NCBI RefSeq assembly: GCF_900170025.1
Contig: NZ_FWEX01000006.1
Location: forward strand, 2,347,625 to 2,411,624
Source of the DNA: Nitrospira sp. ND1
GTDB taxonomy: Bacteria; Nitrospirota; Nitrospiria; Nitrospirales; Nitrospiraceae
Reading direction: 5' to 3'
DNA length: 64,000 bases
Positions 1-64,000 of this stretch are shown piece by piece; the stretch's first letter is position 1; each line of letters starts with the position of its first letter. Below the pieces are notes generated by a model. It made no database searches, was not told where the DNA came from, and saw nothing but the letters and a program-made list of their open reading frames with translations. The position numbers and the translations under genes are program-made.

Positions 1-130
1 GGCATCGCAGGCAGTTCTTTTCATAGATGGCCTGGCCGTCGCGAGGATTGCCGCGATTGGTTTGCGCGGTGGCCCAGGTGCTGCCCAGGATGACGAGGCA
101 AACGGCAGAAAGAATGCTGAACGTTTTCAT
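1..130 (-). CDS. c-type cytochrome, N-terminal part (cut by window edge)
   Basis: The first 43 residues of a secreted protein are visible. They form a signal peptide (MKTF start, hydrophobic stretch, cleavage probably after ATA) followed by a short mature part ending in CLRC, where the next base lies outside the window. The spacing and the preceding DGQAIYEKN segment are typical of the heme-binding CxxCH of small class I cytochromes c, so a periplasmic electron carrier is likely. A good ribosome binding site (AAGGAG) lies 6 bases before the ATG. Everything after the first heme cysteines is missing, so the His and the axial Met cannot be checked. Confidence 0.6.
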   Translation of the reverse strand, partial: MKTFSILSAVCLVILGSTWATAQTNRGNPRDGQAIYEKNCLRC

Positions 131-179
131 GCGCAGGCTCCTTTATGGTTCGGCGCAGTGCGCCGGATTGGTCACAGAC

Positions 180-1037
180 TCATCGTACGATCAAGACCGG
201 ACAGGGCACGTGGTGCAGGAGGGCGTGGGAAATGCTTCCCAGGAGAAATCGCTCCAGCCCCTTGCGTCCATGGGAACCAATGACCAGAAGATCTGCCGAC
301 TTGGCGCGTTCCGTCAGGATGTCGGTCGGGTCTCCGACGGTCACCTGGGTGCCGACCGTATACCGGTGATTCATGACCGAGGCGGCCAAGTTCTTCACCA
401 GGTCTTCGGCCGAGCGTACGGCGATCCCGGTCCAATCCTGAAGCGGAAAGAGGCTGAACGGATCGGTGGACGGAATCTGCCGTACGACGCTCACGATGGT
501 GAGATCGACCGGATTCTTAAACGGATGGCTGAGGAGCCAGTCCTTGATCCTGGCGCCATCCTCATGTCCTTCGACGGCGACCGTTACGCGCTTGACTGGC
601 CCCTCACGCTCTTTCACGATCAAGGTCGTGCAGTCGGCATGGAGTGCGACGCGATGGGAGACGCTGCCGAGGACGAGTTCGCCGACGCGTCCCCGCCCGC
701 GCGCTCCGATCACGATCAGGTCTGCATGCGTTTCCCTGGCCTTGTCCAGAATCAGCGAGGCCGGTTTGCCGAATTCGCACACCCGTGTGATGGAGAGGCC
801 TTCGGATGGCAACATCGTAGATGTGTGGTCGAGCAATTGCTCCCCCGCTTTCTCCATGGCTTTCCGGAAGTCGTCGTACCCCTGCATGCTGCTCACTTCT
901 GCGACGATCGGATACTGAAACATGCCCAAGTCGATCCCATGCACCAGGATGACCTCGTGCAGATCGTACAGGTAGGACACTTCACGAACGGCTGCGAACG
1001 CCTGTTCCGACCAGTCGAGTGCGATGAGGGCGCGCAT
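180..1037 (-). CDS. tandem-domain universal stress protein (UspA family)
   Basis: This 285-residue protein holds two Usp domains, roughly residues 1-145 and 150-285. Each ends with the family ATP-binding signature G-x2-G-x9-G-S: GARGRGRVGE followed by GSVSH in the first, GSHGRKGLER followed by GSISH in the second. Usp proteins are cytoplasmic stress proteins that often bind ATP and act in hypoxia, starvation or membrane stress. The gene is the last of a minus-strand stress block with an NTF2-like protein, BCAM0308-like protein, phosphoribosyltransferase and Hsp20, although a 200-bp repeat element separates it from its upstream neighbour. The family is certain; the exact role is not. Confidence 0.9.
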   Translation of the reverse strand: MRALIALDWSEQAFAAVREVSYLYDLHEVILVHGIDLGMFQYPIVAEVSSMQGYDDFRKAMEKAGEQLLDHTSTMLPSEGLSITRVCEFGKPASLILDKARETHADLIVIGARGRGRVGELVLGSVSHRVALHADCTTLIVKEREGPVKRVTVAVEGHEDGARIKDWLLSHPFKNPVDLTIVSVVRQIPSTDPFSLFPLQDWTGIAVRSAEDLVKNLAASVMNHRYTVGTQVTVGDPTDILTERAKSADLLVIGSHGRKGLERFLLGSISHALLHHVPCPVLIVR

Positions 1038-1053
1038 AAGACTCCTTTCGCGA

Positions 1054-1260
1054 CAGGATGCTGAAAAAGTCCTCCAGCGTCGTTCTCGCAGCGCTCAGAG
1101 GTTCAACGTACGGTCCACAGTACGCTTCGCCTCTTCGCTTGCTGCGGCCTTGCTGGACGGCCTTTTTGAGCATCCTGCGAAGATATTGATCGCTTTCCCA
1201 TACGCCCGGCTCCTCGAGCATGCAGGATCTGCACACAGCCTTTCCGCATCCTGCCTGCTA
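1054..1260. repeat. MITE-like palindromic element, copy A
   Basis: This copy starts with CAGGATGCTGAAAAAG. Its central palindrome closes with GCTGGACGGCCTTTTTG and CATCCTGCG near 1177, and a second inverted end reads TTTCCGCATCCTGC near 1240-1253. The outer right end, read on the minus strand, starts TAGCAGG, and this TAG is the stop codon of the NTF2-like gene (1258-1260). Three related copies lie at 24431, 29325 and 39595. The stem with a T run could also end transcription in both directions between the two flanking genes. Confidence 0.75.
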
Positions 1261-1809
1261 GAACAACGGGTGCGGTGACGTGCCGAAGGGCATGAACCGC
1301 GGGGAATCGCCGACGTTGCCGCGAATGCGCCACTGACCGTCATCGAACGTCATGTAGTGCACTTCCTCATACCAACTGTCGATCGGCACACGTAACCCGC
1401 CGGTTTTCGACAGGCCCGACAAACTGCCCGTACAGGTGACCTCGATGATGGTCTTGGAGCCGGATCCGACCTTGATCATCCGGGAAAAATGATGAGTGTC
1501 GGACAGTTCCCGGAATTCGTCGAACAGGTTGATCCAGACCTTCCGCATGTCGGTCTTCTTCAGTCCGTGATAATTGTACTGCTCCGAATACAGGGCCATG
1601 ATGCCGTCCACGTCGCCGGCACGAAGCGCCTGTTCCGCCTGCCGGAACGTTGCCAGCACGTGATCGACGGTCGCTTGATCGAGGTCTGCCGCCGCTCCAG
1701 GAAGGAGCTGCATCTCGGCTGTTGCCGGAGACCCCGTCAGGGTGACCACCAGAAGCCCGCCGATGAGAAACCTGCTCCATCGATCCCACCTCCGTTCCCC
1801 TCCACCCAT
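1258..1809 (-). CDS. exported NTF2-like (SnoaL-type) protein
   Basis: The product has 183 residues with an N-terminal signal segment (LIGGLLVVTLTG, cleavage near ATA). An NTF2-like cone domain follows from about residue 45 to 175: a helix with a VLATFRQAEQALRAGD pattern, a MALYSEQYNYHG segment, and strands that end near WRIRG. Such domains bind small ligands or act as assembly modules; no catalytic residues can be assigned here. The ATG at 1809 was chosen because GAAGGAGTGATC sits directly before it; an upstream GTG at 1815 is less likely. The stop codon lies inside repeat copy A. Confidence 0.75.
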   Translation of the reverse strand: MGGGERRWDRWSRFLIGGLLVVTLTGSPATAEMQLLPGAAADLDQATVDHVLATFRQAEQALRAGDVDGIMALYSEQYNYHGLKKTDMRKVWINLFDEFRELSDTHHFSRMIKVGSGSKTIIEVTCTGSLSGLSKTGGLRVPIDSWYEEVHYMTFDDGQWRIRGNVGDSPRFMPFGTSPHPLF

Positions 1810-1839
1810 GATCACTCCTTCTTCCGATGGTGAAGTTGC

Positions 1840-2334
1840 CTACCCGACCCAGGTGACGCGGATAAAATCTTCATCCTTGTCGTATTGCAGTTCCAATTCG
1901 CCGTGATGCGCATGTTTCAGCGCTTCGCCGATGCGTCTGGGTAAGTGGGTATCGGTCGTGAGGACGACAAGCCCCTCTGCCCGGTTCTCGATCGTCATAA
2001 TGCGGGCCAGCGGGTATTCTTTTTTTTCCTGCGCCTCGGCATTGTGGATCAGCCCCATGACTTGGTCCCGGTGTTGGTCTTTGTAGGCTCCCTTGAGCGT
2101 GACGAACCCTTTCGGGTTGTTGTCTTCGATACGGAGACAAGCCGGACAGACGATCTCATCGGCCCCCGTCGGTTTGGTTCCCCAGGTCCAGCGTCCCTTA
2201 TGGAACAGCGCCCCGCAAGTCTTACAGACCGTGGGTTCCTTCAACTTCCCCGGCAGCTTGTAGGTGTCGTGTTGACCTTCCTGCACGAAGCGATCGCGGC
2301 GCGCGGCGTGGCCGCCTTCGGTGTGTTTGTTCAT
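1840..2334 (-). CDS. BCAM0308-like protein with treble Zn-binding Cys pairs
   Basis: This 164-residue cytoplasmic protein has two CxxC pairs (CKTCG near residue 37 and CPACL near 64) that should bind one zinc ion. A C-terminal part with the segment IMTIENRAEGLVVLTTDTHLP follows, and the whole matches the BCAM0308 family as I know it. In Burkholderia cenocepacia that gene belongs to the low-oxygen-activated locus with Usp and Hsp20 genes, the same company as here. The start MNKHTEGGH is preceded by AAAAGGA; a longer reading frame upstream overlaps the next gene and is unlikely. The molecular function is unknown. Confidence 0.75.
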   Translation of the reverse strand: MNKHTEGGHAARRDRFVQEGQHDTYKLPGKLKEPTVCKTCGALFHKGRWTWGTKPTGADEIVCPACLRIEDNNPKGFVTLKGAYKDQHRDQVMGLIHNAEAQEKKEYPLARIMTIENRAEGLVVLTTDTHLPRRIGEALKHAHHGELELQYDKDEDFIRVTWVG

Positions 2335-2389
2335 CGGTGCGATTCCTTTTCTGTGCCGGGTCATCCGCTCTGTGGCCCGCGCTGTGATG

Positions 2390-3043
2390 TTACGATCGGT
2401 TGATAGACGCTTCTTCCGCCAGATTGAGATATTGCAGCACCTCACGGTCTTCGACCTGCTCGAAGTCCCGGTAGAAGTTACCGACGGCATAAAACGGATC
2501 CGGTATCCGCAGCACGATCAATTGGTCGACCAGTTTTCGCGCTTCCTCCACGGTCGAACGGGGGCCCACCGGAATGGCCCCGATCACGCGACGCGGGTTT
2601 CCCTGGCGGGCGGTCGCAACGGAGGCAAAGAACGTCGCGCCTGTGGCGAGGCCGTCATCGACGAGAATCACCGTCCGGTCGTTCAGGTCGGGGAACGGTC
2701 GCCCCTGCCGGTACAAGGCTACACGCCTGGTGACTTCCTTTTGCTGCGCCTGCACGGCGGCTGAGAGTTGTCGTTCTGTGAGCGACAAGCCCAATAGCGC
2801 CTCTCGATTCCAGTACACGGCGCCTGTTTCGCTGACGGCTCCCAGGGCATATTCAGGATTGCCCGGCGCGCCGATTTTTCGCGTAATGAGCACATCGAGC
2901 GCCAGATGCAGGGCCAGGCTCAATTGATAGGCCACTGCCACTCCCCCGCGCGGCAACGCGAGGAGAATGGCGCTTGGATCTTTGCGAAACTGGATCAGCT
3001 CCTGCGCGAGGAGTTCGCCGGCTTCTTCACGGTTCTTGAACAT
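2390..3043 (-). CDS. phosphoribosyltransferase-domain protein
   Basis: The 217-residue protein has the type I phosphoribosyltransferase fold. The PRPP-binding loop is VILVDDGLATGAT at about residues 127-139, and a LPRGGVAVAY segment lies near residue 30. Stand-alone proteins of this subgroup occur next to stress genes (Usp, Hsp20, erythromycin-esterase-like), and their substrate has not been settled in general. The start MFKNREEAGE was chosen over an upstream in-frame start because it fits the family N-terminus. The gene lies between the BCAM0308-like gene and a 49-residue membrane peptide on the same strand, probably in one operon with hsp20. Confidence 0.85.
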   Translation of the reverse strand: MFKNREEAGELLAQELIQFRKDPSAILLALPRGGVAVAYQLSLALHLALDVLITRKIGAPGNPEYALGAVSETGAVYWNREALLGLSLTERQLSAAVQAQQKEVTRRVALYRQGRPFPDLNDRTVILVDDGLATGATFFASVATARQGNPRRVIGAIPVGPRSTVEEARKLVDQLIVLRIPDPFYAVGNFYRDFEQVEDREVLQYLNLAEEASINRS

Positions 3044-3094
3044 GGCTCTCCGCTCCCCCTGCCGTGCGCCCTGCATACTGTGGCCCGAAGGGGC

Positions 3095-3244
3095 TTACCA
3101 CAGCCCGCTCGTGACCCCTACGCCGATGAGGAACAGCGCCGCGACAATCACGAGCACCATCAGCCACCGGTGATGGTGAGATGCACCCTCGGGATGCCAA
3201 TGGATTTCCCAGGGGATGTCCAGATATCGAGGATGTCGGAACAT
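3095..3244 (-). CDS. 49-residue single-span membrane peptide
   Basis: A short reading frame starts with ATG after a good GGAAGGAG site and encodes MFRHPRYLDIPWEIHW, a His-rich stretch (GASHHHRW), and one strongly hydrophobic segment (LMVLVIVAALFLIGVGV). It sits between hsp20 and the phosphoribosyltransferase gene on the same strand with short gaps, so it is probably cotranscribed. The His cluster just before the membrane segment might bind metal, but this is a guess. I do not recognise the family. Confidence 0.6.
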   Translation of the reverse strand: MFRHPRYLDIPWEIHWHPEGASHHHRWLMVLVIVAALFLIGVGVTSGLW

Positions 3245-3260
3245 GGTGTGCTCCTTCCGC

Positions 3261-3734
3261 TTAGGACACCTTCACGTCAATCGATTTGGGCTTGGCTTTC
3301 TCCGATTTCGGCAGATGCACTGTGAGGATGCCGTCTTTGTATTCCGCCGCGACCTTGCTGCCGTCGGCATCTTCCGGCAGGGTGAAGCTTCGTAAGAAAC
3401 TGCCGTACGCGCGTTCCATGCGATGATATTTCTTGTCCTTTTCTTCCTTCTCGTATTTGCGCTCGCCGGAGATCGCGAGCACATTGTCCTGCACCGTGAG
3501 TTTCACGTCTTCCTTCTTGATCTCGGGCAGCTCCGCCTTGATCAGGTATTCCTTGTCGTCTTCGGTGATGTCGACCAGGGGAGACCATTCTGCGACCGAA
3601 ATCGACTCCTTCTGGCCTTCCGTTTTGGTCGGTGTCCGACCCCAGAGGGCGGACAAGCGCTGTTCCATGTCCTCAAGTTCTCGCCATGGATTCATCTGTC
3701 TCCGAAATGGTTCCCAACGGGTGAGTCCACTCAT
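3261..3734 (-). CDS. small heat shock protein, Hsp20/alpha-crystallin family
   Basis: The 157-residue chaperone has a short N-terminal arm (MSGLTRWEPFRR) and an alpha-crystallin domain at about residues 45-145 with the LTVQDNVLAISGERK strand and the family A-x-x-x-n-GvL box (YKDGILTVHLPK). It lacks a clear C-terminal I-x-I tail beyond SIDVKVS. Members form oligomers that hold unfolding proteins in the cytoplasm. The start at 3734 gives an 8-base spacing to AAAGGAG, better than the ATG at 3740. It is the first gene of the minus-strand stress block; a weak sigma-54-like site lies about 100 bases upstream. Confidence 0.93.
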   Translation of the reverse strand: MSGLTRWEPFRRQMNPWRELEDMEQRLSALWGRTPTKTEGQKESISVAEWSPLVDITEDDKEYLIKAELPEIKKEDVKLTVQDNVLAISGERKYEKEEKDKKYHRMERAYGSFLRSFTLPEDADGSKVAAEYKDGILTVHLPKSEKAKPKSIDVKVS

Positions 3735-4337
3735 GGTCATGTCTCCTTTACGGTATGAGTAAGTTCAGCCTGAGCTGGTGTCTTGTCATGGCGTTCGAGA
3801 GATGGTGTTCTGGAACCGTCATTCTGCATTGGCACTGTTGCAGACTCGATGCCAGCGGACAATGTGGCGGCATTCACAGGGGAGGTGCGGAAGTTCACTT
3901 GCTTAGGAACATGGCAGGCAGTTTCCTGTGCCCACTATTTTGCCGGGGTGGGGCGTTACGGGACAGCGGACGGGGGCCGCAATGGTGCCAATTACCTCAT
4001 TGATTTCAATCCGGCCATGGTTACTCGATGAATGAAGGGATATGAAGGGAGGTGGAGCCAGGATAAGGTCGAAACCCCCGCTTCCGTGCCGCGTGAGTGG
4101 GTTCGGGGGTCGCGCCTGTCGCAATTTCGGGGTCCGGTCCGAAGGGACGCGCTTCCATCTCGGTGCCAGTAGGAGGCACGGCTCGCACAAGGAGCCCGAT
4201 GAATGGGGAGCGCGGGTTATCCAGGTTGTGTGACTCGCCGGGGTGTCCGGAAGGATTCCCGTCAGGGGGCAGGTCCGATCTTCACACGGGAGCGGGTTTT
4301 TTGTGATGGTTGTCCGGAAAAGGAGCCGCAGGCCGGG
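3735..4337. other. intergenic region, no supported gene
   Basis: About 600 bases lie between hsp20 and the nucleotidyltransferase gene. Reading frames here lack ribosome sites and protein-like composition. A weak sigma-54-like sequence on the minus strand (3839-3854, TGGCATC then CTGCA) might serve hsp20. An inverted repeat ACCCCCG/CGGGGGT occurs around 4074-4118. I see nothing else. Confidence 0.5.
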
Positions 4338-5018
4338 CTAGCGGAGAAATGCCTTTCGAACCTTGAGGAGGAAGGCGTCGGCCAGTTCCGGACGGGCCTG
4401 TTGGGAGCAGGTGCGGAGTCGCCGCTCCGCTTCTGCAGTCCAGTGTTCTCCCATGTCGATGACCTCGCCGGGGCGAAAGTGCCCGGCTTTGATTCTGGCC
4501 ACGGCTTCACCCACAGGCGTTTCGGAAATTCTGATACTGAACGTTCCCCGCTCCAACAATTCGCAGAGGTTGAAGAGCACCCGCACATAGGCCGCCGCAT
4601 ATTTGGCCGGCCGCCTATCCTTCTTCTCCAACATCTTCTTGCGCTGGTTGTCGCAGTAGTTGAGGAACGACTCATAGGCCGCCTGCGCCGACCAGAGTCG
4701 CGGAAAGAGTTGGCGTAGCTCCGCGCCCCAATCATCCATCGTCACCACCGGCGCCACCAGTGTTTCGAGCACCAGCGGATGACCTTGCAGGGCCAATTGG
4801 AGAAAGTGTCCGATCTCCCAGGACGTCTCGTCCTCTTCCTCTTTCATCATTCTCGTGCCCTGATACTTAAACCCGACACGAAAGAGTTCGGCCGTGGGCA
4901 GGACGAAGACACTGCGGTAGTCCTTGTCGCTGTCGGGACCGGCCAGGCCGTGGGCGTGCGAACCGACCACCACCTTCAAAATGCAGGTATCGGTCGATGA
5001 TGTAGCTGCGTCTCTCAT
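4338..5018 (-). CDS. nucleotidyltransferase-domain protein (RlaP/MNT-like)
   Basis: The 226-residue protein carries a nucleotidyltransferase motif GSHAHGLAGPDSDKD at residues 19-33, matching the G-S-x-A-x-G-x-x-x-x-S-D-x-D pattern of the polymerase-beta-like 'predicted nucleotidyltransferase' family. The rest is helical with a conserved-looking YCDNQRKKMLEKKDRRPAKYAAAY segment split across residues 119-142. Targets of this family are mostly unknown. It overlaps the acyl carrier protein gene by 4 bases (ATGA type), so it belongs to the same operon as the dehydrogenase genes; why is not evident. Function beyond the fold is not claimed. Confidence 0.75.
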   Translation of the reverse strand: MRDAATSSTDTCILKVVVGSHAHGLAGPDSDKDYRSVFVLPTAELFRVGFKYQGTRMMKEEEDETSWEIGHFLQLALQGHPLVLETLVAPVVTMDDWGAELRQLFPRLWSAQAAYESFLNYCDNQRKKMLEKKDRRPAKYAAAYVRVLFNLCELLERGTFSIRISETPVGEAVARIKAGHFRPGEVIDMGEHWTAEAERRLRTCSQQARPELADAFLLKVRKAFLR

Positions 5019-5272
5019 GATCGCGCGGCGGAGAGTTGAGCGAGACAGCCGTTCAAGGTCATGTACTTGGGGTAGTCGGATTCCGGAATCTCGATGTGGA
5101 ACTCCTTGTGAAGCGCGACCACGAAGTTGAGGAAATCCATCGAGTCGAGGTCGAGTTGGTCGCGGAAGCTGACATCCGGGCGTAGGGAGGTGGTATCCGC
5201 TTCCGGCGCGATCTCACCGAGAAGACGAAGGATCCGGCTGCGCATTTCATCTTCCGATAGTGGCGTGTTCAT
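5015..5272 (-). CDS. acyl carrier protein
   Basis: This 85-residue protein has the four-helix ACP pattern with the phosphopantetheine attachment motif [10 protein letters not shown]; the modified serine is residue 44. It is unlike housekeeping AcpP, whose motif is GADSLD, and resembles stand-alone ACPs such as those in specialised acyl pathways. Its start overlaps the stop of the E2 gene by 4 bases and its end overlaps the nucleotidyltransferase gene, so translation is coupled in a tight operon. An ACP beside E1/E2 and an acyl-CoA ligase suggests that an acyl product may be loaded on this carrier, an inference only. Confidence 0.88.
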
Positions 5273-6441
5273 AACGACTGGGGCTCCTGTAACAAGCGAT
5301 CGATTTCAGCCAGGAACAATCCTCCGCGGTGGCCGTCGGTGACGCGGTGGTCGGCGGAGAGCGACGCCATGAGCACCGGCCTCGGCACAACCGCACCATC
5401 GGCGACCCAGGGGCGTTCGACGACTTTGCCGAATCCGACCAGCGCGACTTGGGGAGGATAAATGACTCCGAACACAGTTTCCACTCCCTGTTCCCCCAGA
5501 CTCGTGACGGTGATGGTCGGGTCGGACAGTTCCGAGCTCCGTAGCGAACCGGCTCTGGCGCGCTTCACCAGGTCCTGAAAGTTCTGCATCAACTCGCCGA
5601 GGCTCAGCCGATCGGCGTCGTGCAATGCCGGCGCGACCAGTCCACCCTGGCGGAGGGAGATGGCGGTGCCGATATGAATCCGTTCACTTCTGCTCGCCTC
5701 GCCGTCTTTCCAGAGTGCATTGAGCTCGGGAACTCGGCGAAGCGCGAGGGCGACCGCTTTGATCAACAGGACACCGTACAAGAGACGCTCCGTGACGGGA
5801 CGCTGCTCGTTCGAGTCCTTCAGCCAGGTGATTGCCCGGCCCATGTCGATGGTGGTGCTGAGGTAATAGTGGGGGATCTCGCGTTTGGATCGGGCCATGG
5901 CTGCGGCGATGGTTTGCCGCATGCGTCCCTGGCGGTCGGCGGCACCGACCGGTTTGGCGACGCCCGCCGTAGCCGTGGTGGCTCGCTCGATATCGGCCAG
6001 GGTGATGGCTCCTTCCGGGCCGCTCCCCTGCAACGTGCTTGCGTCGATGCCTCGCTCGGCGGCCAGTTTTCTCGCCGCGGGTGAAATCCGCAATCGCCCG
6101 GCCTGAGAGGGCGCAGCGGCTATGCTCTCAATTCGATGGACGGGCGGAGGGGGAGCCAGTGGAGTGGTGATCGTACGGGGGGAAGCGACACTTGTTGTCG
6201 GCCGTCCCTCTTCGCGAATGATCGCCATGACCGCTCCCACCGGAACCTTGTCGCCCGGTCTGGTGATGAGTCGTTCGATGATGCCTGTGGTATGGGACTC
6301 CACGTCGATGGCGGCCTTCTCCGTGTCGACCTCCGCGATGATCTCGCCTTTGGTGATGCGGTCGCCCTCTTTCTTTTTCCACTGCACCAAGATGCCGTCG
6401 GTCATGTCGGCGCCGAGCGTCGGCATCAGGAATTCAGCCAT
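5269..6441 (-). CDS. pdhC: 2-oxo acid dehydrogenase E2, dihydrolipoamide acyltransferase
   Basis: The 390-residue protein has three parts: one lipoyl domain (residues 1-76, lipoyl lysine in DTEKAAID), a peripheral subunit-binding domain (about 115-150, with [10 protein letters not shown] and GSGPEGAI), and a catalytic acyltransferase domain (about 170-385) with the active-site motif DHRVTDG near residue 367. Pro/Ala-rich linkers separate them. It takes the acyl group made by E1 and transfers it to CoA. The gene follows E1 beta on the same strand after 88 bases. The substrate, pyruvate or another 2-oxo acid, cannot be read from the sequence; pyruvate is most likely. No E3 gene is next to it. 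Confidence 0.92.
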
Positions 6442-6529
6442 GATGGAGACTCCGTGAAGCGCGAAAGGTGAAACGTAACACGTACAATGGAACGGGCGAT
6501 GAGTGAGAGAGAAACAGCCAAGGCATCGG

Positions 6530-7504
6530 TTATCCCAACAGCCTGCGAACCGCCTTCACGATCTTGTTCGGCTGCGGCAGCGCCGCCTCTTCCAGATGTT
6601 TCGGATAGGGAATCGGGACCTCTTCGCTGCAGACCCGCGCGACCGGGGCATCCAAATCGTAAAACGTGCCCTCCATGATCTGCGCGGCGACTTCGGCGGC
6701 GAAACTTCCCGTGCGCCAGGCCTCGTCGATGACCACCGCCCGGTGGGTCTTTCGAACGGAGGTGAGGATGGTGCCGGTATCGAGGGGGCGTAGGACGCGC
6801 AGGTCCACGACCTCCGCGTCGATGCCCTCTTGAGCCAGTTGGGTGGCAGCGGCCAGTGTCTTCCACAGGCTGCCCCCGAACGTGATGAGACTCACATCCT
6901 TTCCGGGTCGGCGCACCGCGGCGCGGGAGATATCGACTGCGGGCCAGCTTTCCTCCAACTCGCCTTCCATGGAATAGAGATACGCATGCTCGAAAATAAA
7001 CACCGGGTCCGGCTCCTGGATCGCGGTGAGCAACATCCCCCGCGCATCCGTCACGGTGGCAGGCGTCAGGACCGTGATGCCGGGAATGTGCGCATACCAG
7101 CCTTCCAGGCTGTGCGAATGTTGCGCCGCCATCTGGCGGCCGGCGCCGGTAGCCATTCGAACGACCAGCGGCACGTTGAACTGACCGCCGGACATGTGCC
7201 GGAGCGTTGCCGCGTTGTTGAGAATTTGATCGAGTGCCAACAGGCTGAAATTCACCGTCATCACTTCCACAATCGGACGCATGCCGCCCAGGGCCGCGCC
7301 GATGCCGGCGCCGACGAAGGTGCTTTCCGACAGCGGCGTATCACGAATGCGTTCCGGGCCGAACTCGTCGAGCAACCCCTTGCTGCAGGCATAGGTGCCG
7401 CCGTATTTGCCGACATCCTCCCCCATGAGAAAGACGCGAGGGTTGCGCTGGAGCGCGTCCCGTAATCCCGCCCGAACGGCTTCTCTGTAGGTGATCTTGG
7501 TCAT
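6530..7504 (-). CDS. pdhB: pyruvate dehydrogenase E1 component, beta subunit
   Basis: The 324-residue protein matches the beta chain of two-subunit E1 enzymes throughout: an N-terminal thiamine-diphosphate pyrimidine-binding domain with [10 protein letters not shown] and [18 protein letters not shown], and a C-terminal transketolase-type domain that starts near residue 200 with [11 protein letters not shown]. It works with the alpha subunit encoded just upstream to decarboxylate a 2-oxo acid and acylate the lipoyl arm of E2. The start [10 protein letters not shown] was chosen by family length; the preceding site is weak. The spacers on both sides carry a GCGAAAGGTGA sequence. Confidence 0.92.
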
Positions 7505-7559
7505 AGGTACCACCGCGAAAGGTGAGACGCGGACCAGCTACGTACATTCGCCTGACGTG

Positions 7560-8543
7560 TCACGTCTTACGTCTCACGTCCGTGCACACATCTTTGTTGA
7601 GATCCTCGATCGGCTCCCAGGGAGCCGCCTCGGCGAAGGCCACGGCTTCCTCGATTTCAGTCGCGATCGCAGCCTCTATCTGTTGGAGATCCTCATCGCG
7701 CAGCAATCGGGCCTGGCGAAGGGCCTGTTCGAAGGTCGCAATCGGGTCCCGCCGCTTCCATTCGCTGACTTCGTCTTTGGTCCGATACAACTCGGCGTCG
7801 TACATGGAATGGGCGCGAAACCGATAGGTCCGGTATTCAAGGAAGTAGGGGCCGTTGCCGTTTCGGATCAACTCGACTGCGCGACCAGTCGCCTTCTCAA
7901 CCGCCAGCACGTCCATACCGTCGACTGTGTCGGCGCCCATCGCATAGGCCTTCGCCTTGGCGGCAATATCGGGTTGCGATTGATGGCGGGCCAGGGCGGT
8001 GCCCATCGCATAGAGGTTATTTTCACAGAGAAACAGCACCGGGAGTTTCCACAAGGCGGCCAGGTTGAGGGATTCGTGAAACTCGCCCTCCGCCACCGCG
8101 CCGTCGCCGAAGTAGCAGCCGGTGACACGCGTGCGACCTTGCATCTTGTCGGCGAGGGCCAGGCCGACGGCCACGGGTAATCCACCGGCCACGATGGCCA
8201 GGCCTCCGTAAAACCTCCGGGAAGCATCGAAGAAATGCATCGAGCCTCCGCGTCCGCGCGCACAACCAGCGGCTTTGCCATACAGCTCTGCCATCAGCCG
8301 GTTCATCGATGTGCCGCGCACCAGTGCATGGCCATGCTCACGATAGGTGGCGACGATCGCGTCTTCGTTCGTGAACGACGGGATGGAGCCGGCGGCCACG
8401 GCCTCTTCGCCGATGTACAGATGCAAAAAACCGTGGATCTTCCCGAGTTGATAGAGTTCCGCGGCCCGTTCCTCGAAGCGGCGGATACGGAGCATCTGCC
8501 GCAGCAACTCAAGGCCCTGTTCGCGTGTTAAGGAGGGTGTCAT
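7560..8543 (-). CDS. pdhA: pyruvate dehydrogenase E1 component, alpha subunit
   Basis: This 327-residue protein has the thiamine-diphosphate motif GDG (in [14 protein letters not shown], near residue 142) running to ENN (about 174-176), and the phosphorylation-loop-like segment [10 protein letters not shown] near 244. An upstream segment ([11 protein letters not shown]) contributes an active-site His. All point to the alpha chain of a branched two-subunit E1. It lies directly after the acyl-CoA synthetase gene and before E1 beta. The start [10 protein letters not shown] follows AGAGAGACGAC; a longer upstream frame would run into the intergenic spacer and looks unlike protein. Confidence 0.92.
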
Positions 8544-8627
8544 GTCGTCTCTCTTCTCCCGCGCGTTGTCAGCGTTCCGCTTGTAGTTTGAGATGAATTT
8601 CTCGTTCCGATGCTGACTGCTCATCGC

Positions 8628-10388
<1,761 letters not shown>

Positions 10389-10564
10389 TGTGCGGTTCAC
10401 ACTCCTCGGACAGACTCCGAGCATGCGTTCTGCAAGGCATAGACCATCGACGCCTGTGAAGGCCGGAGAGGAAAGCGAGGGAAATCACGGTGGTTAGTGC
10501 GCCGCAGGCGGGGAGAGCCGATGGTCCACCTGTAGCATTTTTCACCAGTGGTAAGAGGAGGGTC

Positions 10565-11911
10565 GTGGATAATCGCGCCAAGCCACACGAGATCAGGGTA
10601 TTGATCATGGGAGCCGCCGGGCGGGACTTCCATAACTTCAACGTGCTGTTTCGCGGCAATCCTGACTATCGGGTCGTGGGGTTCACCGCCGCGCAGATTC
10701 CCAACATTGACGACCGGGTCTATCCCCCGGCGTTGGCCGGCGCCTTGTATCCTTCCGGTATCCCGATCCATGCGGAACAGGATCTCGATTGCTTGATCAG
10801 GACCCAGCACGTTGAGCGGGTCGTCTTTTCGTACAGTGATGTCTCCCATGAAGCGCTCATGCACCAAGCCTCCCGCGTGATGGCGGCAGGAGCGGACTTC
10901 TGGCTGGCGGGCCCGCAGTCCACGATGCTCCCGGCCAAGAAGCCGGTGGTGTCGATCTGCGCGACGCGTACGGGAGCGGGCAAGAGTCCTGTGGCCCGCC
11001 GGGTCGTCTCGATTCTGAAACATGAAGGGCTACGGGTTGCCACGGTGCGACATCCGATGTCCTACGGCAATCTTGAGCGACAGGCGGTACAACGGTTTGC
11101 TGCTCTGGAGGACTTGGACGCGGCGTCCTGCAGCATCGAAGAGCGGGAGGAGTACGAACCCCATCTTGCGCAGGGTGGGACGGTCTATGCGGGAGTGGAT
11201 TACGAGCGGATTCTCCGGGAAGTCGAGGACCAGGTCGATGTCATTGTGTGGGACGGGGGCAACAACGACTGGTCGTTTTTTGTGCCAGACCTCGAACTCG
11301 TGCTTGTCGATCCGCATCGGGCCGGGGAGCCGCCGTATTTCCCGGGGGAGGTGAATCTCATCCGGGCGGATGTGGTGGTGCTGACCAAACTGGATACCGC
11401 GACGCCCGAACAGGTGGATGCGGCGCGTCGATCCATTGAAACCGTGAATCCCCGGGCGGCGCTCGTGGAGACCGCCATGCCGCCCAAAGTCGATCATCCG
11501 GACAGGATTACCGGCAGGCGCGTACTCGTCGTCGAAGACGGACCCACACTGACGCACGGCGGTATGGCCTTCGGCGCCGGTTGTCTAGTGGCCCGGCGGT
11601 ATGAAGCCGGTTGCCTGGTGGATCCGAGGCCCTACGCAGCGGGGAGTCTCAATCGCACCTTCCTGCAGTATCCGCATTTGGGGCCGCTCCTTCCCGCGAT
11701 GGGATATGGGCCTGAGCAGGTCCGCGAACTGGAGGAAACGATCGAACGGGTGGAGTGCGACCTCGTGGTCATCGCCACACCGATGGATTTACGGCGACTC
11801 ATTCGGATTACGAAGCCGACGGTGCGGGTGAGTTATGACGTGGAGGACCGGAGGCGCCCGACGTTGACGGACGTGATGCAAGGCGTCATCGACAGGGCGA
11901 AACAATCATGA
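10565..11911 (+). CDS. cyclic 2,3-diphosphoglycerate synthase-like GTPase/ligase
   Basis: The product (448 residues from the GTG at 10565) has an N-terminal Rossmann-like part (VLIMGAAGRDFHNFN) and a central P-loop ATPase domain with ATRTGAGKS near residue 150. The segments VIVWDGGNNDWSFF and VVLTKLDTA near 230-280 are Walker B-like and base-specificity-like. The overall arrangement matches the cyclic 2,3-diphosphoglycerate synthetase family, which makes the compatible solute cDPG in some thermophilic archaea; bacterial members are rarely studied. The GTG start has AAGAGGAGGGTC in front; an upstream ATG at 10490 lacks this. It is divergent from the acyl-CoA ligase operon and is followed by a Zn-ribbon peptide. 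Confidence 0.8.
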   Translation: MDNRAKPHEIRVLIMGAAGRDFHNFNVLFRGNPDYRVVGFTAAQIPNIDDRVYPPALAGALYPSGIPIHAEQDLDCLIRTQHVERVVFSYSDVSHEALMHQASRVMAAGADFWLAGPQSTMLPAKKPVVSICATRTGAGKSPVARRVVSILKHEGLRVATVRHPMSYGNLERQAVQRFAALEDLDAASCSIEEREEYEPHLAQGGTVYAGVDYERILREVEDQVDVIVWDGGNNDWSFFVPDLELVLVDPHRAGEPPYFPGEVNLIRADVVVLTKLDTATPEQVDAARRSIETVNPRAALVETAMPPKVDHPDRITGRRVLVVEDGPTLTHGGMAFGAGCLVARRYEAGCLVDPRPYAAGSLNRTFLQYPHLGPLLPAMGYGPEQVRELEETIERVECDLVVIATPMDLRRLIRITKPTVRVSYDVEDRRRPTLTDVMQGVIDRAKQS

Positions 11912-11991
11912 ATCCTTTTTTCAGCGCCATACTCCAATAAGCAGCAGGAGATGGAAGGCTGCTTCAACGAAAAAACGAGAAGGAGAGATAT

Positions 11992-12210
11992 ATGGTGACG
12001 CACCCGACACATATTGCTCAGGATCGATGCCATCGCTGCGGAGGCTTGATGGTTCGAGAGGAGATTCGTGAGGTGAACCAGGTCGGTTTGCGTTGCATAA
12101 TGTGCGGGGAACACATCGATCCGCTCATCCTCGAACATCGCCGGAAGATGCGCACACCCGAAGGGGCTCGCCAGCTGTTGGCCAAGGGCGAAAAAGCCGG
12201 GATGAACTAG
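11992..12210 (+). CDS. 72-residue zinc-ribbon peptide
   Basis: The small cytoplasmic protein contains CHRCGG at residues 12-17 and CIMCGE at 35-40, a classic four-cysteine zinc ribbon. A basic helix with EHRRKMRTPEGARQLL follows. AGAAGGAGAGATAT directly before the ATG is a strong ribosome site. The gene sits 80 bases after the cDPG synthase gene on the same strand and faces the protease gene at its end. Zn-ribbon peptides of this size are often nucleic-acid-binding or regulatory, but nothing here allows a specific assignment. Confidence 0.75.
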   Translation: MVTHPTHIAQDRCHRCGGLMVREEIREVNQVGLRCIMCGEHIDPLILEHRRKMRTPEGARQLLAKGEKAGMN

Positions 12211-12223
12211 TCGATCTGTACCG

Positions 12224-13114
12224 TTACGAGGCCGGCCGCTTTCGCCGGTGATGGCGGCGAGTCGCGGAGACCAGGAGTTGCTTGATGCGATAGGCCGGTT
12301 CAACCAGCCCGAGGCCGAGAAAACTGGGCGTGAGCAGGGGGTCGGATTTTTTCTTGCCTTGGACGTACAAATCGACCTGTTTGCCTCCGGCCAGCAGGGG
12401 CAAGCTCTGAATCCTGGCCTGGGTCACGATGCCGAGCAGGGTGACCGCCCCTCCCGCAGTGAGATGCCCTTCCCGATCCATGGCGGTGGGAAGCCGGAAG
12501 ACCGGTCCCCCGCTGTTGCCGGGAAACACGTGGCTATCGATGAGAAAGACCTCTGAGCCTGGGCGGGCGGGCGAGACCCAGGAGACGATGCCCTGGCGGA
12601 CAATTGCGCGGGGTGAATCGGGAATATCGAACGCCGCCGGATAGCCGAGCACCATGATGGGGACGCCCTCATAGAGGTCCGCTGTCGTGGCAATGTCCAT
12701 CCAGGCGATGGAGGAGGGGCCGCTCGGTTTCAGTTGTCGCATGGTCAAGGGCAGCGGAAGACAGGCGAGATCGACGGCCTTGTCCGGATGGGGATACCAG
12801 CAGCGCCGTCCGGCCTTGGTGAGTTGAATCGGAATCTCCACCCCCTGTTTCACGCCCCGGCGATGAATGTGCGGGAAGACGATGCCCAGCGTGGAGGGTT
12901 TCCAGTTTTCCGTCGGGTCGAGAAACACATGTCTGGCGGTGACCAACCAGCAGTCCTGTCTGCGGGGGCCGTGCAACGAGAAGAGCACACCGGTACCGAC
13001 CACGGCGAAGAATTTCCTGGTTGAAACCCGGCCGGTGCGAGACCGTACGTCGGCGTCTTGAATTGCCCCGATTGCCACCGTTGCAGCCCGCCAGCGATCG
13101 ATCCATCCAGCCAT
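12224..13114 (-). CDS. trypsin-like serine protease domain protein
   Basis: This 296-residue protein has the chymotrypsin-fold catalytic pattern: His in VTARHVF (near 65), Asp in KAVDLACLP (near 115) and Ser in PGNSGGPVF (near 197). A SWVSPARPG strand lies before the serine. There is no clear signal peptide, although a hydrophobic patch (WRAATVAIGAI) near the start may be a weak membrane anchor. No PDZ domain follows, so it differs from DegP/HtrA. The start at 13114 has GGAGGCAAGGCAGG upstream. It is convergent with the Zn-ribbon gene and divergent from polX. Confidence 0.8.
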   Translation of the reverse strand: MAGWIDRWRAATVAIGAIQDADVRSRTGRVSTRKFFAVVGTGVLFSLHGPRRQDCWLVTARHVFLDPTENWKPSTLGIVFPHIHRRGVKQGVEIPIQLTKAGRRCWYPHPDKAVDLACLPLPLTMRQLKPSGPSSIAWMDIATTADLYEGVPIMVLGYPAAFDIPDSPRAIVRQGIVSWVSPARPGSEVFLIDSHVFPGNSGGPVFRLPTAMDREGHLTAGGAVTLLGIVTQARIQSLPLLAGGKQVDLYVQGKKKSDPLLTPSFLGLGLVEPAYRIKQLLVSATRRHHRRKRPAS

Positions 13115-13513
13115 CCTGCCTTGCCTCCATTGGTCCAGCGTTTCACAATACCCTCTCCTGTGATCAGCAAGCCTGGTGCCGCGCATTCGTCGTTCGTTTC
13201 CGGGGTGAAACCTGCGAGACTTTTCACAAAAGACGCTACAGGGATTCAAGCGTGTGGGAGGAGACGGCCGGGCGATTGTTCTGTTCGTTGGGCGCTGGGG
13301 AGGACACCCCCGTGGAGGCGTTCTGCGACAGCCCTGATTTTGTGACTGGGGAAGAACGCGACGTTGCTCTTGCGAGGCTCGCTCCTATATGCCGACGGTG
13401 GGTGGCCCGCCCATTGCTTGATAATCATTGGTTATGGCGATGGCCGGAAGCAGCAGGTCGCAGGTAAGGGGAGGCATCGGAGCAGGCAGTCCTGAAAGAG
13501 CAGCGGAGCGTTC
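13115..13513. other. intergenic region upstream of polX
   Basis: About 400 bases separate two divergent genes. No credible reading frame was found. The region contains a strong sigma-54-like promoter pointing toward polX (annotated separately), and nothing else was noticed. Confidence 0.5.
13403..13418 (+). promoter_or_regulatory. sigma-54-like promoter upstream of polX
   Basis: TGGCCCG, four bases, then TTGCT matches the sigma-54 consensus (TGGCACG-N4-TTGCW) at all but one position, with the required GG-N10-GC spacing. Transcription would begin near 13430, about 85 bases before the polX start. It could drive polX and the malic enzyme gene. Base-pattern evidence only. Confidence 0.45.
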
Positions 13514-15244
13514 ATGACAGTGCATAACGCCGAGGTCGCGACAGCTTTCGAGGAAATGGCTGACTTGCTGGAGATCGAAGGCGCCAATCCCTTCCGGGTC
13601 CGGGCCTATCGTTTCGCTGCCAGAACGCTTCGCGATCTTCCTGTCGAGGTGGGGGAGATGGTGGCGAAGGGCGAAGATCTGACCAGCCTTCCGGGGATCG
13701 GCGACGATCTGGCGGGAAAGATCAAAGAAATTCTCGCAACAGGAACCGCGGCCGCCATAGAGGCTCAGCGCAAAAGGGTCCCGGCGACTCTCACGGGGTT
13801 GCTCCGCATTCCCGGGCTCGGGCCCAAGCGGGTGAAGCGGCTTGCGCACGAGTTGAAGATCCGTAGCCTGTCCGAATTGCAGACAGCGGCGCAGGCAGGC
13901 CGGGTCCGGACCTTGGCGGGATTCGGGGAGAAAACCGAGCAACACATTCTCGATGCATTGGCCACGCGTCTTGCAGAAGCCCCACGGGTGCAGCGGGCCG
14001 TGGCGATTCCCTCTGCCGAGGCTCTGGTGGCGTACCTGGAACAATCGTCAGGAGTCAGCCGGGTCATAGCGGCAGGGAGTTATCGTCGTGGACTGGAAAC
14101 CATCGGCGATCTGGACATTCTGGTCACGGCTCCTGCGGGGCGCGCCGTCATGGATCGGTTTGTGGCCTATCAGGAAGTTCGCGACGTGCTGGCGCGTGGC
14201 GAGACAAAGTCCAGTGTTCGCCTACAGAGCGGTTTGCAGGTGGATCTCAGAGTCGTGCCGCAAGACAGTTACGGAGCGGCGCTGCTCTATTTCACCGGCA
14301 GTAAAGCGCACAACGTCGTGCTCCGGCAACTGGCTCAACAGCGCGGTTTGAAGCTGAATGAATATGGCGTGTTTCGTGGAGACAAGCCTATCGCCGGAGA
14401 GACGGAGGAATCGGTCTACGCCTCCCTCGGTTTGCCCTGGATTCCACCGGAATTGAGAGAGGGACGGGGAGAGATCGACGCGGCGAAGGCCGGGCGACTC
14501 CCGCACCTCGTAGATCTGCAGGATCTGAAGGGCGATCTCCACGCCCATACGAGGGCGACCGACGGCCGGAATAGTCTGCAGGAAATGGCGGAGGCCGCCC
14601 GGCTGCGTGGACTGCGCTATTTCGCCATCACGGACCATTCCCGCCGGTTGACCATGGCCAAGGGCCTCGACTCCGCCAGGTTGCTGCAGCAAACGGAAGC
14701 CATCGATCGATTGAATGCCACCCTGTCAGGGATCACGATTCTCAAGGGTATCGAGGTCGATATTTTAGAAGACGGGAATCTGGATTTGCCGGATGAGGTG
14801 CTCGGCCGGTTGGATCTGGTGGTCGGCGCGGTGCACAGCCGCTTCAACCTCTCGAACCGCCGGCAGACCGAGCGCATCATGAAGGCGATGGACCATCCGC
14901 ACTTCTCTATCCTGGCCCATCCCAGCGGGCGGCTGATCGGCCGGCGTGAGCCCTATGAGGTGGACATGCTTCGCATTATCCGGAAGGCGCGCGAGCGCCG
15001 CTGTTTCCTCGAAATTAACGCCCATCCCGAACGACTGGATCTGACGGACATCCATTGCCGGATGGCGAAGGAGGAGGGTGTGTTGCTGGCGGTGAATACG
15101 GATGCGCACAGCATGCTCGACTTGGAGAATGCGCGCTTCGGGGTCGGCCAGGCCAGACGGGGATGGCTTGAGAAAACGGATGTACTGAACACAAGGCCGT
15201 ACGCGGAGTTGAGGAAGCTTCTGAAGCCGACCATGGAAGGTTGA
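13514..15244 (+). CDS. polX: DNA polymerase X / 3'-5' exonuclease PolX
   Basis: The 576-residue protein has the PolX order: a helix-hairpin-helix 8-kDa domain (residues 1-90, with SLPGIGDDLAGKI), a second HhH (GLGPKRVKRL), a palm domain with the catalytic GSYRRGLETIGDLDIL (Asp pair at DLDI) and the later DLRVV aspartate, then a C-terminal PHP domain from about 340 with DLHAHTRATDG and AITDHS. PHP provides a Mn-dependent 3'-5' exonuclease used in gap-filling and base-excision repair. Length and all key motifs are normal. Malic enzyme follows after 67 bases on the same strand. Confidence 0.96.
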   Translation: MTVHNAEVATAFEEMADLLEIEGANPFRVRAYRFAARTLRDLPVEVGEMVAKGEDLTSLPGIGDDLAGKIKEILATGTAAAIEAQRKRVPATLTGLLRIPGLGPKRVKRLAHELKIRSLSELQTAAQAGRVRTLAGFGEKTEQHILDALATRLAEAPRVQRAVAIPSAEALVAYLEQSSGVSRVIAAGSYRRGLETIGDLDILVTAPAGRAVMDRFVAYQEVRDVLARGETKSSVRLQSGLQVDLRVVPQDSYGAALLYFTGSKAHNVVLRQLAQQRGLKLNEYGVFRGDKPIAGETEESVYASLGLPWIPPELREGRGEIDAAKAGRLPHLVDLQDLKGDLHAHTRATDGRNSLQEMAEAARLRGLRYFAITDHSRRLTMAKGLDSARLLQQTEAIDRLNATLSGITILKGIEVDILEDGNLDLPDEVLGRLDLVVGAVHSRFNLSNRRQTERIMKAMDHPHFSILAHPSGRLIGRREPYEVDMLRIIRKARERRCFLEINAHPERLDLTDIHCRMAKEEGVLLAVNTDAHSMLDLENARFGVGQARRGWLEKTDVLNTRPYAELRKLLKPTMEG

Positions 15245-15311
15245 GCGGGCAGGGAGACGGGTTGGCCGGTGCCGATCCTGTGATGCGTTCGATGTCGGAT
15301 GGAGGATAACG

Positions 15312-16655
15312 ATGACGGACACAGCCGAGTTGTTGGCGAAGGCTTCGAAACCGGCGGAAGAGGCCTTGCGGCTGCATGCGTACTACAAGGGAAAGATGCA
15401 GACGTTGCCGAAGTGCGCGATCCGGAGTCTGGAGGATTTTTCGGTGTGGTACACGCCGGGCGTGGCGGCTCCGTGCAAGGCGATCCAGGCCGATCATGAA
15501 CTCGTGTACGACTATACGAACAAGGGGAACACGATCGCCATCGTGTCGGACGGCACGAGAGTGTTGGGCCTGGGCGACATCGGACCGGAAGCGGGGCTTC
15601 CCGTGATGGAAGGGAAGGCGCTGCTCTTTAAATATCTCGGTGGGGTGGATGCGGTCCCGATCTGTCTCGATACGAACGATCCGGACGAATTGATTCGAAC
15701 GGTTCGGCTGCTGACCCCGTCCTTCGGCGCGATCAACCTCGAAGATATCGCGATGCCGAAGTGTTTCAGGATTCTCCGCGAATTGCAGGCCGATTGCCCG
15801 ATCCCGGTCTGGCACGATGATCAGCAAGGAACCGGAACGGTGCTCCTGGCAGGTCTGGTCAATGCGTTGAAGGTCGTCGGAAAAGAAATGGGACAGGTTC
15901 GGATCGCGATGATCGGCATGGGCGCGGCGAACGTGCCGACCTATCGATTTCTCACGGTCTGCGGGGCCGACCCTTCTCGCATCGTGGCCTGCGATGCGGG
16001 AGGCATTCTCGGAACGCATCGGCGGGAGTATGAGCTGGATCCTGCGTTCGGCGAGCAATGGAACGTCTGCGTGCAAACCAACCCGACCGGTTTGCGAGGC
16101 GGCATTGCCGAAGCCTTGCAGGGAGCGGATGTCTGTGTGGCGTTCTCGGCCGGCGGGATCATCAAGCCGGAATGGGTGAAGGGCATGGCCAGGGATGCCA
16201 TCGTATTCGCCTGCGCCAATCCCGTTCCGGAGATTTGGCCCTGGGACGCGAAAGAGGCAGGCGCGCGAATCGTCGCCACAGGCCGCAGCGACTTCGCCAA
16301 CCAGGTGAATAACTCTCTCGTGTTCCCCGGCATGTTTCGGGGCCTGCTCGACGTGCGGGCGCGGTCGATCACCGATGAGATGGCGATCGCAGCGGCCCAT
16401 GAACTGGCTCTGTGCGCCAGAGAGCGCGGGATCCATGAGGGCAGCATTCTGCCGACAATGGACGAATGGCACGTGCCGATGCGGCTTGCGGTGGCGACGG
16501 CAATTAAGGCGCAGGAGCAGGGACTGGCGAGGGTGGCCAGAACACGCGATCAGGTGCACATTCTGGCGGAATCGAAGATCCGCTCCGCCCATGAAGCGAT
16601 GCGCGTATTACTCAGAGAGGGGCTGATCGTCGCGCCGGCGGCGGCAAGAGAGTGA
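15312..16655 (+). CDS. malic enzyme (NAD(P)-dependent malate dehydrogenase, decarboxylating)
   Basis: This 447-residue enzyme has the bacterial malic-enzyme signatures: YTPGVAAPC near the N-terminus with the catalytic Tyr, the VSDGTRVLGLGDIG segment, the metal-binding LEDIAMPKCF, VWHDDQQGTG, and a nucleotide-binding IGMGAANV motif near 200. FACANPVPEI closes the active site. It converts malate to pyruvate and CO2 with NAD(P)H formation in the cytoplasm, which could feed the pyruvate dehydrogenase-like operon nearby. It is a single-domain enzyme without the phosphotransacetylase extension seen in MaeB. GGAGGATAACG precedes the ATG. Confidence 0.93.
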   Translation: MTDTAELLAKASKPAEEALRLHAYYKGKMQTLPKCAIRSLEDFSVWYTPGVAAPCKAIQADHELVYDYTNKGNTIAIVSDGTRVLGLGDIGPEAGLPVMEGKALLFKYLGGVDAVPICLDTNDPDELIRTVRLLTPSFGAINLEDIAMPKCFRILRELQADCPIPVWHDDQQGTGTVLLAGLVNALKVVGKEMGQVRIAMIGMGAANVPTYRFLTVCGADPSRIVACDAGGILGTHRREYELDPAFGEQWNVCVQTNPTGLRGGIAEALQGADVCVAFSAGGIIKPEWVKGMARDAIVFACANPVPEIWPWDAKEAGARIVATGRSDFANQVNNSLVFPGMFRGLLDVRARSITDEMAIAAAHELALCARERGIHEGSILPTMDEWHVPMRLAVATAIKAQEQGLARVARTRDQVHILAESKIRSAHEAMRVLLREGLIVAPAAARE

Positions 16656-16679
16656 TAAGAGCGGTGGTGGCGGGAACTG

Positions 16680-16802
16680 GTTTGGTCGTGTAGGACCGGG
16701 CGCAGGAACTAGGGCCTCGAAAGGTGGCTATCGGCCAAGTGCGGAAGTTCGGCACCGAGATCGCACCGCCGTAAAGCGGCCCTCAGGCCTGTCGCATTAA
16801 CG
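16680..16802. repeat. diverged intergenic repeat, copy 1
   Basis: From GGTCGTGTA to CCTGTCGCATTAACG this stretch resembles 19314-19425, with blocks such as GCGGAAGTTCGGC and GTCGCATTAACG identical and other parts changed. Both copies end at an attC-like site in the same orientation, so they look like the start of two non-coding cassettes or a shared array spacer. No gene is visible in it. Confidence 0.55.
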
Positions 16803-16861
16803 TAGAAGTGAGCGGCCTGCGCGGATTTTCGCGCAGATCCACTCGACTGCCGGGTTGGGCC
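16794..16861 (-). repeat. attC-like recombination site 1
   Basis: Read on the minus strand, the site opens with GGCCCAAC (R'' core RYYYAAC). A GTGGATCTGCGCG stem then pairs with CGCGCAGGCCGCTCAC, and the site closes with CGTTAATGCG in place of the usual GTTRRRY core. The stop codon TAG of the preceding minus-strand gene abuts the R'' box, as is usual in integron gene cassettes. The right core is imperfect. Confidence 0.55.
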
Positions 16862-17871
16862 TATAGCATCCCATTGGCGTGAAGGATGCGAGCCGTGTCA
16901 TAACCATCGATGAGAGTAAACCTACAAGTGCGCGAGTAGTTCGAGAGGGCGAAAGCTCCTACGGTTTTTCGGACGGCAGGAGTAATTTTGTGGCAGTGCT
17001 GAACCACGAAGACATCAGCCGGGGTGTTGAACAGACGATAGATTTGATCTCCATTCTTTCCACAGTCGGCCAGTGTCATTTCATGAAACCGAGCAGGCCC
17101 CTTGAGGAGAAATGCAGCAGACATCCTTTCTCCATTAACAGATAGGTTGCTTGAAAAGAGATCACACTCTTCACCACCCCAATCACTTGGGACGTTCGCC
17201 TCGCCAAGAAGCCGACAAAGCAGCGCTTTAACATCCCGCTCAGGGATGTTTTTCAGGAGATTGAATTGCTTGGCGGTTGGTGTCCAGCGAAAGTCGGTTC
17301 GAGAGAACTGGTCGATCCTCTGAACAGGAAGATGCAAGGAGTCGATAAGTCTCAGATCTAAACCCGACCCCGTGCGTTCTATGAGATCGCCGACGACATA
17401 CGGAACAGCCCGAATCGTCGCGTCATCAATTTCCGTAACTGAGCAAAAAGCAAACAGGTTTGTGGAACCACTAAGGCGTGAATATGCGGTATCAGTTACA
17501 AGGCCACTCTTTGAGAACTCGATGACCAGCTTCATTCCGGGAAGTACGTCGCTGACATCCTCCGACAATGAAACGAGTGGGGTACGGTTGGCTGCGCCAA
17601 AACCCTTCCCGTAGAAGTGCCCTTGATAGGCAAAGCGAACGCCGGGCGCCAGCTTGCCTTCGGCCGCCAACCGATGAAACGGATGAATGCCTTCAGTCCG
17701 AAGAAATCCAAGAAGCTGTGGGCCGAGAAGGTTGGCAAGAATGATTTTGCTAGGCTGGGAGTTCGGTGAGTGCAAGGCTTGTGCGACTTGAGGCGGCAAT
17801 TGCCTTTCATCTAAGAACTCAAGTAATCGTTGCGTGCTAACATACCACGACCGAACTGCTTCAGTGCTCAT
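16861..17871 (-). CDS. cassette-borne hypothetical protein (possible nuclease-like)
   Basis: The 336-residue cytoplasmic protein has no signal peptide or membrane segment. It begins MSTEAVRSWYVSTQRLL. The most conserved-looking part is near the C-terminus, with AAFLLKGPARF, ADCGKNGDQIYRLF, VVQHCHKITP and FTLIDGYDTARIL. Such G-K-N-G-D-Q and Q-H-C blocks remind me of restriction-endonuclease-like domains, but I cannot name the family. It is flanked by attC-like sites at both ends, ends at the site core, and is lower in GC than its housekeeping neighbours, which all fit a mobile gene cassette. Confidence 0.65.
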   Translation of the reverse strand: MSTEAVRSWYVSTQRLLEFLDERQLPPQVAQALHSPNSQPSKIILANLLGPQLLGFLRTEGIHPFHRLAAEGKLAPGVRFAYQGHFYGKGFGAANRTPLVSLSEDVSDVLPGMKLVIEFSKSGLVTDTAYSRLSGSTNLFAFCSVTEIDDATIRAVPYVVGDLIERTGSGLDLRLIDSLHLPVQRIDQFSRTDFRWTPTAKQFNLLKNIPERDVKALLCRLLGEANVPSDWGGEECDLFSSNLSVNGERMSAAFLLKGPARFHEMTLADCGKNGDQIYRLFNTPADVFVVQHCHKITPAVRKTVGAFALSNYSRTCRFTLIDGYDTARILHANGML

Positions 17872-17879
17872 GGTCTAAA

Positions 17880-18014
17880 GGCCCAATGGATCGGCGTTAA
17901 CCGGCGTGGAATAGCGCCACCGGACTCAACCGAGCCTAAAGTGATTGATGCCAGAACGGTACAGCGGGGATTAGAACCGCGCTATTCCACGTCCGGTCCA
18001 ACGCTTTGTTGGGC
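17880..18014 (-). repeat. attC-like recombination site 2
   Basis: On the minus strand this site reads GCCCAAC (exact R'' core), AAAGCGTTGGACCGG, then a 14-base arm ACGTGGAATAGCG. After a roughly 65-base loop the complementary CGCTATTCCACG arm follows, then CCGGTTAACGCCGATCC and ATTGGGC. Pairing between the arms is long and interrupted by a few unpaired bases, the hallmark of attC. The final core has A instead of the conserved G of GTTRRRY. This is the best of the sites in the array. Confidence 0.7.
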
Positions 18015-18044
18015 GGCTGTTCGCGCTCACCTGCAATCCACGTC

Positions 18045-19076
18045 TCAATTTGTCACCCCAGCCTGCTCGGAGCGCCGCGTGGCCTGTGCGACATAGAGCA
18101 CCGGGCACTCCCTCTTAACCTCGTCATTCGGAATCTGGTATACGCCGAACTTGAACGGAAGCCGCTGATCACAGTTATCTAGGACGCACAAGATGTACAG
18201 TTCTTCGAAGAACGTGAGCATGTTGTGAAGGTGAGTATCCATGTCCCTGACGATGTCGGACCAATAGCCTTGGACGCTTCCGCCACGCTCGGAGAGATCG
18301 TAGCACCAACTCGGTGCGGAAAATTTGTTCGCTGGCTCGAGCGAGAAGTTGCGGACCTCCAAGATGAAGTGCGCTCTCGCGTGATTGATGGGGAGAGCGT
18401 TCCTTGATTCGGCGATGAAGCGGATCCATTCCTGGTCTTTAGCAAGCAGGTCTACGACTTTTTCGCTGGTGCTTCGGTTCGCTGAGATCCACTCGCGGTA
18501 TGCCTTGAAGTTCGAGCCGTGATCGGGTGATCCGTAAAAGATGGAGAGTAGGGAGTGCGCCTTCTCGAGGAAGCGTTTGGCGCTACCAAGAAAGGAGCCA
18601 ACCCGTTCTTCCAGGTCTGCGACCTGTGGCAAGGTAGGAATCGTAGTCTGTGATTTTGACTTCTCGATGACATCGTCGATCTCCGCAAGGAGAGACATGG
18701 CGTCGTTGTAGATTCGGAAGTGGGCATTCTCGCACTGCAGCAGAAGCTGGGTCGCTTCCCAGACCGCGTTGAGCAGCCGTTCCTTGGCCAGTTCGGGCCT
18801 GAGGATCACGCCATCGAAAATCTGCTTCGCCTGGATTATCGAGCGTGCGACGAACGAGTTGTTGCAGCCTATCGGGTAGATCTCTTGGTACGAGTGACGT
18901 GTCTCGGGACTCGCACGATCAGGGTCGACGTCATCAGCGGTACGCACTTGGAAGATCTTCTTGGTTGAGAAGATGTAGAGGCATTCATTCAGTGTGAGCA
19001 TATGCTGGATCGCATTCTCTTTGTCTTCACCCAGCTCCATTGAGAATGCGCCGTCTCTGTCGAATGTGCCGGGCAT
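18045..19076 (-). CDS. cassette-borne hypothetical protein
   Basis: This 343-residue soluble protein has no recognisable catalytic motif. It is rich in helices, with a possible coiled-coil between residues 130 and 180 (DDVIEKSKSQ to EKAHSLL), and has several Trp/Tyr-rich patches in the C-terminal third. It starts MPGTFDRDGAF and ends 30 bases before the R'' core of attC site 2 on the same strand, the usual position for an integron cassette gene. I do not recognise the family. Host-interaction or defence functions are common among such cassettes, but there is no evidence here. Confidence 0.6.
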   Translation of the reverse strand: MPGTFDRDGAFSMELGEDKENAIQHMLTLNECLYIFSTKKIFQVRTADDVDPDRASPETRHSYQEIYPIGCNNSFVARSIIQAKQIFDGVILRPELAKERLLNAVWEATQLLLQCENAHFRIYNDAMSLLAEIDDVIEKSKSQTTIPTLPQVADLEERVGSFLGSAKRFLEKAHSLLSIFYGSPDHGSNFKAYREWISANRSTSEKVVDLLAKDQEWIRFIAESRNALPINHARAHFILEVRNFSLEPANKFSAPSWCYDLSERGGSVQGYWSDIVRDMDTHLHNMLTFFEELYILCVLDNCDQRLPFKFGVYQIPNDEVKRECPVLYVAQATRRSEQAGVTN

Positions 19077-19145
19077 CGTGTCTACTCGCTAGGATTCGAT
19101 GGCCGCAGGAGCCAGCTGCGCAGAGCGTTTTGCCGCCCACCTATG

Positions 19146-19260
19146 TTTAGGCCGATCCGCATAAGAACCGGAACTGCCATTTTCTGTCCGTATAACACGC
19201 CACTTCTGTTCGTGAAGAATACGCCATAATCGACGCTTGTTCAATGAGTTGTGACTGGGC
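19146..19260 (-). repeat. diverged repeat with internal inverted arms, copy 1
   Basis: This stretch shares most of its sequence with 22659-22775. Common blocks include TTTAGGCCGATCCG, ATAAGAACCGGA, ATAACACGCCAC and GTGAAGAATACGCCATA. Both copies lie where a cassette should begin or end, and on the minus strand both finish with a core-like GGTGGGCGGC or GTTGGGTGCC, so they may be another type of attC. A shorter third piece (TTCTTATCCGGATCGGC) lies inverted at 19276. Confidence 0.5.
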
Positions 19261-19313
19261 ACCATGTATAACGCGTTCTTATCCGGATCGGCGTAAGACC
19301 TCCCTTCTGGTAG

Positions 19314-19425
19314 CGGTCGGTCGTGTACTTCGGCTAAGGGTCGAGGACTGCCATCGGCCATGAGCGGAAGTTCGGCGATGAGACCGCACCGTCATAAAGC
19401 ATTCCTCAGCCCTGTCGCATTAACG
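19314..19425. repeat. diverged intergenic repeat, copy 2
   Basis: This is the partner of 16680-16802, sharing GGTCGTGTA, ATCGGCCA, GCGGAAGTTCGGC and CTGTCGCATTAACG in the same order. It again abuts an attC-like site. No gene or RNA structure was recognised. Confidence 0.55.
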
Positions 19426-19480
19426 ACACCGGCTCACTTGCAACCGAGGGGATACAAGCCGACCCGCACCGGGCGGCTGC
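19417..19480 (-). repeat. degenerate attC-like site 3
   Basis: CGTTAATGCG, identical to the right core of site 1, lies at one end. An inner CTTG/CAAG stem is present, and the other end CGGGCGGCTG resembles the outer part of site 2, but the R'' core is lost. It is probably a decayed cassette boundary between the gene at 19502 and the non-coding stretch below it. Confidence 0.35.
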
Positions 19481-19501
19481 CGAGAGCTCGCGCCAGGGCC
19501 A

Positions 19502-19807
19502 TCATGTGGCTGTTTCTTTGCGGACTGTCATAAAGGGTAGAGCCATCACGTAGGGGACATCTTCGCCCCGACTGCCGTGAAGGAAGAGGGCGCCTTTGTC
19601 GAGTGGCTTTGCGCCGCTGGCGCTCATTAAGGCCTGGATCTTGGGGGTCGACTCGGAGATCACACTCGGCAGGTTCCCGAAATCCTCGTGCGTAACCACA
19701 AGCTGCGGCGTCCGCTCGTAGTCAAGTTGCTCAAAGGGCAATCGCTGCGCCGTGCGTGTTAGGACCAAAGGCAACTGGCTGTCCAAGAACAATGCACACG
19801 GAGACAA
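19502..19807 (-). CDS. hypothetical protein, possibly a gene remnant
   Basis: This 101-residue reading frame has a protein-like composition (THEDFGNLPSVISES, then ASGAKPLDKGALFLHG) but no recognised domain, signal peptide or membrane segment. No convincing ribosome site lies before its first ATG, and it may be the 3' part of a longer lost gene. Its stop codon is just before degenerate attC site 3, in the orientation expected of a cassette gene. Confidence 0.4.
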   Translation of the reverse strand: MSPCALFLDSQLPLVLTRTAQRLPFEQLDYERTPQLVVTHEDFGNLPSVISESTPKIQALMSASGAKPLDKGALFLHGSRGEDVPYVMALPFMTVRKETAT

Positions 19808-19892
19808 CGACCGTGAGGATGGGACTTTCCTCAGGCTCTACGAAGAGTACTGACCTTGGCCATGACCGACGGTCATTCGCACTCAAGTAGAG

Positions 19893-20105
19893 GCTGCCTC
19901 AAGGGACCGTGATCTGGAAACCGATCTCAATACGCTTCTCCGGAGTGAAGATCGGTCTCCACTTCTTCCATGCGCGATCCTCACCCGGCGTGACGAGTTG
20001 GGCGTTGGCGATCTGCGCCTCTGTGGTAAGGCCGAATCGCCAGTTCCCCGACGCGTCGAGGCTTGCCTTTGACTGTTGGAAATTGTCGCGGCACGCCGCA
20101 TGCCC
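19893..20105 (-). pseudogene. C-terminal fragment of an unidentified protein
   Basis: On the minus strand a frame without a start codon, entered after a stop just upstream of 20105, encodes a plausible C-terminus: CRDNFQQSKASLDASGNW, then a mixed helix-strand stretch, ending EKRIEIGFQITVP before TGA. The alternating polar/hydrophobic strands near the end look like a secreted or outer-membrane protein tail. No matching 5' part was found upstream, so it is probably a remnant within the cassette array. Confidence 0.3.
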
Positions 20106-20220
20106 GTGTCACGACAGCCTCTCACCCTCGGTCACTCTGGCGTCGAAAGCGTTGGTCAAATTGGCAGCCCGAAGGCCCGGCGTATGACCATCCGCCGGGC
20201 AAGTGAGACGACGCAAAGCA

Positions 20221-20299
20221 TCGTCCGAACGTTGCGGCGGACCGGCACGCGGACGGAGGCGAGGTCGGCTGTGGCGTTCTGTTGAGCCGGGGGTTAGCC
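20221..20299 (-). repeat. possible attC-like site 4
   Basis: On the minus strand GGCTAACCCCCGG and GCTCAACAGAACGCC are followed by a GC-rich region and CGCAACGTTCGGACG. The order R''-L''-loop-L' resembles attC, and the TAA stop of the membrane-protein gene lies inside GGCTAACC. Pairing between the arms is weak and the right core is off consensus. Confidence 0.35.
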
Positions 20300-20713
20300 A
20301 GCGGAGTTGAACCGCCAGACGTGGTATCCAACAGAGACAATGCACATCGCGAATCCAATCGCGCCCGCCCAATATATGTGAACTTGGCAGTGGAACAAGT
20401 CGTAAGAGAGGCGATCGGACTGCATTTCATTGATACTAGATTTGTTCGATTCCGGAAGTTGCTCAATTATCTCCGGAATCCCATAGACGAGATAAACTGC
20501 CCAAAAGATCGAATAACAAAGAGTAACAATACCCAAGAAAGTTGAGACGGCAAATATCGACGCAATCCAATCACTTACATTTACATGCCCTTTCGCGAAT
20601 GCGAGAGTTGCACCTATAGTCCCAGTCTCCAGTGTAACGAGCCATTTTGTCCAATCAGCTAGTATCTTAAGCGCTTCCTTTTGCTCCGGCTTGTGGTTTG
20701 ACATTGCCTGCAT
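20294..20713 (-). CDS. cassette-borne membrane protein of unknown function
   Basis: This 139-residue protein has three predicted membrane segments: around residues 25-42 (moderate), 50-80 (ASIFAVSTFLGIVTLCYSIFWAVYLVY) and 112-130 (AGAIGFAMCIVSVGYHVW), with a charged loop between the last two. The start MQAMSNHKPE is preceded by GGGGGAGGAGTG. Base composition is less GC-rich than the flanking chromosomal genes. It lies between two attC-like sites on the same strand as the other cassette genes. The family is unknown to me. Confidence 0.6.
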   Translation of the reverse strand: MQAMSNHKPEQKEALKILADWTKWLVTLETGTIGATLAFAKGHVNVSDWIASIFAVSTFLGIVTLCYSIFWAVYLVYGIPEIIEQLPESNKSSINEMQSDRLSYDLFHCQVHIYWAGAIGFAMCIVSVGYHVWRFNSAG

Positions 20714-20740
20714 CACTCCTCCCCCAATAATTCGCATGGC

Positions 20741-20827
20741 GCATAACGCCCCGCTTCAGCCGCGGCTCTGCCGGAGGGGCGAAGGCCCAGAGGCAGAGGC
20801 GGCGGCTGGCAGCGATGGTTGGGTGCC
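20741..20827 (-). repeat. attC-like recombination site 5
   Basis: On the minus strand: GGCACCCAAC (R'' core ACCCAAC fits RYYYAAC), CATCGCTGCCAGCCGCCG, a loop, then CCGGCAGAGCCGCGGCTG and GCGGGGCGTTATGC. The inner arms GCCGCCTCTGCC and GGCAGAGCCGCGGC pair strongly. The right core GTTATGC differs from GTTRRRY at one base. The stop codon of the split nuclease-like gene falls inside the site, so the last residues of that protein are encoded by attC. Confidence 0.65.
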
Positions 20828-21142
20828 AAATACGCGTTCAGCAACATTCGACATCAAGAAGCGCTCAAACTCGTGCGCATGTACCAGGCTCGCGGATTTT
20901 CTTGAATGAACCGTAGGGTCTGTATACATGTAGATGTGGAGCCGCCCATTGGATCGTTGTTGGGCATGGGCGTCTAACTCACCGGGCGTAAACAGCCACA
21001 CTTTCTCCGTAGAGAGATCCGCCAGCGCAACAAACGCTGCAGGGTTTCTTTCTGGAACCCACCAATCAAGAGCGAGCTTTCCTTTACCACCCCCCGGCTT
21101 TGGTTTGAGATTGGTCTTGACCTGGATCGTGACAGGCTGCAA
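20756..21142 (-). pseudogene. PD-(D/E)xK nuclease-like gene, 3' part (split by an IS)
   Basis: This is the C-terminal part of a 183-residue protein whose 5' part lies at 22493-22657. It resumes with LQPVTIQVKTN, contains a glycine-rich KPKPGGGKGK loop and an LALDWWVPE strand, and ends in the attC site. Joined to the other half it has a nuclease-like arrangement: Glu in GELLVQY, Asp in TGIDLVAY and the Q-x-K of IQVKT. An IS256-family element separates Asp from Q-x-K, so the gene as it stands should be inactive. A frame exists from inside the IS into this part, but a protein from it would lack the N-terminus. Confidence 0.75.
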
Positions 21143-22492
21143 GGACTTGTCCGAAATTTTGTGTGTGAGGCATAGTGTGGCTGAAAGGAGCCTCGATGCC
21201 TCGCAAGACGAACACGACGAAGGACCTCGCCCCGGCGCTGCCGGTAAGCCAGGAATTGTTGGACCAGTTGGTGCCTGGGCCGCTGACGCCGGCACAATTT
21301 GAGACTCTGTTCCGGGGCCTGAAGAAGGCGGTGCTGGAGCGTGCCCTGGGGGCGGAGCTGACGCATCACCTGGGGACGGAGCAGGCCCCCGGCGCGCCCC
21401 GTGGCAACCACCGCAACGGCACGACGCCGAAGACCGTACTCACCGACGAGGGGGCAGTGCGGCTCGAGGTGCCGCGGGATCGGAGCGGGACCTTCGAGCC
21501 GCAGTTAATCGGCAAACACGAGCGGCGCTTCACGGGCTTTGATGACAAGATCATCGCCTTGTATGCTCGGGGGATGACCGTCCGGGAGATCCAGGGCTAC
21601 CTGTCCGAGATGTATGCGGTGGAGGTCTCGCCCGACTTCATCAGCACCGTGAGCGAGGCCGTGCTGGCCGAGGTGACGGCCTGGCAGAGTCGGCCCCTGG
21701 AGCCGCTGTACCCCGTCGTGTTCTTCGATGCGTTGCGGGTGAAGATCCGTGAAGACGCGGTGGTGCGGAACAAGGCGGTGTATCTCGCGCTGGGCGTGCG
21801 CGCCGATGGGACGCGGGAGATCCTGGGGCTGTGGATCGAGCAGACCGAAGGGGCAAAGTTCTGGCTGAAGGTGTTCAACGAGCTGCGCACCCGTGGGGTC
21901 ATGGACGTGCTCATCGCGGTGGTGGATGGTTTAAAGGGGCTCGCCGAGGCGATTGGCACGGTGTTTCCACAGACCACCGTGCAAACCTGCATCGTGCACC
22001 TGATCCGCAATTCACTGGACTACGTGAGCTGGAAGGACCGCCAGGCGGTGGCCGCCGCAATCCGGCCGATCTACACCGCGCCGACCGAGGCGGCGGCTCA
22101 CGCCGCGCTGGACGCGTTCGAGGCCGGTCCGTGGGGGACCAAGTATGCGCCCATTCGCGGCCTGTGGCGACGGGCCTGGAACCACGTGACGCCCTTCTTT
22201 GCGTTCCCCCCGGAGGTGCGGCGGATCCTCTACACGACCAATGCCATTGAGTCGGTGCACATGCGGCTGCGCAAGATCATCAAGACGCGCGGTCACTTCC
22301 CGACCGACGAAGCGGCGACCAAATTGCTGTGGCTGGCGCTGCGCAATATTACGGCCGGCTGGAGCCGGGCGACGCGGGACTGGAAGGCGGCGATGAATCA
22401 ATTCGCCATCCTGTATGCAGAGCGGTTCAATCCGAGTGTGGCGTGAAACTAACCCGCCTCACACACAGAAAATCTGACAGGCCCGGCTGCAA
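21135..22492 (+). mobile_element. IS256-family insertion sequence with 8-bp target duplication
   Basis: The element spans 21143-22484 (1342 bp), flanked on each side by GGCTGCAA (21135-21142 and 22485-22492), the 8-bp duplication typical of IS256-family transposition. Its 29-bp imperfect terminal inverted repeats share TGTC near the tips and end in an identical TGTGTGTGAGGC. One transposase gene fills the element. Both ends and the duplication are well preserved, which suggests a recent insertion. Confidence 0.93.
21196..22446 (+). CDS. IS256-family transposase
   Basis: The 416-residue mutator-type transposase begins MPRKTNTTKD after AAAGGAGCC. The DDE residues are visible in VVFFDALRVK (first Asp), LIAVVDGLKGL (second Asp) and TTNAIESVH (Glu), and the family signature C-I-V-H-L-I-R-N lies between the last two. 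Length and motif order are those of complete, active members. It catalyses cut-and-paste or copy-out transposition of the surrounding element. An in-frame ATG 21 bases upstream is possible but lacks a ribosome site. Confidence 0.96.
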   Translation: MPRKTNTTKDLAPALPVSQELLDQLVPGPLTPAQFETLFRGLKKAVLERALGAELTHHLGTEQAPGAPRGNHRNGTTPKTVLTDEGAVRLEVPRDRSGTFEPQLIGKHERRFTGFDDKIIALYARGMTVREIQGYLSEMYAVEVSPDFISTVSEAVLAEVTAWQSRPLEPLYPVVFFDALRVKIREDAVVRNKAVYLALGVRADGTREILGLWIEQTEGAKFWLKVFNELRTRGVMDVLIAVVDGLKGLAEAIGTVFPQTTVQTCIVHLIRNSLDYVSWKDRQAVAAAIRPIYTAPTEAAAHAALDAFEAGPWGTKYAPIRGLWRRAWNHVTPFFAFPPEVRRILYTTNAIESVHMRLRKIIKTRGHFPTDEAATKLLWLALRNITAGWSRATRDWKAAMNQFAILYAERFNPSVA

Positions 22493-22657
22493 CATAGCAG
22501 GTGAATACGCGACAAGATCAATGCCAGTGTCGGTGCTCATGGGCGCTGACTCGACGCCAAGAAGCAGCAGCCGATACTGAACGAGCAACTCGCCACACTT
22601 GCCGATCTGTGCCGTACTTAACGCCACTGCCGCGACTCCTTCTTTGGCACCCAACAT
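22493..22657 (-). pseudogene. PD-(D/E)xK nuclease-like gene, 5' part (split by an IS)
   Basis: The N-terminal 55 residues (MLGAKEGVAAVALSTAQ, GKCGELLVQY, then TDTGIDLVAYSPAM) belong to the gene that continues at 21142. Taking out the IS and one copy of GGCTGCAA rejoins codon ATG with TTG-CAG-CCT-GTC in the correct frame, which proves the two halves were one gene. The first codons (ATGTTGGGTGCC) overlap a GTTGGGT core-like sequence, as expected when a cassette gene begins directly after an integration site. Confidence 0.75.
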
Positions 22658-22658
22658 T

Positions 22659-22775
22659 GTTTAGGCCGATCCGTATAAGAACCGGATCTGCCAATGTCTG
22701 TCCGCATAACACGCCACAACAATTCGTGAAGAATACGCCATAGCTGGTACCGCTTCAATGAGTTGCGACTGGGGG
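22659..22775 (-). repeat. diverged repeat with internal inverted arms, copy 2
   Basis: This is the partner of 19146-19260, with the same order of shared blocks. On the minus strand it ends exactly at the GTTGGGTGCC that begins the split nuclease-like gene, which supports a role as cassette boundary. A small CGGATC/GATCCG hairpin lies near the gene end. Confidence 0.5.
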
Positions 22776-22852
22776 CTGTCCTAATTAGGACAGTTGGAAA
22801 GACACATGAGGACACAGGAGTGGGCACGAGAAGACAAGGGGGCAGTAGCGTG

Positions 22853-23252
22853 CTAGACGGGGAGAAAGTGGCGAACAATGACCTGGGAAATGTTCTGAAA
22901 ATCGCGGTCTGAGGTGAGGATGGGAAGCCCGTGCTGCATGGCGCTGGCAGCAATCCAGATATCGTTAGCGTAACCGGGGTGCCGGCCTTTTTCAACGCCA
23001 CGCGAATGGTCGCGTACCGTTCCGAAGTCTCTTCGTCCACGATCAGCACGCTGACGTGCGAGGATTTCAGAACATTCGTAACTCAGGCTCATTGCTTTCG
23101 CGTTTACTCCCCTGGAGAAAGTCCGCGCGAAGCTCTCCGAGGACAATCGGACTGAGCCATATCTCTTCGGCTTGAGGAAGGATCTCAAGCACCTCGGGGT
23201 GTGTTTGCTTGAACGCGATAGATGCGGAGCTATCCAGAAGCCACCGGGTCAT
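22853..23252 (-). pseudogene. vapC: vapC-like PIN-domain toxin gene with two frameshifts
   Basis: Three overlapping frames give one PIN-domain protein: MTRWLLDSSASIAFKQ to about 23070, then SHVSVLIVDEETSERYATI in a second frame to about 22965, then ANDIWIAASAMQHGLPILTSD in a third frame to the end. PIN acidic residues are present in LLDSS, ELRAD, NDIWIA and TSDRDF, but two frameshifts break the chain. VapC toxins are tRNA- or rRNA-cutting ribonucleases. The start overlaps the antitoxin stop as ATGA, the usual vapBC arrangement. The toxin is probably not made. Confidence 0.75.
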
Positions 23253-23491
23253 TTCCAGAGCTCCGGATCAATCGTGCGTTGCTCGGCAATGAAGGCCTCG
23301 AGGGCAGCGGCCTCTTCCTTCGTCCAGGTTCCGGCGAGGTGATCCAAATCATGATAGCGGACCGGCGATTTCTTTTTTCCCTTCCCGCCAACCGATTCTT
23401 CCAACAACTCGATGACCGTCTGGTCGGCTTCGTCTTGGCGAAGGTGACCAGGATTCTTCTCACGAGTGTATCGGACTGCCTTGCATTGCAT
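23249..23491 (-). CDS. vapB: vapB-like antitoxin
   Basis: The 80-residue acidic protein, starting MQCKAVRYTREK, has the C-terminal tail of antitoxins found with this PIN toxin type: SPVRYHDLDHLAGTW, then EEAAALEAFIAEQRTIDPELW. The N-terminal part is a poor match to a DNA-binding domain and may also be frameshifted. The stop overlaps the toxin start by 4 bases. A longer frame from a TTG at 23581 exists. With the toxin broken, this gene may be a leftover. Confidence 0.6.
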   Translation of the reverse strand: MQCKAVRYTREKNPGHLRQDEADQTVIELLEESVGGKGKKKSPVRYHDLDHLAGTWTKEEAAALEAFIAEQRTIDPELWK

Positions 23492-23787
23492 TTCCCGCGC
23501 TGGCAGAAGCAACTGTCGAATGTGACCGAGATTGGCAACCTTCGCGTCAAGCGCCCATACCGCCGGGAGTTTGCCCTGCAATCGATACTTCCTGGCTTAG
23601 CCATCAAGGGCTGGTTGTTGTTCGGAGAGGCAAATCTGCTTCGGGTGGCACTAGGCTAGGAAAGAGGCCACATCTTAGCTCGTGTGCGCCAAGTTACCTC
23701 AGAATGAGGTTGTCAAAAGGCGATCGATCACGCCTTGGATATGTGCGAGATGTGTGAGCGCATCCCGCATGCTCCGCTGGCCGGCTG

Positions 23788-24078
23788 CTATACATGCCTC
23801 GTGACGTCCATGCTGTGGTGCAGGACACGCACGATCCGAATCCCGTCGTTCTTGGCAAGGTAAAATACAATGTGGGACTGATGCCCAAGCTGTCGTAATC
23901 CCGGCGCGAGTTCATCGGCCTTGCGCCCCTGTGTCGGCTGTTTCGCGAGCATCTCGAACCGCTCGTGCAAGCCCAAGAGATAGACCCGCGCCTGTTCCAG
24001 TCCGAAATGAAGGATCGTGTATTCATAGATGCCATCGAGATCGGCGGCGGCTTTCGACGAGAGGCTATAGACGGCCAT
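23788..24078 (-). CDS. parE: ParE/RelE-family toxin
   Basis: This 96-residue toxin has the ParE pattern: AAADLDGIYEYT helix, the FGLEQARVYLLGLHERF helix, the GRKADELAPGLRQL strand turn and the C-terminal VFYLAKNDGIRIVRVLHHSMD strands. ParE proteins poison DNA gyrase or cut mRNA, depending on the subgroup. Its start overlaps the antitoxin end by 14 bases, so the two are translated together. It appears intact. Confidence 0.9.
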   Translation of the reverse strand: MAVYSLSSKAAADLDGIYEYTILHFGLEQARVYLLGLHERFEMLAKQPTQGRKADELAPGLRQLGHQSHIVFYLAKNDGIRIVRVLHHSMDVTRHV

Positions 24079-24319
24079 TCGCCCTCAGTCGCGTTTCCAC
24101 TCCCTCCATGATTTGCGACACGGTTCGGTCGCTGGCGCCACTGTCCAACCCTTCCTGAACGGCTTCCTTCAACGCCTGAGATTTAGCACTGTCTTGATCG
24201 CGCCGGATCAGATCACGGATATATTCGCTGTCGTTCGTGAAGCCGCCGCGCTTGATCTGGGCTTTGATCCACTGATCCTGCTGTTCCGTGACGGTAATGG
24301 TCTTTCGTGTGGTTCCCAT
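24065..24319 (-). CDS. parD: ParD-family antitoxin
   Basis: The 84-residue antitoxin has an N-terminal ribbon-helix-helix (KTITVTEQQDQWIKAQIKRG, then TNDSEYIRDLIRRD) that should bind the operator of its own operon, and a flexible C-terminus that should cover the toxin. GGAGGTCGCACC precedes the ATG. Together with parE it makes a type II addiction module that could stabilise this mobile region. Confidence 0.92.
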   Translation of the reverse strand: MGTTRKTITVTEQQDQWIKAQIKRGGFTNDSEYIRDLIRRDQDSAKSQALKEAVQEGLDSGASDRTVSQIMEGVETRLRANGRL

Positions 24320-24430
24320 GGTGCGACCTCCACTATGTTCATACTATTGGTGCACTTTACCACTCTTTCGCCCACCCTGGAAGTTCTTGTTTTGTGACCC
24401 GCCCAGGAGCGGAGCGGAGGCGATCCCTAC

Positions 24431-24636
24431 TAGCAGGATGCGGAAAAAGTCCGCCAGCGGCGTTCTCGCGTCGCTCAGCGGCTCACCGTACCGCAAGAGT
24501 ACGATTCGCCCCTTCGCTTGCTGCGGCCTTGCTGGACGGCCTTTTTGCGCATCCTGCGGATGAGTGCGAGACCAATGCGGTACAGGAGTGACTGATCGCG
24601 TGTTGCTCAACCATCGAGTCTTTCCGCAGCCTGCTG
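24431..24636 (+). repeat. MITE-like palindromic element, copy B
   Basis: This is the fullest copy. It starts TAGCAGGATGCGGAAA, followed by GTCCGCCAGCGGCG, a loop, then GCTGCGGCCTTGCTGGAC, GGCCTTTTTGCGCATCCTGCGG, a 60-base spacer and the inverted end TCTTTCCGCAGCCTGCTGG. It lies in an intergenic region and ends no gene here. Confidence 0.8.
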
Positions 24637-24639
24637 GAC

Positions 24640-25585
24640 GAGCGCCGCAATTCTTTCGTGTGAAATGCCAGACTTCACTCATATATGTGTAGGGCCTCGC
24701 AATCAGCTAAGGCCGATGGCCTCCCGTCAACAGGCCTGCGGCCTAACGAGTCTGTAGAAGAAGCCTATTTCAGAAAATTCGACCATTGAAAACAATGGGA
24801 GTTTCTGTGTCGAGACTTTCAAAATTTCTGGTTTTTCTCCAGTCTCAACCTCGTCGCTGAGCGTCTGCTTTCTCATCTTTCCAACTACCGCTTTGGGTCG
24901 ATCGCGGACACTGACTGACAGGTCGAGTCTCAAGCACTCCAGTTGATTCCTGCCTCTCCGTACTTGCCCAATAAATCAAGAACAGGAGCTGCAGCGATTC
25001 TTGAGGTCGGCCGCGTCGGGCCTCAGTTGCGGGAAAGAGTGTGTACGGTATGCGTGTTGTTTCTCGGTGGCGGTCGGGGTTGCCGGCGTCCTTCAACCGG
25101 CAAGCAATGTGTTACGAAGCGAATGAACAGATGTTCATCAGCTTCATTGCGCACGTTGCATGGGGATGAGTCATTCGAAGAAGGGTAAAAATCAGGGCGG
25201 AGGCAGGGTCAGAGAGCTTTTCAGCAACAGTGGAGATCTTGGAGAGGTTTCAGGCTTCCCGCTTGGCACCTGCGGGCCTGCTCACCACCTCTGCGCTCGA
25301 CCTCGGTTCCCGTCTCTGTTCCTCTCACCGAAGCCTCCGCTCACTTATTGGATAATGCTGTTTTGGGCGAGGTCAATGGGGGCTCGTGCCCCAGTGGCCT
25401 GCCGGGCGCCTGTGGCAATTTAGGGCAGGCCTGAAATGGAGATTCAACCATTGCAGCGGCTTATGCGTGGCATAGCCTATGCTGCTTTGTAATACAGGAG
25501 GCGCGCTCTTGCGCCGGCGACGAGTGAGCTGCTGAGGGGTGACGATGCGATGGTTGGCGGCCCTCTCGCAAGGAAGGAGGGCAAG
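24640..25585. other. long intergenic region
   Basis: About 950 bases without a supported gene. Several weak frames lack ribosome sites and protein-like composition. A GGCCTGCC/GGCAGGCC inverted repeat at about 25397-25432 and a sigma-54-like promoter at 25468 precede the exported protein gene. Confidence 0.5.
25468..25483 (+). promoter_or_regulatory. possible sigma-54 promoter
   Basis: TGGCATA, four bases, ATGCT keeps the GG-N10-GC spacing and most consensus positions. It is about 100 bases before the exported protein gene at 25586. An inverted repeat some 40-70 bases upstream could be an activator site. Confidence 0.3.
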
Positions 25586-26008
25586 ATGCGGATCTCATAT
25601 GACAGCACGCGAACGATGGCACGAGGCCTCATGCTGACCTGCGTGCTCCTGTTATTGGCCGGGGGGTGGAGTACGGCTGCTGCGAGCGAGCAGGACTGGC
25701 TTGATGCAATGGTCCGGGCGGTCCTCGTGGAGCAGGCGAAGGAAGGAGGGAGCGGTCACCCGTTCGCCCCCTATCTCGGACAACTGACAATGGTGCGCGC
25801 GCACCTCATCAACGGCGAGAGTGAGGCGGTGTACCGGGCCATGAATCGGTTCATGGAGATGCTCCAGGCACGCGAAGAGGGGATTTCCGACGAGGCGGCG
25901 GACCGCCTGTTCGACTATTGTTATCTCGTGACGCCGGCGCAGTATCACGATGTCTCTCGTCACCTCAACCGGCTTAGCAGGCAGGAGGTTGGTCCGCCGT
26001 CGGCCTGA
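25586..26008 (+). CDS. exported hypothetical protein
   Basis: The 140-residue protein has a signal peptide (MRISYDSTR, then LMLTCVLLLLAGGWSTAAAS) and a helical mature part of about 105 residues with MVRAVLVEQAKEG, MNRFMEMLQAREEG and FDYCYLVTPAQYHD. One cysteine is near the end. The ATG at 25586 follows AAGGAGGGCAAG and makes a proper signal peptide; an upstream ATG at 25550 would put charged residues in front. No family is recognised. It is probably periplasmic. Confidence 0.65.
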   Translation: MRISYDSTRTMARGLMLTCVLLLLAGGWSTAAASEQDWLDAMVRAVLVEQAKEGGSGHPFAPYLGQLTMVRAHLINGESEAVYRAMNRFMEMLQAREEGISDEAADRLFDYCYLVTPAQYHDVSRHLNRLSRQEVGPPSA

Positions 26009-26182
26009 GTTGCCGCACGCGAGGATGTACACGTCATATCCCACAATCCACTGGTTAGGGTTCGAGGGGGTTGTGTGGAGGGAGTCCCCTGCAAGAATGA
26101 GTAGGTCGCATTGACCTACCCGGAGGTCTCGGGATGGGTGGCCGTCTCGCTCGCGCGAATCCTCGAATTGGATCTCAGGGTC

Positions 26183-26860
26183 TCACGTCTTCGCTTTCTC
26201 TTCGCTCCCCCTCCGCTCTCTCAGTCGGCGCAACAGTTCCTGGAACGACGACTCTACGATGATCTTGCCGAATTGACTGCGATAGTTCATGACCAGACTC
26301 ACTCCATCGACAATCACGTCATAGGCATACCAGGTACCGCCTTTATTCGTCAGCCGATAATCCATCGGAAAGTCCAGCTTGTCGGACACCAGTCTGGTTC
26401 GGACTTCGGCGTATCCGTCGACCGTGCGCTCAGAGAGATAGACCACCCGCTCGCCTGCGTACCCTTCGATCCTGGCCGCATACTGGTCCGACAGAAACGC
26501 TTTGAAGAGCTGCACGAACTCCTGCCGTTCCGAGGGGTTGAGCGGTTTCCAATGGGCGGCGAGCGTCCGTTTCGACATCTCTTCGTAGTCGAACCGCTCG
26601 GCGATGATGTTCTCCAGGAGATGCCGACGCTGCGTCAGGTGGCCGGGGCCTTTTAATTGCTGGTCGTCGAGGATGTGAAAGACCGCGTCGAGTGTCTCGC
26701 GAACGACGGCGGTCGGAGTGGCGTGCTCCGGCGCCGCCTGTCCGCTGCCGGCCGGTGTCCAGCCGAGGATCAGGCTGATGAAGACCGCGTTGATGATGCC
26801 GGAGAGGCGTATGGTGTCGTTCACCGTGAGGGCTCCGATGTTGATACCGACGTACGACAT
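26183..26860 (-). CDS. mlaC: MlaC/Ttg2D-like phospholipid-binding protein
   Basis: The 225-residue exported protein has an N-terminal hydrophobic signal (GIINAVFISLILGW) and the MlaC domain from about residue 55 to 205, with RRHLLENIIAERFDYEEMSKRTL split over 85-110, WKPLNPSERQEFV and the C-terminal WYAYDVIVDGVSLVMNYRSQF near 175-195. MlaC shuttles phospholipids across the periplasm between outer-membrane and inner-membrane Mla complexes. No mlaDEF genes are adjacent. The start MSYVGINIG follows ACGAGGTGAC. Confidence 0.88.
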   Translation of the reverse strand: MSYVGINIGALTVNDTIRLSGIINAVFISLILGWTPAGSGQAAPEHATPTAVVRETLDAVFHILDDQQLKGPGHLTQRRHLLENIIAERFDYEEMSKRTLAAHWKPLNPSERQEFVQLFKAFLSDQYAARIEGYAGERVVYLSERTVDGYAEVRTRLVSDKLDFPMDYRLTNKGGTWYAYDVIVDGVSLVMNYRSQFGKIIVESSFQELLRRLRERRGSEEKAKT

Positions 26861-27149
26861 GGAACAGTCACCTCGTAGGATGAAAACCCTCGCTTCTTGT
26901 GGAGCGCTATAACCAGGGAGCAGCAAGTCGCATACCTTCGCGCGTGCCTGTCCCCTGCAGGGATGTAAGCCCATACGAATTTGCATTGCCGCGAGCTGGA
27001 ATGTTGTCGAGTCACAATCTGCGTTGGGGGCGGATACCTCACTGCTCACATCTCCACTGGTGCGAATAGCGACAGAGGAGGCCGGTGGGGATGGATAGGG
27101 AGAAGGCGAAAACGTGCCCGAGCTGCGGCGGCACCACGGCCCCGATCAG

Positions 27150-27821
27150 TCATTCTGCGGGTAGGTCTTTGAAGAGATCGTCGAGCATGTGAGTCCACAA
27201 GCGCCGGGCGATCTCATCGAAGGGGATACGGAACTCGCGAACGTCCTCTCCGGCGAGGGTGGCCTCACCGGATGATTCCCAGACGATCTCGCTCGTTCTG
27301 GTGTCCCACAGTTGCAGGCTCATGCGGAGCATGGTGACGCGGGTTTGCAGGACTCGCAGACCGAAGAAGGAAAAGCGCCCGGACATGGATTGGTTGAACG
27401 AGGCGAGGCTGGGTTGAAAGACATAGTTGGTGTGAATGGCCTGTCCGATTTTCTGGAGCCCCGCCCGATTAAGGATACCGGTTCTGACATAGTCGGCCAC
27501 CATAGCGGCATACTCTTCCCCCAACTCTCCCCGGTTGATACGGTTCAACGCTTCGTGGACCGGCAGAGCCGTGATCAGAGTCGGCCGCTGATCCAAGGCA
27601 CTCGACAATGAGCGGGAGACCTGATGGGCAAACCCCTCCAATCCGAATCCCACCACCGCGTTCAGGACGGCAACCTGCTCGTGCTTCAGCGTGGCCGGGT
27701 CAAAGGAGGTGGCCTTGGGGCGGAATGTCGTTTCTTCTCCCCACTGTTGCAGAGGCCCGATACAGCCGGCTGACAGCAAGAATCCCGCGAGCAGTAGCAC
27801 CCATACGACTGATGGCCCCAT
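27150..27821 (-). CDS. lipoprotein, LpoB/DUF-type family uncertain
   Basis: The product (about 223 residues) has a clear lipobox LLSAGC near residue 20 and should be an outer-membrane lipoprotein. The mature part contains an alpha/beta domain with VAVLNAVVGFG, then VFQPSLASF, and a C-terminal AGEDVREFRIPFDEIARRLW segment. A repeated QLWDTRTSEIVWESS strand resembles lipoproteins that sense or assemble cell-envelope parts, though no named family is certain. The start MGPSVVWVLL was chosen; two upstream in-frame starts are possible. Confidence 0.65.
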   Translation of the reverse strand: MGPSVVWVLLLAGFLLSAGCIGPLQQWGEETTFRPKATSFDPATLKHEQVAVLNAVVGFGLEGFAHQVSRSLSSALDQRPTLITALPVHEALNRINRGELGEEYAAMVADYVRTGILNRAGLQKIGQAIHTNYVFQPSLASFNQSMSGRFSFFGLRVLQTRVTMLRMSLQLWDTRTSEIVWESSGEATLAGEDVREFRIPFDEIARRLWTHMLDDLFKDLPAE

Positions 27822-28170
27822 GCGTCTCACCCGGACGGTTTCCCCCCTCTCTTGCGATGGCGAGTTCATCACCGTGATTGCCATACAACAGATGCAATGA
27901 TTGGTCCCGCATCCAGCGGGAGTTCAGGTGAGGAAATCCGCTACAAGCGCTTCGCCATGATGCTGCGAAAGGGCCCAGGCATGAACTCGATAGCAGGGAT
28001 GCCGGAGTACCCTGTATCGGCGGCGCTACTCGTGCGGACGTTCCATAGCGGCGAGTTTGCTGAACAAACGGGCCGTCGATCCGATAGCTGGACAGGCGAG
28101 ACTCAGCAGGCATCGCGATTGCTCACTCGACTGCATGGTACGGGTGATTGAAACTTGTGAGGAGGACAGT

Positions 28171-28398
28171 ATGACGTGGACCATGCCGGATGCATTGCGG
28201 CTACTCGAGCTCTTCCATCAACGGGATTATGCCCAAGCCAGACCTCATCTGTACGTGAAGTCGTTGAAGTCGGATAGCTGGGTCCGGCCCAAAGGAATGC
28301 GAGTCATTCCGTCAAACCTCGACATCGAAATCCTCGGCCTGGAAAGCGAGCAATGGGAAACGATTCCCTTCAAGGATGTGAGTTTTGGACTGTGGTAA
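28171..28398 (+). CDS. small hypothetical protein (75 residues)
   Basis: GTGAGGAGGACAGT before the ATG supports translation. The protein has a short N-terminal helix (ALRLLELFHQRDYAQA) and a strand-rich C-terminus (MRVIPSNLDIEILG, then WETIPFKDVSFGLW). No Cys pairs, signal or membrane segment. Its end overlaps the likely start of the diaminopimelate dehydrogenase gene, so the two are cotranscribed. No family recognised. Confidence 0.6.
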   Translation: MTWTMPDALRLLELFHQRDYAQARPHLYVKSLKSDSWVRPKGMRVIPSNLDIEILGLESEQWETIPFKDVSFGLW

Positions 28399-29327
28399 TT
28401 CCAAAGGGTCGGAATGAAAAGAACACTATCCGCATCGGGGTGGTGGGATTCGGAAAAGTCGGACGGGCTTGCGCAGAATTGCTGCTCACGAGCAAGGACC
28501 TGTTCCTGGCGGCCATCGTTCGACGCCTCGACAGTCTCGCTCAGCCGTTGCCGGAGGTGTTCAGCAAGATTCCGGTCGTGTCGCACACGGCGCAGGTGCA
28601 CGAGATGGATGCGGCGCTGTTGTGCGTGCCGATCGACCAGCTCGAAGGGGTTGCCCACGGCTGTCTCCAGCATGGTCTCCCGATCATCGAATGCGCGCTC
28701 TTGCACGGAGAGGCGTTTCAAGCACATCGGGAAGCGATCAACCGGTTCGCCACTCGTTTCGATGTTCCGGCCATTGTGGGTGCCGGATGGGATCCAGGCG
28801 CGTTGTCCGTCATGCGCTCCCTGTTCGGGCTCCTCGCTCCGGAGGGCGAGAGCGAGATGAGGCATCGGGTGGCCGCGAGCCTTCATCATACCGCGATGGC
28901 CCGCCGGGTGGCCGGCGTCAAGGACGCGCTTTGCACGGAACAGGTTGCGGCAAACGGGGCGCGGCAACGGTATGTCTATGTCGAGTTGGAGAAGGGGGGC
29001 GCGGCGGATCGCGTGGCCGCTGAGATTCGCGCCGATCCGCTCTTCCTCGGAGAAGAGACGCTGGTATTTCCGGTCGACAGTGTGGCCGCGCTCGAGCAGG
29101 AAGGGCGCGGGGTCGCGCTTGAGCGGCGGAGTGCGCCGGGGCGTGCGGGGCATCAGCGGTTTCTCTTTGAAGCCCGCTTCGACGAAGCCATTCTCACGGC
29201 ACACATGATGCTGGCTGCCGCCCGGGCGTTGCCGGGGTTGAGCCCCGGCGCGCATTCCCTCCTCGATCTGCCCATGAGCGCCTTGTGGGGAGAGCAGGCA
29301 CAAACCGCCGAGCGAATCTGGTTATAG
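28392..29327 (+). CDS. ddh: meso-diaminopimelate D-dehydrogenase
   Basis: The roughly 311-residue enzyme starts with a Rossmann NADP-binding motif (IRIGVVGFGKVGRA). It has the DapDH-specific blocks LLCVPIDQLEG and GAGWDPGALSVMRSLFG and a C-terminal substrate domain with AHMMLAAARALPG. It makes meso-diaminopimelate for lysine and peptidoglycan in one step from tetrahydrodipicolinate. Start choice is open: GTG at 28392 or ATG at 28353 would overlap the preceding gene. Its stop codon TAG is the first three bases of repeat copy C. Confidence 0.88.
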   Translation: MVIPKGRNEKNTIRIGVVGFGKVGRACAELLLTSKDLFLAAIVRRLDSLAQPLPEVFSKIPVVSHTAQVHEMDAALLCVPIDQLEGVAHGCLQHGLPIIECALLHGEAFQAHREAINRFATRFDVPAIVGAGWDPGALSVMRSLFGLLAPEGESEMRHRVAASLHHTAMARRVAGVKDALCTEQVAANGARQRYVYVELEKGGAADRVAAEIRADPLFLGEETLVFPVDSVAALEQEGRGVALERRSAPGRAGHQRFLFEARFDEAILTAHMMLAAARALPGLSPGAHSLLDLPMSALWGEQAQTAERIWL

Positions 29328-29487
29328 CAGGATGCGGAAAAAGTCCGCCAGCGGCGTTCTCGCTTCTCCCGCTGCGGCCTTGCTGGATGGCCTTTTTGCG
29401 CATCCTGCGGGTGATCCTGATACCGACACGGCGCACGAGTTGATCATAACGTATGGCGCCACAATCGAGGTTTTCCGCAGCCTGATA
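29325..29487 (+). repeat. MITE-like palindromic element, copy C
   Basis: This shorter copy (loop of only about 20 bases) starts TAGCAGGATGCGGAAA, whose TAG is the ddh stop codon, and continues through GCTGCGGCCTTGCTGGATGG, CCTTTTTGCGCATCCTGCGG and a spacer to the inverted end GTTTTCCGCAGCCTGATA. The hairpin with a T run lies right behind the gene and may act as its terminator. Confidence 0.8.
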
Positions 29488-29542
29488 GACCCAAGCGGGT
29501 GCGGCAACGTCATAATCCCGAAGAAACACGAAGGAGTCTGTG

Positions 29543-30004
29543 ATGCCGTTCGAACTTGCCTGTAGCGCGTTCAAGGAGGGGGAACTCATTCCGAAGAAAC
29601 ACACGTGTGAAGGCGAGGACCTGTCGCCCCCATTGCGCTGGAACCATCCCCCGGGGGGCACGCGAAGTTTTGCGCTCATTGCCGACGATCCCGATGCGCC
29701 GGGTCGTACATGGGTGCATTGGGTATTCTACAACATCCCGTTGGATCTCCGTGGCCTGGCCGAAGGGATTCCGACTCAGGAGACATTGCCGAACGGGGCG
29801 CAGCAGGGCCTGAACGACAGCCAGGAAATCGGCTATGGCGGGCCATGTCCACCGCCCGGGAAACCGCACCGGTATTACTTCAAGTTGTATGCGTTGGATT
29901 GCGAGTTGGCGCTCAAATCGCGGGCCACAAAAGCTCAGGTGGTCGAGGCGATGCAGGGGCATGTACTGGCCGAAGCGTCCTTGATGGGTCGGTTTGCGCG
30001 ATAG
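29543..30004 (+). CDS. YbhB/YbcL family Raf-kinase-inhibitor-like protein (PEBP)
   Basis: The 153-residue protein carries the PEBP ligand-site motifs: LSPPLRW near 28, DDPDAPGRTWVHWV (residues 49-62) and GPCPPPGKPHRYYFKLYAL near 100-118. Bacterial PEBP proteins bind phospholipid head groups or anions; their roles are poorly defined. The start MPFELACSAF follows GAAGGAGTCTGTG. No signal peptide is visible, so it should be cytoplasmic. Length is normal. Confidence 0.92.
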   Translation: MPFELACSAFKEGELIPKKHTCEGEDLSPPLRWNHPPGGTRSFALIADDPDAPGRTWVHWVFYNIPLDLRGLAEGIPTQETLPNGAQQGLNDSQEIGYGGPCPPPGKPHRYYFKLYALDCELALKSRATKAQVVEAMQGHVLAEASLMGRFAR

Positions 30005-30020
30005 AATCGGGCCTCTCGTT

Positions 30021-31016
30021 TTATGGCTGTACGACCGGGGCGGGGTCGGCGCCTGTCAGAGGCCTCGTGGAAAAAGGAGGGTCGAGGCATTCCATCGGAA
30101 CGGCGGGCATGCGGCCGATTCGACGAAGCGTCTCCGCAACCCTGGCTGGTTGGCCCCAATCACTCCAGAGGACATCCTGCAGCTCAACGACGACCGCGGA
30201 CTCGGCGGCCTGCTGGAGCAGGGTGGTCGACACATTGTACGCGGGCATGTCCTTGTAAATGGCGTCGAGAACCTCTGCCTCCTGCGACTGGCCGATCACG
30301 CTTCTGAGCCGTTCAAAGCGGCGCATCACGTCTGGGAAGCAACGCGTCCCCACCTGCCACAACAATTCGGCTCGCGCGGCAAACACAAAGGTATTCCACA
30401 ATGCGCCGTGGCGAAACGCCTTGACAGCCTGGATCCGGCTGGGCTTTTCCATAAATGAATGGACCTCGCATATCGGTGCCTCCTCCGGCGAGGAAAGCGC
30501 GGTGCCGGGGAGGATCCATCCATATTCCATTTCGAGTCGATCCGGTCGGATCCCCAGCAGAACCAGTCGATCGGGCATGGTCTCCGCCAGGCCGGCCATG
30601 CGGCACACGGCCGCTAGAAAACGGTCTTCCGGATGGATGAAGTGGTCGGAGGCAAAGATGACGACCGTCGCGCCGGGGGCCCGGGCATGAATGTAGGTCA
30701 AGGGGAGAAAGAGTCCCGCCGCCGTTTCGCAGTTGCGTGGCTGGTAGATGACCTGCCCGATGGTTCGCCCCTGTAGCTGTGTCAGGATTTCGTCGCGATG
30801 ATCGCGCCCCACCACGGCGACGATGCGTTCCGGGGCTGTCACCAAGGCCGCGCGGTCCACGGTATGCTGAAATATGGAGCGGGAGCCGACGAAGGCGCAA
30901 TACTGTTTGGGCCGGTTGAATCCGAGCCAGCGATGAACGAGTGGCTGCATCCTGGTGCCTTCGCCTCCCGCAAGGACGATGGCCCAGCGGGAAGGGGATG
31001 GGTGTTGCTGATCCAT
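30021..31016 (-). CDS. mannose-1-phosphate guanylyltransferase-like nucleotidyltransferase
   Basis: This 331-residue enzyme has the sugar-nucleotidyltransferase start WAIVLAGGEGTRMQPL, PKQYCAF with the catalytic lysine, FASDHFIHPED for the metal and base, YGWILPG and MEKPSR. It should make an NDP-sugar such as GDP-mannose for polysaccharides. It lacks the C-terminal isomerase domain of bifunctional enzymes. The ATG at 31016 follows AAAGGAACGTC. A minus-strand sigma-54-like promoter lies about 110 bases upstream. The nearby PEP-CTERM locus could use such a precursor. Confidence 0.85.
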   Translation of the reverse strand: MDQQHPSPSRWAIVLAGGEGTRMQPLVHRWLGFNRPKQYCAFVGSRSIFQHTVDRAALVTAPERIVAVVGRDHRDEILTQLQGRTIGQVIYQPRNCETAAGLFLPLTYIHARAPGATVVIFASDHFIHPEDRFLAAVCRMAGLAETMPDRLVLLGIRPDRLEMEYGWILPGTALSSPEEAPICEVHSFMEKPSRIQAVKAFRHGALWNTFVFAARAELLWQVGTRCFPDVMRRFERLRSVIGQSQEAEVLDAIYKDMPAYNVSTTLLQQAAESAVVVELQDVLWSDWGQPARVAETLRRIGRMPAVPMECLDPPFSTRPLTGADPAPVVQP

Positions 31017-31124
31017 GACGTTCCTTTGACTGAGTTTGGTGGTCAGGGAGCGGAGGGGCACTCAGGCAACAATCGATTGTCCGAAACTTGCAGCACAGTG
31101 CAAGGCGACTCATAGGCAGTGAAA

Positions 31125-31140
31125 AGCAAGAGCGAGGCCA
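31125..31140 (-). promoter_or_regulatory. sigma-54-like promoter for the nucleotidyltransferase gene
   Basis: On the minus strand TGGCCTC, four bases, TTGCT keeps GG-N10-GC and most other consensus bases. The start site would be near 31113, about 100 bases before the start codon. Confidence 0.4.
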
Positions 31141-31287
31141 GCAAAAGTGAAGAGGCTTGCAGGCGGTATCTGCGCATAAACGCACAACGCTCTCTGTGTT
31201 CCCGTTTCTGTGGTCCGGTGGAGGTGTGGGGAACTCCGCGACAGAACCGGATAGTCGGGCTGTAGAGAAAAGTCCCAGGTCACTGCC

Positions 31288-31743
31288 ATGGATGAGAATG
31301 CCACAGGAGAGAAAGAGCCGATTCTGTGGGAAGGCGCTGCGGCCTGGAGTCAATTCATCTGGCTCTATCTGATCGTGAGCATCATGATGCTGCGGGTTGC
31401 ACTTCTTGTGAGGTCTTCCCTGTCAGGATGGAGTGGTTGGCTGGTCGGCGCGATCACGTTGTTGGGAATCGCCGCCGCATTGCGCCGGTGGGGGCGGTAT
31501 GTCGTGACAAGCCGACGAGTCGTGCTGCGGAACGGCTGGACGGGACGCGACATTCAATCGATCGAGTATCGGGAGATCCGCGAGATCTCCATCAAGCAGG
31601 GGCCGCTGGCTGATCTGATGGGGATCGGGACCGTGGTCGTTCGAGGTCGGCAGGACGACGCGATGATTCGTTTCCCTGGAGTGTTTGATCCGGAGGATGT
31701 GAAACAACGGATTCAGGCCGCGCTGGCGAGGCGATCGGCCTAA
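31288..31743 (+). CDS. PH-domain membrane protein (bPH2 type)
   Basis: The 151-residue protein has two membrane segments (residues 22-42 and 48-66), followed by a bacterial PH domain with RYVVTSRRVVLRNGWTGR, then EIREISIKQGPLADLMGIGTVVVRG in pieces over 95-120 and ending FPGVFDPEDVKQRI. This layout matches the YdbS/YdbT-like group, which sits in the inner membrane and whose role is unknown. It lies 19 bases before capA and is probably cotranscribed with it. Confidence 0.85.
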   Translation: MDENATGEKEPILWEGAAAWSQFIWLYLIVSIMMLRVALLVRSSLSGWSGWLVGAITLLGIAAALRRWGRYVVTSRRVVLRNGWTGRDIQSIEYREIREISIKQGPLADLMGIGTVVVRGRQDDAMIRFPGVFDPEDVKQRIQAALARRSA

Positions 31744-31762
31744 GGAATCATCGGTAAGACCG

Positions 31763-32752
31763 ATGCAGATTGCATTGACCGGCGATGTGATGCTGGGACG
31801 GATGGTGGATCAAGAGGTGATCCGGAACCAGTCCCTCCGGCCTGAGGCCGTCTGGGGCGATGTGTTGCCGCTCCTGCTTGCGGCGGACCTTCGAGTCATC
31901 AACCTGGAATGCGTCATTAGCGCACGCGGGCGAGAATGGCGTCCGCAATCGAAAGCGTTCCATTTCCGTGCCCATCCGAGAGCGATCGACTGTCTCAAGT
32001 CGGCAAGCATCGATGCGGTGACGTTGGCCAACAACCATGTTCTCGATTACGGGGCGGAGGCCTTGCTCGATTGCCTTGGACTACTCGATCGGGCCGGCAT
32101 CACGCATGCGGGGGCCGGCCGGAATCTGGCGACAGCGATGGAGCCGGCATTCTTGTCGTCGACCGGGAGCCGGGTTGCAGTGCTGGCGCTGACCGATAAT
32201 GAGCCGGACTGGGAAGCCGCCGATGTAAAACCGGGAGTCGTCTATGTGGCCTACGACCGTAGGGGACTCAAGGAGCCCTATCGAGCGCGTGTGGCGGACG
32301 CGATCAAACGAGCCCGGCGTCAAGCCGGTCTTGTGTTGGTCAGCGCCCACGTCGGACCTAACTGGGGTGCGCCGTCAGTTGAGATGCGGGCGTTGGCTCA
32401 TGAACTGCTTGATCTGGGAGCCGATCTCTATTGGGGACATTCCAATCACAGTCCTCAAGGGATCGAACTCTACCATGGGAAGGCGATTCTGTATTCGAGC
32501 GGCGATTTCATCGACGACTACATGGTGGATGAGAATGAACGCAACGATCTGTCGTTCCTGTTCGTCCTTGACGTGGAGCCAGGCCGTGTCGCGCGCATTC
32601 GGCTTCATCCCGTTCGCATTGAGCATTGCCGCGTGAGGCTCGCCCGGCACCAGGACGCCCTGTTTCTCCAGAAAACCATGCAGGCCAAGTGCGCCGCGCT
32701 GGGCACGCCCATCGCGTTTCACGACGGCGTCGGTTCAGTGACCATCGGATGA
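31763..32752 (+). CDS. capA: CapA-family metallophosphoesterase-like protein
   Basis: The 329-residue protein has the CapA/PGA-synthesis pattern: LTGDVMLGR at residues 5-13, NLECVIS near 51, LANNHVLDYG near 91, DNEPDW near 147 and the GHSNHSPQGIE histidines near 225. CapA proteins act in capsule or poly-gamma-glutamate production and have a calcineurin-like metal centre. There is no signal peptide, so it should be cytoplasmic or membrane-associated, unlike Bacillus CapA. Its role here may be in envelope polymer formation. Confidence 0.88.
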   Translation: MQIALTGDVMLGRMVDQEVIRNQSLRPEAVWGDVLPLLLAADLRVINLECVISARGREWRPQSKAFHFRAHPRAIDCLKSASIDAVTLANNHVLDYGAEALLDCLGLLDRAGITHAGAGRNLATAMEPAFLSSTGSRVAVLALTDNEPDWEAADVKPGVVYVAYDRRGLKEPYRARVADAIKRARRQAGLVLVSAHVGPNWGAPSVEMRALAHELLDLGADLYWGHSNHSPQGIELYHGKAILYSSGDFIDDYMVDENERNDLSFLFVLDVEPGRVARIRLHPVRIEHCRVRLARHQDALFLQKTMQAKCAALGTPIAFHDGVGSVTIG

Positions 32753-32794
32753 ATCAGCGAGTCGTTCCCGGCGGCGCGGGAGGGGACGGGCCGC

Positions 32795-33232
32795 TTAGTA
32801 GGGGTTCTTGCCGGGAGTGGTCTGGCTTTGCCGGAGGCTGGCGAGATAGGCCAGCAGGTCTGTGATGTCCTGGTCGCTTAGCGTGGTGTCGGGCAGCATG
32901 CCACTTCCCGGATGTCCCTCACGAATCGCCCGGAAGCGGGCTTTGTTGTCCTTCAGGGTCAGCGCGGCGCGATTGCGAAGATCGGGAGCCGTGGCGGACA
33001 GCTTTGCGATAGCGGCCGCCGTGTCAGGCTTGAGTGAAGGCTTCTTGTCGAGCACTCCGTCCACGCCGTGACAGTAGTGACAGATGCCCTTGCCGTTGAA
33101 GAGTGCCTGCCCCTGTCCGGCATTCCCCTTCATGACGGTGCCGGTGTCGGCCGCCTCTGCATCCCTGCCGGAAGCAGTGGAGAGCAGCATGACGATCAGC
33201 ATCAATCCATAGAACAGCCGGCGTGCGTGCAT
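32795..33232 (-). CDS. monoheme c-type cytochrome
   Basis: This 145-residue exported protein has a signal peptide (LFYGLMLIVMLLSTASG), one heme motif CHYCHG near residue 54, and a probable axial Met in GSGMLPDTTLSD near 116, followed by DITDLLAYLASLR. This is the class I cytochrome c layout with a soluble periplasmic carrier. In-frame sequence upstream of 33232 is unlikely to be coding. It is convergent with capA and divergent from the response regulator. Confidence 0.93.
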   Translation of the reverse strand: MHARRLFYGLMLIVMLLSTASGRDAEAADTGTVMKGNAGQGQALFNGKGICHYCHGVDGVLDKKPSLKPDTAAAIAKLSATAPDLRNRAALTLKDNKARFRAIREGHPGSGMLPDTTLSDQDITDLLAYLASLRQSQTTPGKNPY

Positions 33233-33480
33233 GGTGTCTGTCCTCAAGGTTGAAGGCCCCCGGGCAGTATGCCGCGATGGGGTCTGGAACACAATGGTGT
33301 GGATGGGGAACGCTGGAGGTGCACCTGCCACACTGCCCCCTATTGCCCCTGTATGCTGGCGATGTGTTGGGGACGCGTGCCACAGGCTAGGCCCTGCCAT
33401 CCCGATCCCTCCCAGCCGCAACAGCCCTTACGGCTTCGATATTAAAGCGTCATCGGACTCTCCAGGTACCGCCTGAAAGA

Positions 33481-33496
33481 TGGCAAAACACTTGCT
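33481..33496 (+). promoter_or_regulatory. sigma-54-like promoter upstream of the response regulator
   Basis: TGGCAAA, four bases, TTGCT: GG-N10-GC is exact and both boxes agree at most positions. It lies about 95 bases before the start codon at 33589. Confidence 0.45.
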
Positions 33497-33588
33497 TGGG
33501 TCAGGACCTGTTCAGCGAAGCGGAATCTGCTCCATCGTGATCCATACATGGTGACATCCGTGCGTGGTGAAATGTGGGGAGTGATGTG

Positions 33589-34257
33589 ATGGTGTGTACC
33601 GATCACAGAGATGATCGATGTCGAGTCCTCCTTGCTGATGACCAGCTGATTGTTGCAGCAGGGGTTCGGGCATTGATCGAGCCGTCTTGTGATGTCGTTG
33701 GGATAGTGAAAGATGGCCGGTCGCTTCTGGTGGAGGCAGAGAGGTTACGTCCGGACGTGATTGTGATGGAAGTGCTGCTGCCGTTGCTCAATGGTCTGGA
33801 TGCGGCACGGCAGCTCACCAAACTGGCCCCGGAGAGTGGCCTGATGTTTCTGACGGTTCAGGAGAGTAGCAGGATGGTGGCCGATGCGTTTAAGGTCGGC
33901 GCGTCAGCCTACCTGCTCAAACGGTCGCCTGCATCTGAATTGAGTCAGGCCATCAGCGCCGCACAACGGGGAGACTACTTTCTGACCTCACTCCTCATTA
34001 AGGACATGATGGTGACCAACCAGAGCGACGCGACAGGTGTGTCTGTCTGCACGTCAGTCTCCTCCCTCACGCCGCGTCAGCGAGAGGTGCTGCAACTCAT
34101 CGCGGAGGGGCGAGGGACCAAAGAGGTGGCCACGATGCTCAACATCGCGGTGAAGACCGTCGAGTTCCATAAATTTCGCATCATGGATCACTTGAATCTC
34201 CATTCCACCGTCGCGCTGACCAGGCATGCCATTGCGGAGGGTCTGGTCAGTCCATAG
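33589..34257 (+). CDS. NarL/LuxR-type response regulator with Asp-to-Glu receiver
   Basis: The 222-residue regulator has a receiver domain (about residues 12-130) and a LuxR helix-turn-helix (about 160-220, with LTPRQREVLQLIAEGRGTKEVA and TVEFHKFRIMDHL). The acidic pair is kept (LLADDQ), as are the Thr of FLTVQ and the Lys of LLKRSP. The phosphate-accepting Asp is replaced by Glu in VIVMEVLLPLLNG. This change often mimics phosphorylation, so the protein may be permanently active. No histidine kinase is adjacent. The ATG at 33589 follows GGGGAGTGATGTG. Confidence 0.9.
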   Translation: MVCTDHRDDRCRVLLADDQLIVAAGVRALIEPSCDVVGIVKDGRSLLVEAERLRPDVIVMEVLLPLLNGLDAARQLTKLAPESGLMFLTVQESSRMVADAFKVGASAYLLKRSPASELSQAISAAQRGDYFLTSLLIKDMMVTNQSDATGVSVCTSVSSLTPRQREVLQLIAEGRGTKEVATMLNIAVKTVEFHKFRIMDHLNLHSTVALTRHAIAEGLVSP

Positions 34258-34378
34258 CGAGAACGGTGACCCGGGCTCTCCCTTCTGCCGGATGCCTTGA
34301 TATAATCATGCGGTCATCTGGTAGCCTTGCTCTCCGAGGGCGGCGGGTGAATCACATCCGGTGTGAAGGAGATCGATC

Positions 34379-34762
34379 ATGAAATCAGTACGAGGTGAGT
34401 CAAGAACATCCAGGAGCGAGAAGAATGGAGCCACTCCCGACCCAGTCGCGCGGAGAGCCGCGGCGGGCCGACGGGAACAGCATAAAGACGCCGTTACTGC
34501 CGCCATGGAAGAGTCGCAGCGCCGAGGATCCGCTGGCGCTGCGCCGCAGGTATCTGCCGCGTTGATGCGTGCGGTAGAAGCAGTGAAGCGTCAACAGAAG
34601 AAGCAGGGCATTACCCAGGAATGGGATTTGGCCCAGCGCCGGACGGAGACGGAAGACCCGACGGAGTTTGCACGCGCCTTGGGCCGGGCGGTTGAAGCGG
34701 CTGAGCGCGCCAGAAAAAAGCAAGTCATCACGCGAGCAATCGCCAAGTCCCAGCGAGGCTGA
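34379..34762 (+). CDS. basic hypothetical protein
   Basis: The 127-residue, Ala/Arg/Lys-rich protein has an AAGGAGATCGATC ribosome site. A helical pattern recurs twice: AALMRAVEAVKRQQKKQGIT at about 61-80 and ARALGRAVEAAERARKKQVI at about 98-117, an internal duplication. The N-terminus is Ser/Arg-rich and disordered. No signal peptide. It may bind nucleic acid or a polyanion because of its charge; no family is recognised. Confidence 0.6.
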   Translation: MKSVRGESRTSRSEKNGATPDPVARRAAAGRREQHKDAVTAAMEESQRRGSAGAAPQVSAALMRAVEAVKRQQKKQGITQEWDLAQRRTETEDPTEFARALGRAVEAAERARKKQVITRAIAKSQRG

Positions 34763-34809
34763 GATGACTCGGCGTATTGCGGCTAGCATGTCGCGTATGC
34801 TCCGAAAGA

Positions 34810-34832
34810 GAGGGCCGCTCGCGAAGGCCCTC
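34810..34832 (+). terminator. hairpin after the basic hypothetical gene
   Basis: GAGGGCC and GGCCCTC form a 7-bp perfect stem with a 9-base loop about 50 bases after the stop codon. No T run follows, so termination is uncertain. Confidence 0.35.
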
Positions 34833-35031
34833 AGTCATGGGCTCTGAGTCCCTGAAAGCCTTTCACGATTGACGCTTCACGTCTCCGCGCAAGGATCCGG
34901 AAGACATGGGGCCCTGCCTGTCTGCCCGTGTGGGGTGAGCTCAAGTAAATTTCCCAGATTCCAATATTCCAGCCTTGGGTATAGGCTCATGCCACTTTGA
35001 CTTCCAGCTGCCCGGTCTGTGCGGGAGGGAT

Positions 35032-37374
35032 ATGCATCGGCCACATGTGCATTGGCCTGTCGCGCTCTGTCTCCTGGCGAACCTCCTGGTGACCCACGTC
35101 GGGGATGGCCTCGCCGTTCAAATCGAACCGAATCCCAATCCCGACGGCAACACGATTACTATCACTCCGTCCACACCTCGCGAAAATCTTGTCCCGTTCA
35201 CCAATGTGGGCACGATCAATATTCAGCCCTCTGCGTCGTTGTCCAATGCAAATCGATTTGAAAACTCCGGGGCGGTCTTTAGCGCCGGTACCATCACGAA
35301 TTCAGACGCATTTATCAACAACAGAGTGTTCGCCCTGCAGGAAGGATCGCAATTTAATAATCTGGCGTCCGGTCGCTATAGCGGTGGCTTAGGTTCCATT
35401 GGCATTGCGGGCACCTTTGTGAACGAAGGCGCCGTCACGCACAGCCTTGGCCACATTATAGTCGGGGAAACAGGGCAATACATTCAGCGGCAGGCTGTTG
35501 GTTCGTTCGTCACGCCAACTACGGTCACCCCTGATGCGCCTTTTACCAATGCGGGGCGGGTGCACATCGTCGCCGGTGACTTCACCATTGATCCTATTAG
35601 CGTTCGTGCGGCTTCGGCGACGTATGATCAATCCTCCACCGGCACGACGCAGATCGACGCGAAGCTCCAAAACACCGGCGGTCACGTGAGTAACGCGGGC
35701 ATGATCAGGATCGGGGCAACCGGCGAGTATCGCCAGGAAAGTCCCCTATCTCCCTTCATGGCCGGCAGCACCACGAACACCGGCACCTTTACCAATGCCG
35801 GGATGACGAACATCTACACCGGCATATTCGAGAATAGGGGCGGTTTTACGCATGTGGGAAGCGTGCACATCGGTGAACACGCTTCTTTCACCAATACCAG
35901 CAGTGGGGTCTATCATCCGTTTCCTGGTGGGACGACGAGAATTGACGGGACTTTTGTGAACAATTTCGCCGTCCAGAATGGGGGAGCGATCACCGTGAGC
36001 GTGACGGGGGTGTACAGTCAGGTGGCCGGTCTATCACCTATAGGCACGGGTACCGGCCAGGGCGGAACTTTTACGAACGCGGGCCGGGTGTATATCGGGG
36101 AGGGTACAGAGTTCCGTAGCGGAGTGCTGGCGGACCGCCCAACCTCGTCCGGGCAGTATATGCAACAGGCGAGCGGGACGACCCTGATCGACGGCAGCTT
36201 TGACACCCGTGGGTATGTCACGAATGAAGGCGCGATGACGGTGGGGGCGACGGGGCAGTATCTCCAGGCGCGCGGAGATAGCACCGGACTCCCGTTTGCA
36301 TCGACCAGCAACACCGGCACTTTTACCAACGCGGGGATGGTGCGCATCGGCGAGGGGACGTCCTTCAGCAACTTTCCGAGGCTGGAGCATGGCTCACCAC
36401 CTCCAGTTGGAGGACATTATATTCAGCAGAGCGGAGGGACGACCCAGATCGATGGCTCGTTCTCCAGCTTTGGTGGTCGCGTGACCAACGAGGGGGCGAT
36501 CACTGTCGGGGCGACGGGCACCTATGGCCAGACGCGCTCTGGCGCAGGGGTCGGTGCGACCCCCGCGACCGTCAACACCGGAACCTTCACGAATGCGGGC
36601 AACACGCTCGTCAACGCGGGTACTTTTACGAACCAAGGCAGTGTGGTGAACTCCGGAACGTTTCAGGTTGCGGTCAATGGCGTGGCTACGCTGATCAATC
36701 ACGGCACGGTGGTGAATTCTGGGACGTTCGAGGTCGGAGCTGGTGTCGGTGCCGTTGGAGGAGTGTCGGGTACCGGCACTTATCTGCAAAATGCCGTGGC
36801 GGCTGAGACGATCGTCAACGGGACGTTTGCACACAATATCTCTCTGCAGGCGGGCGCCTTGACCGGGACCGGGACGATTCAGGGAGCGGTCCAGAATAGC
36901 GGAGGACTGATTCTGCCAGGCAATAACGGGTTGGGAACGCTTACGATTAAGGGGCAATACGCCCAAGGGTTTGGCGGGACATTGGGCATTAACCTGGCTG
37001 GTTTGAATAGCCATGGACTTCTCGCGGTGCACGGGACAGGAACTGCAGTCGCGTTGAATGGGTTCCTCACGATAAGGTTGCTGAACGGGTTTTCGCCGTC
37101 ATTGGGCAATACCTTTGGCGTCCTGACTTGCACCGGCTGCGCCATGAGCGGAACTTTACTCGGGTTGTCGCTGCCGGCGCTGGCATCCGGCTTAGACTGG
37201 TCCGTGCGAGTGGTAGATGCGCTCGGCACGTTACAACTTGCAGTCGTCTCCGGACCCGCGACCTCTGCGCCCGAGCCGGCTACGCTGCTGCTAGTGGGTA
37301 TCGGATTCGTTGCGCTGGTAGGGTGGCGGCGGAGGCAGGCAAGAGCTCGTTCTGCCCTAACCGTTGTTTCTTAG
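35032..37374 (+). CDS. repeat-rich PEP-CTERM surface protein
   Basis: This 780-residue protein has a signal peptide (PVALCLLANLLVTHVGDGLA), a long region of beta-helix-like repeats of about 40-90 residues with recurring TFTNAG, GTTQIDGSF and VTNEGAI units, and a C-terminal sorting signal: PEPATLLLVG, a hydrophobic stretch and GWRRRQ. PEP-CTERM signals are cut by exosortase in the inner membrane before the protein reaches the surface. The exosortase is encoded 2.5 kb downstream. The ATG at 35032 follows GCGGGAGGGAT. The repeat pattern resembles adhesin/haemagglutinin helices and suggests a matrix role. Confidence 0.9.
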   Translation: MHRPHVHWPVALCLLANLLVTHVGDGLAVQIEPNPNPDGNTITITPSTPRENLVPFTNVGTINIQPSASLSNANRFENSGAVFSAGTITNSDAFINNRVFALQEGSQFNNLASGRYSGGLGSIGIAGTFVNEGAVTHSLGHIIVGETGQYIQRQAVGSFVTPTTVTPDAPFTNAGRVHIVAGDFTIDPISVRAASATYDQSSTGTTQIDAKLQNTGGHVSNAGMIRIGATGEYRQESPLSPFMAGSTTNTGTFTNAGMTNIYTGIFENRGGFTHVGSVHIGEHASFTNTSSGVYHPFPGGTTRIDGTFVNNFAVQNGGAITVSVTGVYSQVAGLSPIGTGTGQGGTFTNAGRVYIGEGTEFRSGVLADRPTSSGQYMQQASGTTLIDGSFDTRGYVTNEGAMTVGATGQYLQARGDSTGLPFASTSNTGTFTNAGMVRIGEGTSFSNFPRLEHGSPPPVGGHYIQQSGGTTQIDGSFSSFGGRVTNEGAITVGATGTYGQTRSGAGVGATPATVNTGTFTNAGNTLVNAGTFTNQGSVVNSGTFQVAVNGVATLINHGTVVNSGTFEVGAGVGAVGGVSGTGTYLQNAVAAETIVNGTFAHNISLQAGALTGTGTIQGAVQNSGGLILPGNNGLGTLTIKGQYAQGFGGTLGINLAGLNSHGLLAVHGTGTAVALNGFLTIRLLNGFSPSLGNTFGVLTCTGCAMSGTLLGLSLPALASGLDWSVRVVDALGTLQLAVVSGPATSAPEPATLLLVGIGFVALVGWRRRQARARSALTVVS

Positions 37375-37425
37375 CGGTCAACCCTTTGCAAGGGGATTGA
37401 GGCGGAAGGGCCTGAATCAATTCCG

Positions 37426-39597
37426 ATGGCTAGATGGCTGTTGTGTCTGTCCTTCATTTTCTTTTCTGCCTTTCTCATCTCCTGCTCCGAGGCTCCCTCA
37501 GAACGTGCTGCCAGGCACGAAAGCCGTGGTGACAGGTATGTGGAACAGGAAAAATTCCGCGAGGCGGTCATCGAATACAAGAACGCCGTGCGTGCGACTC
37601 CAGACAATCCCGCTATCCACTGGAAGATCGCGAAGGCGGCTTCACAGGTCGGAGATCCTTCCACGATCTTCACCTCCCTCAGTCGGGTCGTGCAACTTGA
37701 CCCGACTGATTTCGAAGCCCAATGGTCCCTCGGCGATTTCTATCTGGCCGGAGGCAAAACCGACGAAGCTGCGACGCTCGCTGAGAGATTACTCGCTGCG
37801 CGTCCTCAACACCCCGCCGGCTATCTCCTCCGTGCTGGTCTCGCCCTGGGTGCAGATCGGGTCGAGGATGCGATCGGGCTGCTGAAACAAGCAGCAGAGC
37901 TCAATCCCACGATGGTCCGCCCCCTCCTCACGCTCGCGAACATCTACTTTGCGCAGCAAGAACTGAAGCAGGCAGCCGGGTGGTACGACCGAGCGCTTAA
38001 AGTGGCTCCGAGCTCTGCGGATGTACGCGTTGCCAGGGGGCGTTTCCTATTTGCGACAGGAACCACTGATGAGGGCCGCAAGGAGTTTCGGAAAGCGGTC
38101 GAGCTGAGTCGAGATCAGGAACAGATTCGGCTCGTGCTCGCGGAGCAGTATGTCGCGCTCGGCCGATGGGATGATGCCGAGCTGGAAGTGGTCGGTCTCA
38201 TTACCGACATGAACTCCCACAACGCGCGCAAGGCCCTCGCAGAGTTGAAGCTGACCGTCGGTCAAGTCGCCGAGACGAAACCCCTCATGAAGGCCATTCT
38301 CGAGGCCGACGCACATGACCCGGCCGGTCTCTATCTCAAGGGCCGCATCGCGCTCGCTGAGAATGATTTGCTTCAGGCGATCAGCCTGTTCGAAGAGACC
38401 ATTGGTCGAAATGCGGCCTTGGCAGGACCTCACCTCTATCTTGGCCTGGCCCGTTTGGCGCAGGGCCGGGCGGATTCTGCACAAGACGAACTCCGTGAGG
38501 CAATCCGCCTTCAGCCCGATAACGAGGCCGCACACCTCACTCTCGCGAAGCTGTATCTCGCGCAACAGAAGCCTGCTGAGGCTGAGAAGGAAGCGTGGCA
38601 GGCGTTGCGATTGAACCCCGCCAACCTGGAAGCTGCCGTGCTATACGGCGATGCGTTCGTCTTGGGGAAAAACTGGACTAAGGCCGAAGAGGTGTATGGA
38701 GCGATCGTCAGGCAGCTTCCTGGTCAACCGATTGGTTATGTGAAGATGGCAGCGCTCCGCAAGCTGCAAGCAAGGCCAGCCGAGGCCGCGCAACTCTTCT
38801 CCCAAGCCCTTTCGCATGCGCCTGATGATCTGATTGTTCTGCAGGACTACCTGGTCTCACTCGTGGAGTCGAAGCAGGCTCAACAGGCAGATCGCGTGCT
38901 CGATCAGTATCTAACCAAAGCCCCGCGTGACCCGAATCTCTGGAGACTGGCGGGTCGGATGTACGTCTCTCAGGGGAAGACCGATCAAGCAGAGCAGGCC
39001 TTCCGGAAGGCGGTCGACTTCGCGCCGGCTCTCGCCCTCGTCCACTATGAACTCGGCCAAGTGTATCTCTTGCAGGGAAAGTGGCCGGCGGCTGCGTCGG
39101 CCTTCCAGACTGCCCTCAACAAGGACGAAACCAATTCGGAGGTCCATACGGCGTTGGGCCTGGTGTTGGCTTCGCAGGGGCGGGTTGATGCGGCGAATGT
39201 GCACTATAAGCGGGCCTTCCAGCTCAACCCTCAAAATGTTGTCGCTGCCAATAATCTTGCGGCCAGTCTCAGCGAACAACAGGACTTGGACGACGCGCTC
39301 GGGTTTGCGCGCGATGCGTTAGCGTTGGCTCCTTCTAACCCGGCGATCAAAGATACGCTCGGATGGGTGTATTACAAGCAAGGCCGGTTCGACAAGGCCT
39401 ATCCGTTCCTCGCAGAAGCTTCGGCGGCTCTTCCACAACATCCGGTCGTTCGTTACCACCACGCGGTGGCCCTTGCTAAGATCGGGAAGCAGGAGGAGGC
39501 CCTGTCCGAGCTGAAAACTGCCCTGTCACTCCCGGGCGGTTTCCCGGAAGCCGATCGTGCGGCGCGGATGCTGGCGGCGAACAAGGTCGAAGAGTAG
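37426..39597 (+). CDS. prsT: PrsT-like TPR lipoprotein of the PEP-CTERM system
   Basis: The 723-residue protein begins with a lipoprotein signal (LIFFSAFLISC-type; lipobox LISC at residues 17-20). It is then filled with about 18 tetratricopeptide repeats, with recurrent A-x2-L/Y-x4-G-x-A patterns such as FREAVIEYKNAVRATPDNP and EAAQLFSQALSHAPDD. This order and the position before exosortase fit PrsT, thought to be a scaffold for polysaccharide export and protein sorting. It is somewhat shorter than the usual 850-930 residues. The stop codon TAG lies in repeat copy D. Confidence 0.88.
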   Translation: MARWLLCLSFIFFSAFLISCSEAPSERAARHESRGDRYVEQEKFREAVIEYKNAVRATPDNPAIHWKIAKAASQVGDPSTIFTSLSRVVQLDPTDFEAQWSLGDFYLAGGKTDEAATLAERLLAARPQHPAGYLLRAGLALGADRVEDAIGLLKQAAELNPTMVRPLLTLANIYFAQQELKQAAGWYDRALKVAPSSADVRVARGRFLFATGTTDEGRKEFRKAVELSRDQEQIRLVLAEQYVALGRWDDAELEVVGLITDMNSHNARKALAELKLTVGQVAETKPLMKAILEADAHDPAGLYLKGRIALAENDLLQAISLFEETIGRNAALAGPHLYLGLARLAQGRADSAQDELREAIRLQPDNEAAHLTLAKLYLAQQKPAEAEKEAWQALRLNPANLEAAVLYGDAFVLGKNWTKAEEVYGAIVRQLPGQPIGYVKMAALRKLQARPAEAAQLFSQALSHAPDDLIVLQDYLVSLVESKQAQQADRVLDQYLTKAPRDPNLWRLAGRMYVSQGKTDQAEQAFRKAVDFAPALALVHYELGQVYLLQGKWPAAASAFQTALNKDETNSEVHTALGLVLASQGRVDAANVHYKRAFQLNPQNVVAANNLAASLSEQQDLDDALGFARDALALAPSNPAIKDTLGWVYYKQGRFDKAYPFLAEASAALPQHPVVRYHHAVALAKIGKQEEALSELKTALSLPGGFPEADRAARMLAANKVEE

Positions 39598-39836
39598 CAG
39601 GATGTTGAAAAAGTCCGCCAGCTTTGTTCTCGCATCGTTCAGCTCCTCAACGTACGGCCACGGGAAAGAAGCCTGTCTCGGCAGGCTAGGGGTGGACGGT
39701 AGGAATGATGTGGCGTCGCCTCCAGGACACGGCCGGCTCACTGACTCGCCGGCGTGCACAGACGTGGCGCTCTTTATTCATCGCGCCGTGCACCTCGCTG
39801 CGGCCTCGCTGAACGGCCTTTTTGAACATCCTGCGG
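39595..39836 (+). repeat. MITE-like palindromic element, copy D
   Basis: This copy starts TAGCAGGATGTTGAAAAAG, with TAG as the stop codon of the TPR gene, and closes with GCTGCGGCCTCGCTGAACGG and CCTTTTTGAACATCCTGCGG. Its loop is about 140 bases, longer than in the others, and the outer third end is missing. It separates the TPR and exosortase genes and may weaken readthrough between them. Confidence 0.75.
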
Positions 39837-39917
39837 ATTGGTCGGAGAGCATCAGCGAGTTTCAATGACCTAGTGGTCCGTGAACTGTGCAGCAGTGCTG
39901 TTCGGTGAGGTTGGCGC

Positions 39918-41504
39918 TTGGAAAACTCTCTCGTTAATCCGTCTCAAACGGTGGAGACCGCAAATCACTCGCGCTTCTCCGCTGGTGCGACAGTGGCCAG
40001 TCTGAGCCATGCTTCCATCCTGCTCCCGGCGGTTGGACTCGGCATTCTTCTCGTCCTGCTCTGCGCTCCCATCTTCGGCGACCTCTGGAACTTGTGGTGG
40101 AACCGATATGGATTTTCGCATGGATTTCTGGTCCCTCTGATCAGTCTCTATCTCGCCTGGCTGCAATGGCCCGCGTTGAGGCAGATTCCGGTTGAACCAG
40201 CGATTGGGCCAGGGTTGCTATGGCTGGTGGCCGCGACGGCGTTGCTGCTGGCGAGCGAAGTTGCCGGAATTATCACCACCGGAAGCCTGGCCTTCATTCT
40301 GGTACTCGCAGGGCTTGTGCTGCTTCTGTGCGGATATGCCTATCTGAAAGCGCTGGCGTTTCCGCTCGGCTATCTGATCTTCATGACGCCCGTCCTCGAT
40401 GGTCTGACTGAACCACTGGTCTGGCCCTTTCAGCTCCTGACCGCGACCATGTCTGCCGCGATCCTGCAGGCGCTCGGCATTCCCGTTCTGCTGGAGAACA
40501 GCATCCGCATCATCTTACCCACTGTGACGTTGGAGGTCGTTCGGGAGTGTAGCGGGGCCGGATTACTCGTTGCCGTTCTGGCTATCGGATTGCCGCTGGC
40601 CTCTCTCACGCTACAGGCTTGGTGGAGCCGGATCACGCTGGTGCTGTCGTCGGTCCTGATCGCGATCGTGGCGAATTGGGTTCGCGTGGCGGTCATGGGA
40701 GTCTACGCTCAAGCGGGAGGCAAGGATCTTCACGGTCCGTACCATATTCTGCAGGGACTGTTTGTCGATTGGGTTGCATTCGGGTTTCTCTTCCTGGGGG
40801 CCTGGCTGTTGGGCAGGATGGAGCATGCTGCGCCGACGCCGTCTTTGCATGAGGAGAACGAATCCTCCAGCCAAATCATCTCTCTTGGTCCGGCATCGAA
40901 TCGCGCCTGGTGGCTGGCGTGCTGCACGCTTGCGGCAGCGACGGTTGCTTTGTATGCGCTTGAAGGAGGGACGGCGGAGCTCAAGAAAGACCTGACGACG
41001 TTCCCGACCGTCATCGGTGACTGGGTCATTGACCATCAGCAGAATAGCGAATCACTCGTTGGCTTGCCGGATGCGGATGAATCATTTGTCCGGAGCTATC
41101 GTGCATCTGACGGCCGTCGAGTGGCGCTCTCTGTTGCGTATACAAGGACCCAACGCCAGGGGAAAGAACTGGTGGGAATGGGAACTGCCCCGCTTCATGA
41201 GAAGGCCAACGCCACGGTTTTGCGGGTCGAGGAAGGATCGGTCCCGGCGAATCGTACCATCATAGACCGTGGCCACCGATCCATCCCGGTTACGTTCTGG
41301 TATCACATCAACGGGACGAGCTACGCCGACCGCAATCTGGCCAAGCTGGCGACCGTCAAACAGGCCTTTGTACGCGGACGTACCGATGGCGCCCTCGTTA
41401 TGGTGTCTACTGAGCCTCGGAAAGACCAGAGCGAAGACTCCTGGCAGACGCAGGAGGCATTTGCCGCCGCTGTGTTCCCTCTCATGCAAGAGTATCTCCC
41501 ATGA
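39918..41504 (+). CDS. xrtA: exosortase (XrtA type) fused to an EpsI domain
   Basis: The 528-residue protein has an eight-span exosortase part (residues 35-300) and a periplasmic EpsI/DUF3485 part (about 340-525). Catalytic residues are visible: Cys in VVRECSGAG, Arg in ANWVRVAVMG and His in HGPYHILQG. EpsI shows the WYHINGTSYADR and AFVRGRTDGALV segments. Exosortase cuts PEP-CTERM proteins and passes them on to export; EpsI assists with the associated polysaccharide. The start is TTG with a GGTGAGG site; the gene overlaps the next by 4 bases. Confidence 0.92.
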   Translation: MENSLVNPSQTVETANHSRFSAGATVASLSHASILLPAVGLGILLVLLCAPIFGDLWNLWWNRYGFSHGFLVPLISLYLAWLQWPALRQIPVEPAIGPGLLWLVAATALLLASEVAGIITTGSLAFILVLAGLVLLLCGYAYLKALAFPLGYLIFMTPVLDGLTEPLVWPFQLLTATMSAAILQALGIPVLLENSIRIILPTVTLEVVRECSGAGLLVAVLAIGLPLASLTLQAWWSRITLVLSSVLIAIVANWVRVAVMGVYAQAGGKDLHGPYHILQGLFVDWVAFGFLFLGAWLLGRMEHAAPTPSLHEENESSSQIISLGPASNRAWWLACCTLAAATVALYALEGGTAELKKDLTTFPTVIGDWVIDHQQNSESLVGLPDADESFVRSYRASDGRRVALSVAYTRTQRQGKELVGMGTAPLHEKANATVLRVEEGSVPANRTIIDRGHRSIPVTFWYHINGTSYADRNLAKLATVKQAFVRGRTDGALVMVSTEPRKDQSEDSWQTQEAFAAAVFPLMQEYLP

Positions 41505-42625
41505 AGATGAGTGCCGCACTCACCATCCGCGTAGTCACTTCGCTTGAGGAATTCAAGGGGCTGGCTCGCGAATGGGAGGAGTTGCTCGACAGGGTGCCGG
41601 GGCACAGTCTCTTTCTCACCTGGGAGTGGTTGTACTACTGGGCGACACATCATCTGGAAGACGGACAACTGAGGATTCTTCTCGCGTCCGACGAGCACGA
41701 ATGCCTGGTGGGCATTGCGCCGTTGTATCTCCGCAGGACGAAGGCTCAAGGCCTGATCTCCGTCCGTGAATTGAGGTGGCTGGGCAGCGAAGCCGTCTGT
41801 TCGTCGTATCTCGATTTCATCGTGCAGGAGCGACACAAGCCTGCCCTGCTTCAACGCCTCTACCGGTATCTGTTCAATGAGGCACGGGGCGAGTGGGACA
41901 TGCTGACGCTCTCCGATGTGCCTGCCGAGTCCTCCACGCTCGATCTGTGGAACGAGCTATTTGCCGAGGCAGGGAAGGTCGGAGAGGTGGTGCGTATGAC
42001 CAGCTGTCCTGTGGTTCGGTTGCCGAGAGATGTAGGTAGCTATCGAGCCGGCCTGGGACGGAACCGGCGGTATACCTTGCAACGAAAGACGAAGTGTCTC
42101 GCAGAGGCCGGGCGGGTGCATTTTACTCGGGCCACAAATCCTGCGGATGTCGAGGCGGCGTTCGAGTCGGTGGTTGCCCTCCACCAACAACGATGGAGTC
42201 CTCGGCCCGGCGGTGGCGTATTTGCGGATGAACGTGCGAAACGGTTCCACCGGGACATCGTGAGGGTATTGAGTGAGCGCGGTCGGGCCAGCCTTGATCT
42301 GTTGTTGCTGGATGGTCGGCCCATCGCAGGTATCTATGGATTTGTCTATCAAGGCGCCTATTATTTCTATTTGCCGGGGTTCGCTCCGGACGTGCTTCCG
42401 AAAGCCAGTCCGGGCCTGCTCGTGCTGTACCACCGCATTCAGCAGGCCATCTGTGACGGCGAGCGGATGGTGGATCTATTGCAAGGCGCACAACCGTACA
42501 AACTCGAATGGTCTAACGATATCCGAAGGTCAATCACGCTGCGCTATTACAACCGGTCCGTTCGAGCTGTGGCTCTCAAGCTGCTGGAGAGCGGAAAGCA
42601 GGCTGCCAAGATATTGCTGAGGTAG
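41501..42625 (+). CDS. FemAB/CelD-like acyltransferase of the exosortase locus
   Basis: The 374-residue protein is a double GNAT-fold enzyme, with TWEWLYYWATHH and APLYLRRTKAQ in the first half, and QQRWSPRPGGGVFADE, DGRPIAGIYGFVY and PGFAPDVLPKASPG in the second, as in the BcsL/CelD and FemAB-related families. Such proteins sit beside xrtA in many PEP-CTERM loci and are thought to attach acyl or aminoacyl groups to the exopolysaccharide. It shares an ATGA overlap with the exosortase gene, so they are translated together. Confidence 0.87.
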   Translation: MKMSAALTIRVVTSLEEFKGLAREWEELLDRVPGHSLFLTWEWLYYWATHHLEDGQLRILLASDEHECLVGIAPLYLRRTKAQGLISVRELRWLGSEAVCSSYLDFIVQERHKPALLQRLYRYLFNEARGEWDMLTLSDVPAESSTLDLWNELFAEAGKVGEVVRMTSCPVVRLPRDVGSYRAGLGRNRRYTLQRKTKCLAEAGRVHFTRATNPADVEAAFESVVALHQQRWSPRPGGGVFADERAKRFHRDIVRVLSERGRASLDLLLLDGRPIAGIYGFVYQGAYYFYLPGFAPDVLPKASPGLLVLYHRIQQAICDGERMVDLLQGAQPYKLEWSNDIRRSITLRYYNRSVRAVALKLLESGKQAAKILLR

Positions 42626-42669
42626 AACGAGGGTCGGTCGTACGAGCGAGTCGCAAGGAGGCGTCGGTC

Positions 42670-43701
42670 GTGAAGCTGGTTGTCACGGTGGATGTAGAAG
42701 AGGATCAATGGGGGATTGTTCCGCATTGCCATGCGACCGCCCGTAATGTGTACCGCCTTCCGACGTTGCAGAAGCTGCTCAATGAGTTCGGCATTGTCCC
42801 GACGTATCTTCTGACCTATCCGGTGGTGCGGGACCCACACGCGGTCGGTATCCTCCGGGAAATCTTTGATGCCGGCGAGTGCGAGATCGGGACCCATTGT
42901 CATCCCTGGAATACTCCGCCGTATGAAGAACCTTTGAATAAGCAGAACAGCATGCTGTGCAACCTGCCGGCGACTCTGCAGTTCGAAAAGTTGCAACGGT
43001 TGCATGAAGCCATTCAGAACAACTTTGAGACGGCTCCCGTTGCGTTTCGAAGCGGACGGTGGGGATTCGATGCGGAAGTTGCCAGAAACATCGTGCGGCT
43101 TGGCTATCGTATCGACACGTCTATGACACCGTATACCTCGTGGGCACAAACGTCTGGCCCCGACTTTTCGTCTGTCTCCCCTCGGCCCTATACGTTCATG
43201 GCGGAATCTCCCACTGACCGGAATTCGAGAGGCGCTCTTGCGGAAATTCCGGTCAGCATCGGCTACCTCCATGGCGAGTTTCAGGCCTGTGCGAAGCTGG
43301 CGGAAAGGCTCAGAAGTGGCCCGCTGCGCCGGCTTAAGCTCGGCGGTCTTCTGTCGAGATTGCAGGTATTGCGAAAGGTCTGGCTCTCTCCGGAAATGGA
43401 AACTCCGACCAGGATGATGCAGCTCGTGCGGCAGATGAGGCATCAGGGCTATGAGGTCCTGAATCTCGTGTTCCATTCCTCGGCGCTCATGGGAGGATGT
43501 GGGCCATTCGTACGCACGCAAGCCGAGGAGCAGGTGTTTTTGGAAAAGCTGCGGTTGTTCCTCCGCCTCGCAAGCAAGAATGGGGTCGTATTTGCCCCTC
43601 TTTCCGAAGCCGCCAGTCGCTCCTTTCCGCTCACGGCTGATTCGGTGACCATGCGGGACTCGCAATCGTTTGCAACCAGGTGTCCCGCGGGCATGGCCTA
43701 G
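42670..43701 (+). CDS. polysaccharide deacetylase (exosortase-associated)
   Basis: The 343-residue enzyme has the NodB-type motifs: VDVEEDQWG near residue 6 for the catalytic Asp, GTHCHPWNTPP near 77 for the metal-binding His pair, and FRSGRWGFD near 123. It removes acetyl groups from an N-acetylated sugar polymer. There is no signal peptide, so it probably acts in the cytoplasm or on lipid-linked precursors. GTG start after AGGAGGCGTCGGTC. It is the last gene of the exosortase group and lies 44 bases after the acyltransferase gene. Confidence 0.9.
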   Translation: MKLVVTVDVEEDQWGIVPHCHATARNVYRLPTLQKLLNEFGIVPTYLLTYPVVRDPHAVGILREIFDAGECEIGTHCHPWNTPPYEEPLNKQNSMLCNLPATLQFEKLQRLHEAIQNNFETAPVAFRSGRWGFDAEVARNIVRLGYRIDTSMTPYTSWAQTSGPDFSSVSPRPYTFMAESPTDRNSRGALAEIPVSIGYLHGEFQACAKLAERLRSGPLRRLKLGGLLSRLQVLRKVWLSPEMETPTRMMQLVRQMRHQGYEVLNLVFHSSALMGGCGPFVRTQAEEQVFLEKLRLFLRLASKNGVVFAPLSEAASRSFPLTADSVTMRDSQSFATRCPAGMA

Positions 43702-43988
43702 TCGGGTTCGCGAGCACCGCACAATGATCGCCTCAGCGGGCCTATCTCAACAGGTTCCAACACAAGTTTGCTGTGGTTCGAGTCAGGCTGAACGGAGGAT
43801 TCTTTATCCCGTGATGACGGCTATATGTAGCGGTATGGACTGGGTGAGTCCCAAGTGTTGTGTCGGACCTTTCCCCTGATCGTATCAGACAAATTCCTAG
43901 TGTGAAGTCTGCACAGATCTGATAGGGTTGGGCCGCATTCGGTTAGAAATAGCCCAGCTATTGTCCGCTGCGATTCGGGGAGGTCACT

Positions 43989-44159
43989 ATGCGTAGTCCT
44001 CAACTCGAGCCCACCGTGACACGGACACTCACCTGTCTCCACATGCGACTCATCGATCGTATCCGCTGCGAGGATGAAACAGAACGTCCTCTCTATCGAT
44101 GCCTCGAATGCGGAGCCGTCATTCACGATCCCCATACTGCCGCGAAGGCGTCCTCGTGA
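43989..44159 (+). CDS. small Cys/His-motif peptide, paralogue 1
   Basis: The 56-residue peptide has CLHMRLIDR near residue 15 and RCLECGAVIHDPH near 36. Cys-x2-His-like and Cys-x2-Cys residues could bind one zinc ion. GGGGAGGTCACT precedes the ATG. A paralogue with the same spacing lies at 48287 (CLHSRLVD, then RCLECGAIIPDP). No known family. Confidence 0.65.
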   Translation: MRSPQLEPTVTRTLTCLHMRLIDRIRCEDETERPLYRCLECGAVIHDPHTAAKASS

Positions 44160-44193
44160 CCCTGCCGGTCAGGCAGTTTGCGCAGGCCTCCGC

Positions 44194-45129
44194 CTAACGA
44201 AGAATTCCGCTCACGATCAGTTCGACTGCCTGCTCAGGATTCAGCCCGCGGGCCATCAGCGTTTCCAATTCCTTCTTATCCACGCTTCCGATCGCGGCCT
44301 CGTGGGTGACTTTCGCCTCCGGGTGAAAGACTTTCACAATCGGGACGGCGCTGGCATGAGCCCGGCCCTGCACGATTTCCATACAATCCACGTGGCCGCG
44401 GGCGCCTTTGGCATGGGCTTCGGTGATGCCGGTAATCTCGGCGGAGGCGTCGCCTTCCAGCACCACACGCGTCCTGATGAGGCTCCGTGATCGTTCGCCT
44501 CGAAGGATCACGGATTCTTTCAGCGTGATGCGGTCGCTCTTGTGCCCGAAGATTTTCGCACTGAGCTCGGCGAGACCCTCCTCCTCCACTTCGACGAGAT
44601 AGTCGATGTCCAGATTTCCCACGGAGCCGGAGAGCAAGGAAAAATCCGAGAAATAGCGTGCGCCCTTGCCGATCTTGATCGTGGCATGGGGCAGGACCTG
44701 CATGCCCCCGTGCAGGCCATGGTAATGGCCTTCGGTATAGGTCAACGACGCGCCGGGACCGATCGTGATCACCGCCTGCATGCGATGTTGGGCCGCTTGG
44801 GCCACGGGAAAGAGGCAATGAGAGAGCACTCGCGCCTGCGCCCCCTCCTGCACCTGCACGTCGATGGCGATCTGCTGCACCCCCGTGGGGTGAGTCAGGC
44901 CGAAGCACATGTGAATCGGCTGATCGATGGTGACGCCCGCCTCAACCACTATTTGCCCGATAAGGGCGTCCGGGGTTTCTTCCAGTTCGACGCGCAAGCC
45001 GGGGACGGTCCGACGGCTCAGGATGTGATGCCCTTGCGCGACGACATGGGCGATGCCGGAGTCGTCGAGGATGGACGGCTCGGCACCCACCAGGGGCAAG
45101 ACGCGCATGAGTTGCTCAAGGTCGGACAT
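44194..45129 (-). CDS. SufB/SufD-like scaffold of a minimal SUF pair
   Basis: This 311-residue beta-helix protein (FSLLSGSVGNLDIDYLVEVEEEG part, then GEGRSRSLIRTRVVLEGDA-type strands) contains GARGHVDCMEIV and AKVTHEAAIGSVD near the C-terminus. The Cys and Glu resemble the iron-sulfur ligands known in SufB. It is much shorter than SufB (about 490 residues) and stands alone with SufC, like the two-gene SMS-type systems described for deep-branching microbes. It overlaps sufC by 14 bases. The start MSDLEQLMR follows GAGGAGGTTTGTGGGT. Confidence 0.82.
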   Translation of the reverse strand: MSDLEQLMRVLPLVGAEPSILDDSGIAHVVAQGHHILSRRTVPGLRVELEETPDALIGQIVVEAGVTIDQPIHMCFGLTHPTGVQQIAIDVQVQEGAQARVLSHCLFPVAQAAQHRMQAVITIGPGASLTYTEGHYHGLHGGMQVLPHATIKIGKGARYFSDFSLLSGSVGNLDIDYLVEVEEEGLAELSAKIFGHKSDRITLKESVILRGERSRSLIRTRVVLEGDASAEITGITEAHAKGARGHVDCMEIVQGRAHASAVPIVKVFHPEAKVTHEAAIGSVDKKELETLMARGLNPEQAVELIVSGILR

Positions 45130-45844
45130 ACCCACAAACCTCCTCGTCGCATCGTACACAGGTTCGTCCGCGGAAATGATCCACGGCCTCGCGTGGGCTG
45201 CCGGAAAAGACAATGCGTCCGGCGCAGAGTTGGGACGCTCGATCGGCAATGAGGGCCACCTCCTCCTGATGTGTGATCAAGAGGACCGATCCGCCGGCTT
45301 CCTTCAGGGCGCGGATGATGTCGATGATGTGGTTGATCGAGAGCATATCGATGCCCGCCGCCGGCTCATCGAGGACCGCCAGTTTGGGTTTCATCGAGAG
45401 GACGGACGCAAGCTCGATCCGGTGGCGCTCACCGCCGCTCAACGCCTTGTCCAGCCGGCGCGTTAGGTAGCGGTCCGGATCGAGCCCCACCCGCTTCAGT
45501 GCCGGTTCGGGATCGCATTCCGGTTTGCCCAGGCTGAGATATTCGCGCACCGTCACGCCTTCGAATCGGGCCGGCTCCTGCCAGGCGAGTGTCAGTCCCA
45601 ACCGGGCGCGTTCATGCATCTTGAGAGGCAGAAGATCCGTTCCGTCCAATCGTACCCGCCCGGCACTTGGTCTATACCCTTCGCAACCCATCAGGACATA
45701 GGCGAGGGTGGTCTTGCCGGAACCGTTGGAGCACAGCAGGGCATGGATTTCCCCGGCTTGGACCGCGAGGTCCAGCCGATCGAGAATCGAATGACGATCG
45801 ACCTCAAAGGTCAACCCCTGAATGTCTAGCAAGGGAATGGTCAT
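45116..45844 (-). CDS. sufC: SufC-like ABC ATPase with an altered P-loop
   Basis: The 242-residue ATPase has the ABC signature LSGGERHRIELASVL, Walker B KLAVLDEPAAGID and the H-loop LLITHQEE. The P-loop reads CSNGSGKT, so the first Gly of the G-x4-G-K-T motif is Cys and the usual Pro is Ser. The partner scaffold follows immediately. SufC powers the rearrangement of the SufB scaffold during iron-sulfur cluster assembly. The Cys exchange is unusual; it may be tolerated because the GSGKT part is intact. This is the upstream gene of the pair. Confidence 0.9.
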   Translation of the reverse strand: MTIPLLDIQGLTFEVDRHSILDRLDLAVQAGEIHALLCSNGSGKTTLAYVLMGCEGYRPSAGRVRLDGTDLLPLKMHERARLGLTLAWQEPARFEGVTVREYLSLGKPECDPEPALKRVGLDPDRYLTRRLDKALSGGERHRIELASVLSMKPKLAVLDEPAAGIDMLSINHIIDIIRALKEAGGSVLLITHQEEVALIADRASQLCAGRIVFSGSPREAVDHFRGRTCVRCDEEVCGYVRP

Positions 45845-46086
45845 AGCAGCGCAGCCATTGCGCGGGATCGAAGTGCATCAGCTGTGCCCGTGGTGTAGCT
45901 GCGAAACGATGGCCTCCCGGTTGTCGTCAGGCTGTTGAACGTCGCCTTTTGCGGCAGGACGGTCACGTCTGTTGGGGAGTTCCTCCTCAGCGTGCGAAGT
46001 CATCTGCGGCGGTCGTCGGTGTCATGGATCGGATCGGCCGAGCAGCTGGTGCGGCTCGCGAAGGACTGCTCAAAGATCGGAGATCA

Positions 46087-46102
46087 TGGCATTGTCGTTG
46101 CG
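46087..46102 (+). promoter_or_regulatory. sigma-54-like promoter
   Basis: TGGCATT, four bases, TTGCG with GG-N10-GC spacing, about 90 bases before the gene at 46192. Only the last two bases of the -24 box differ from consensus. Confidence 0.4.
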
Positions 46103-46191
46103 TCTACTGTAGCTGTTGCTGCGCGTCTGGACGCAAACCATGGTCGATGTCAGCACGTTCATTCCACATCAGCTCTACAAGGAGGCAGCGT

Positions 46192-46581
46192 ATGGAGACC
46201 GGCACCAACCAATCGTGGTACGACATTGTCGAGACCTATCCGAAGGCAGACAAGGTCGTGCAATATTTTTCCGGCAAAAAGGGTAAGGATCTCAAGATCT
46301 CGAGCGGTACCATCACGTTAGGGCTTTTCGGCAAGCCCTTGCAGGAGTTCGCGGCCAACCCGGCGGATTTCATTCGGCGCGTACTGGAAAGTGATGGGAG
46401 AAAGGTGAACGGCGTGAAAGTCCTGTTTCGCATGCCCACGAAAAGACGCCTGAGCAAAGCGAGGGGCTGGGGCTTTTACGGGAAGTGCCACTGGGTGCAT
46501 ATCGACGAGCCGCCAGAGGATGAATCATGTTGGATCTGTTACGACTTTGAGGATCCTTGTTTCCTGACGCCACTGCGGTAG
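46192..46581 (+). CDS. hypothetical protein (129 residues)
   Basis: AAGGAGGCAGCGT before the ATG supports translation. The protein begins METGTNQSWYDIV, contains a basic central part (FSGKKGKDLKISSGTITLG) and ends with an aromatic Cys-containing segment (SCWICYDFEDPCFL). The C-x2-C pattern in WICYDFEDPC is not a standard metal site. No signal peptide or membrane segment. The family is not recognised. A longer frame upstream of the ATG looks non-coding. Confidence 0.65.
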   Translation: METGTNQSWYDIVETYPKADKVVQYFSGKKGKDLKISSGTITLGLFGKPLQEFAANPADFIRRVLESDGRKVNGVKVLFRMPTKRRLSKARGWGFYGKCHWVHIDEPPEDESCWICYDFEDPCFLTPLR

Positions 46582-46919
46582 CATGAGGGCGTCAGCGGGG
46601 TAGTCACGTATGTTCAGTGGCCCCCGAGCAGCTCATCGTCAAGTGTGACTGCCGAGCGCGCCCCCAGGGGCCATGTCGTGTCCAGCCCTTGCTTTGCACG
46701 ACGAAGCGGACTGTTGTGAAACAGGTTCGGAGGGGCGCGGGTAGGCGCAGGAAGAAACCCGTTGCCGAGTTCAATCGATCTCGCCAGTAACAAGGCCTGC
46801 GGTCGGCTCATTGGGGCGGTTGCAGGAAGGGGAGTCATCCAGTAGAGTGGAAGGGTCTGCTCCGCCATGCCTGTGGCCGGAGCCCCTTCTTCTCACACCA
46901 CTTATCGGGAGAAACAACG
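46582..46919. other. intergenic region with a possible terminator hairpin
   Basis: No supported gene lies in these 340 bases; a minus-strand frame at 46614-46868 lacks a ribosome site. A GCTCCG/CGGAGC hairpin (46858-46882) followed by CCCTTCTTCT could end transcription or be part of the leader of the next gene. Confidence 0.4.
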
Positions 46920-47558
46920 GTGGGTTGGAACAAGCTGATCTCGATCGGGCTGCTCCTGTGGTATCTGGCTGTGTCCGTCTGGATGGCGCAGGCGCCGGTG
47001 GATCCCCAGTTCTGGTTGCTGGCGAGCATTCTGCCGGCCCTGTTCGTCGTGCTGTTGATTGTGACCCATCGTTACCTGCCCTTGTCCCATACCTCCCATG
47101 CGCTCATTACGGCCTTTCTCACGCTCCACACGATCGGCGTGCATTACACCTACGCCGAGGTACCTGTCGGAGTGTGGATGGACCAGGTGCTGCATCTCGG
47201 ACGGAATCACTTCGACCGGATCGTGCATTTCAGCTTCGGCTTCTTGCTGGCCTATCCGATGGAGGAGCTGTTTCGTCTGAGCGCGAGTATCCAAGGGTGG
47301 GTCGTGTACTATCTTCCCGTGATGACGGTTCTTGGATTGAGCGGACTCTGGGAAATCATCGAATCGTGGGTGGCGCGCGCCGTGCACCCGGAGTTGGGGG
47401 TGACGTATTTAGGTTCGCAGGGAGATATCTGGGATGCGCAGAAGGACATGGCGGCTGCGCTCTACGGCTCGTTGTTGTGCATGACGCTGCTCCTGGTGGT
47501 GCGCGCCTTGCGAGGGGCCGAGTCGGCGCTGGAATCCGAAGCGGCGCTTTCCGAGTAG
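46920..47558 (+). CDS. DUF2238 (YjdF-like) membrane protein, copy 1
   Basis: The 212-residue protein has six membrane segments. The DUF2238 signatures are HTIGVHYTYAEVPVG near 75 and NHFDRIVHFSFGFLLAYPM near 100-118, plus EIIESWVARAVHPELG and GSQGDIWDAQKDMAAALYG toward the end. The role of the family is unknown; conserved His, Asp and Glu within the membrane suggest ion or metal binding. GTG start with a CGGGAGAAACAACG site. A second member follows after 5 bases. Confidence 0.85.
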   Translation: MGWNKLISIGLLLWYLAVSVWMAQAPVDPQFWLLASILPALFVVLLIVTHRYLPLSHTSHALITAFLTLHTIGVHYTYAEVPVGVWMDQVLHLGRNHFDRIVHFSFGFLLAYPMEELFRLSASIQGWVVYYLPVMTVLGLSGLWEIIESWVARAVHPELGVTYLGSQGDIWDAQKDMAAALYGSLLCMTLLLVVRALRGAESALESEAALSE

Positions 47559-47563
47559 ACGGC

Positions 47564-48205
47564 ATGGGTGTGATGGCGAGGGAGCAGAGTGGAGTGAGAC
47601 CGAACGATCGCCCGATCGTGACGGGGCTGCTCATCACCTATGGGCTGTTCTGGATCGGCCTGGCCATTGCGCCGGTGGATCGGCAGGATTGGTTCCTGGA
47701 GAATCTGCTCGCAGTCGCGCTCGTGGCGGTGCTCGTCCTGACCTATCGGCGGTTCGCGTTTTCCCTCCCTGCCTATTCTCTGATCCTGGCGTTTCTGCTG
47801 CTCCATGCGGTCGGCGCCCATTACACCTATTCTGAAGTTCCCTTCGGGTTTTGGCTGAAAGATACGCTGGCGTTGAGTCGAAACCCGTTCGATCGCCTCG
47901 TCCACTTCGCCTATGGGTTGCTCCTGGTCTACCCGCTACGCGAAGTGCTCATGCGTCTGGCCGGCGTGCGGGGCAGGTGGGTGAGTTATCTGGCGATCAG
48001 CGGGATTCTGGCGCAGAGCGGATTCTTCGAAGTGATCGAGGCGATCGTCGCGATGATCGTCAGCCCTGAACTCGGCAGTCTGTATCTGGGGACGCAAGGC
48101 GACGAATGGGATGCGCAGAAGGACATGGCGGCCGCGTTTTTCGGCGCGCTTCTGACCATCACCGGCACGATGTTCCTGCGTCGGGATGAACGGCTCTCTA
48201 CCTAA
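47564..48205 (+). CDS. DUF2238 (YjdF-like) membrane protein, copy 2
   Basis: The 213-residue paralogue of the preceding gene has the same segments: HAVGAHYTYSEVPFG, NPFDRLVHFAYGLLLVYP, EVIEAIVAMIVSPELG and GTQGDEWDAQKDMAAAFFG. The pair is a tandem duplication that has diverged to roughly half identity by eye. Two start codons, 47564 and 47573, are possible; both give the same protein. The two products may form a heterodimer. Confidence 0.85.
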   Translation: MGVMAREQSGVRPNDRPIVTGLLITYGLFWIGLAIAPVDRQDWFLENLLAVALVAVLVLTYRRFAFSLPAYSLILAFLLLHAVGAHYTYSEVPFGFWLKDTLALSRNPFDRLVHFAYGLLLVYPLREVLMRLAGVRGRWVSYLAISGILAQSGFFEVIEAIVAMIVSPELGSLYLGTQGDEWDAQKDMAAAFFGALLTITGTMFLRRDERLST

Positions 48206-48286
48206 TGGAATCACTCGAATGATTCTGCTATGATCCGGAGCAGATTTGGGTCAGAGATGATACTCAGGCTTACGACGGAGGGCGCC

Positions 48287-48460
48287 ATGAATACTCCACG
48301 ACTCGATCTGCCGCCCAGGACTCCCGCACCAACCTCCCACTGCCTCCATAGCCGCCTCGTTGATTGCGTCCTCACGGATAAAGGCGAAGAAACCGGCACT
48401 CTCCGCTGTTTGGAGTGCGGTGCAATCATTCCCGATCCGATTCCTGCATCGGCGCGGTAA
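48287..48460 (+). CDS. small Cys/His-motif peptide, paralogue 2
   Basis: The 57-residue peptide has a Pro-rich start (LDLPPRTPAPTS) and the pair CLHSRLVDCVL (near 24) and RCLECGAIIPDP (near 41). Four Cys/His ligands in the order C-H...C-C would fit a zinc knuckle. GACGGAGGGCGCC before the ATG is a good ribosome site. It is the paralogue of the peptide at 43989. Confidence 0.65.
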   Translation: MNTPRLDLPPRTPAPTSHCLHSRLVDCVLTDKGEETGTLRCLECGAIIPDPIPASAR

Positions 48461-48568
48461 TTTTCCCTCACTGGCTTCATCGACAGGGAATCGGCACTCC
48501 CCCTCATTCTGTGCGACTTCCGGCCGTGTCCCGGCCCTGCTCAAGGATATCCGCCGGTCTGCCTCTCA

Positions 48569-49006
48569 TTACGGCCAATAATTGGCGCGTGCTTTGACGT
48601 AGGCGAAAACGATATCCCGCCGCGCGACCATGCCGATGAGCTTCTGGTCCTTTACGACCGGGAGACGGATCAGGTGCCGTTCCTGGAGGACATGAATCAG
48701 GTTCATCAGCGGCGTCTCTTCGGTGGTGGTGATGACCTCGCGGGTCATGATCTCCGAGACTGATACCTCGCGAAGATCCCTCCCCTGCTCGACGGCTTTC
48801 AGCAGATCGAACTCCGTGACCAGCCCTCGCAAGGTGCCATCTGTCTCGGTAACCGGGACACTCCCGAAATTGTGCTCGCTCAAGAGTTCTGCAACGACCA
48901 TGGCGCTGGATGCCGGGCTGACCGTGACGACGGCATCCTCCATGATCTGACGGACGATCAGTGTTTTGGGATCGCAGGCGTGGACGAAATATTCTGTGGC
49001 TCTCAT
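48569..49006 (-). CDS. CBS-domain pair protein
   Basis: The 145-residue protein consists almost only of two CBS domains (residues 15-75 and 82-142): the first starts IVRQIMEDAVVTVSP with VPVTETDGTLRGLVTEFDLL, the second VSEIMTREVITTTEE with LPVVKDQKLIGMVARRDIV. CBS pairs bind adenine nucleotides and sense energy state. With no other domain it probably acts by partner binding. GGAAGGAGGGTCCT precedes the ATG. A larger protein with four CBS domains lies at 60571. Confidence 0.93.
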   Translation of the reverse strand: MRATEYFVHACDPKTLIVRQIMEDAVVTVSPASSAMVVAELLSEHNFGSVPVTETDGTLRGLVTEFDLLKAVEQGRDLREVSVSEIMTREVITTTEETPLMNLIHVLQERHLIRLPVVKDQKLIGMVARRDIVFAYVKARANYWP

Positions 49007-49461
49007 AGGACCCTCCTTCCGTTCCACCGTGGAGTGAGGTGACAGGACTCTATGATTCAGGTGAAATTTCCCCCTTTCGAAGAGGAGCAAGCTTGGTGCC
49101 ACTGCCAGTCTTTTCAAAACCATCAAGGTGGGAGAGGAGTCAACCGTTTGGATCTTGGGGGCTCTAAGCGAACCGTTTGAAAGCATGGCGGTCCTGTCGG
49201 AAATGCGCGGATGGCGAGTGATGCCAGGGCAGGCAGGCGGTTGCATCCGTGTTGGTTGGCAGGCAGGCGTTGTGGATATTTGCGACAGGGCACGGCACCG
49301 CTGCTGCGGAAATTCTCCGCAGTCTTATTCGGCCCTGAAGCCTCCGCCGACCTCTGAAGCCCCTGTGTTGTGCCGATCGCGACTAGAGGAATGTTGGCAC
49401 GCCTGTTGCGCCTGATGGAGGCGAGGTCCCAACAGCACACCGACGCATGTTGGAGGACATG
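49007..49461. other. intergenic region between divergent genes
   Basis: About 450 bases with no supported gene. It holds the perfect sigma-54 promoter (49395) for the right-hand gene. Frames on both strands look random. Confidence 0.5.
49395..49409 (+). promoter_or_regulatory. consensus sigma-54 promoter
   Basis: TGGCACG-CCTG-TTGC agrees with the sigma-54 consensus at every conserved position and spacing. The start site would be about 49421, 40 bases before the lipoprotein gene. It may also drive the quinone reductase gene downstream. Confidence 0.6.
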
Positions 49462-49635
49462 ATGAGTGTCGCACGGAACATCGTTGTTTTGGTCGTGTTT
49501 ATCGGAGGATGGTCGGTGGCTGCCTGTGCGCCGCCGACTCCGAAAGTTACCCCATCGGTTGCGCCACCTATGATCGAGCGGGAACCGGTTGCGCCGGTTC
49601 GCCGGCAGGACCAGCCGTTCCATCCGATGGTGTAG
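49462..49635 (+). CDS. small lipoprotein (57 residues)
   Basis: After a hydrophobic signal (NIVVLVVFIGGW) comes a lipobox SVAAC, then a Pro-rich tail (APPTPKVTPSVAPPM). The tail is too short for a domain, so it may be a spacer or a lipid anchor for something else. TTGGAGGAC lies just before two adjacent ATG codons; the second is used here. Driven by a consensus sigma-54 promoter. Confidence 0.65.
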   Translation: MSVARNIVVLVVFIGGWSVAACAPPTPKVTPSVAPPMIEREPVAPVRRQDQPFHPMV

Positions 49636-49662
49636 GACGGTATAGGGTTTGATCGAGGTGCC

Positions 49663-50250
49663 ATGGGTAAATTCATTACCATCATTCAGGGCCATCCCGA
49701 TGCGCAGACTCGACATTTCTGCCATGCCTTGGCGGACGAATATGCCAAGGGTTGCGAAGACGGCGGGCATGAAGTGCGACGTATCGAGGTGGCCCGGCTG
49801 GAGTTCCCTTTGTTGCGGACGAAAGACGAGTTTGAAAAGGGCACACCGCCCGATTCGATCAAGCAGGCTCAGGATGCCATCCGGTGGGCGGATCATCTCG
49901 TCATTTTCTACCCTCTCTGGCTGGGGTCGATGCCGGCGCTCCTCAAAGCATTTCTCGAACAGGTATTTCGTCCCGGCGTGGCCTTTGAGTATCGAGCGCA
50001 GGGGAAGATGGCGAAGAAACTCTTCACGGGGAAGTCGGCTCGTATCGTGGTGACCATGGGCATGCCGGCGTTGGTGTACCGATGGTTTTTTCTGGCTCAC
50101 AGCCTGAAGAGTCTCGAACGAAACATCCTCGCTTTCTGCGGGATCAAGCCGACGAGGGCCACCTTGATCGGTCAGGTGGAGGGCATGAATGAGCGGCAGC
50201 GGGCGAGCTGGTTGGACGAGATGAGGGGCTTGGGCGATGTAGGGAAGTGA
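49663..50250 (+). CDS. flavodoxin-fold NAD(P)H:quinone oxidoreductase
   Basis: The 195-residue flavoenzyme has the KefF/MdaB-like layout: IIQGHPDAQTRHF at the N-terminus for FMN/FAD phosphate, ADHLVIFYPLWLGSMPALLKAFLEQVF near 77-103 in the flavin-binding loop region, and a TMGMPA segment. It should reduce quinones by two electrons in the cytoplasm. It lies 27 bases after the small lipoprotein gene, possibly in one transcript. Confidence 0.9.
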   Translation: MGKFITIIQGHPDAQTRHFCHALADEYAKGCEDGGHEVRRIEVARLEFPLLRTKDEFEKGTPPDSIKQAQDAIRWADHLVIFYPLWLGSMPALLKAFLEQVFRPGVAFEYRAQGKMAKKLFTGKSARIVVTMGMPALVYRWFFLAHSLKSLERNILAFCGIKPTRATLIGQVEGMNERQRASWLDEMRGLGDVGK

Positions 50251-50319
50251 GCTTACCCCGTTGATCTTCTATGATCTTCTATGTTCGGACCTGTGTCTAG
50301 GCGGGAGGGAGGAGGCCGC

Positions 50320-50955
50320 ATGTCGCGGATCAAAGCACTCAGAGCGTCGATCGAGAATAAAATCGATGCCTTGGAACAGCAGGCACAGGCGCTGGAAGCG
50401 CAGCTTACGCAGAGCAAGGAGCAGGCGATCCAGCGGCTGGAGCAGGGCAAACAGCAATTGGGGGACGTGGTCACGTCGGTGCAGGCCGACCTGAGACGGT
50501 CGAAGGACGTGGCCGATCATATAAGGGCGGAGGTACAGGCCAAACTGGACCACCTTCAGGTGCAGTTGGCGTTAGGCAAGGCGGACGCTCGTGATGCGTC
50601 CGACGAACAGCGGGAGAAGATTTTCAAAGCCTTGAACGAGTTTGAGACCATTGTCGATCAGAAATTGACGGGAATGGCGTTCGACTCGGGGCGGTTGTGG
50701 GAACAGCTTGTGGGACGATCGAACAGCCTCGACGCGGAGTTCGATGCCCTCACACACCGCCTGCCGGCTGAGGGCAGGCAGCCGCCCATGATGGTCGAGG
50801 CAACCAAACAGGAGCTGCTACAGAAATTGCGCGCCTATCGAGACGATCTCAAGGTAAAGCGTCAGATGGTACGAGCCAGGGCCGATACGTTTGAACTCGA
50901 CTTGCGGGAAGGGCTGGAGCAGATCAAAACAGCATTTCGCAGGTTGTTTGAGTAA
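50320..50955 (+). CDS. coiled-coil protein of unknown function
   Basis: The 211-residue protein is almost wholly helical with long heptad patterns: IENKIDALEQQAQALEAQL near 10-30, then SKEQAIQRLEQGKQQLGDVV, and a C-terminal LRAYRDDLKVKRQMVRARAD. Glutamine and charge content are high. No membrane segment or signal is present. Such proteins are structural or scaffolding; no family name can be given. The start MSRIKALRA follows GGGAGGAGGCCGC. Confidence 0.7.
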   Translation: MSRIKALRASIENKIDALEQQAQALEAQLTQSKEQAIQRLEQGKQQLGDVVTSVQADLRRSKDVADHIRAEVQAKLDHLQVQLALGKADARDASDEQREKIFKALNEFETIVDQKLTGMAFDSGRLWEQLVGRSNSLDAEFDALTHRLPAEGRQPPMMVEATKQELLQKLRAYRDDLKVKRQMVRARADTFELDLREGLEQIKTAFRRLFE

Positions 50956-51169
50956 CAGAAACCCGTCTTCTCAGCCGCGCAGACTGCAGGTCGGTGGCCT
51001 CTCGTGTACCTGTATCCAGCTTCTGGCGGATGTCCGTGCCGGTCATGACCAAGCCCTGGGCATTGCCCAACGGCGGCGCTCAATCAAATGTTAATCAAGC
51101 CCCCCAGGATCCTGGTCCTGGCGAAACCTGTGAGGCGTGGGCGGAGTCGCTGTGAAGCTGAGCCCTGGT

Positions 51170-51856
51170 CTATTGAGATGCCTGATGAAGGGCCTTGGGT
51201 TGCGGCTTGTGAGTCTTAGGCAATGACGCGTCGGCAAACATCTCATCGCGGATTTGGGCGAGGGCCTGTCCCAAGGCGCGATTGAGGCGATCGCCTGGCC
51301 GTACCTCACTGTTGGGGGTATAGTCCTCGTTAAATTTCGCATGACCTATATCGGAGCCCACGACTTCGCCCGTTGGCTTAAGCAATGTCATCGTGACGCG
51401 CGTCTCGCCGTTGGTCGTATAAGTATTTAATCTGAAAGCACCGGCGAGCTTGTCTGAATAGTAGGGGACGAAGGTCCACAGCTTTCTACGGTGGTGCTCG
51501 AAGAATCGTTCGACCTGTCCCGTGAGAATGAGGTCGGGAGCCGCGTCATAGAAGCTCACCTCGCGGAACACGCCATGCGCCGACAATTCCGCGACCACTT
51601 GTTCAGTGAGTGCCTGAGTCAGCTGAGAGGGCGGCTTATTGACATAGTCCTCTGCGATCACCCCGTAGCTGGAGTGTCCCGAGAGAAGGTCGTGGGACGC
51701 GAGGAACGGATGTACTTCCACGCTGGCATCGATAGAGCGATTGAATTCGGACGGAGGAAGGACGAGGTGTGGCTCGTAAGTGCTCGAACAGCCTACGAGC
51801 AGAGTAGTAAGGAGGGAACCTTGCAGCACCTTATGCAGTGTATTGTCCGTGGTCAT
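51170..51856 (-). CDS. lipoprotein of unknown function
   Basis: The 228-residue protein begins with a short signal and lipobox (LLTTLLVGC). The mature part has an alpha/beta body: EQVVAELSAHGVFREVSF, LILTGQVERFFEHHRRKLW, and TNGETRVTMTLLKPTGEVVG. It resembles the DUF-type lipoproteins in which a small alpha/beta domain measures or binds an envelope partner. A Pro/Gln-rich C-terminus is disordered. No neighbour on the same strand is close, so it is probably transcribed alone. Confidence 0.7.
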   Translation of the reverse strand: MTTDNTLHKVLQGSLLTTLLVGCSSTYEPHLVLPPSEFNRSIDASVEVHPFLASHDLLSGHSSYGVIAEDYVNKPPSQLTQALTEQVVAELSAHGVFREVSFYDAAPDLILTGQVERFFEHHRRKLWTFVPYYSDKLAGAFRLNTYTTNGETRVTMTLLKPTGEVVGSDIGHAKFNEDYTPNSEVRPGDRLNRALGQALAQIRDEMFADASLPKTHKPQPKALHQASQ

Positions 51857-52039
51857 ATCTGTTCTCTGACACTCTTAAGTAAGTCAGCAATAACGGTGGG
51901 TGGTAACTAGGTGAATCCCCGGCAGAGGGTGCACGACCTCTTCAATTGCACCATGATCTGGGAATGTGATGTGTTGACAGGGAGTCACGAACGACGTAGC
52001 CTCTGACCGTTTTTTTCTTTTCATTAAAAGGAACACATT

Positions 52040-53053
52040 ATGGCCACCCGTCAAATGAATCCTGATCGGATCATGCAACTCGGGTTCGGGTTTTGGGGAT
52101 CGAAGACCTTGCTGAGCGCCGTCGAACTTGGTCTGTTCACGGAACTCGCCAAACGGTCGCTGGATGCCAAGGCTCTTGCAAAGCGGCTGGAACTGCATCC
52201 GCGAAGCGCGAGGGATTTTTTCGACGCATTGGTCGCCCTCGGGATGCTGAAGCGGGTGGGCACGCGCTATGCGAACACCTCTGAGAGCACGCTCTTTCTG
52301 GATCGTGCCAAACCGTCCTATGTCGGCGGCATACTCGAAATGGCCAACGTCAGGCTCTATCCATTCTGGGGATCGCTCACGGAAGGGCTCCGGACCGGGA
52401 AGCCGCAAAATGAAGTGAAGACGGGAGAGGATTTCTTCGGCACGTTGTACGCCGATCCGCAGCGGCTGGAAGGGTTTCTCAAAGCCATGACCGGACTCAG
52501 TCAGGGTACGGCGCGGGCCATCGCTGCGAAGTTCCCGTGGAAGCGTCATCGTTCCTTCGTCGACATCGGCTGCGCGCAGGGCGGTGTGGCGGCGGAGATC
52601 GCGCTGGCCCACAAGCATCTGTCCGGGCAGGGCATGGATCTGCCGGTCGTGCGTCCGATCTTCGAGGCCTATGCGAAGTCCAGGAAGCTGGAGAAGCGGC
52701 TCACGTTTCATGCGGGAGATTTCTTCGAAGATGCGCTTCCGAAGGCCGATGTCCTCATTATGGGACACATCCTTCATGACTGGGATCTCAATGAGAAGAT
52801 GATGCTGTTGCGTAAAGCCTATGCGGCCTTGCCCCAGGGCGGGGCGTTGATCGTTCATGAAGCGCTGATCGACGATGCCCGCAAACAGAATGCGTTTGGA
52901 TTGTTGATGAGCCTGAATATGCTCATCGAGACGCCCGGCGGATTCGATTTCACCGGTGCGGATTGCATCCAGTGGATGAAGAAGGCCGGCTTCAAGCGAA
53001 CCAAGGTGGAAAACCTGGCAGGGCCGGATTCGATGGTGATCGGTATCAAGTGA
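52040..53053 (+). CDS. SAM-dependent O-methyltransferase (family 2-like)
   Basis: The 337-residue enzyme has an N-terminal winged-helix dimerisation domain (residues 15-100, with [20 protein letters not shown]) and a C-terminal Rossmann methyltransferase domain: [14 protein letters not shown] near 172 for [28 protein letters not shown] near 245 with the catalytic His, and [11 protein letters not shown]. This is the acetylserotonin/hydroxyneurosporene O-methyltransferase group. The substrate cannot be told. TTAAAAGGAACACATT precedes the ATG. Confidence 0.9.
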
Positions 53054-53184
53054 CGCTGGGGCTCAAGGGGAAGCGTCAGCGCGCCGCGAGGTTCTCCATG
53101 CCGACGCCTTGACAAGGAGCAACCGGGAAGCGTAGCGTTTCTCCCGTTTCGACAATCTACGAGGCCAAAGAGCGTTCCGCTCAA

Positions 53185-53225
53185 GAGCCCGAACGACCCG
53201 TAACCGGGTGGTTCGGGCTTTTTTA
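53185..53225 (+). terminator. strong Rho-independent terminator
   Basis: AGCCCGAAC pairs with GTTCGGGCT, with an inner ACCCG/CGGGT extension and a small loop, followed by TTTTTTATT. It lies 130 bases after the methyltransferase stop and isolates it from the next gene. Confidence 0.85.
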
Positions 53226-53275
53226 TTGTCTACCGCCGGGGCATCCCGCACCCCGGCCTGTGCAGGAGGTGTTTC

Positions 53276-54139
53276 ATGTCCGGACAAGGTTCACGCATCA
53301 ACCGCCTTCTGTTCTTTCTGGGCTTGTGCTGTCTGGGAGGGGTCGCTCCGGGGTGGGCGGACTATGAGGTGGTCGAGGTATCCGACGGTGGCACGGTGAA
53401 AGGCCGGGCAGTCTGGAAGGGGGCGATCCCCAAGGTGCCGCCGCTCAGAGTGTTCGCCGATCTCGATGCCTGCGGGACGCAGGTGCCGTCGCCGGTGCTG
53501 CAGATCGATCCGGCCACGAACGGCATTCAGGATGTGCTGGTGTATCTTGAGCGGGCGGAACGGGGAAAGGCTGCCGAGGCCATCTATCGCCTTCCCATGG
53601 GGAAAGGAGCGGCGGCGTCCACAGCGCAGACCTGCCAGTTCCAGCATCCGGTCTTTCCGTTTGTGCGTACGTCACAGGTCGGGCTGATCAATTTCGAACC
53701 GGTGCTGCACAATCCCCATTTTTTCACTGAAAAACAGGGCAGCCTGTTTAACCTCGCCCTGCCGACTCCGGATCGAGAAATCACCACCACGCTGCTGCGT
53801 GCCCGCGGAGTCGGATTACGGTTGCTATGCGATGTGCATGTGCACATGAACGCCTGGGCGGCGGCGTTCGATCACCCCTATTTCGCCGTGACCGATTCAC
53901 AGGGGCGTTTTGAAATCGGCGGCATCCCCCCGGGATCGTACACCCTGGTCGCCTGGCATTCCGGCTATAACATTGTCAGGTTCACAGCCTCTCGTCCGGT
54001 TTATGACGAGCCCCATGTCACCCGGAAGACGGTAACGATTGCACCGCAGGGTCTGGTCGAATCCCAATTCGAATTTCCTGTCCGTCCGGTCGAAGTCGAT
54101 TGGAAAATTGCCGGTGGGGAGGAACTTCCGCCTGAATAA
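53276..54139 (+). CDS. exported cupredoxin-like protein with carboxypeptidase regulatory-like domain
   Basis: The 287-residue protein has a signal peptide (LLFFLGLCCLGGVAPGWA). The central part resembles plastocyanin-like methylamine-utilisation proteins: VLYVYLERAER-type strands, PFVRTSQVGLINFEP with LHNPHFF, and LLCDVHVHMNAWAAAFDHPYF near 181-200 where Cys, His, His and Met could bind copper. A beta-sandwich regulatory-like end (DSQGRFEIGGIPPGSYTLVAW) follows. It should be periplasmic. It is next to the cytochrome-porin gene, so an electron-transfer or copper role is possible. Confidence 0.75.
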   Translation: MSGQGSRINRLLFFLGLCCLGGVAPGWADYEVVEVSDGGTVKGRAVWKGAIPKVPPLRVFADLDACGTQVPSPVLQIDPATNGIQDVLVYLERAERGKAAEAIYRLPMGKGAAASTAQTCQFQHPVFPFVRTSQVGLINFEPVLHNPHFFTEKQGSLFNLALPTPDREITTTLLRARGVGLRLLCDVHVHMNAWAAAFDHPYFAVTDSQGRFEIGGIPPGSYTLVAWHSGYNIVRFTASRPVYDEPHVTRKTVTIAPQGLVESQFEFPVRPVEVDWKIAGGEELPPE

Positions 54140-54212
54140 CCAACCGCTTGGCCCGACCGACGCTGGGGCCGATGGAATTTGCGACGACACAGTGTGTGAT
54201 GGGAGGGAGCCG

Positions 54213-55679
54213 ATGACGTATTCAACTATACATGTCAGGGGGGCAATCGCGGCGCTGCTCGTCTTGTTCGTGCTGGTCAGCTACGAATTGAGCGGCCTCG
54301 TACAGAAGGCCGAGGCCATTCCGGCCTTCGCGCGCAAGTATGATTTTAAGTGTAATGTCTGTCACGTGCCGGGTTTCCCGAAGCTGAACGATTTCGGCAA
54401 TCTCTTCCGGGATCGCGGCTATCAACTCGGATCCGATGCGGACTCGCCGGTGTATGAAGGGATCGGCATGGGCTATTGGCCGGTGTCGCTCCGTACCACG
54501 GTCGGGTATCAGGCGGCCCAGGTGCGGACGGACGGGAGCGGCGTCACGACCGGCGGTTTCGGTTTCACCGGGCTGGACCTGTTGAGTTTCGGCACGCTGG
54601 ATCGCAATCTGGCCTTCGGCGTCGTCTTCACGCCCGGACTCGGCAGCGCAGGCTTCGGGACGGGCGCGTCGGATGGCGACTTGGAAGCGGCGTTCGTCCG
54701 TCTCATGCGGCTCGAACGGTTTCTGGGCGTGAAGAGCGCGAGCGGCGATTACCTGCTGAATCTCAAGGCCGGCAAATTCGAACTCGACCTTCCGTTCAGC
54801 GAAAAACGCAGCCCGACCTTGAACACGACCTTTGCCATGTACCATTACATGCCGGGGACGCCCTACACGGCGACGATCGGCGGCACGTCCACCAGTTCCT
54901 ATCTCAATCCGAATACCTTTGCCATCGGTGAGAATCAACCAGGCGCGGAATTGTCGGGCATCAAGAAGACGGCAGGGACCGACGGGTACTTTCGTTACTC
55001 CCTCTCCGCCCTGGCGACGAATAGTTTTTCGGGCCCCTTGGGCGGTTGCGCCTCCGGCACCACCTGTGGAACGGGTGGAAGGAACGTCAATTTTTACGGC
55101 CACGTCACCCAATCGTTCGGCGGGTATGGCATCGTGACCGGCCAACGAATCGGTCTCTTCGGTGCCTACGGGACGGCACCGACGCTGGTCAATCCCACCT
55201 GTCCGACTTGCCAGGCCGTGGCGGGCAGCGGGCAACCGTTCAGTCGTCTGGGGGTGGATGTCAGCCTGACGTTGAATGGGGAATGGAACCTGTTCGGTGC
55301 CTGGATGTGGGGCAACGACAGCAAGAACATGTTCGTCTCCCAAGGCATTGCCGACGCGCAAAACGCCTCATGGAACGGCGCCTTTGTCGAACTCGACTAT
55401 GCGCCGGCCCTGTTGCCTTTGTTCGATATGCCGGATTGGTTTTTTGCCTATCGGTACGATCTCATTCGAAACAATCGCCAGGGCGACCCGACCTTTGCGA
55501 AGAACTATAACAACGTCGATTCCCATACGCTGTTGGTCCGCTACTTCATTCATCATTCGACTAGGACCGACCTGGCCTTGCATGCCGAGTACAATAGCTA
55601 CCGCACGACCGGAGTGGGAGCCAACGGCGGCGATCTCCTCGGCCAGACGATGTTGGTCGGGTTCGATTTTGCTTACTGA
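54213..55679 (+). CDS. Cyc2-like outer-membrane cytochrome-porin fusion
   Basis: The 488-residue protein has a signal peptide (AALLVLFVLVSYELSG), a single heme motif CNVCH near residue 47 in the context AFARKYDFKCNVCHVPGFP, then LNDFGNLFRDRGYQLG, and a C-terminal region of about 430 residues with alternating strands and aromatic ends (final residues GFDFAY) typical of an outer-membrane barrel. A monoheme cytochrome joined to a porin is the layout of Cyc2/Cyt572 proteins that oxidise Fe(II) at the cell surface. GGGAGGGAGCCG precedes the ATG. Other cytochrome-porin fusions exist, so the electron donor is uncertain. Confidence 0.8.
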   Translation: MTYSTIHVRGAIAALLVLFVLVSYELSGLVQKAEAIPAFARKYDFKCNVCHVPGFPKLNDFGNLFRDRGYQLGSDADSPVYEGIGMGYWPVSLRTTVGYQAAQVRTDGSGVTTGGFGFTGLDLLSFGTLDRNLAFGVVFTPGLGSAGFGTGASDGDLEAAFVRLMRLERFLGVKSASGDYLLNLKAGKFELDLPFSEKRSPTLNTTFAMYHYMPGTPYTATIGGTSTSSYLNPNTFAIGENQPGAELSGIKKTAGTDGYFRYSLSALATNSFSGPLGGCASGTTCGTGGRNVNFYGHVTQSFGGYGIVTGQRIGLFGAYGTAPTLVNPTCPTCQAVAGSGQPFSRLGVDVSLTLNGEWNLFGAWMWGNDSKNMFVSQGIADAQNASWNGAFVELDYAPALLPLFDMPDWFFAYRYDLIRNNRQGDPTFAKNYNNVDSHTLLVRYFIHHSTRTDLALHAEYNSYRTTGVGANGGDLLGQTMLVGFDFAY

Positions 55680-55723
55680 ACGAGCCGGCAGAGGCACACT
55701 GGTAACGGAGGAGGGGAACCTTC

Positions 55724-56530
55724 ATGCGATGGGGTAAGGCGGGATGGCTTTGGCTGTGTTTGGTATCGGTCGGTTGCGCGGCTGCGATTCCTCAGGCCGA
55801 GCCTCCCTGCTTCTCCTGCGACGACCAGCGGTTGGTGCGAATTGTGCCGCTGGCGAAGCTTCGGTCGAACGATCAGGGGAGGCGATTTCAGCATCCGGTG
55901 ACTCTGACGCAAGCAGAGTGGGAGACACTCCTACGAGGTCTGATGGTGCGCAGCGTACACAGCCCTTTGCTCGGGCCGTCGTACCAGGGCGCCACGGAAC
56001 CGTTGTTTCTCGATGAAGAGGTTCGCGCTCTGGGATCCTCGCTCCGGCAGGCGTTTCAACAGGCAACGGAGCAAGAGGCGGTCGTCTTCGCGACGGCGCG
56101 GGCGACGGATGAGGGCCCGGCGCAAGTGACGTCAGGAGCCTGGTTTGCCGAGGCCGGCCGAATCCATCTACGGTTGCCCAACTGCCGAATAGCCGTGACC
56201 ATGCCGTCCATACGGAGGCAGATCTGGATCGATCCGCTATTTGCGCAGGCCGGAACATTCTATGAACTGGCGCCCGGGAAACACCAGGCCTTGGTGAGCA
56301 AGCCGTCCGGTGGCGGGGGGCTGTTTCGCCCCGATCCGGTGGAACTGGTGATCGACGATTCCGGACGCAGTGAGGCGGTGGTGCCGGCTGTACCGGAGGG
56401 AACGCCCACGGTTCCCTCGGCTTCCTCGTTGGAGGAACGGCTTGCCGTGCTCAAGCGCCTTCACGACCAGGGGTTGATCACGGGAGAGGAGTATCGCCTG
56501 AAGAAACAGCAGCTGTTGGATCGGTTGTGA
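55724..56530 (+). CDS. lipoprotein with C-terminal SHOCT domain
   Basis: The 268-residue protein has a lipobox LVSVGC near residue 18. The mature part includes a beta-rich domain (SGAWFAEAGRIHLRLPNC and IWIDPLFAQAG) and a GGGG linker. It ends with a SHOCT helix pair, ERLAVLKRLHDQGLITGEEYRLKKQQLL, a short oligomerisation module. GGAGGAGGGGAACC before the ATG supports the start. It follows the cytochrome-porin gene after 44 bases and could be part of the same operon. Confidence 0.8.
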   Translation: MRWGKAGWLWLCLVSVGCAAAIPQAEPPCFSCDDQRLVRIVPLAKLRSNDQGRRFQHPVTLTQAEWETLLRGLMVRSVHSPLLGPSYQGATEPLFLDEEVRALGSSLRQAFQQATEQEAVVFATARATDEGPAQVTSGAWFAEAGRIHLRLPNCRIAVTMPSIRRQIWIDPLFAQAGTFYELAPGKHQALVSKPSGGGGLFRPDPVELVIDDSGRSEAVVPAVPEGTPTVPSASSLEERLAVLKRLHDQGLITGEEYRLKKQQLLDRL

Positions 56531-56620
56531 AAGGGACGAGCTATCCCTCCGGGATTCGCGATTGAGCAAGCCGGAGAGAATTCTGATTTCCTCGCACCTC
56601 TTCGAGTAAGATGCCGGGGC

Positions 56621-57418
56621 ATGAAGGCTCAGGCGAAGACATGGACCCTCCCCACGCAGGATGACTGGTCGACTCCGTTTGCCGAGGTGTTGCTGGAGCA
56701 GCTGGACCTGCGTCCCGGTCTGACGATTCTCGACATCGCTTCGGGGCACGGTATTCCGGCCTTCTATCTGGCGGAGCAGGTCGGAGAGACCGGCACCGTG
56801 ATCGGTATCGATGCCAGTCGAAGCCAGGTCGCGAGTGCGCGCGCCATTCAGCGGGGCGAGTTGCCCTGGCTGCGATTCGACTGTCAGGACATGCGCGCCA
56901 TACCTGCATCGTTCCCTACCTTTCAACGTATCACCGGCAATCTCTCCGTCATGTTCCTGCGCCCGAACCGCTTTGAGGCGATGCGCGGATTGATCGACCA
57001 TCTGGCGCCGGGCGGTCAGGCGGTCCTGACGTTCCCTTCCCTCGGCACGTTCGACTCCATCTGGCGACGGATCGATCAGGAAATGGGCCGATACGGACTT
57101 GTCATCGAGCGGGAACGATTGGCAGCCCATGTGGCGGAGCGGCCATCGGCGGCAGAAGCGCGTGGATGGCTGGAGCGGCTTGAACTGGAGCGGATCGCCG
57201 TCGTCGAGCAGCCGTTGGAGGTTGTCAGCGGGTCCGGCCAACGGTTCCTCCAGCATCCGCTTCTCCGAGGCGGGTTCCTCGACGATGCCTATGAATGTTT
57301 CGACGATCAGCGGCTGGCGGAGGAGGTGATGACGCGCGTCTCACTGGATCTGGAGAGCATGACTCCGTTGATTGCGCAGCGATGCGCCGTCAGTGGTTGG
57401 AAGCGCAGCGTATCATAG
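56621..57418 (+). CDS. class I SAM-dependent methyltransferase
   Basis: The 265-residue enzyme has the Rossmann SAM motif LTILDIASGHGIPAFYLA near residue 35, the acidic GIDASRSQVASA that contacts SAM ribose, and CQDMRAIPASFPTFQRIT. The C-terminal half is helical and lacks catalytic residues I can name, so the substrate is open. It has a UbiE-like or small-molecule methyltransferase pattern. The next gene starts 22 bases later. Confidence 0.85.
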   Translation: MKAQAKTWTLPTQDDWSTPFAEVLLEQLDLRPGLTILDIASGHGIPAFYLAEQVGETGTVIGIDASRSQVASARAIQRGELPWLRFDCQDMRAIPASFPTFQRITGNLSVMFLRPNRFEAMRGLIDHLAPGGQAVLTFPSLGTFDSIWRRIDQEMGRYGLVIERERLAAHVAERPSAAEARGWLERLELERIAVVEQPLEVVSGSGQRFLQHPLLRGGFLDDAYECFDDQRLAEEVMTRVSLDLESMTPLIAQRCAVSGWKRSVS

Positions 57419-57440
57419 TGTCGAAAAGCGGGAGGTTGAT

Positions 57441-57974
57441 GTGAAGGTACGGATCAATCGAATGCTGACGGGACTCATGGGTCTTGCGCTGTTGTCGGGA
57501 TGCAGCTCGTCCTTGCCTGCTCGATACATTCAGCAGGCGGAATCCGACGTCACGCTGACTTCCCTCATGAAGTCGCCGGGAGCCTATCACGGTAAGACAG
57601 TCATTCTGGGAGGGGTCGTGGTGGATCAGCAGCAGGACGGCCAGCGTTTGTGGCTCCATGTCAGAAATCGCCCGCTGGACAAGGACTACCGGCCTCATCG
57701 CCCGATCGTCAATGAAGGGCCGGAGGCAGGATACTACTGGATTTCGGTGCCGAACGCCGTGACATTGCCGCCCAGATGGAAGCAGTGGGCGCGGGTGACG
57801 GTGGTCGGGCGGGTCACGGATCCGAAGACGGCCGCGCCTTCAACCGAACCGGTGCTCAACTTGGTATTCATGCGAGGGTGGACCATGGGGCAGGCTCAGC
57901 AAGGCGGCGCGCGGGAGGAATCGGTGGGTGCGAACAATCTGCTTTCTGTGCCGGAGGGCCTTCACGGGGAGTGA
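57441..57974 (+). CDS. slp: Slp-family outer-membrane lipoprotein
   Basis: The product (177 residues, GTG start after GGGAGGTTGAT) has a lipobox LALLSGC and the Slp domain: DVTLTSLMKSPGAYHGKTVILGGVV over residues 33-57, LWLHVRNRPLDKDYRPHRP, GYYWISVPNAVTLPPRW and RVTVVGRVTDPK. Slp proteins are starvation- or acid-induced lipoproteins of the outer membrane. The start could also be an ATG upstream, but this would run into the preceding gene. Confidence 0.85.
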   Translation: MKVRINRMLTGLMGLALLSGCSSSLPARYIQQAESDVTLTSLMKSPGAYHGKTVILGGVVVDQQQDGQRLWLHVRNRPLDKDYRPHRPIVNEGPEAGYYWISVPNAVTLPPRWKQWARVTVVGRVTDPKTAAPSTEPVLNLVFMRGWTMGQAQQGGAREESVGANNLLSVPEGLHGE

Positions 57975-58053
57975 GGGATCCCGCAGGCTTCGAGGCGTCG
58001 CCTCCACCTGCCGATGCCGGGGCCGATTCACCGTCCCCGGCCGACCGGCAGTG

Positions 58054-58809
58054 TTATTGCCGCCGCTCTTCCGCATAACGACTGTGGAGTTTGACCGGCG
58101 CAGCCCGCTTTCTTCGCATGCGAATGTTGAGCATTTCCACCGTGACGGAGAAGGCCATGGAGAAGTAGATATAGCCCTTCGGCACATGCACGTCGAACCC
58201 TTCGACCATCAAGGTCACGCCCACGAGAATCAGAAACGAGAGGGCCAGAATTTTGATCGTGGGGTGTTTATCCACAAAATCCCCGATGGCTTTGGCCGCC
58301 ATCAACATCACCACCACGGCGAGAATGATTGCGATCGCCATGATCGAGACATGTTCGACCAGGCCGACCGCCGTAATCACCGAATCCAACGAAAAGACGA
58401 TATCCAGGAGCGCGATCTGAACAAGCACCATCCCCAGGCTGGCAGCGGCGGCCGGGGTCTCGCCGCCCTCGATCCCCTCCAGGCTGTTGTGGATTTCGTG
58501 CGTGGCTTTGGCCATGAGGAACAGGCCGCCGCCGACTAGAATCAGATCCCGCCCGGACACGCCGTGGCCCAAGATCGTCACCCAGGGATGGGTGAGTCCC
58601 ATGACCCAGGAAATGGAAAACAAGAGTCCCAGGCGCGCCATCATGGCCAGGCCCAGGCCCACTTGGCGTGCGACGGCGCGCTGATGCTCGGGGAGTCGTC
58701 CGACGAGGACGGAGAGAAAGATAATGTTGTCGATCCCCAGCACGATTTCCAGCGCGGTCAAAGTTCCCAGGGCGATCCATATTTCAGGATTGGCAAGCCA
58801 GTCCAACAT
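58054..58809 (-). CDS. TerC-family membrane protein
   Basis: The 251-residue protein has seven membrane segments and the TerC signatures: ALEIVLGIDNIIFLSVLVG near 19-36, IVFSLDSVITAVGL near 142-155, and MVEGFDVHVPKGYIYFSMAFS. The two Asp-containing motifs in the membrane suggest metal-ion transport (Mn efflux in related proteins) or an assembly role. The start MLDWLANP follows GGAGCCGCTG. Confidence 0.94.
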   Translation of the reverse strand: MLDWLANPEIWIALGTLTALEIVLGIDNIIFLSVLVGRLPEHQRAVARQVGLGLAMMARLGLLFSISWVMGLTHPWVTILGHGVSGRDLILVGGGLFLMAKATHEIHNSLEGIEGGETPAAAASLGMVLVQIALLDIVFSLDSVITAVGLVEHVSIMAIAIILAVVVMLMAAKAIGDFVDKHPTIKILALSFLILVGVTLMVEGFDVHVPKGYIYFSMAFSVTVEMLNIRMRRKRAAPVKLHSRYAEERRQ

Positions 58810-59020
58810 CAGCGGCTCCATTCGTGAAAGAGAGGGCGAGCGGGTCGATCTGTCATGCGAGGATGTGTAGCATACGATACGTATCGAGGAAGTCTACCGT
58901 TCCAAGCGGGTCTACGCAATGAAAACCAGTCGATAGGCGGTGTTGGGTGAGCGAATGGATCGACCGCGGAGGTGGCTATGGGAACGGCCGTTCCTTCAGG
59001 AAGAATCGGAGCCGTCGGGG

Positions 59021-60076
59021 CTAGATCGGCTGTTCGGGACGGGAAGCGCGGTGTTGGAGCGTTTCGAGGAACAGCAGGTTCAGGTCCTGGGTCATCAGAT
59101 TGACGTGGGTTTTGAGCAGGCCCAGCATCTCGCCGCGATGCCGCAGCTCGTTGATTCGATAGATCCCGCCTCTGCCGAAATACAGCCCGGTCAGACGTTG
59201 TTCTTTTTTCGAGCCCGGTTTGCCCAGACGGGTGCGCCAGGTCCCAATGATATTGTCTCGACGGCTCCGTTTGCCGTTCGGGCGGACCGGCCCGTTCAGA
59301 TACCGCCAGACCGGCTGCGGGAACTGCCGACTGATGGTTCCGCCTTGCCACACGTCTGCCATGAGATTCCGCCCGTGCTTGAACTCATAGGCCTGGTCGC
59401 CGCCCAACGCGGCCACGCCGAACCCTAAGGCGGCCACGCTTCCGGATAGGTCGATCAGGCCGGAGAGAATCTCCGACCCCAGCAGCAGGAACGTTCCCGC
59501 AAAGACACCGGAAATGGAGTCGGCCAGAATGGCCATGATCGTCCGGCCCTGCTGAATGTCGTTGCGGACTTCCTCCAGCTGCGACGCCAGATCTTCGGTC
59601 CGCGCCTTCTCGCATTCCAATTCGGCGGCGATGCTGTTGGCCTCGAAGAGCGCGAGGAGCAGGCGATCGGACAATTCCTGTCGTACCGCGAGGGAGTGCA
59701 GTAACGCGCCTTCCATTCCCCCCGCCATCTCATCTTCCAGCAATTGGGATTTCACGAGGAGGTCATGGACGCCGATGATGGAGGCCATTTCCCTTGCCCG
59801 TGGTGAGAACCGTGAAGGAGTGACGGGTTCGCTGAGCGAAGATGTTGTGAGGCTGTCGATTCGATAGGTCGCGCCCGTGACCGGCAGGGTCACGACTTGA
59901 GTCGGCGGACTGGTCGTGGGGACGCAATGGCTTTCCGTGATGTCGTCATCGTCATCGGCTGTCCGGACATGAAGTCCGCCGGCGCAGCCCTGCATCAGCG
60001 TGAGCAGCAGGCAGCAAGCGAGGATGCCGGGATGGGTTCGATATGACTGAGCTGTGTTCGCTGGCACGGTAGCCAT
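59021..60076 (-). CDS. exported lipoprotein of unknown function
   Basis: The 351-residue protein has a lipoprotein signal (ILACCLLLTLMQGC) and an acidic DDDDDITE stretch after it. A long helical part follows (residues 120-190, with EKARTEDLASQLEEVRNDIQ). There is one hydrophobic segment (SISGVFAGTFLLLGSEILSG) near 220 that could be a membrane helix, then an Arg-rich C-terminal part. No family is recognised. The start MATVPANTAQ was chosen; the frame runs 19 codons further upstream. Confidence 0.65.
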   Translation of the reverse strand: MATVPANTAQSYRTHPGILACCLLLTLMQGCAGGLHVRTADDDDDITESHCVPTTSPPTQVVTLPVTGATYRIDSLTTSSLSEPVTPSRFSPRAREMASIIGVHDLLVKSQLLEDEMAGGMEGALLHSLAVRQELSDRLLLALFEANSIAAELECEKARTEDLASQLEEVRNDIQQGRTIMAILADSISGVFAGTFLLLGSEILSGLIDLSGSVAALGFGVAALGGDQAYEFKHGRNLMADVWQGGTISRQFPQPVWRYLNGPVRPNGKRSRRDNIIGTWRTRLGKPGSKKEQRLTGLYFGRGGIYRINELRHRGEMLGLLKTHVNLMTQDLNLLFLETLQHRASRPEQPI

Positions 60077-60570
60077 TCGCGTTATGAACGATGTCTGCCG
60101 AAAGGGATGTCGATCGAGCACGCACGCATGCAATCAGCACTGCGCCTGCTCCGCCCGGGATCCTCTGCGTTCCGGCAAGAGAACATGAGCCCTCGCGCGG
60201 ATAGGTTCTCTTCCAGCCTGAAGGATGCAGATATCCTGTCATCGACGGTACCGGAGAAAAATGAAGCCAGCATGAAGGGCGGATGAACGGTCGATGAATC
60301 CGGCACCGGACCGGACGGCGCAGATCTCGATGGCGGCAGGACCGGGCAGGGCTGAGCGATGACGGAGCACGTCCGCAGATAAGAGCGTTTGGCATAGAGC
60401 TCTTAGCGTATGGCCGGAAATCGAGAGTGGGTCTCTACTCGCCGCTATACGCCATCAGCCATACGCTCTGACCCCCGAGGAGGCTGAACGAGAACAGCTT
60501 CGCCGGGCGAGAAGACCGGACGCCGGAGCAGGTATTCATGAATGGTCCGGGCTAGGTCGCCATGACCCTG
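60077..60570. other. intergenic region with an inverted repeat
   Basis: About 490 bases without a supported gene. AGCGTATGGC (60405-60414) and GCCATACGCT (60458-60467) form a 10-bp inverted repeat with a 43-base loop that contains a further CGCTATACGCC-like piece. This looks like an intergenic repeat or weak terminator. Confidence 0.4.
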
Positions 60571-61425
60571 TTAAGTGGTCGATCCCCGCTTCAGAAAGTC
60601 CGGGCGATCCCGGATAGCGACCATCTTCACCAGGTCGCGGATCGACAGGACTCCGACGACCTTCTCATGGTCCGTGACAGCCAGGTGGCGGATTCGTTTC
60701 GCGGACATCCGTTCACTGGCATCGCGGATGGTGCGATTGATGTCGATGTCGACCAACGGCGAATTCATGAGCGCGCCCACACGCAGGGTCAGCGGATCAA
60801 GCTGATAAGCCAGCAGTTTGCGCACCAGGTCGCCTTCGGTGATGATTCCCACGAGCTCCTCGGCTTCCATGACGAACAGCGCCCCGATGTGTTTATCCGC
60901 CATGCGTTGCGCCGCCTCGAGGGCCGTTTCGTCGCTGCCGATGGTTTCGATGGCAGTTTTCATCAAGACACTCAACGGCCGGTAGACATTCGTGAGCGCC
61001 TGCACCGGCCCGCCGTCTGCATCGACGAAGTGCCTCACCAGATCGCGTATCGAGATGATTCCGAGCACATCCGTGCCTTCGGTCACCACGAGGTGCCGCA
61101 CGTTTTTACTTTGCATCAAATGACTGGCATCGACCATCGGACGAGTCGGCGCGATCGTGATGAGGGGACTGCTCATGATGTCCGCCATGCTGGTTCGAGA
61201 GGGAACGCGGCCCGGCGCCAGTACCTTGGCCACGAGATCGGTTTCGGTGACGATTCCCGCAATCCGACAATCGTTGTGCGGACGATCGAAGCATTCGATC
61301 AGCACAGAGCCGACGCTTCGCGTCCGCATTTTGGTGGCGACGGTCACGACGGAGGTATCCTGTGGGACGACCTCCAATTGGCGGTGCATATAGTCGCTGA
61401 CGTGCTGGCCCGATACGGTCGTCAT
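60571..61425 (-). CDS. four-CBS-domain protein
   Basis: The 284-residue protein is made of four CBS motifs in two pairs: VSDYMHRQLEVVPQD, MADIMSSPLITIAPT, LSVLMKTAIETIGSDE and VGALMNSPLVDIDIN mark the starts of the four. Each ends with a G-I/V-S/T-x-x-D-L motif such as GIISIRDLVRHF. Two CBS dimers make a nucleotide-sensing disc. It is next to the cation ATPase gene on the same strand, and might regulate it. Confidence 0.93.
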   Translation of the reverse strand: MTTVSGQHVSDYMHRQLEVVPQDTSVVTVATKMRTRSVGSVLIECFDRPHNDCRIAGIVTETDLVAKVLAPGRVPSRTSMADIMSSPLITIAPTRPMVDASHLMQSKNVRHLVVTEGTDVLGIISIRDLVRHFVDADGGPVQALTNVYRPLSVLMKTAIETIGSDETALEAAQRMADKHIGALFVMEAEELVGIITEGDLVRKLLAYQLDPLTLRVGALMNSPLVDIDINRTIRDASERMSAKRIRHLAVTDHEKVVGVLSIRDLVKMVAIRDRPDFLKRGSTT

Positions 61426-61517
61426 AGGAGCTCCTTTTCTTCAACATGAATTTCGGTGGCTGGCATCGCGAACGTGCACGATTGTCTCTCATCGGTCTCA
61501 ATCGATCCAGGCATACG

Positions 61518-64000
61518 TCACGTCCCCCGACCGGGTTGCAGAGAGAGTCGAGCGCCCATTCGCCCGCGGACGAATTTCTGAAGTTCGTCTGCCAGGAGCA
61601 AGCCGATTGCCCCTACGGCCAACGGCCCGAAGATCCAGGCCGGGAGCGAGGCGGTGCCCAAGACCAGATGTCCGACCGGACTGTAGGTCATGATGAGCAG
61701 GATGGTCAGTTCGACGGCGACACCCACCAGGATCAAGGGATTGCTGAACCAGCCGAGCCGGAACGCCGCGATGCGATCGGAGCGGCAGGCAAAGACATTG
61801 GCGACCTGGGCCGCCACGATACCGGCAAAGGTGACGGTGGTTGCTTCCTTATACAAAGGGGAATTCCAGTCGAGCGCGGCTCCCCAGCTCCAGCCCTGGC
61901 TATATAAATAGAGAAAAAACCCTCCCATGGCAATGCCGGCTTCGATCAATCCCAAAAAACCGTAGGCTCTCAGGAGCACATCCCGGCTGAGGAGTCGTTC
62001 GGTGCGGGGTCGTGGGGGGTCGTCCATCACCCCGTCCTCCGGCGGTTCCGCGGCCAGTGCCAGTGCCGGCACCATGTCCGTTCCCAAATCGACGGCCAGA
62101 ATTTGCGGGACCGTGAGAGCGAGCGGCATCGACGAGAGTCCGAATCCCAAATACGGTACGATCTCCGGGACGTTGCTGGCCAACACATAGGTCACGAACT
62201 TGCGAATATTGGTATAGACGGCCCGGCCCTCTTCGATGGCATGGACAATGGTGGCGAAATTGTCGTCGAGCAGAATCATGGAGGCCGTCTCTTTGGCCAC
62301 GTCCGTTCCGGCAACACCCATGGCGATGCCGATGTCCGCGGTTTTCAAGGCCGGCGCGTCATTGACCCCGTCGCCCGTCACGGCGACCACTTCGCGCATT
62401 TCTTTGAGCGCCGTGACGATGCGCATTTTATGTCGGGGCGCCATGCGGGCGAAGATCGGATCCAGTTCGTCTGTCGTCGTCGGCGTGAGTAAGCGGCGTA
62501 GCTGGTCGTTGTTCATGGTGTCAATGTGGGCGCCTTCGATCACCGGTACAAAGCGGCTAGGCCCTGTCGGCGCCGAGTCGGGCGCAAGGCCGATCTTCTG
62601 CGCAATCGCCAGCGCCGTCAGGGGATGGTCTCCCGTAATCATCATGACGCGGACCCCGGCCCGCCGGCATTTTTTGATCGCGTCCGGTACTTCACGGTGT
62701 GGCGGGTCCATCATGGCGACGAGTCCGAGAAACGTCAGTCCCTGTTCTACCGTGTCGGCCTCCAATTGCTCCACGCCGCGTTCGACTTCTCGCATGGCCA
62801 CGGCCAGCACCCGGTACGCCTGCTGAGCGAAGGCCTGACTCTGGGCCAGCACTTTTTTGCGGCAGTCGACGGTGAGCTCGGCGGGTGCCGCCGATCCCTG
62901 CTGCCTGGTGCACAACGGCAAGACCGATTCCGGCGCGCCTTTGGTGAAGGCGAGCAGCCGACCTTCGCTCCAGTGCAGCGTCGTCATCCGTTTGCGATCC
63001 GCATCGAAGGGGATTTCGCCCATTCGCCGGAGCGGCGGGCGGTGGAGGAGTCCGTGGTCCGCGGCAAACTCCAGCAGCGCCGTCTCAGTGGGATCGCCGG
63101 TGGTGCGGCTACGTCCGTCCGGGTGGCGCGTGCGCTTGGCGTTGTTGCAATGAACGATGGCGTCGAACAGGGGCCGCCAGCCTTCCGATTCGGGCGCGGT
63201 GATGAGGCGATTCCTGGTGAACAAACAGCCCTCTCGCGATTCGACGACGAGGTCGTCCACGTAGAGCCTGTCGAGCCGCATCCGGTTTTCCGTCAGTGTC
63301 CCGGTCTTGTCGGTGCAGATCACGGTGGTGCACCCCAGTGTCTCAACGGACGCGAGGTGTTTGATGAGCGCTTTGCGCGCGGCCATGCGTTGGCTGCCCA
63401 TGGCGAGGGCCAGGGTGACGGTGGGCAGAAGCCCTTCGGGCACATTGGCGACGATGATGCCGATGCCGAAAATCGTGCTCGCCCAGAATCCCAATCCCAT
63501 CCCGACGCCGATGGTGAAGAAGATCAGACCCATCAGCAGTGAGAGCCCGGCGACGACATGCGTCACCTTGACGATTTCCTGTTGGAGCGGGCTCAGCCCG
63601 GTTTGTACCGTTGTCGTCAGATGCGCGATTTTGCCGAATTCGGTGTTGAGGCCGGTGGCAAAGACCACGCCCTGGCCATGGCCGGAGAGGACCGTGGTTC
63701 CGGCGAAGGCCAGATTCGCAATGTCGAGCGGATGGCCGTCGGTGATGGGATCGGCCGACCGTCGTTGCGGTTTCGATTCGCCGGTGAGAGAGGAGTTATC
63801 GACGCGCATGCCGACGGCTGCGGTGAGTCTCGCATCGGCAGGAATCTGCTCACCCTCTTCCAGCACGAGCACATCGCCCGGTACCAGTTCGCTGCGGGCA
63901 ATCTGTTGCTGTTGTCCGTCGCGAAGGACCCAGGCTTGGGCCGGCAGCATGCTGCGTAAAGCCTGAACCGCGCGTTCGGCCTTATACTCTTGCAGGAAGG
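61518..64000 (-). CDS. P2-type cation-transporting ATPase (5' end outside window)
   Basis: About 827 C-terminal residues are in the window. Visible are the actuator loop TGESKPQ, PEGLLPTVTLALAMG in membrane helix 4, the phosphorylation motif CTDKTGTLTENRM, the hinge TGDGVNDAPALK, and six C-terminal membrane helices of the cation-ATPase C domain. The VANVPEGLL and KHLASVETLG pieces are closer to Na+/K+-ATPase-like P2C enzymes than to heavy-metal pumps. The ion is not certain (Na+, K+ or Ca2+). The gene begins beyond position 64000; the visible frame is intact. Confidence 0.93.
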   Translation of the reverse strand, partial: FLQEYKAERAVQALRSMLPAQAWVLRDGQQQQIARSELVPGDVLVLEEGEQIPADARLTAAVGMRVDNSSLTGESKPQRRSADPITDGHPLDIANLAFAGTTVLSGHGQGVVFATGLNTEFGKIAHLTTTVQTGLSPLQQEIVKVTHVVAGLSLLMGLIFFTIGVGMGLGFWASTIFGIGIIVANVPEGLLPTVTLALAMGSQRMAARKALIKHLASVETLGCTTVICTDKTGTLTENRMRLDRLYVDDLVVESREGCLFTRNRLITAPESEGWRPLFDAIVHCNNAKRTRHPDGRSRTTGDPTETALLEFAADHGLLHRPPLRRMGEIPFDADRKRMTTLHWSEGRLLAFTKGAPESVLPLCTRQQGSAAPAELTVDCRKKVLAQSQAFAQQAYRVLAVAMREVERGVEQLEADTVEQGLTFLGLVAMMDPPHREVPDAIKKCRRAGVRVMMITGDHPLTALAIAQKIGLAPDSAPTGPSRFVPVIEGAHIDTMNNDQLRRLLTPTTTDELDPIFARMAPRHKMRIVTALKEMREVVAVTGDGVNDAPALKTADIGIAMGVAGTDVAKETASMILLDDNFATIVHAIEEGRAVYTNIRKFVTYVLASNVPEIVPYLGFGLSSMPLALTVPQILAVDLGTDMVPALALAAEPPEDGVMDDPPRPRTERLLSRDVLLRAYGFLGLIEAGIAMGGFFLYLYSQGWSWGAALDWNSPLYKEATTVTFAGIVAAQVANVFACRSDRIAAFRLGWFSNPLILVGVAVELTILLIMTYSPVGHLVLGTASLPAWIFGPLAVGAIGLLLADELQKFVRGRMGARLSLQPGRGT

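Follow-up and report, generated by a model that had tools for sequence, protein, structure and literature searches.

A Cyc2-family cytochrome-porin encoded next to an amicyanin-like cupredoxin in Nitrospira sp. ND1

Background

Does a nitrifier of the genus Nitrospira possess a route by which electrons are drawn into the cell from outside? The question is raised by an open reading frame of Nitrospira sp. ND1, lying in a 64,000-nucleotide stretch of its genome (contig NZ_FWEX01000006.1, positions 2,347,625 to 2,411,624; hereafter the window, to which coordinates refer unless otherwise stated). The original prediction read it as a Cyc2-like monoheme cytochrome-porin akin to Cyt572 of Leptospirillum, pointing to extracellular electron uptake.

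Cyc2 proteins have been defined by a signal peptide, the motif AXPXFAR[Q/K][T/Y] upstream of one CXXCH, a PXL four residues past the latter, a length of no less than 365 aa and an OprO/OprP-like barrel of 16 strands (Keffer et al. 2021, PMC8406198). As for Nitrospira, those passages of the FeGenie paper (2020, PMC7005843) that concern the genus place Ca. Nitrospira defluvii among the taxa with iron-oxidation potential via cyc2 or sulfocyanin homologs, and suggest that it could gain energy from iron; likewise, passages of a 2022 paper (PMC9040806) report Cyc2 homologs in nitrite- or ammonia-oxidising Nitrospirales. Since such homologs, of the same gene family and in the same genus, are already reported there, the ND1 protein is not new in kind. 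The same passages state the presence of Cyc2, the pairing with a cupredoxin that is described below being unmentioned in them, and no description of this pairing was found in the literature covered, to which most subscription journals do not belong.

Results and discussion

The open reading frame occupies exactly 54213-55679 and encodes 488 aa plus a stop codon, behind a good Shine-Dalgarno sequence (GGGAGGGAGCCG-ATG); the gene, its parts, the cupredoxin gene and the lipoprotein gene discussed below all lie on the forward strand. Orthologs occur in 17 named loci, almost all of them Nitrospira records, with 74-97% identity among those covering the protein. That of Ca. Nitrospira defluvii (FP929003.1) is about 96% identical, in agreement with the expectation of a Nitrospira-like genome. 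Of the 16 genomes sampled from the same genus, 13 carry a close ortholog (counted from the table of matches), and some match occurs in 116 of the 296 genomes of the phylum sample. The dN/dS of the gene against its orthologs is 0.04-0.10: it is under strong purifying selection and is therefore a functional gene, a pseudogene or chance reading frame being ruled out by the value of 0.04 together with the orthologs.

By eye, residues 1-35 (54213-54317) read as a signal peptide with predicted cleavage between AEA and IP, so that the protein is predicted to be exported. Across the cleavage site runs the Cyc2-specific motif AIPAFARKY (54315-54341), separated by DFK from CNVCH (residues 47-51, 54351-54365), the only CXXCH of the reading frame and its single c-type heme site; after VPGF follows PKL (54378-54386), the PXL of the published consensus. 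The whole context, AFARKYDFK-CNVCH-VPGF-PKLNDFGNLFRDRGY, agrees with the string AFAR...CxxCH...PxLNxFGxxFxxxGY that had been predicted, as do the lone heme motif behind a signal peptide and, further on, a barrel with an aromatic end. When back-translated, the pattern AXPXFAR-(5 aa)-CXXCH has two matches across the entire 4.45-Mb genome, both of them in the sense orientation of genuine open reading frames, against none for the same pattern written backwards; the heme-region motif is therefore not due to chance.

The remainder of the protein is a predicted beta-barrel of about 16-17 strands (54483-55676), closing with ...LVGFDFAY, i.e. on a tyrosine. The best PDB folds for the structure model are OprP (2o4v, rank 1) and OprO (4rjw, rank 3), the same templates named for the Cyc2 of Mariprofundus (PMC8406198), in a model with a mean pLDDT of 42, poor in its first half, heme domain included. 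The model of the neighbouring cupredoxin is equally poor (pLDDT 42), in both cases probably from shallow alignments, and was left unused. A simple test of amphipathicity for the barrel is borderline (p 0.05-0.11). Neither Pfam nor NCBIfam holds a model matching the protein, phmmer against the PDB returned chance matches only, and no solved relative was reached with a profile built from 14 relatives. The mature protein would reside in the outer membrane and carry heme at its single site. A system of the MtrAB/PioAB/MtoAB type, in which a 26-strand porin works with a separate multiheme cytochrome, is excluded by the single heme, the 488-aa length and the lack of PF11854, a search with which found no MtrB/PioB-type porin gene in the ND1 genome.

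In a tree of 51 Cyc2-like proteins, the ND1 lineage groups at 100/100 support in one clade with a family, here f20, taken as Leptospirillum-type Cyc2 (the Cyt572 lineage, cluster 3). This assignment rests on the site of the Leptospirillum FISH probe LF655, which occurs three times in G019, one of the genomes from which f20 proteins come, and once in G010, with full-length 16S genes at one of the G019 loci and at the G010 locus. The alignment with the f20 proteins spans nearly the whole length, and the ND1 barrel alone, with the heme region removed, matches them at E values of 4e-20 to 8e-15. Cluster-1-like proteins (L064, L090 and L080), in contrast, are not matched by the barrel alone, have only the heme region in common with the ND1 sequence and stand far off in the tree; the cluster 1 protein of Mariprofundus ferrooxydans PV-1 shares with ND1 the heme motif, the size class and an OprP/OprO-like predicted barrel. 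Like the ND1 protein, Leptospirillum-type Cyc2 has a single N-terminal heme in the same motif context (AYPGF[AS]R-x4-PC-x2-CHIQWPKL), and its homology to ND1 extends through the barrel at 29-31% identity. The differences are that these are proteins of acidophiles, with open frames of 557-562 aa as against 488 aa, that they read AYPGF where ND1 has AIPAF, and that no cupredoxin gene was seen within flanks of about 2 kb in the four loci examined, whereas ND1 has one. Uncharacterised proteins of the same class (families f5 and f4) are closer still, the scores of f5 exceeding those of f20, and the tree does not settle the branching order of f20, f5 and the ND1 lineage within the clade.

Taken together, motif, length, single heme, predicted barrel fold, barrel-level homology and the 100/100 clade support a placement in the Cyc2 family that, judged from sequence, is near certain. 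The Cyc2/Cyt572 call thus held, in that, apart from f5 and f4, the closest relatives beyond its own group are proteins taken as Leptospirillum-type members of this family, and this applies to the barrel too.

What lies beyond that earlier reading is an upstream cupredoxin gene and a second, paralogous operon. The former (53276-54139) ends 73 bp upstream of cyc2 and encodes, by domain and profile searches, an exported amicyanin-like cupredoxin with a C-terminal CarboxypepD_reg-like beta-sandwich. A profile of ten divergent homologs matches solved amicyanins (best E 1.3e-6), and in the alignment the first histidine, H145 (53708-53710), and the C-x2-H-x2-M loop, C185-D-V-H188-V-H-M191 (53828-53848), coincide with the copper ligands of the type-1 set H...C-x2-H-x2-M. 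N139, H145, C185, H188 and M191, hence all four ligands and the nearby asparagine, are invariant in the ten homologs. The protein is thus predicted to bind copper, and is probably the periplasmic acceptor of electrons from Cyc2.

The linkage of the two families is not confined to ND1. In the phylum sample, all of the best 20 cupredoxin matches lie within 5 kb of a Cyc2-like gene, a ranking inflated for some of the ten profile members, which were chosen for their nearness to such genes; among the best 101 matches the figure is 37, where about 0.4 would be expected, the 37 pairs being not all independent, for related genomes share ancestry. Outside the ortholog group of ND1 Cyc2 fall 23 of the 37 pairs, in 20 genomes, and the cupredoxin homologs adjoin Cyc2-like genes of several separate lineages (loci L050, L072, L074, L080, L083, L088 and L092). 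Some orthologs of ND1 Cyc2 have no cupredoxin nearby, e.g. at L016, with 6 kb inspected on each side.

The second Cyc2-like gene of the ND1 genome (481 aa, AIPAFARKYALNCTTCH) belongs, according to the tree, to another lineage than the protein at 54213-55679. Its operon (contig C6:1095474-1098499, or 4975-8002 of L092) contains, in this order, the Cyc2-like porin, a cytochrome with two CxxCH, a cupredoxin/CarboxypepD_reg homolog and a hybrid histidine kinase.

Several side observations concern the neighbourhoods of these genes. Directly downstream of cyc2, a putative lipoprotein with a SHOCT domain (55724-56530) is the most constant neighbour on that side, adjoining nearly all orthologs, even those without cupredoxin, as well as the divergent Cyc2-like genes of L071, L076 and L082. 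An O-methyltransferase gene (PF00891, 52040-53053), upstream of the cupredoxin gene, is conserved in the N. defluvii group. By eye, the frames at 48569-49246, 58054-58821, 60571-61425 and 61518-63950 appear to encode two CBS-domain-like proteins, a TerC-like membrane protein and a cation-transporting P-type ATPase, and genes resembling subunits of 2-oxoacid:ferredoxin oxidoreductase lie on the opposite strand just upstream of the second operon. In L080, from a Nitrospirota genome of the same class (G271), the gene at 5862-7355 encodes a cluster-1-like Cyc2 (AIPAFARQT...CHFQHYP) which is paired with the cupredoxin family and has a second Cyc2-like gene nearby.

As to function, the reading I favour, with a probability of roughly 0.55 for the model as a whole, is that the heme of the Cyc2 barrel takes an electron, most likely from Fe2+, and passes it by way of the cupredoxin to the respiratory chain. 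The N-terminal single-heme domain would plug the periplasmic mouth of a roughly 16-stranded outer-membrane barrel; the donor, soluble and reduced and in all likelihood Fe2+, would come in from outside through the barrel and hand a single electron to the heme at the periplasmic end. From there the electron would move to the blue-copper protein of amicyanin type that the upstream gene encodes, and onward through the pool of periplasmic cytochromes into the respiratory chain. Directly supported are the family membership, the conservation of the gene and its likewise conserved proximity to a cupredoxin whose copper site is intact. The entry of Fe2+ and the reduction of the heme are suggested by likeness to characterised Cyc2, and the step from heme to copper may be compared with Acidithiobacillus ferrooxidans, where electrons are modelled to go from the outer-membrane Cyc2 to the cupredoxin rusticyanin (PMC10654088). 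The analogy is a functional one, i.e. a periplasmic blue-copper protein as next carrier; unlike in that organism, the ND1 cupredoxin is amicyanin-like and fused to a CarboxypepD_reg-like domain, and the layout of the rus operon is absent.

Nitrospira are known to grow with nitrite, ammonia or H2 and are not known to do so with Fe(II), which counts against the Fe(II) model, as do the orthologs without a nearby cupredoxin, the four Leptospirillum-type loci and the fact that the cluster holding Cyt572 is the one of the three whose function is rated most uncertain (PMC8406198). The rival that survives best is that the protein is indeed an electron-uptake porin of the Cyc2 family, but one whose donor is Mn(II), humics or a partner cell, or which oxidises Fe(II) for detoxification only and not to support growth. 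Nitrospira can draw on other sources of energy, and Cyc2 homologs are also carried by many organisms in which iron oxidation is not known (PMC8406198). Such homologs have been proposed to serve electrode uptake in Tenderia and, in the relevant passages of PMC9040806, lithotrophy on Mn(II) in the Manganitrophaceae, which belong to the same phylum. Against another donor speak the closest characterised lineage, Leptospirillum Cyt572, which is an iron oxidase, and the three Cyc2 proteins so far tested, one per cluster, all of which oxidise iron (PMC8406198); I regard this rival as possible, if rather doubtful.

A distinctly improbable reading sees the barrel as a channel that takes up a metal (copper or iron) and has a redox heme, and the cupredoxin as handling copper, not carrying electrons. 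The partner's predicted copper binding would agree with it, and so would its homologs on rhizobial plasmids, which adjoin SCO-family and hemA genes near those of a cbb3-type oxidase. Yet this neighbourhood suits a periplasmic electron carrier at least equally, the copper site is a complete type-1 electron-transfer set, characterised Cyc2 proteins oxidise iron, and the sole CopB match among the relatives is not significant (E 0.17). That the locus runs outward, exporting electrons, or serves as a redox sensor has very little to recommend it: a lone heme inside a barrel could in principle work both ways, and the second operon holds a gene for a hybrid histidine kinase, but Nitrospira live for the most part as aerobic lithotrophs on donors of high potential, and a cupredoxin acceptor, whose potential is usually high, favours uptake.

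Conclusions

Extracellular electron uptake by Fe(II) oxidation, the reading preferred here, may then be part of the repertoire of ND1. The useful addition to what was already reported is the conserved pairing of a cupredoxin with Cyc2 across Nitrospirota. It might, tentatively, be extended to a joint claim: that Nitrospirota hold a widespread and previously undescribed Cyc2-cupredoxin module, in which different Cyc2 lineages (Cyt572-like, cluster-1-like and Nitrospira-specific) are combined with the same amicyanin/CarboxypepD_reg fusion, and which would give nitrifiers a dedicated periplasmic route from extracellular Fe(II). The conserved cupredoxin provides a concrete acceptor, so that the question can be put to the test with two recombinant proteins. 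Nitrospira rank with the commonest nitrifiers, and a capacity to take electrons from dissolved iron as well would couple the cycling of nitrogen with that of iron in one organism, in settings such as soils, groundwater and water treatment.
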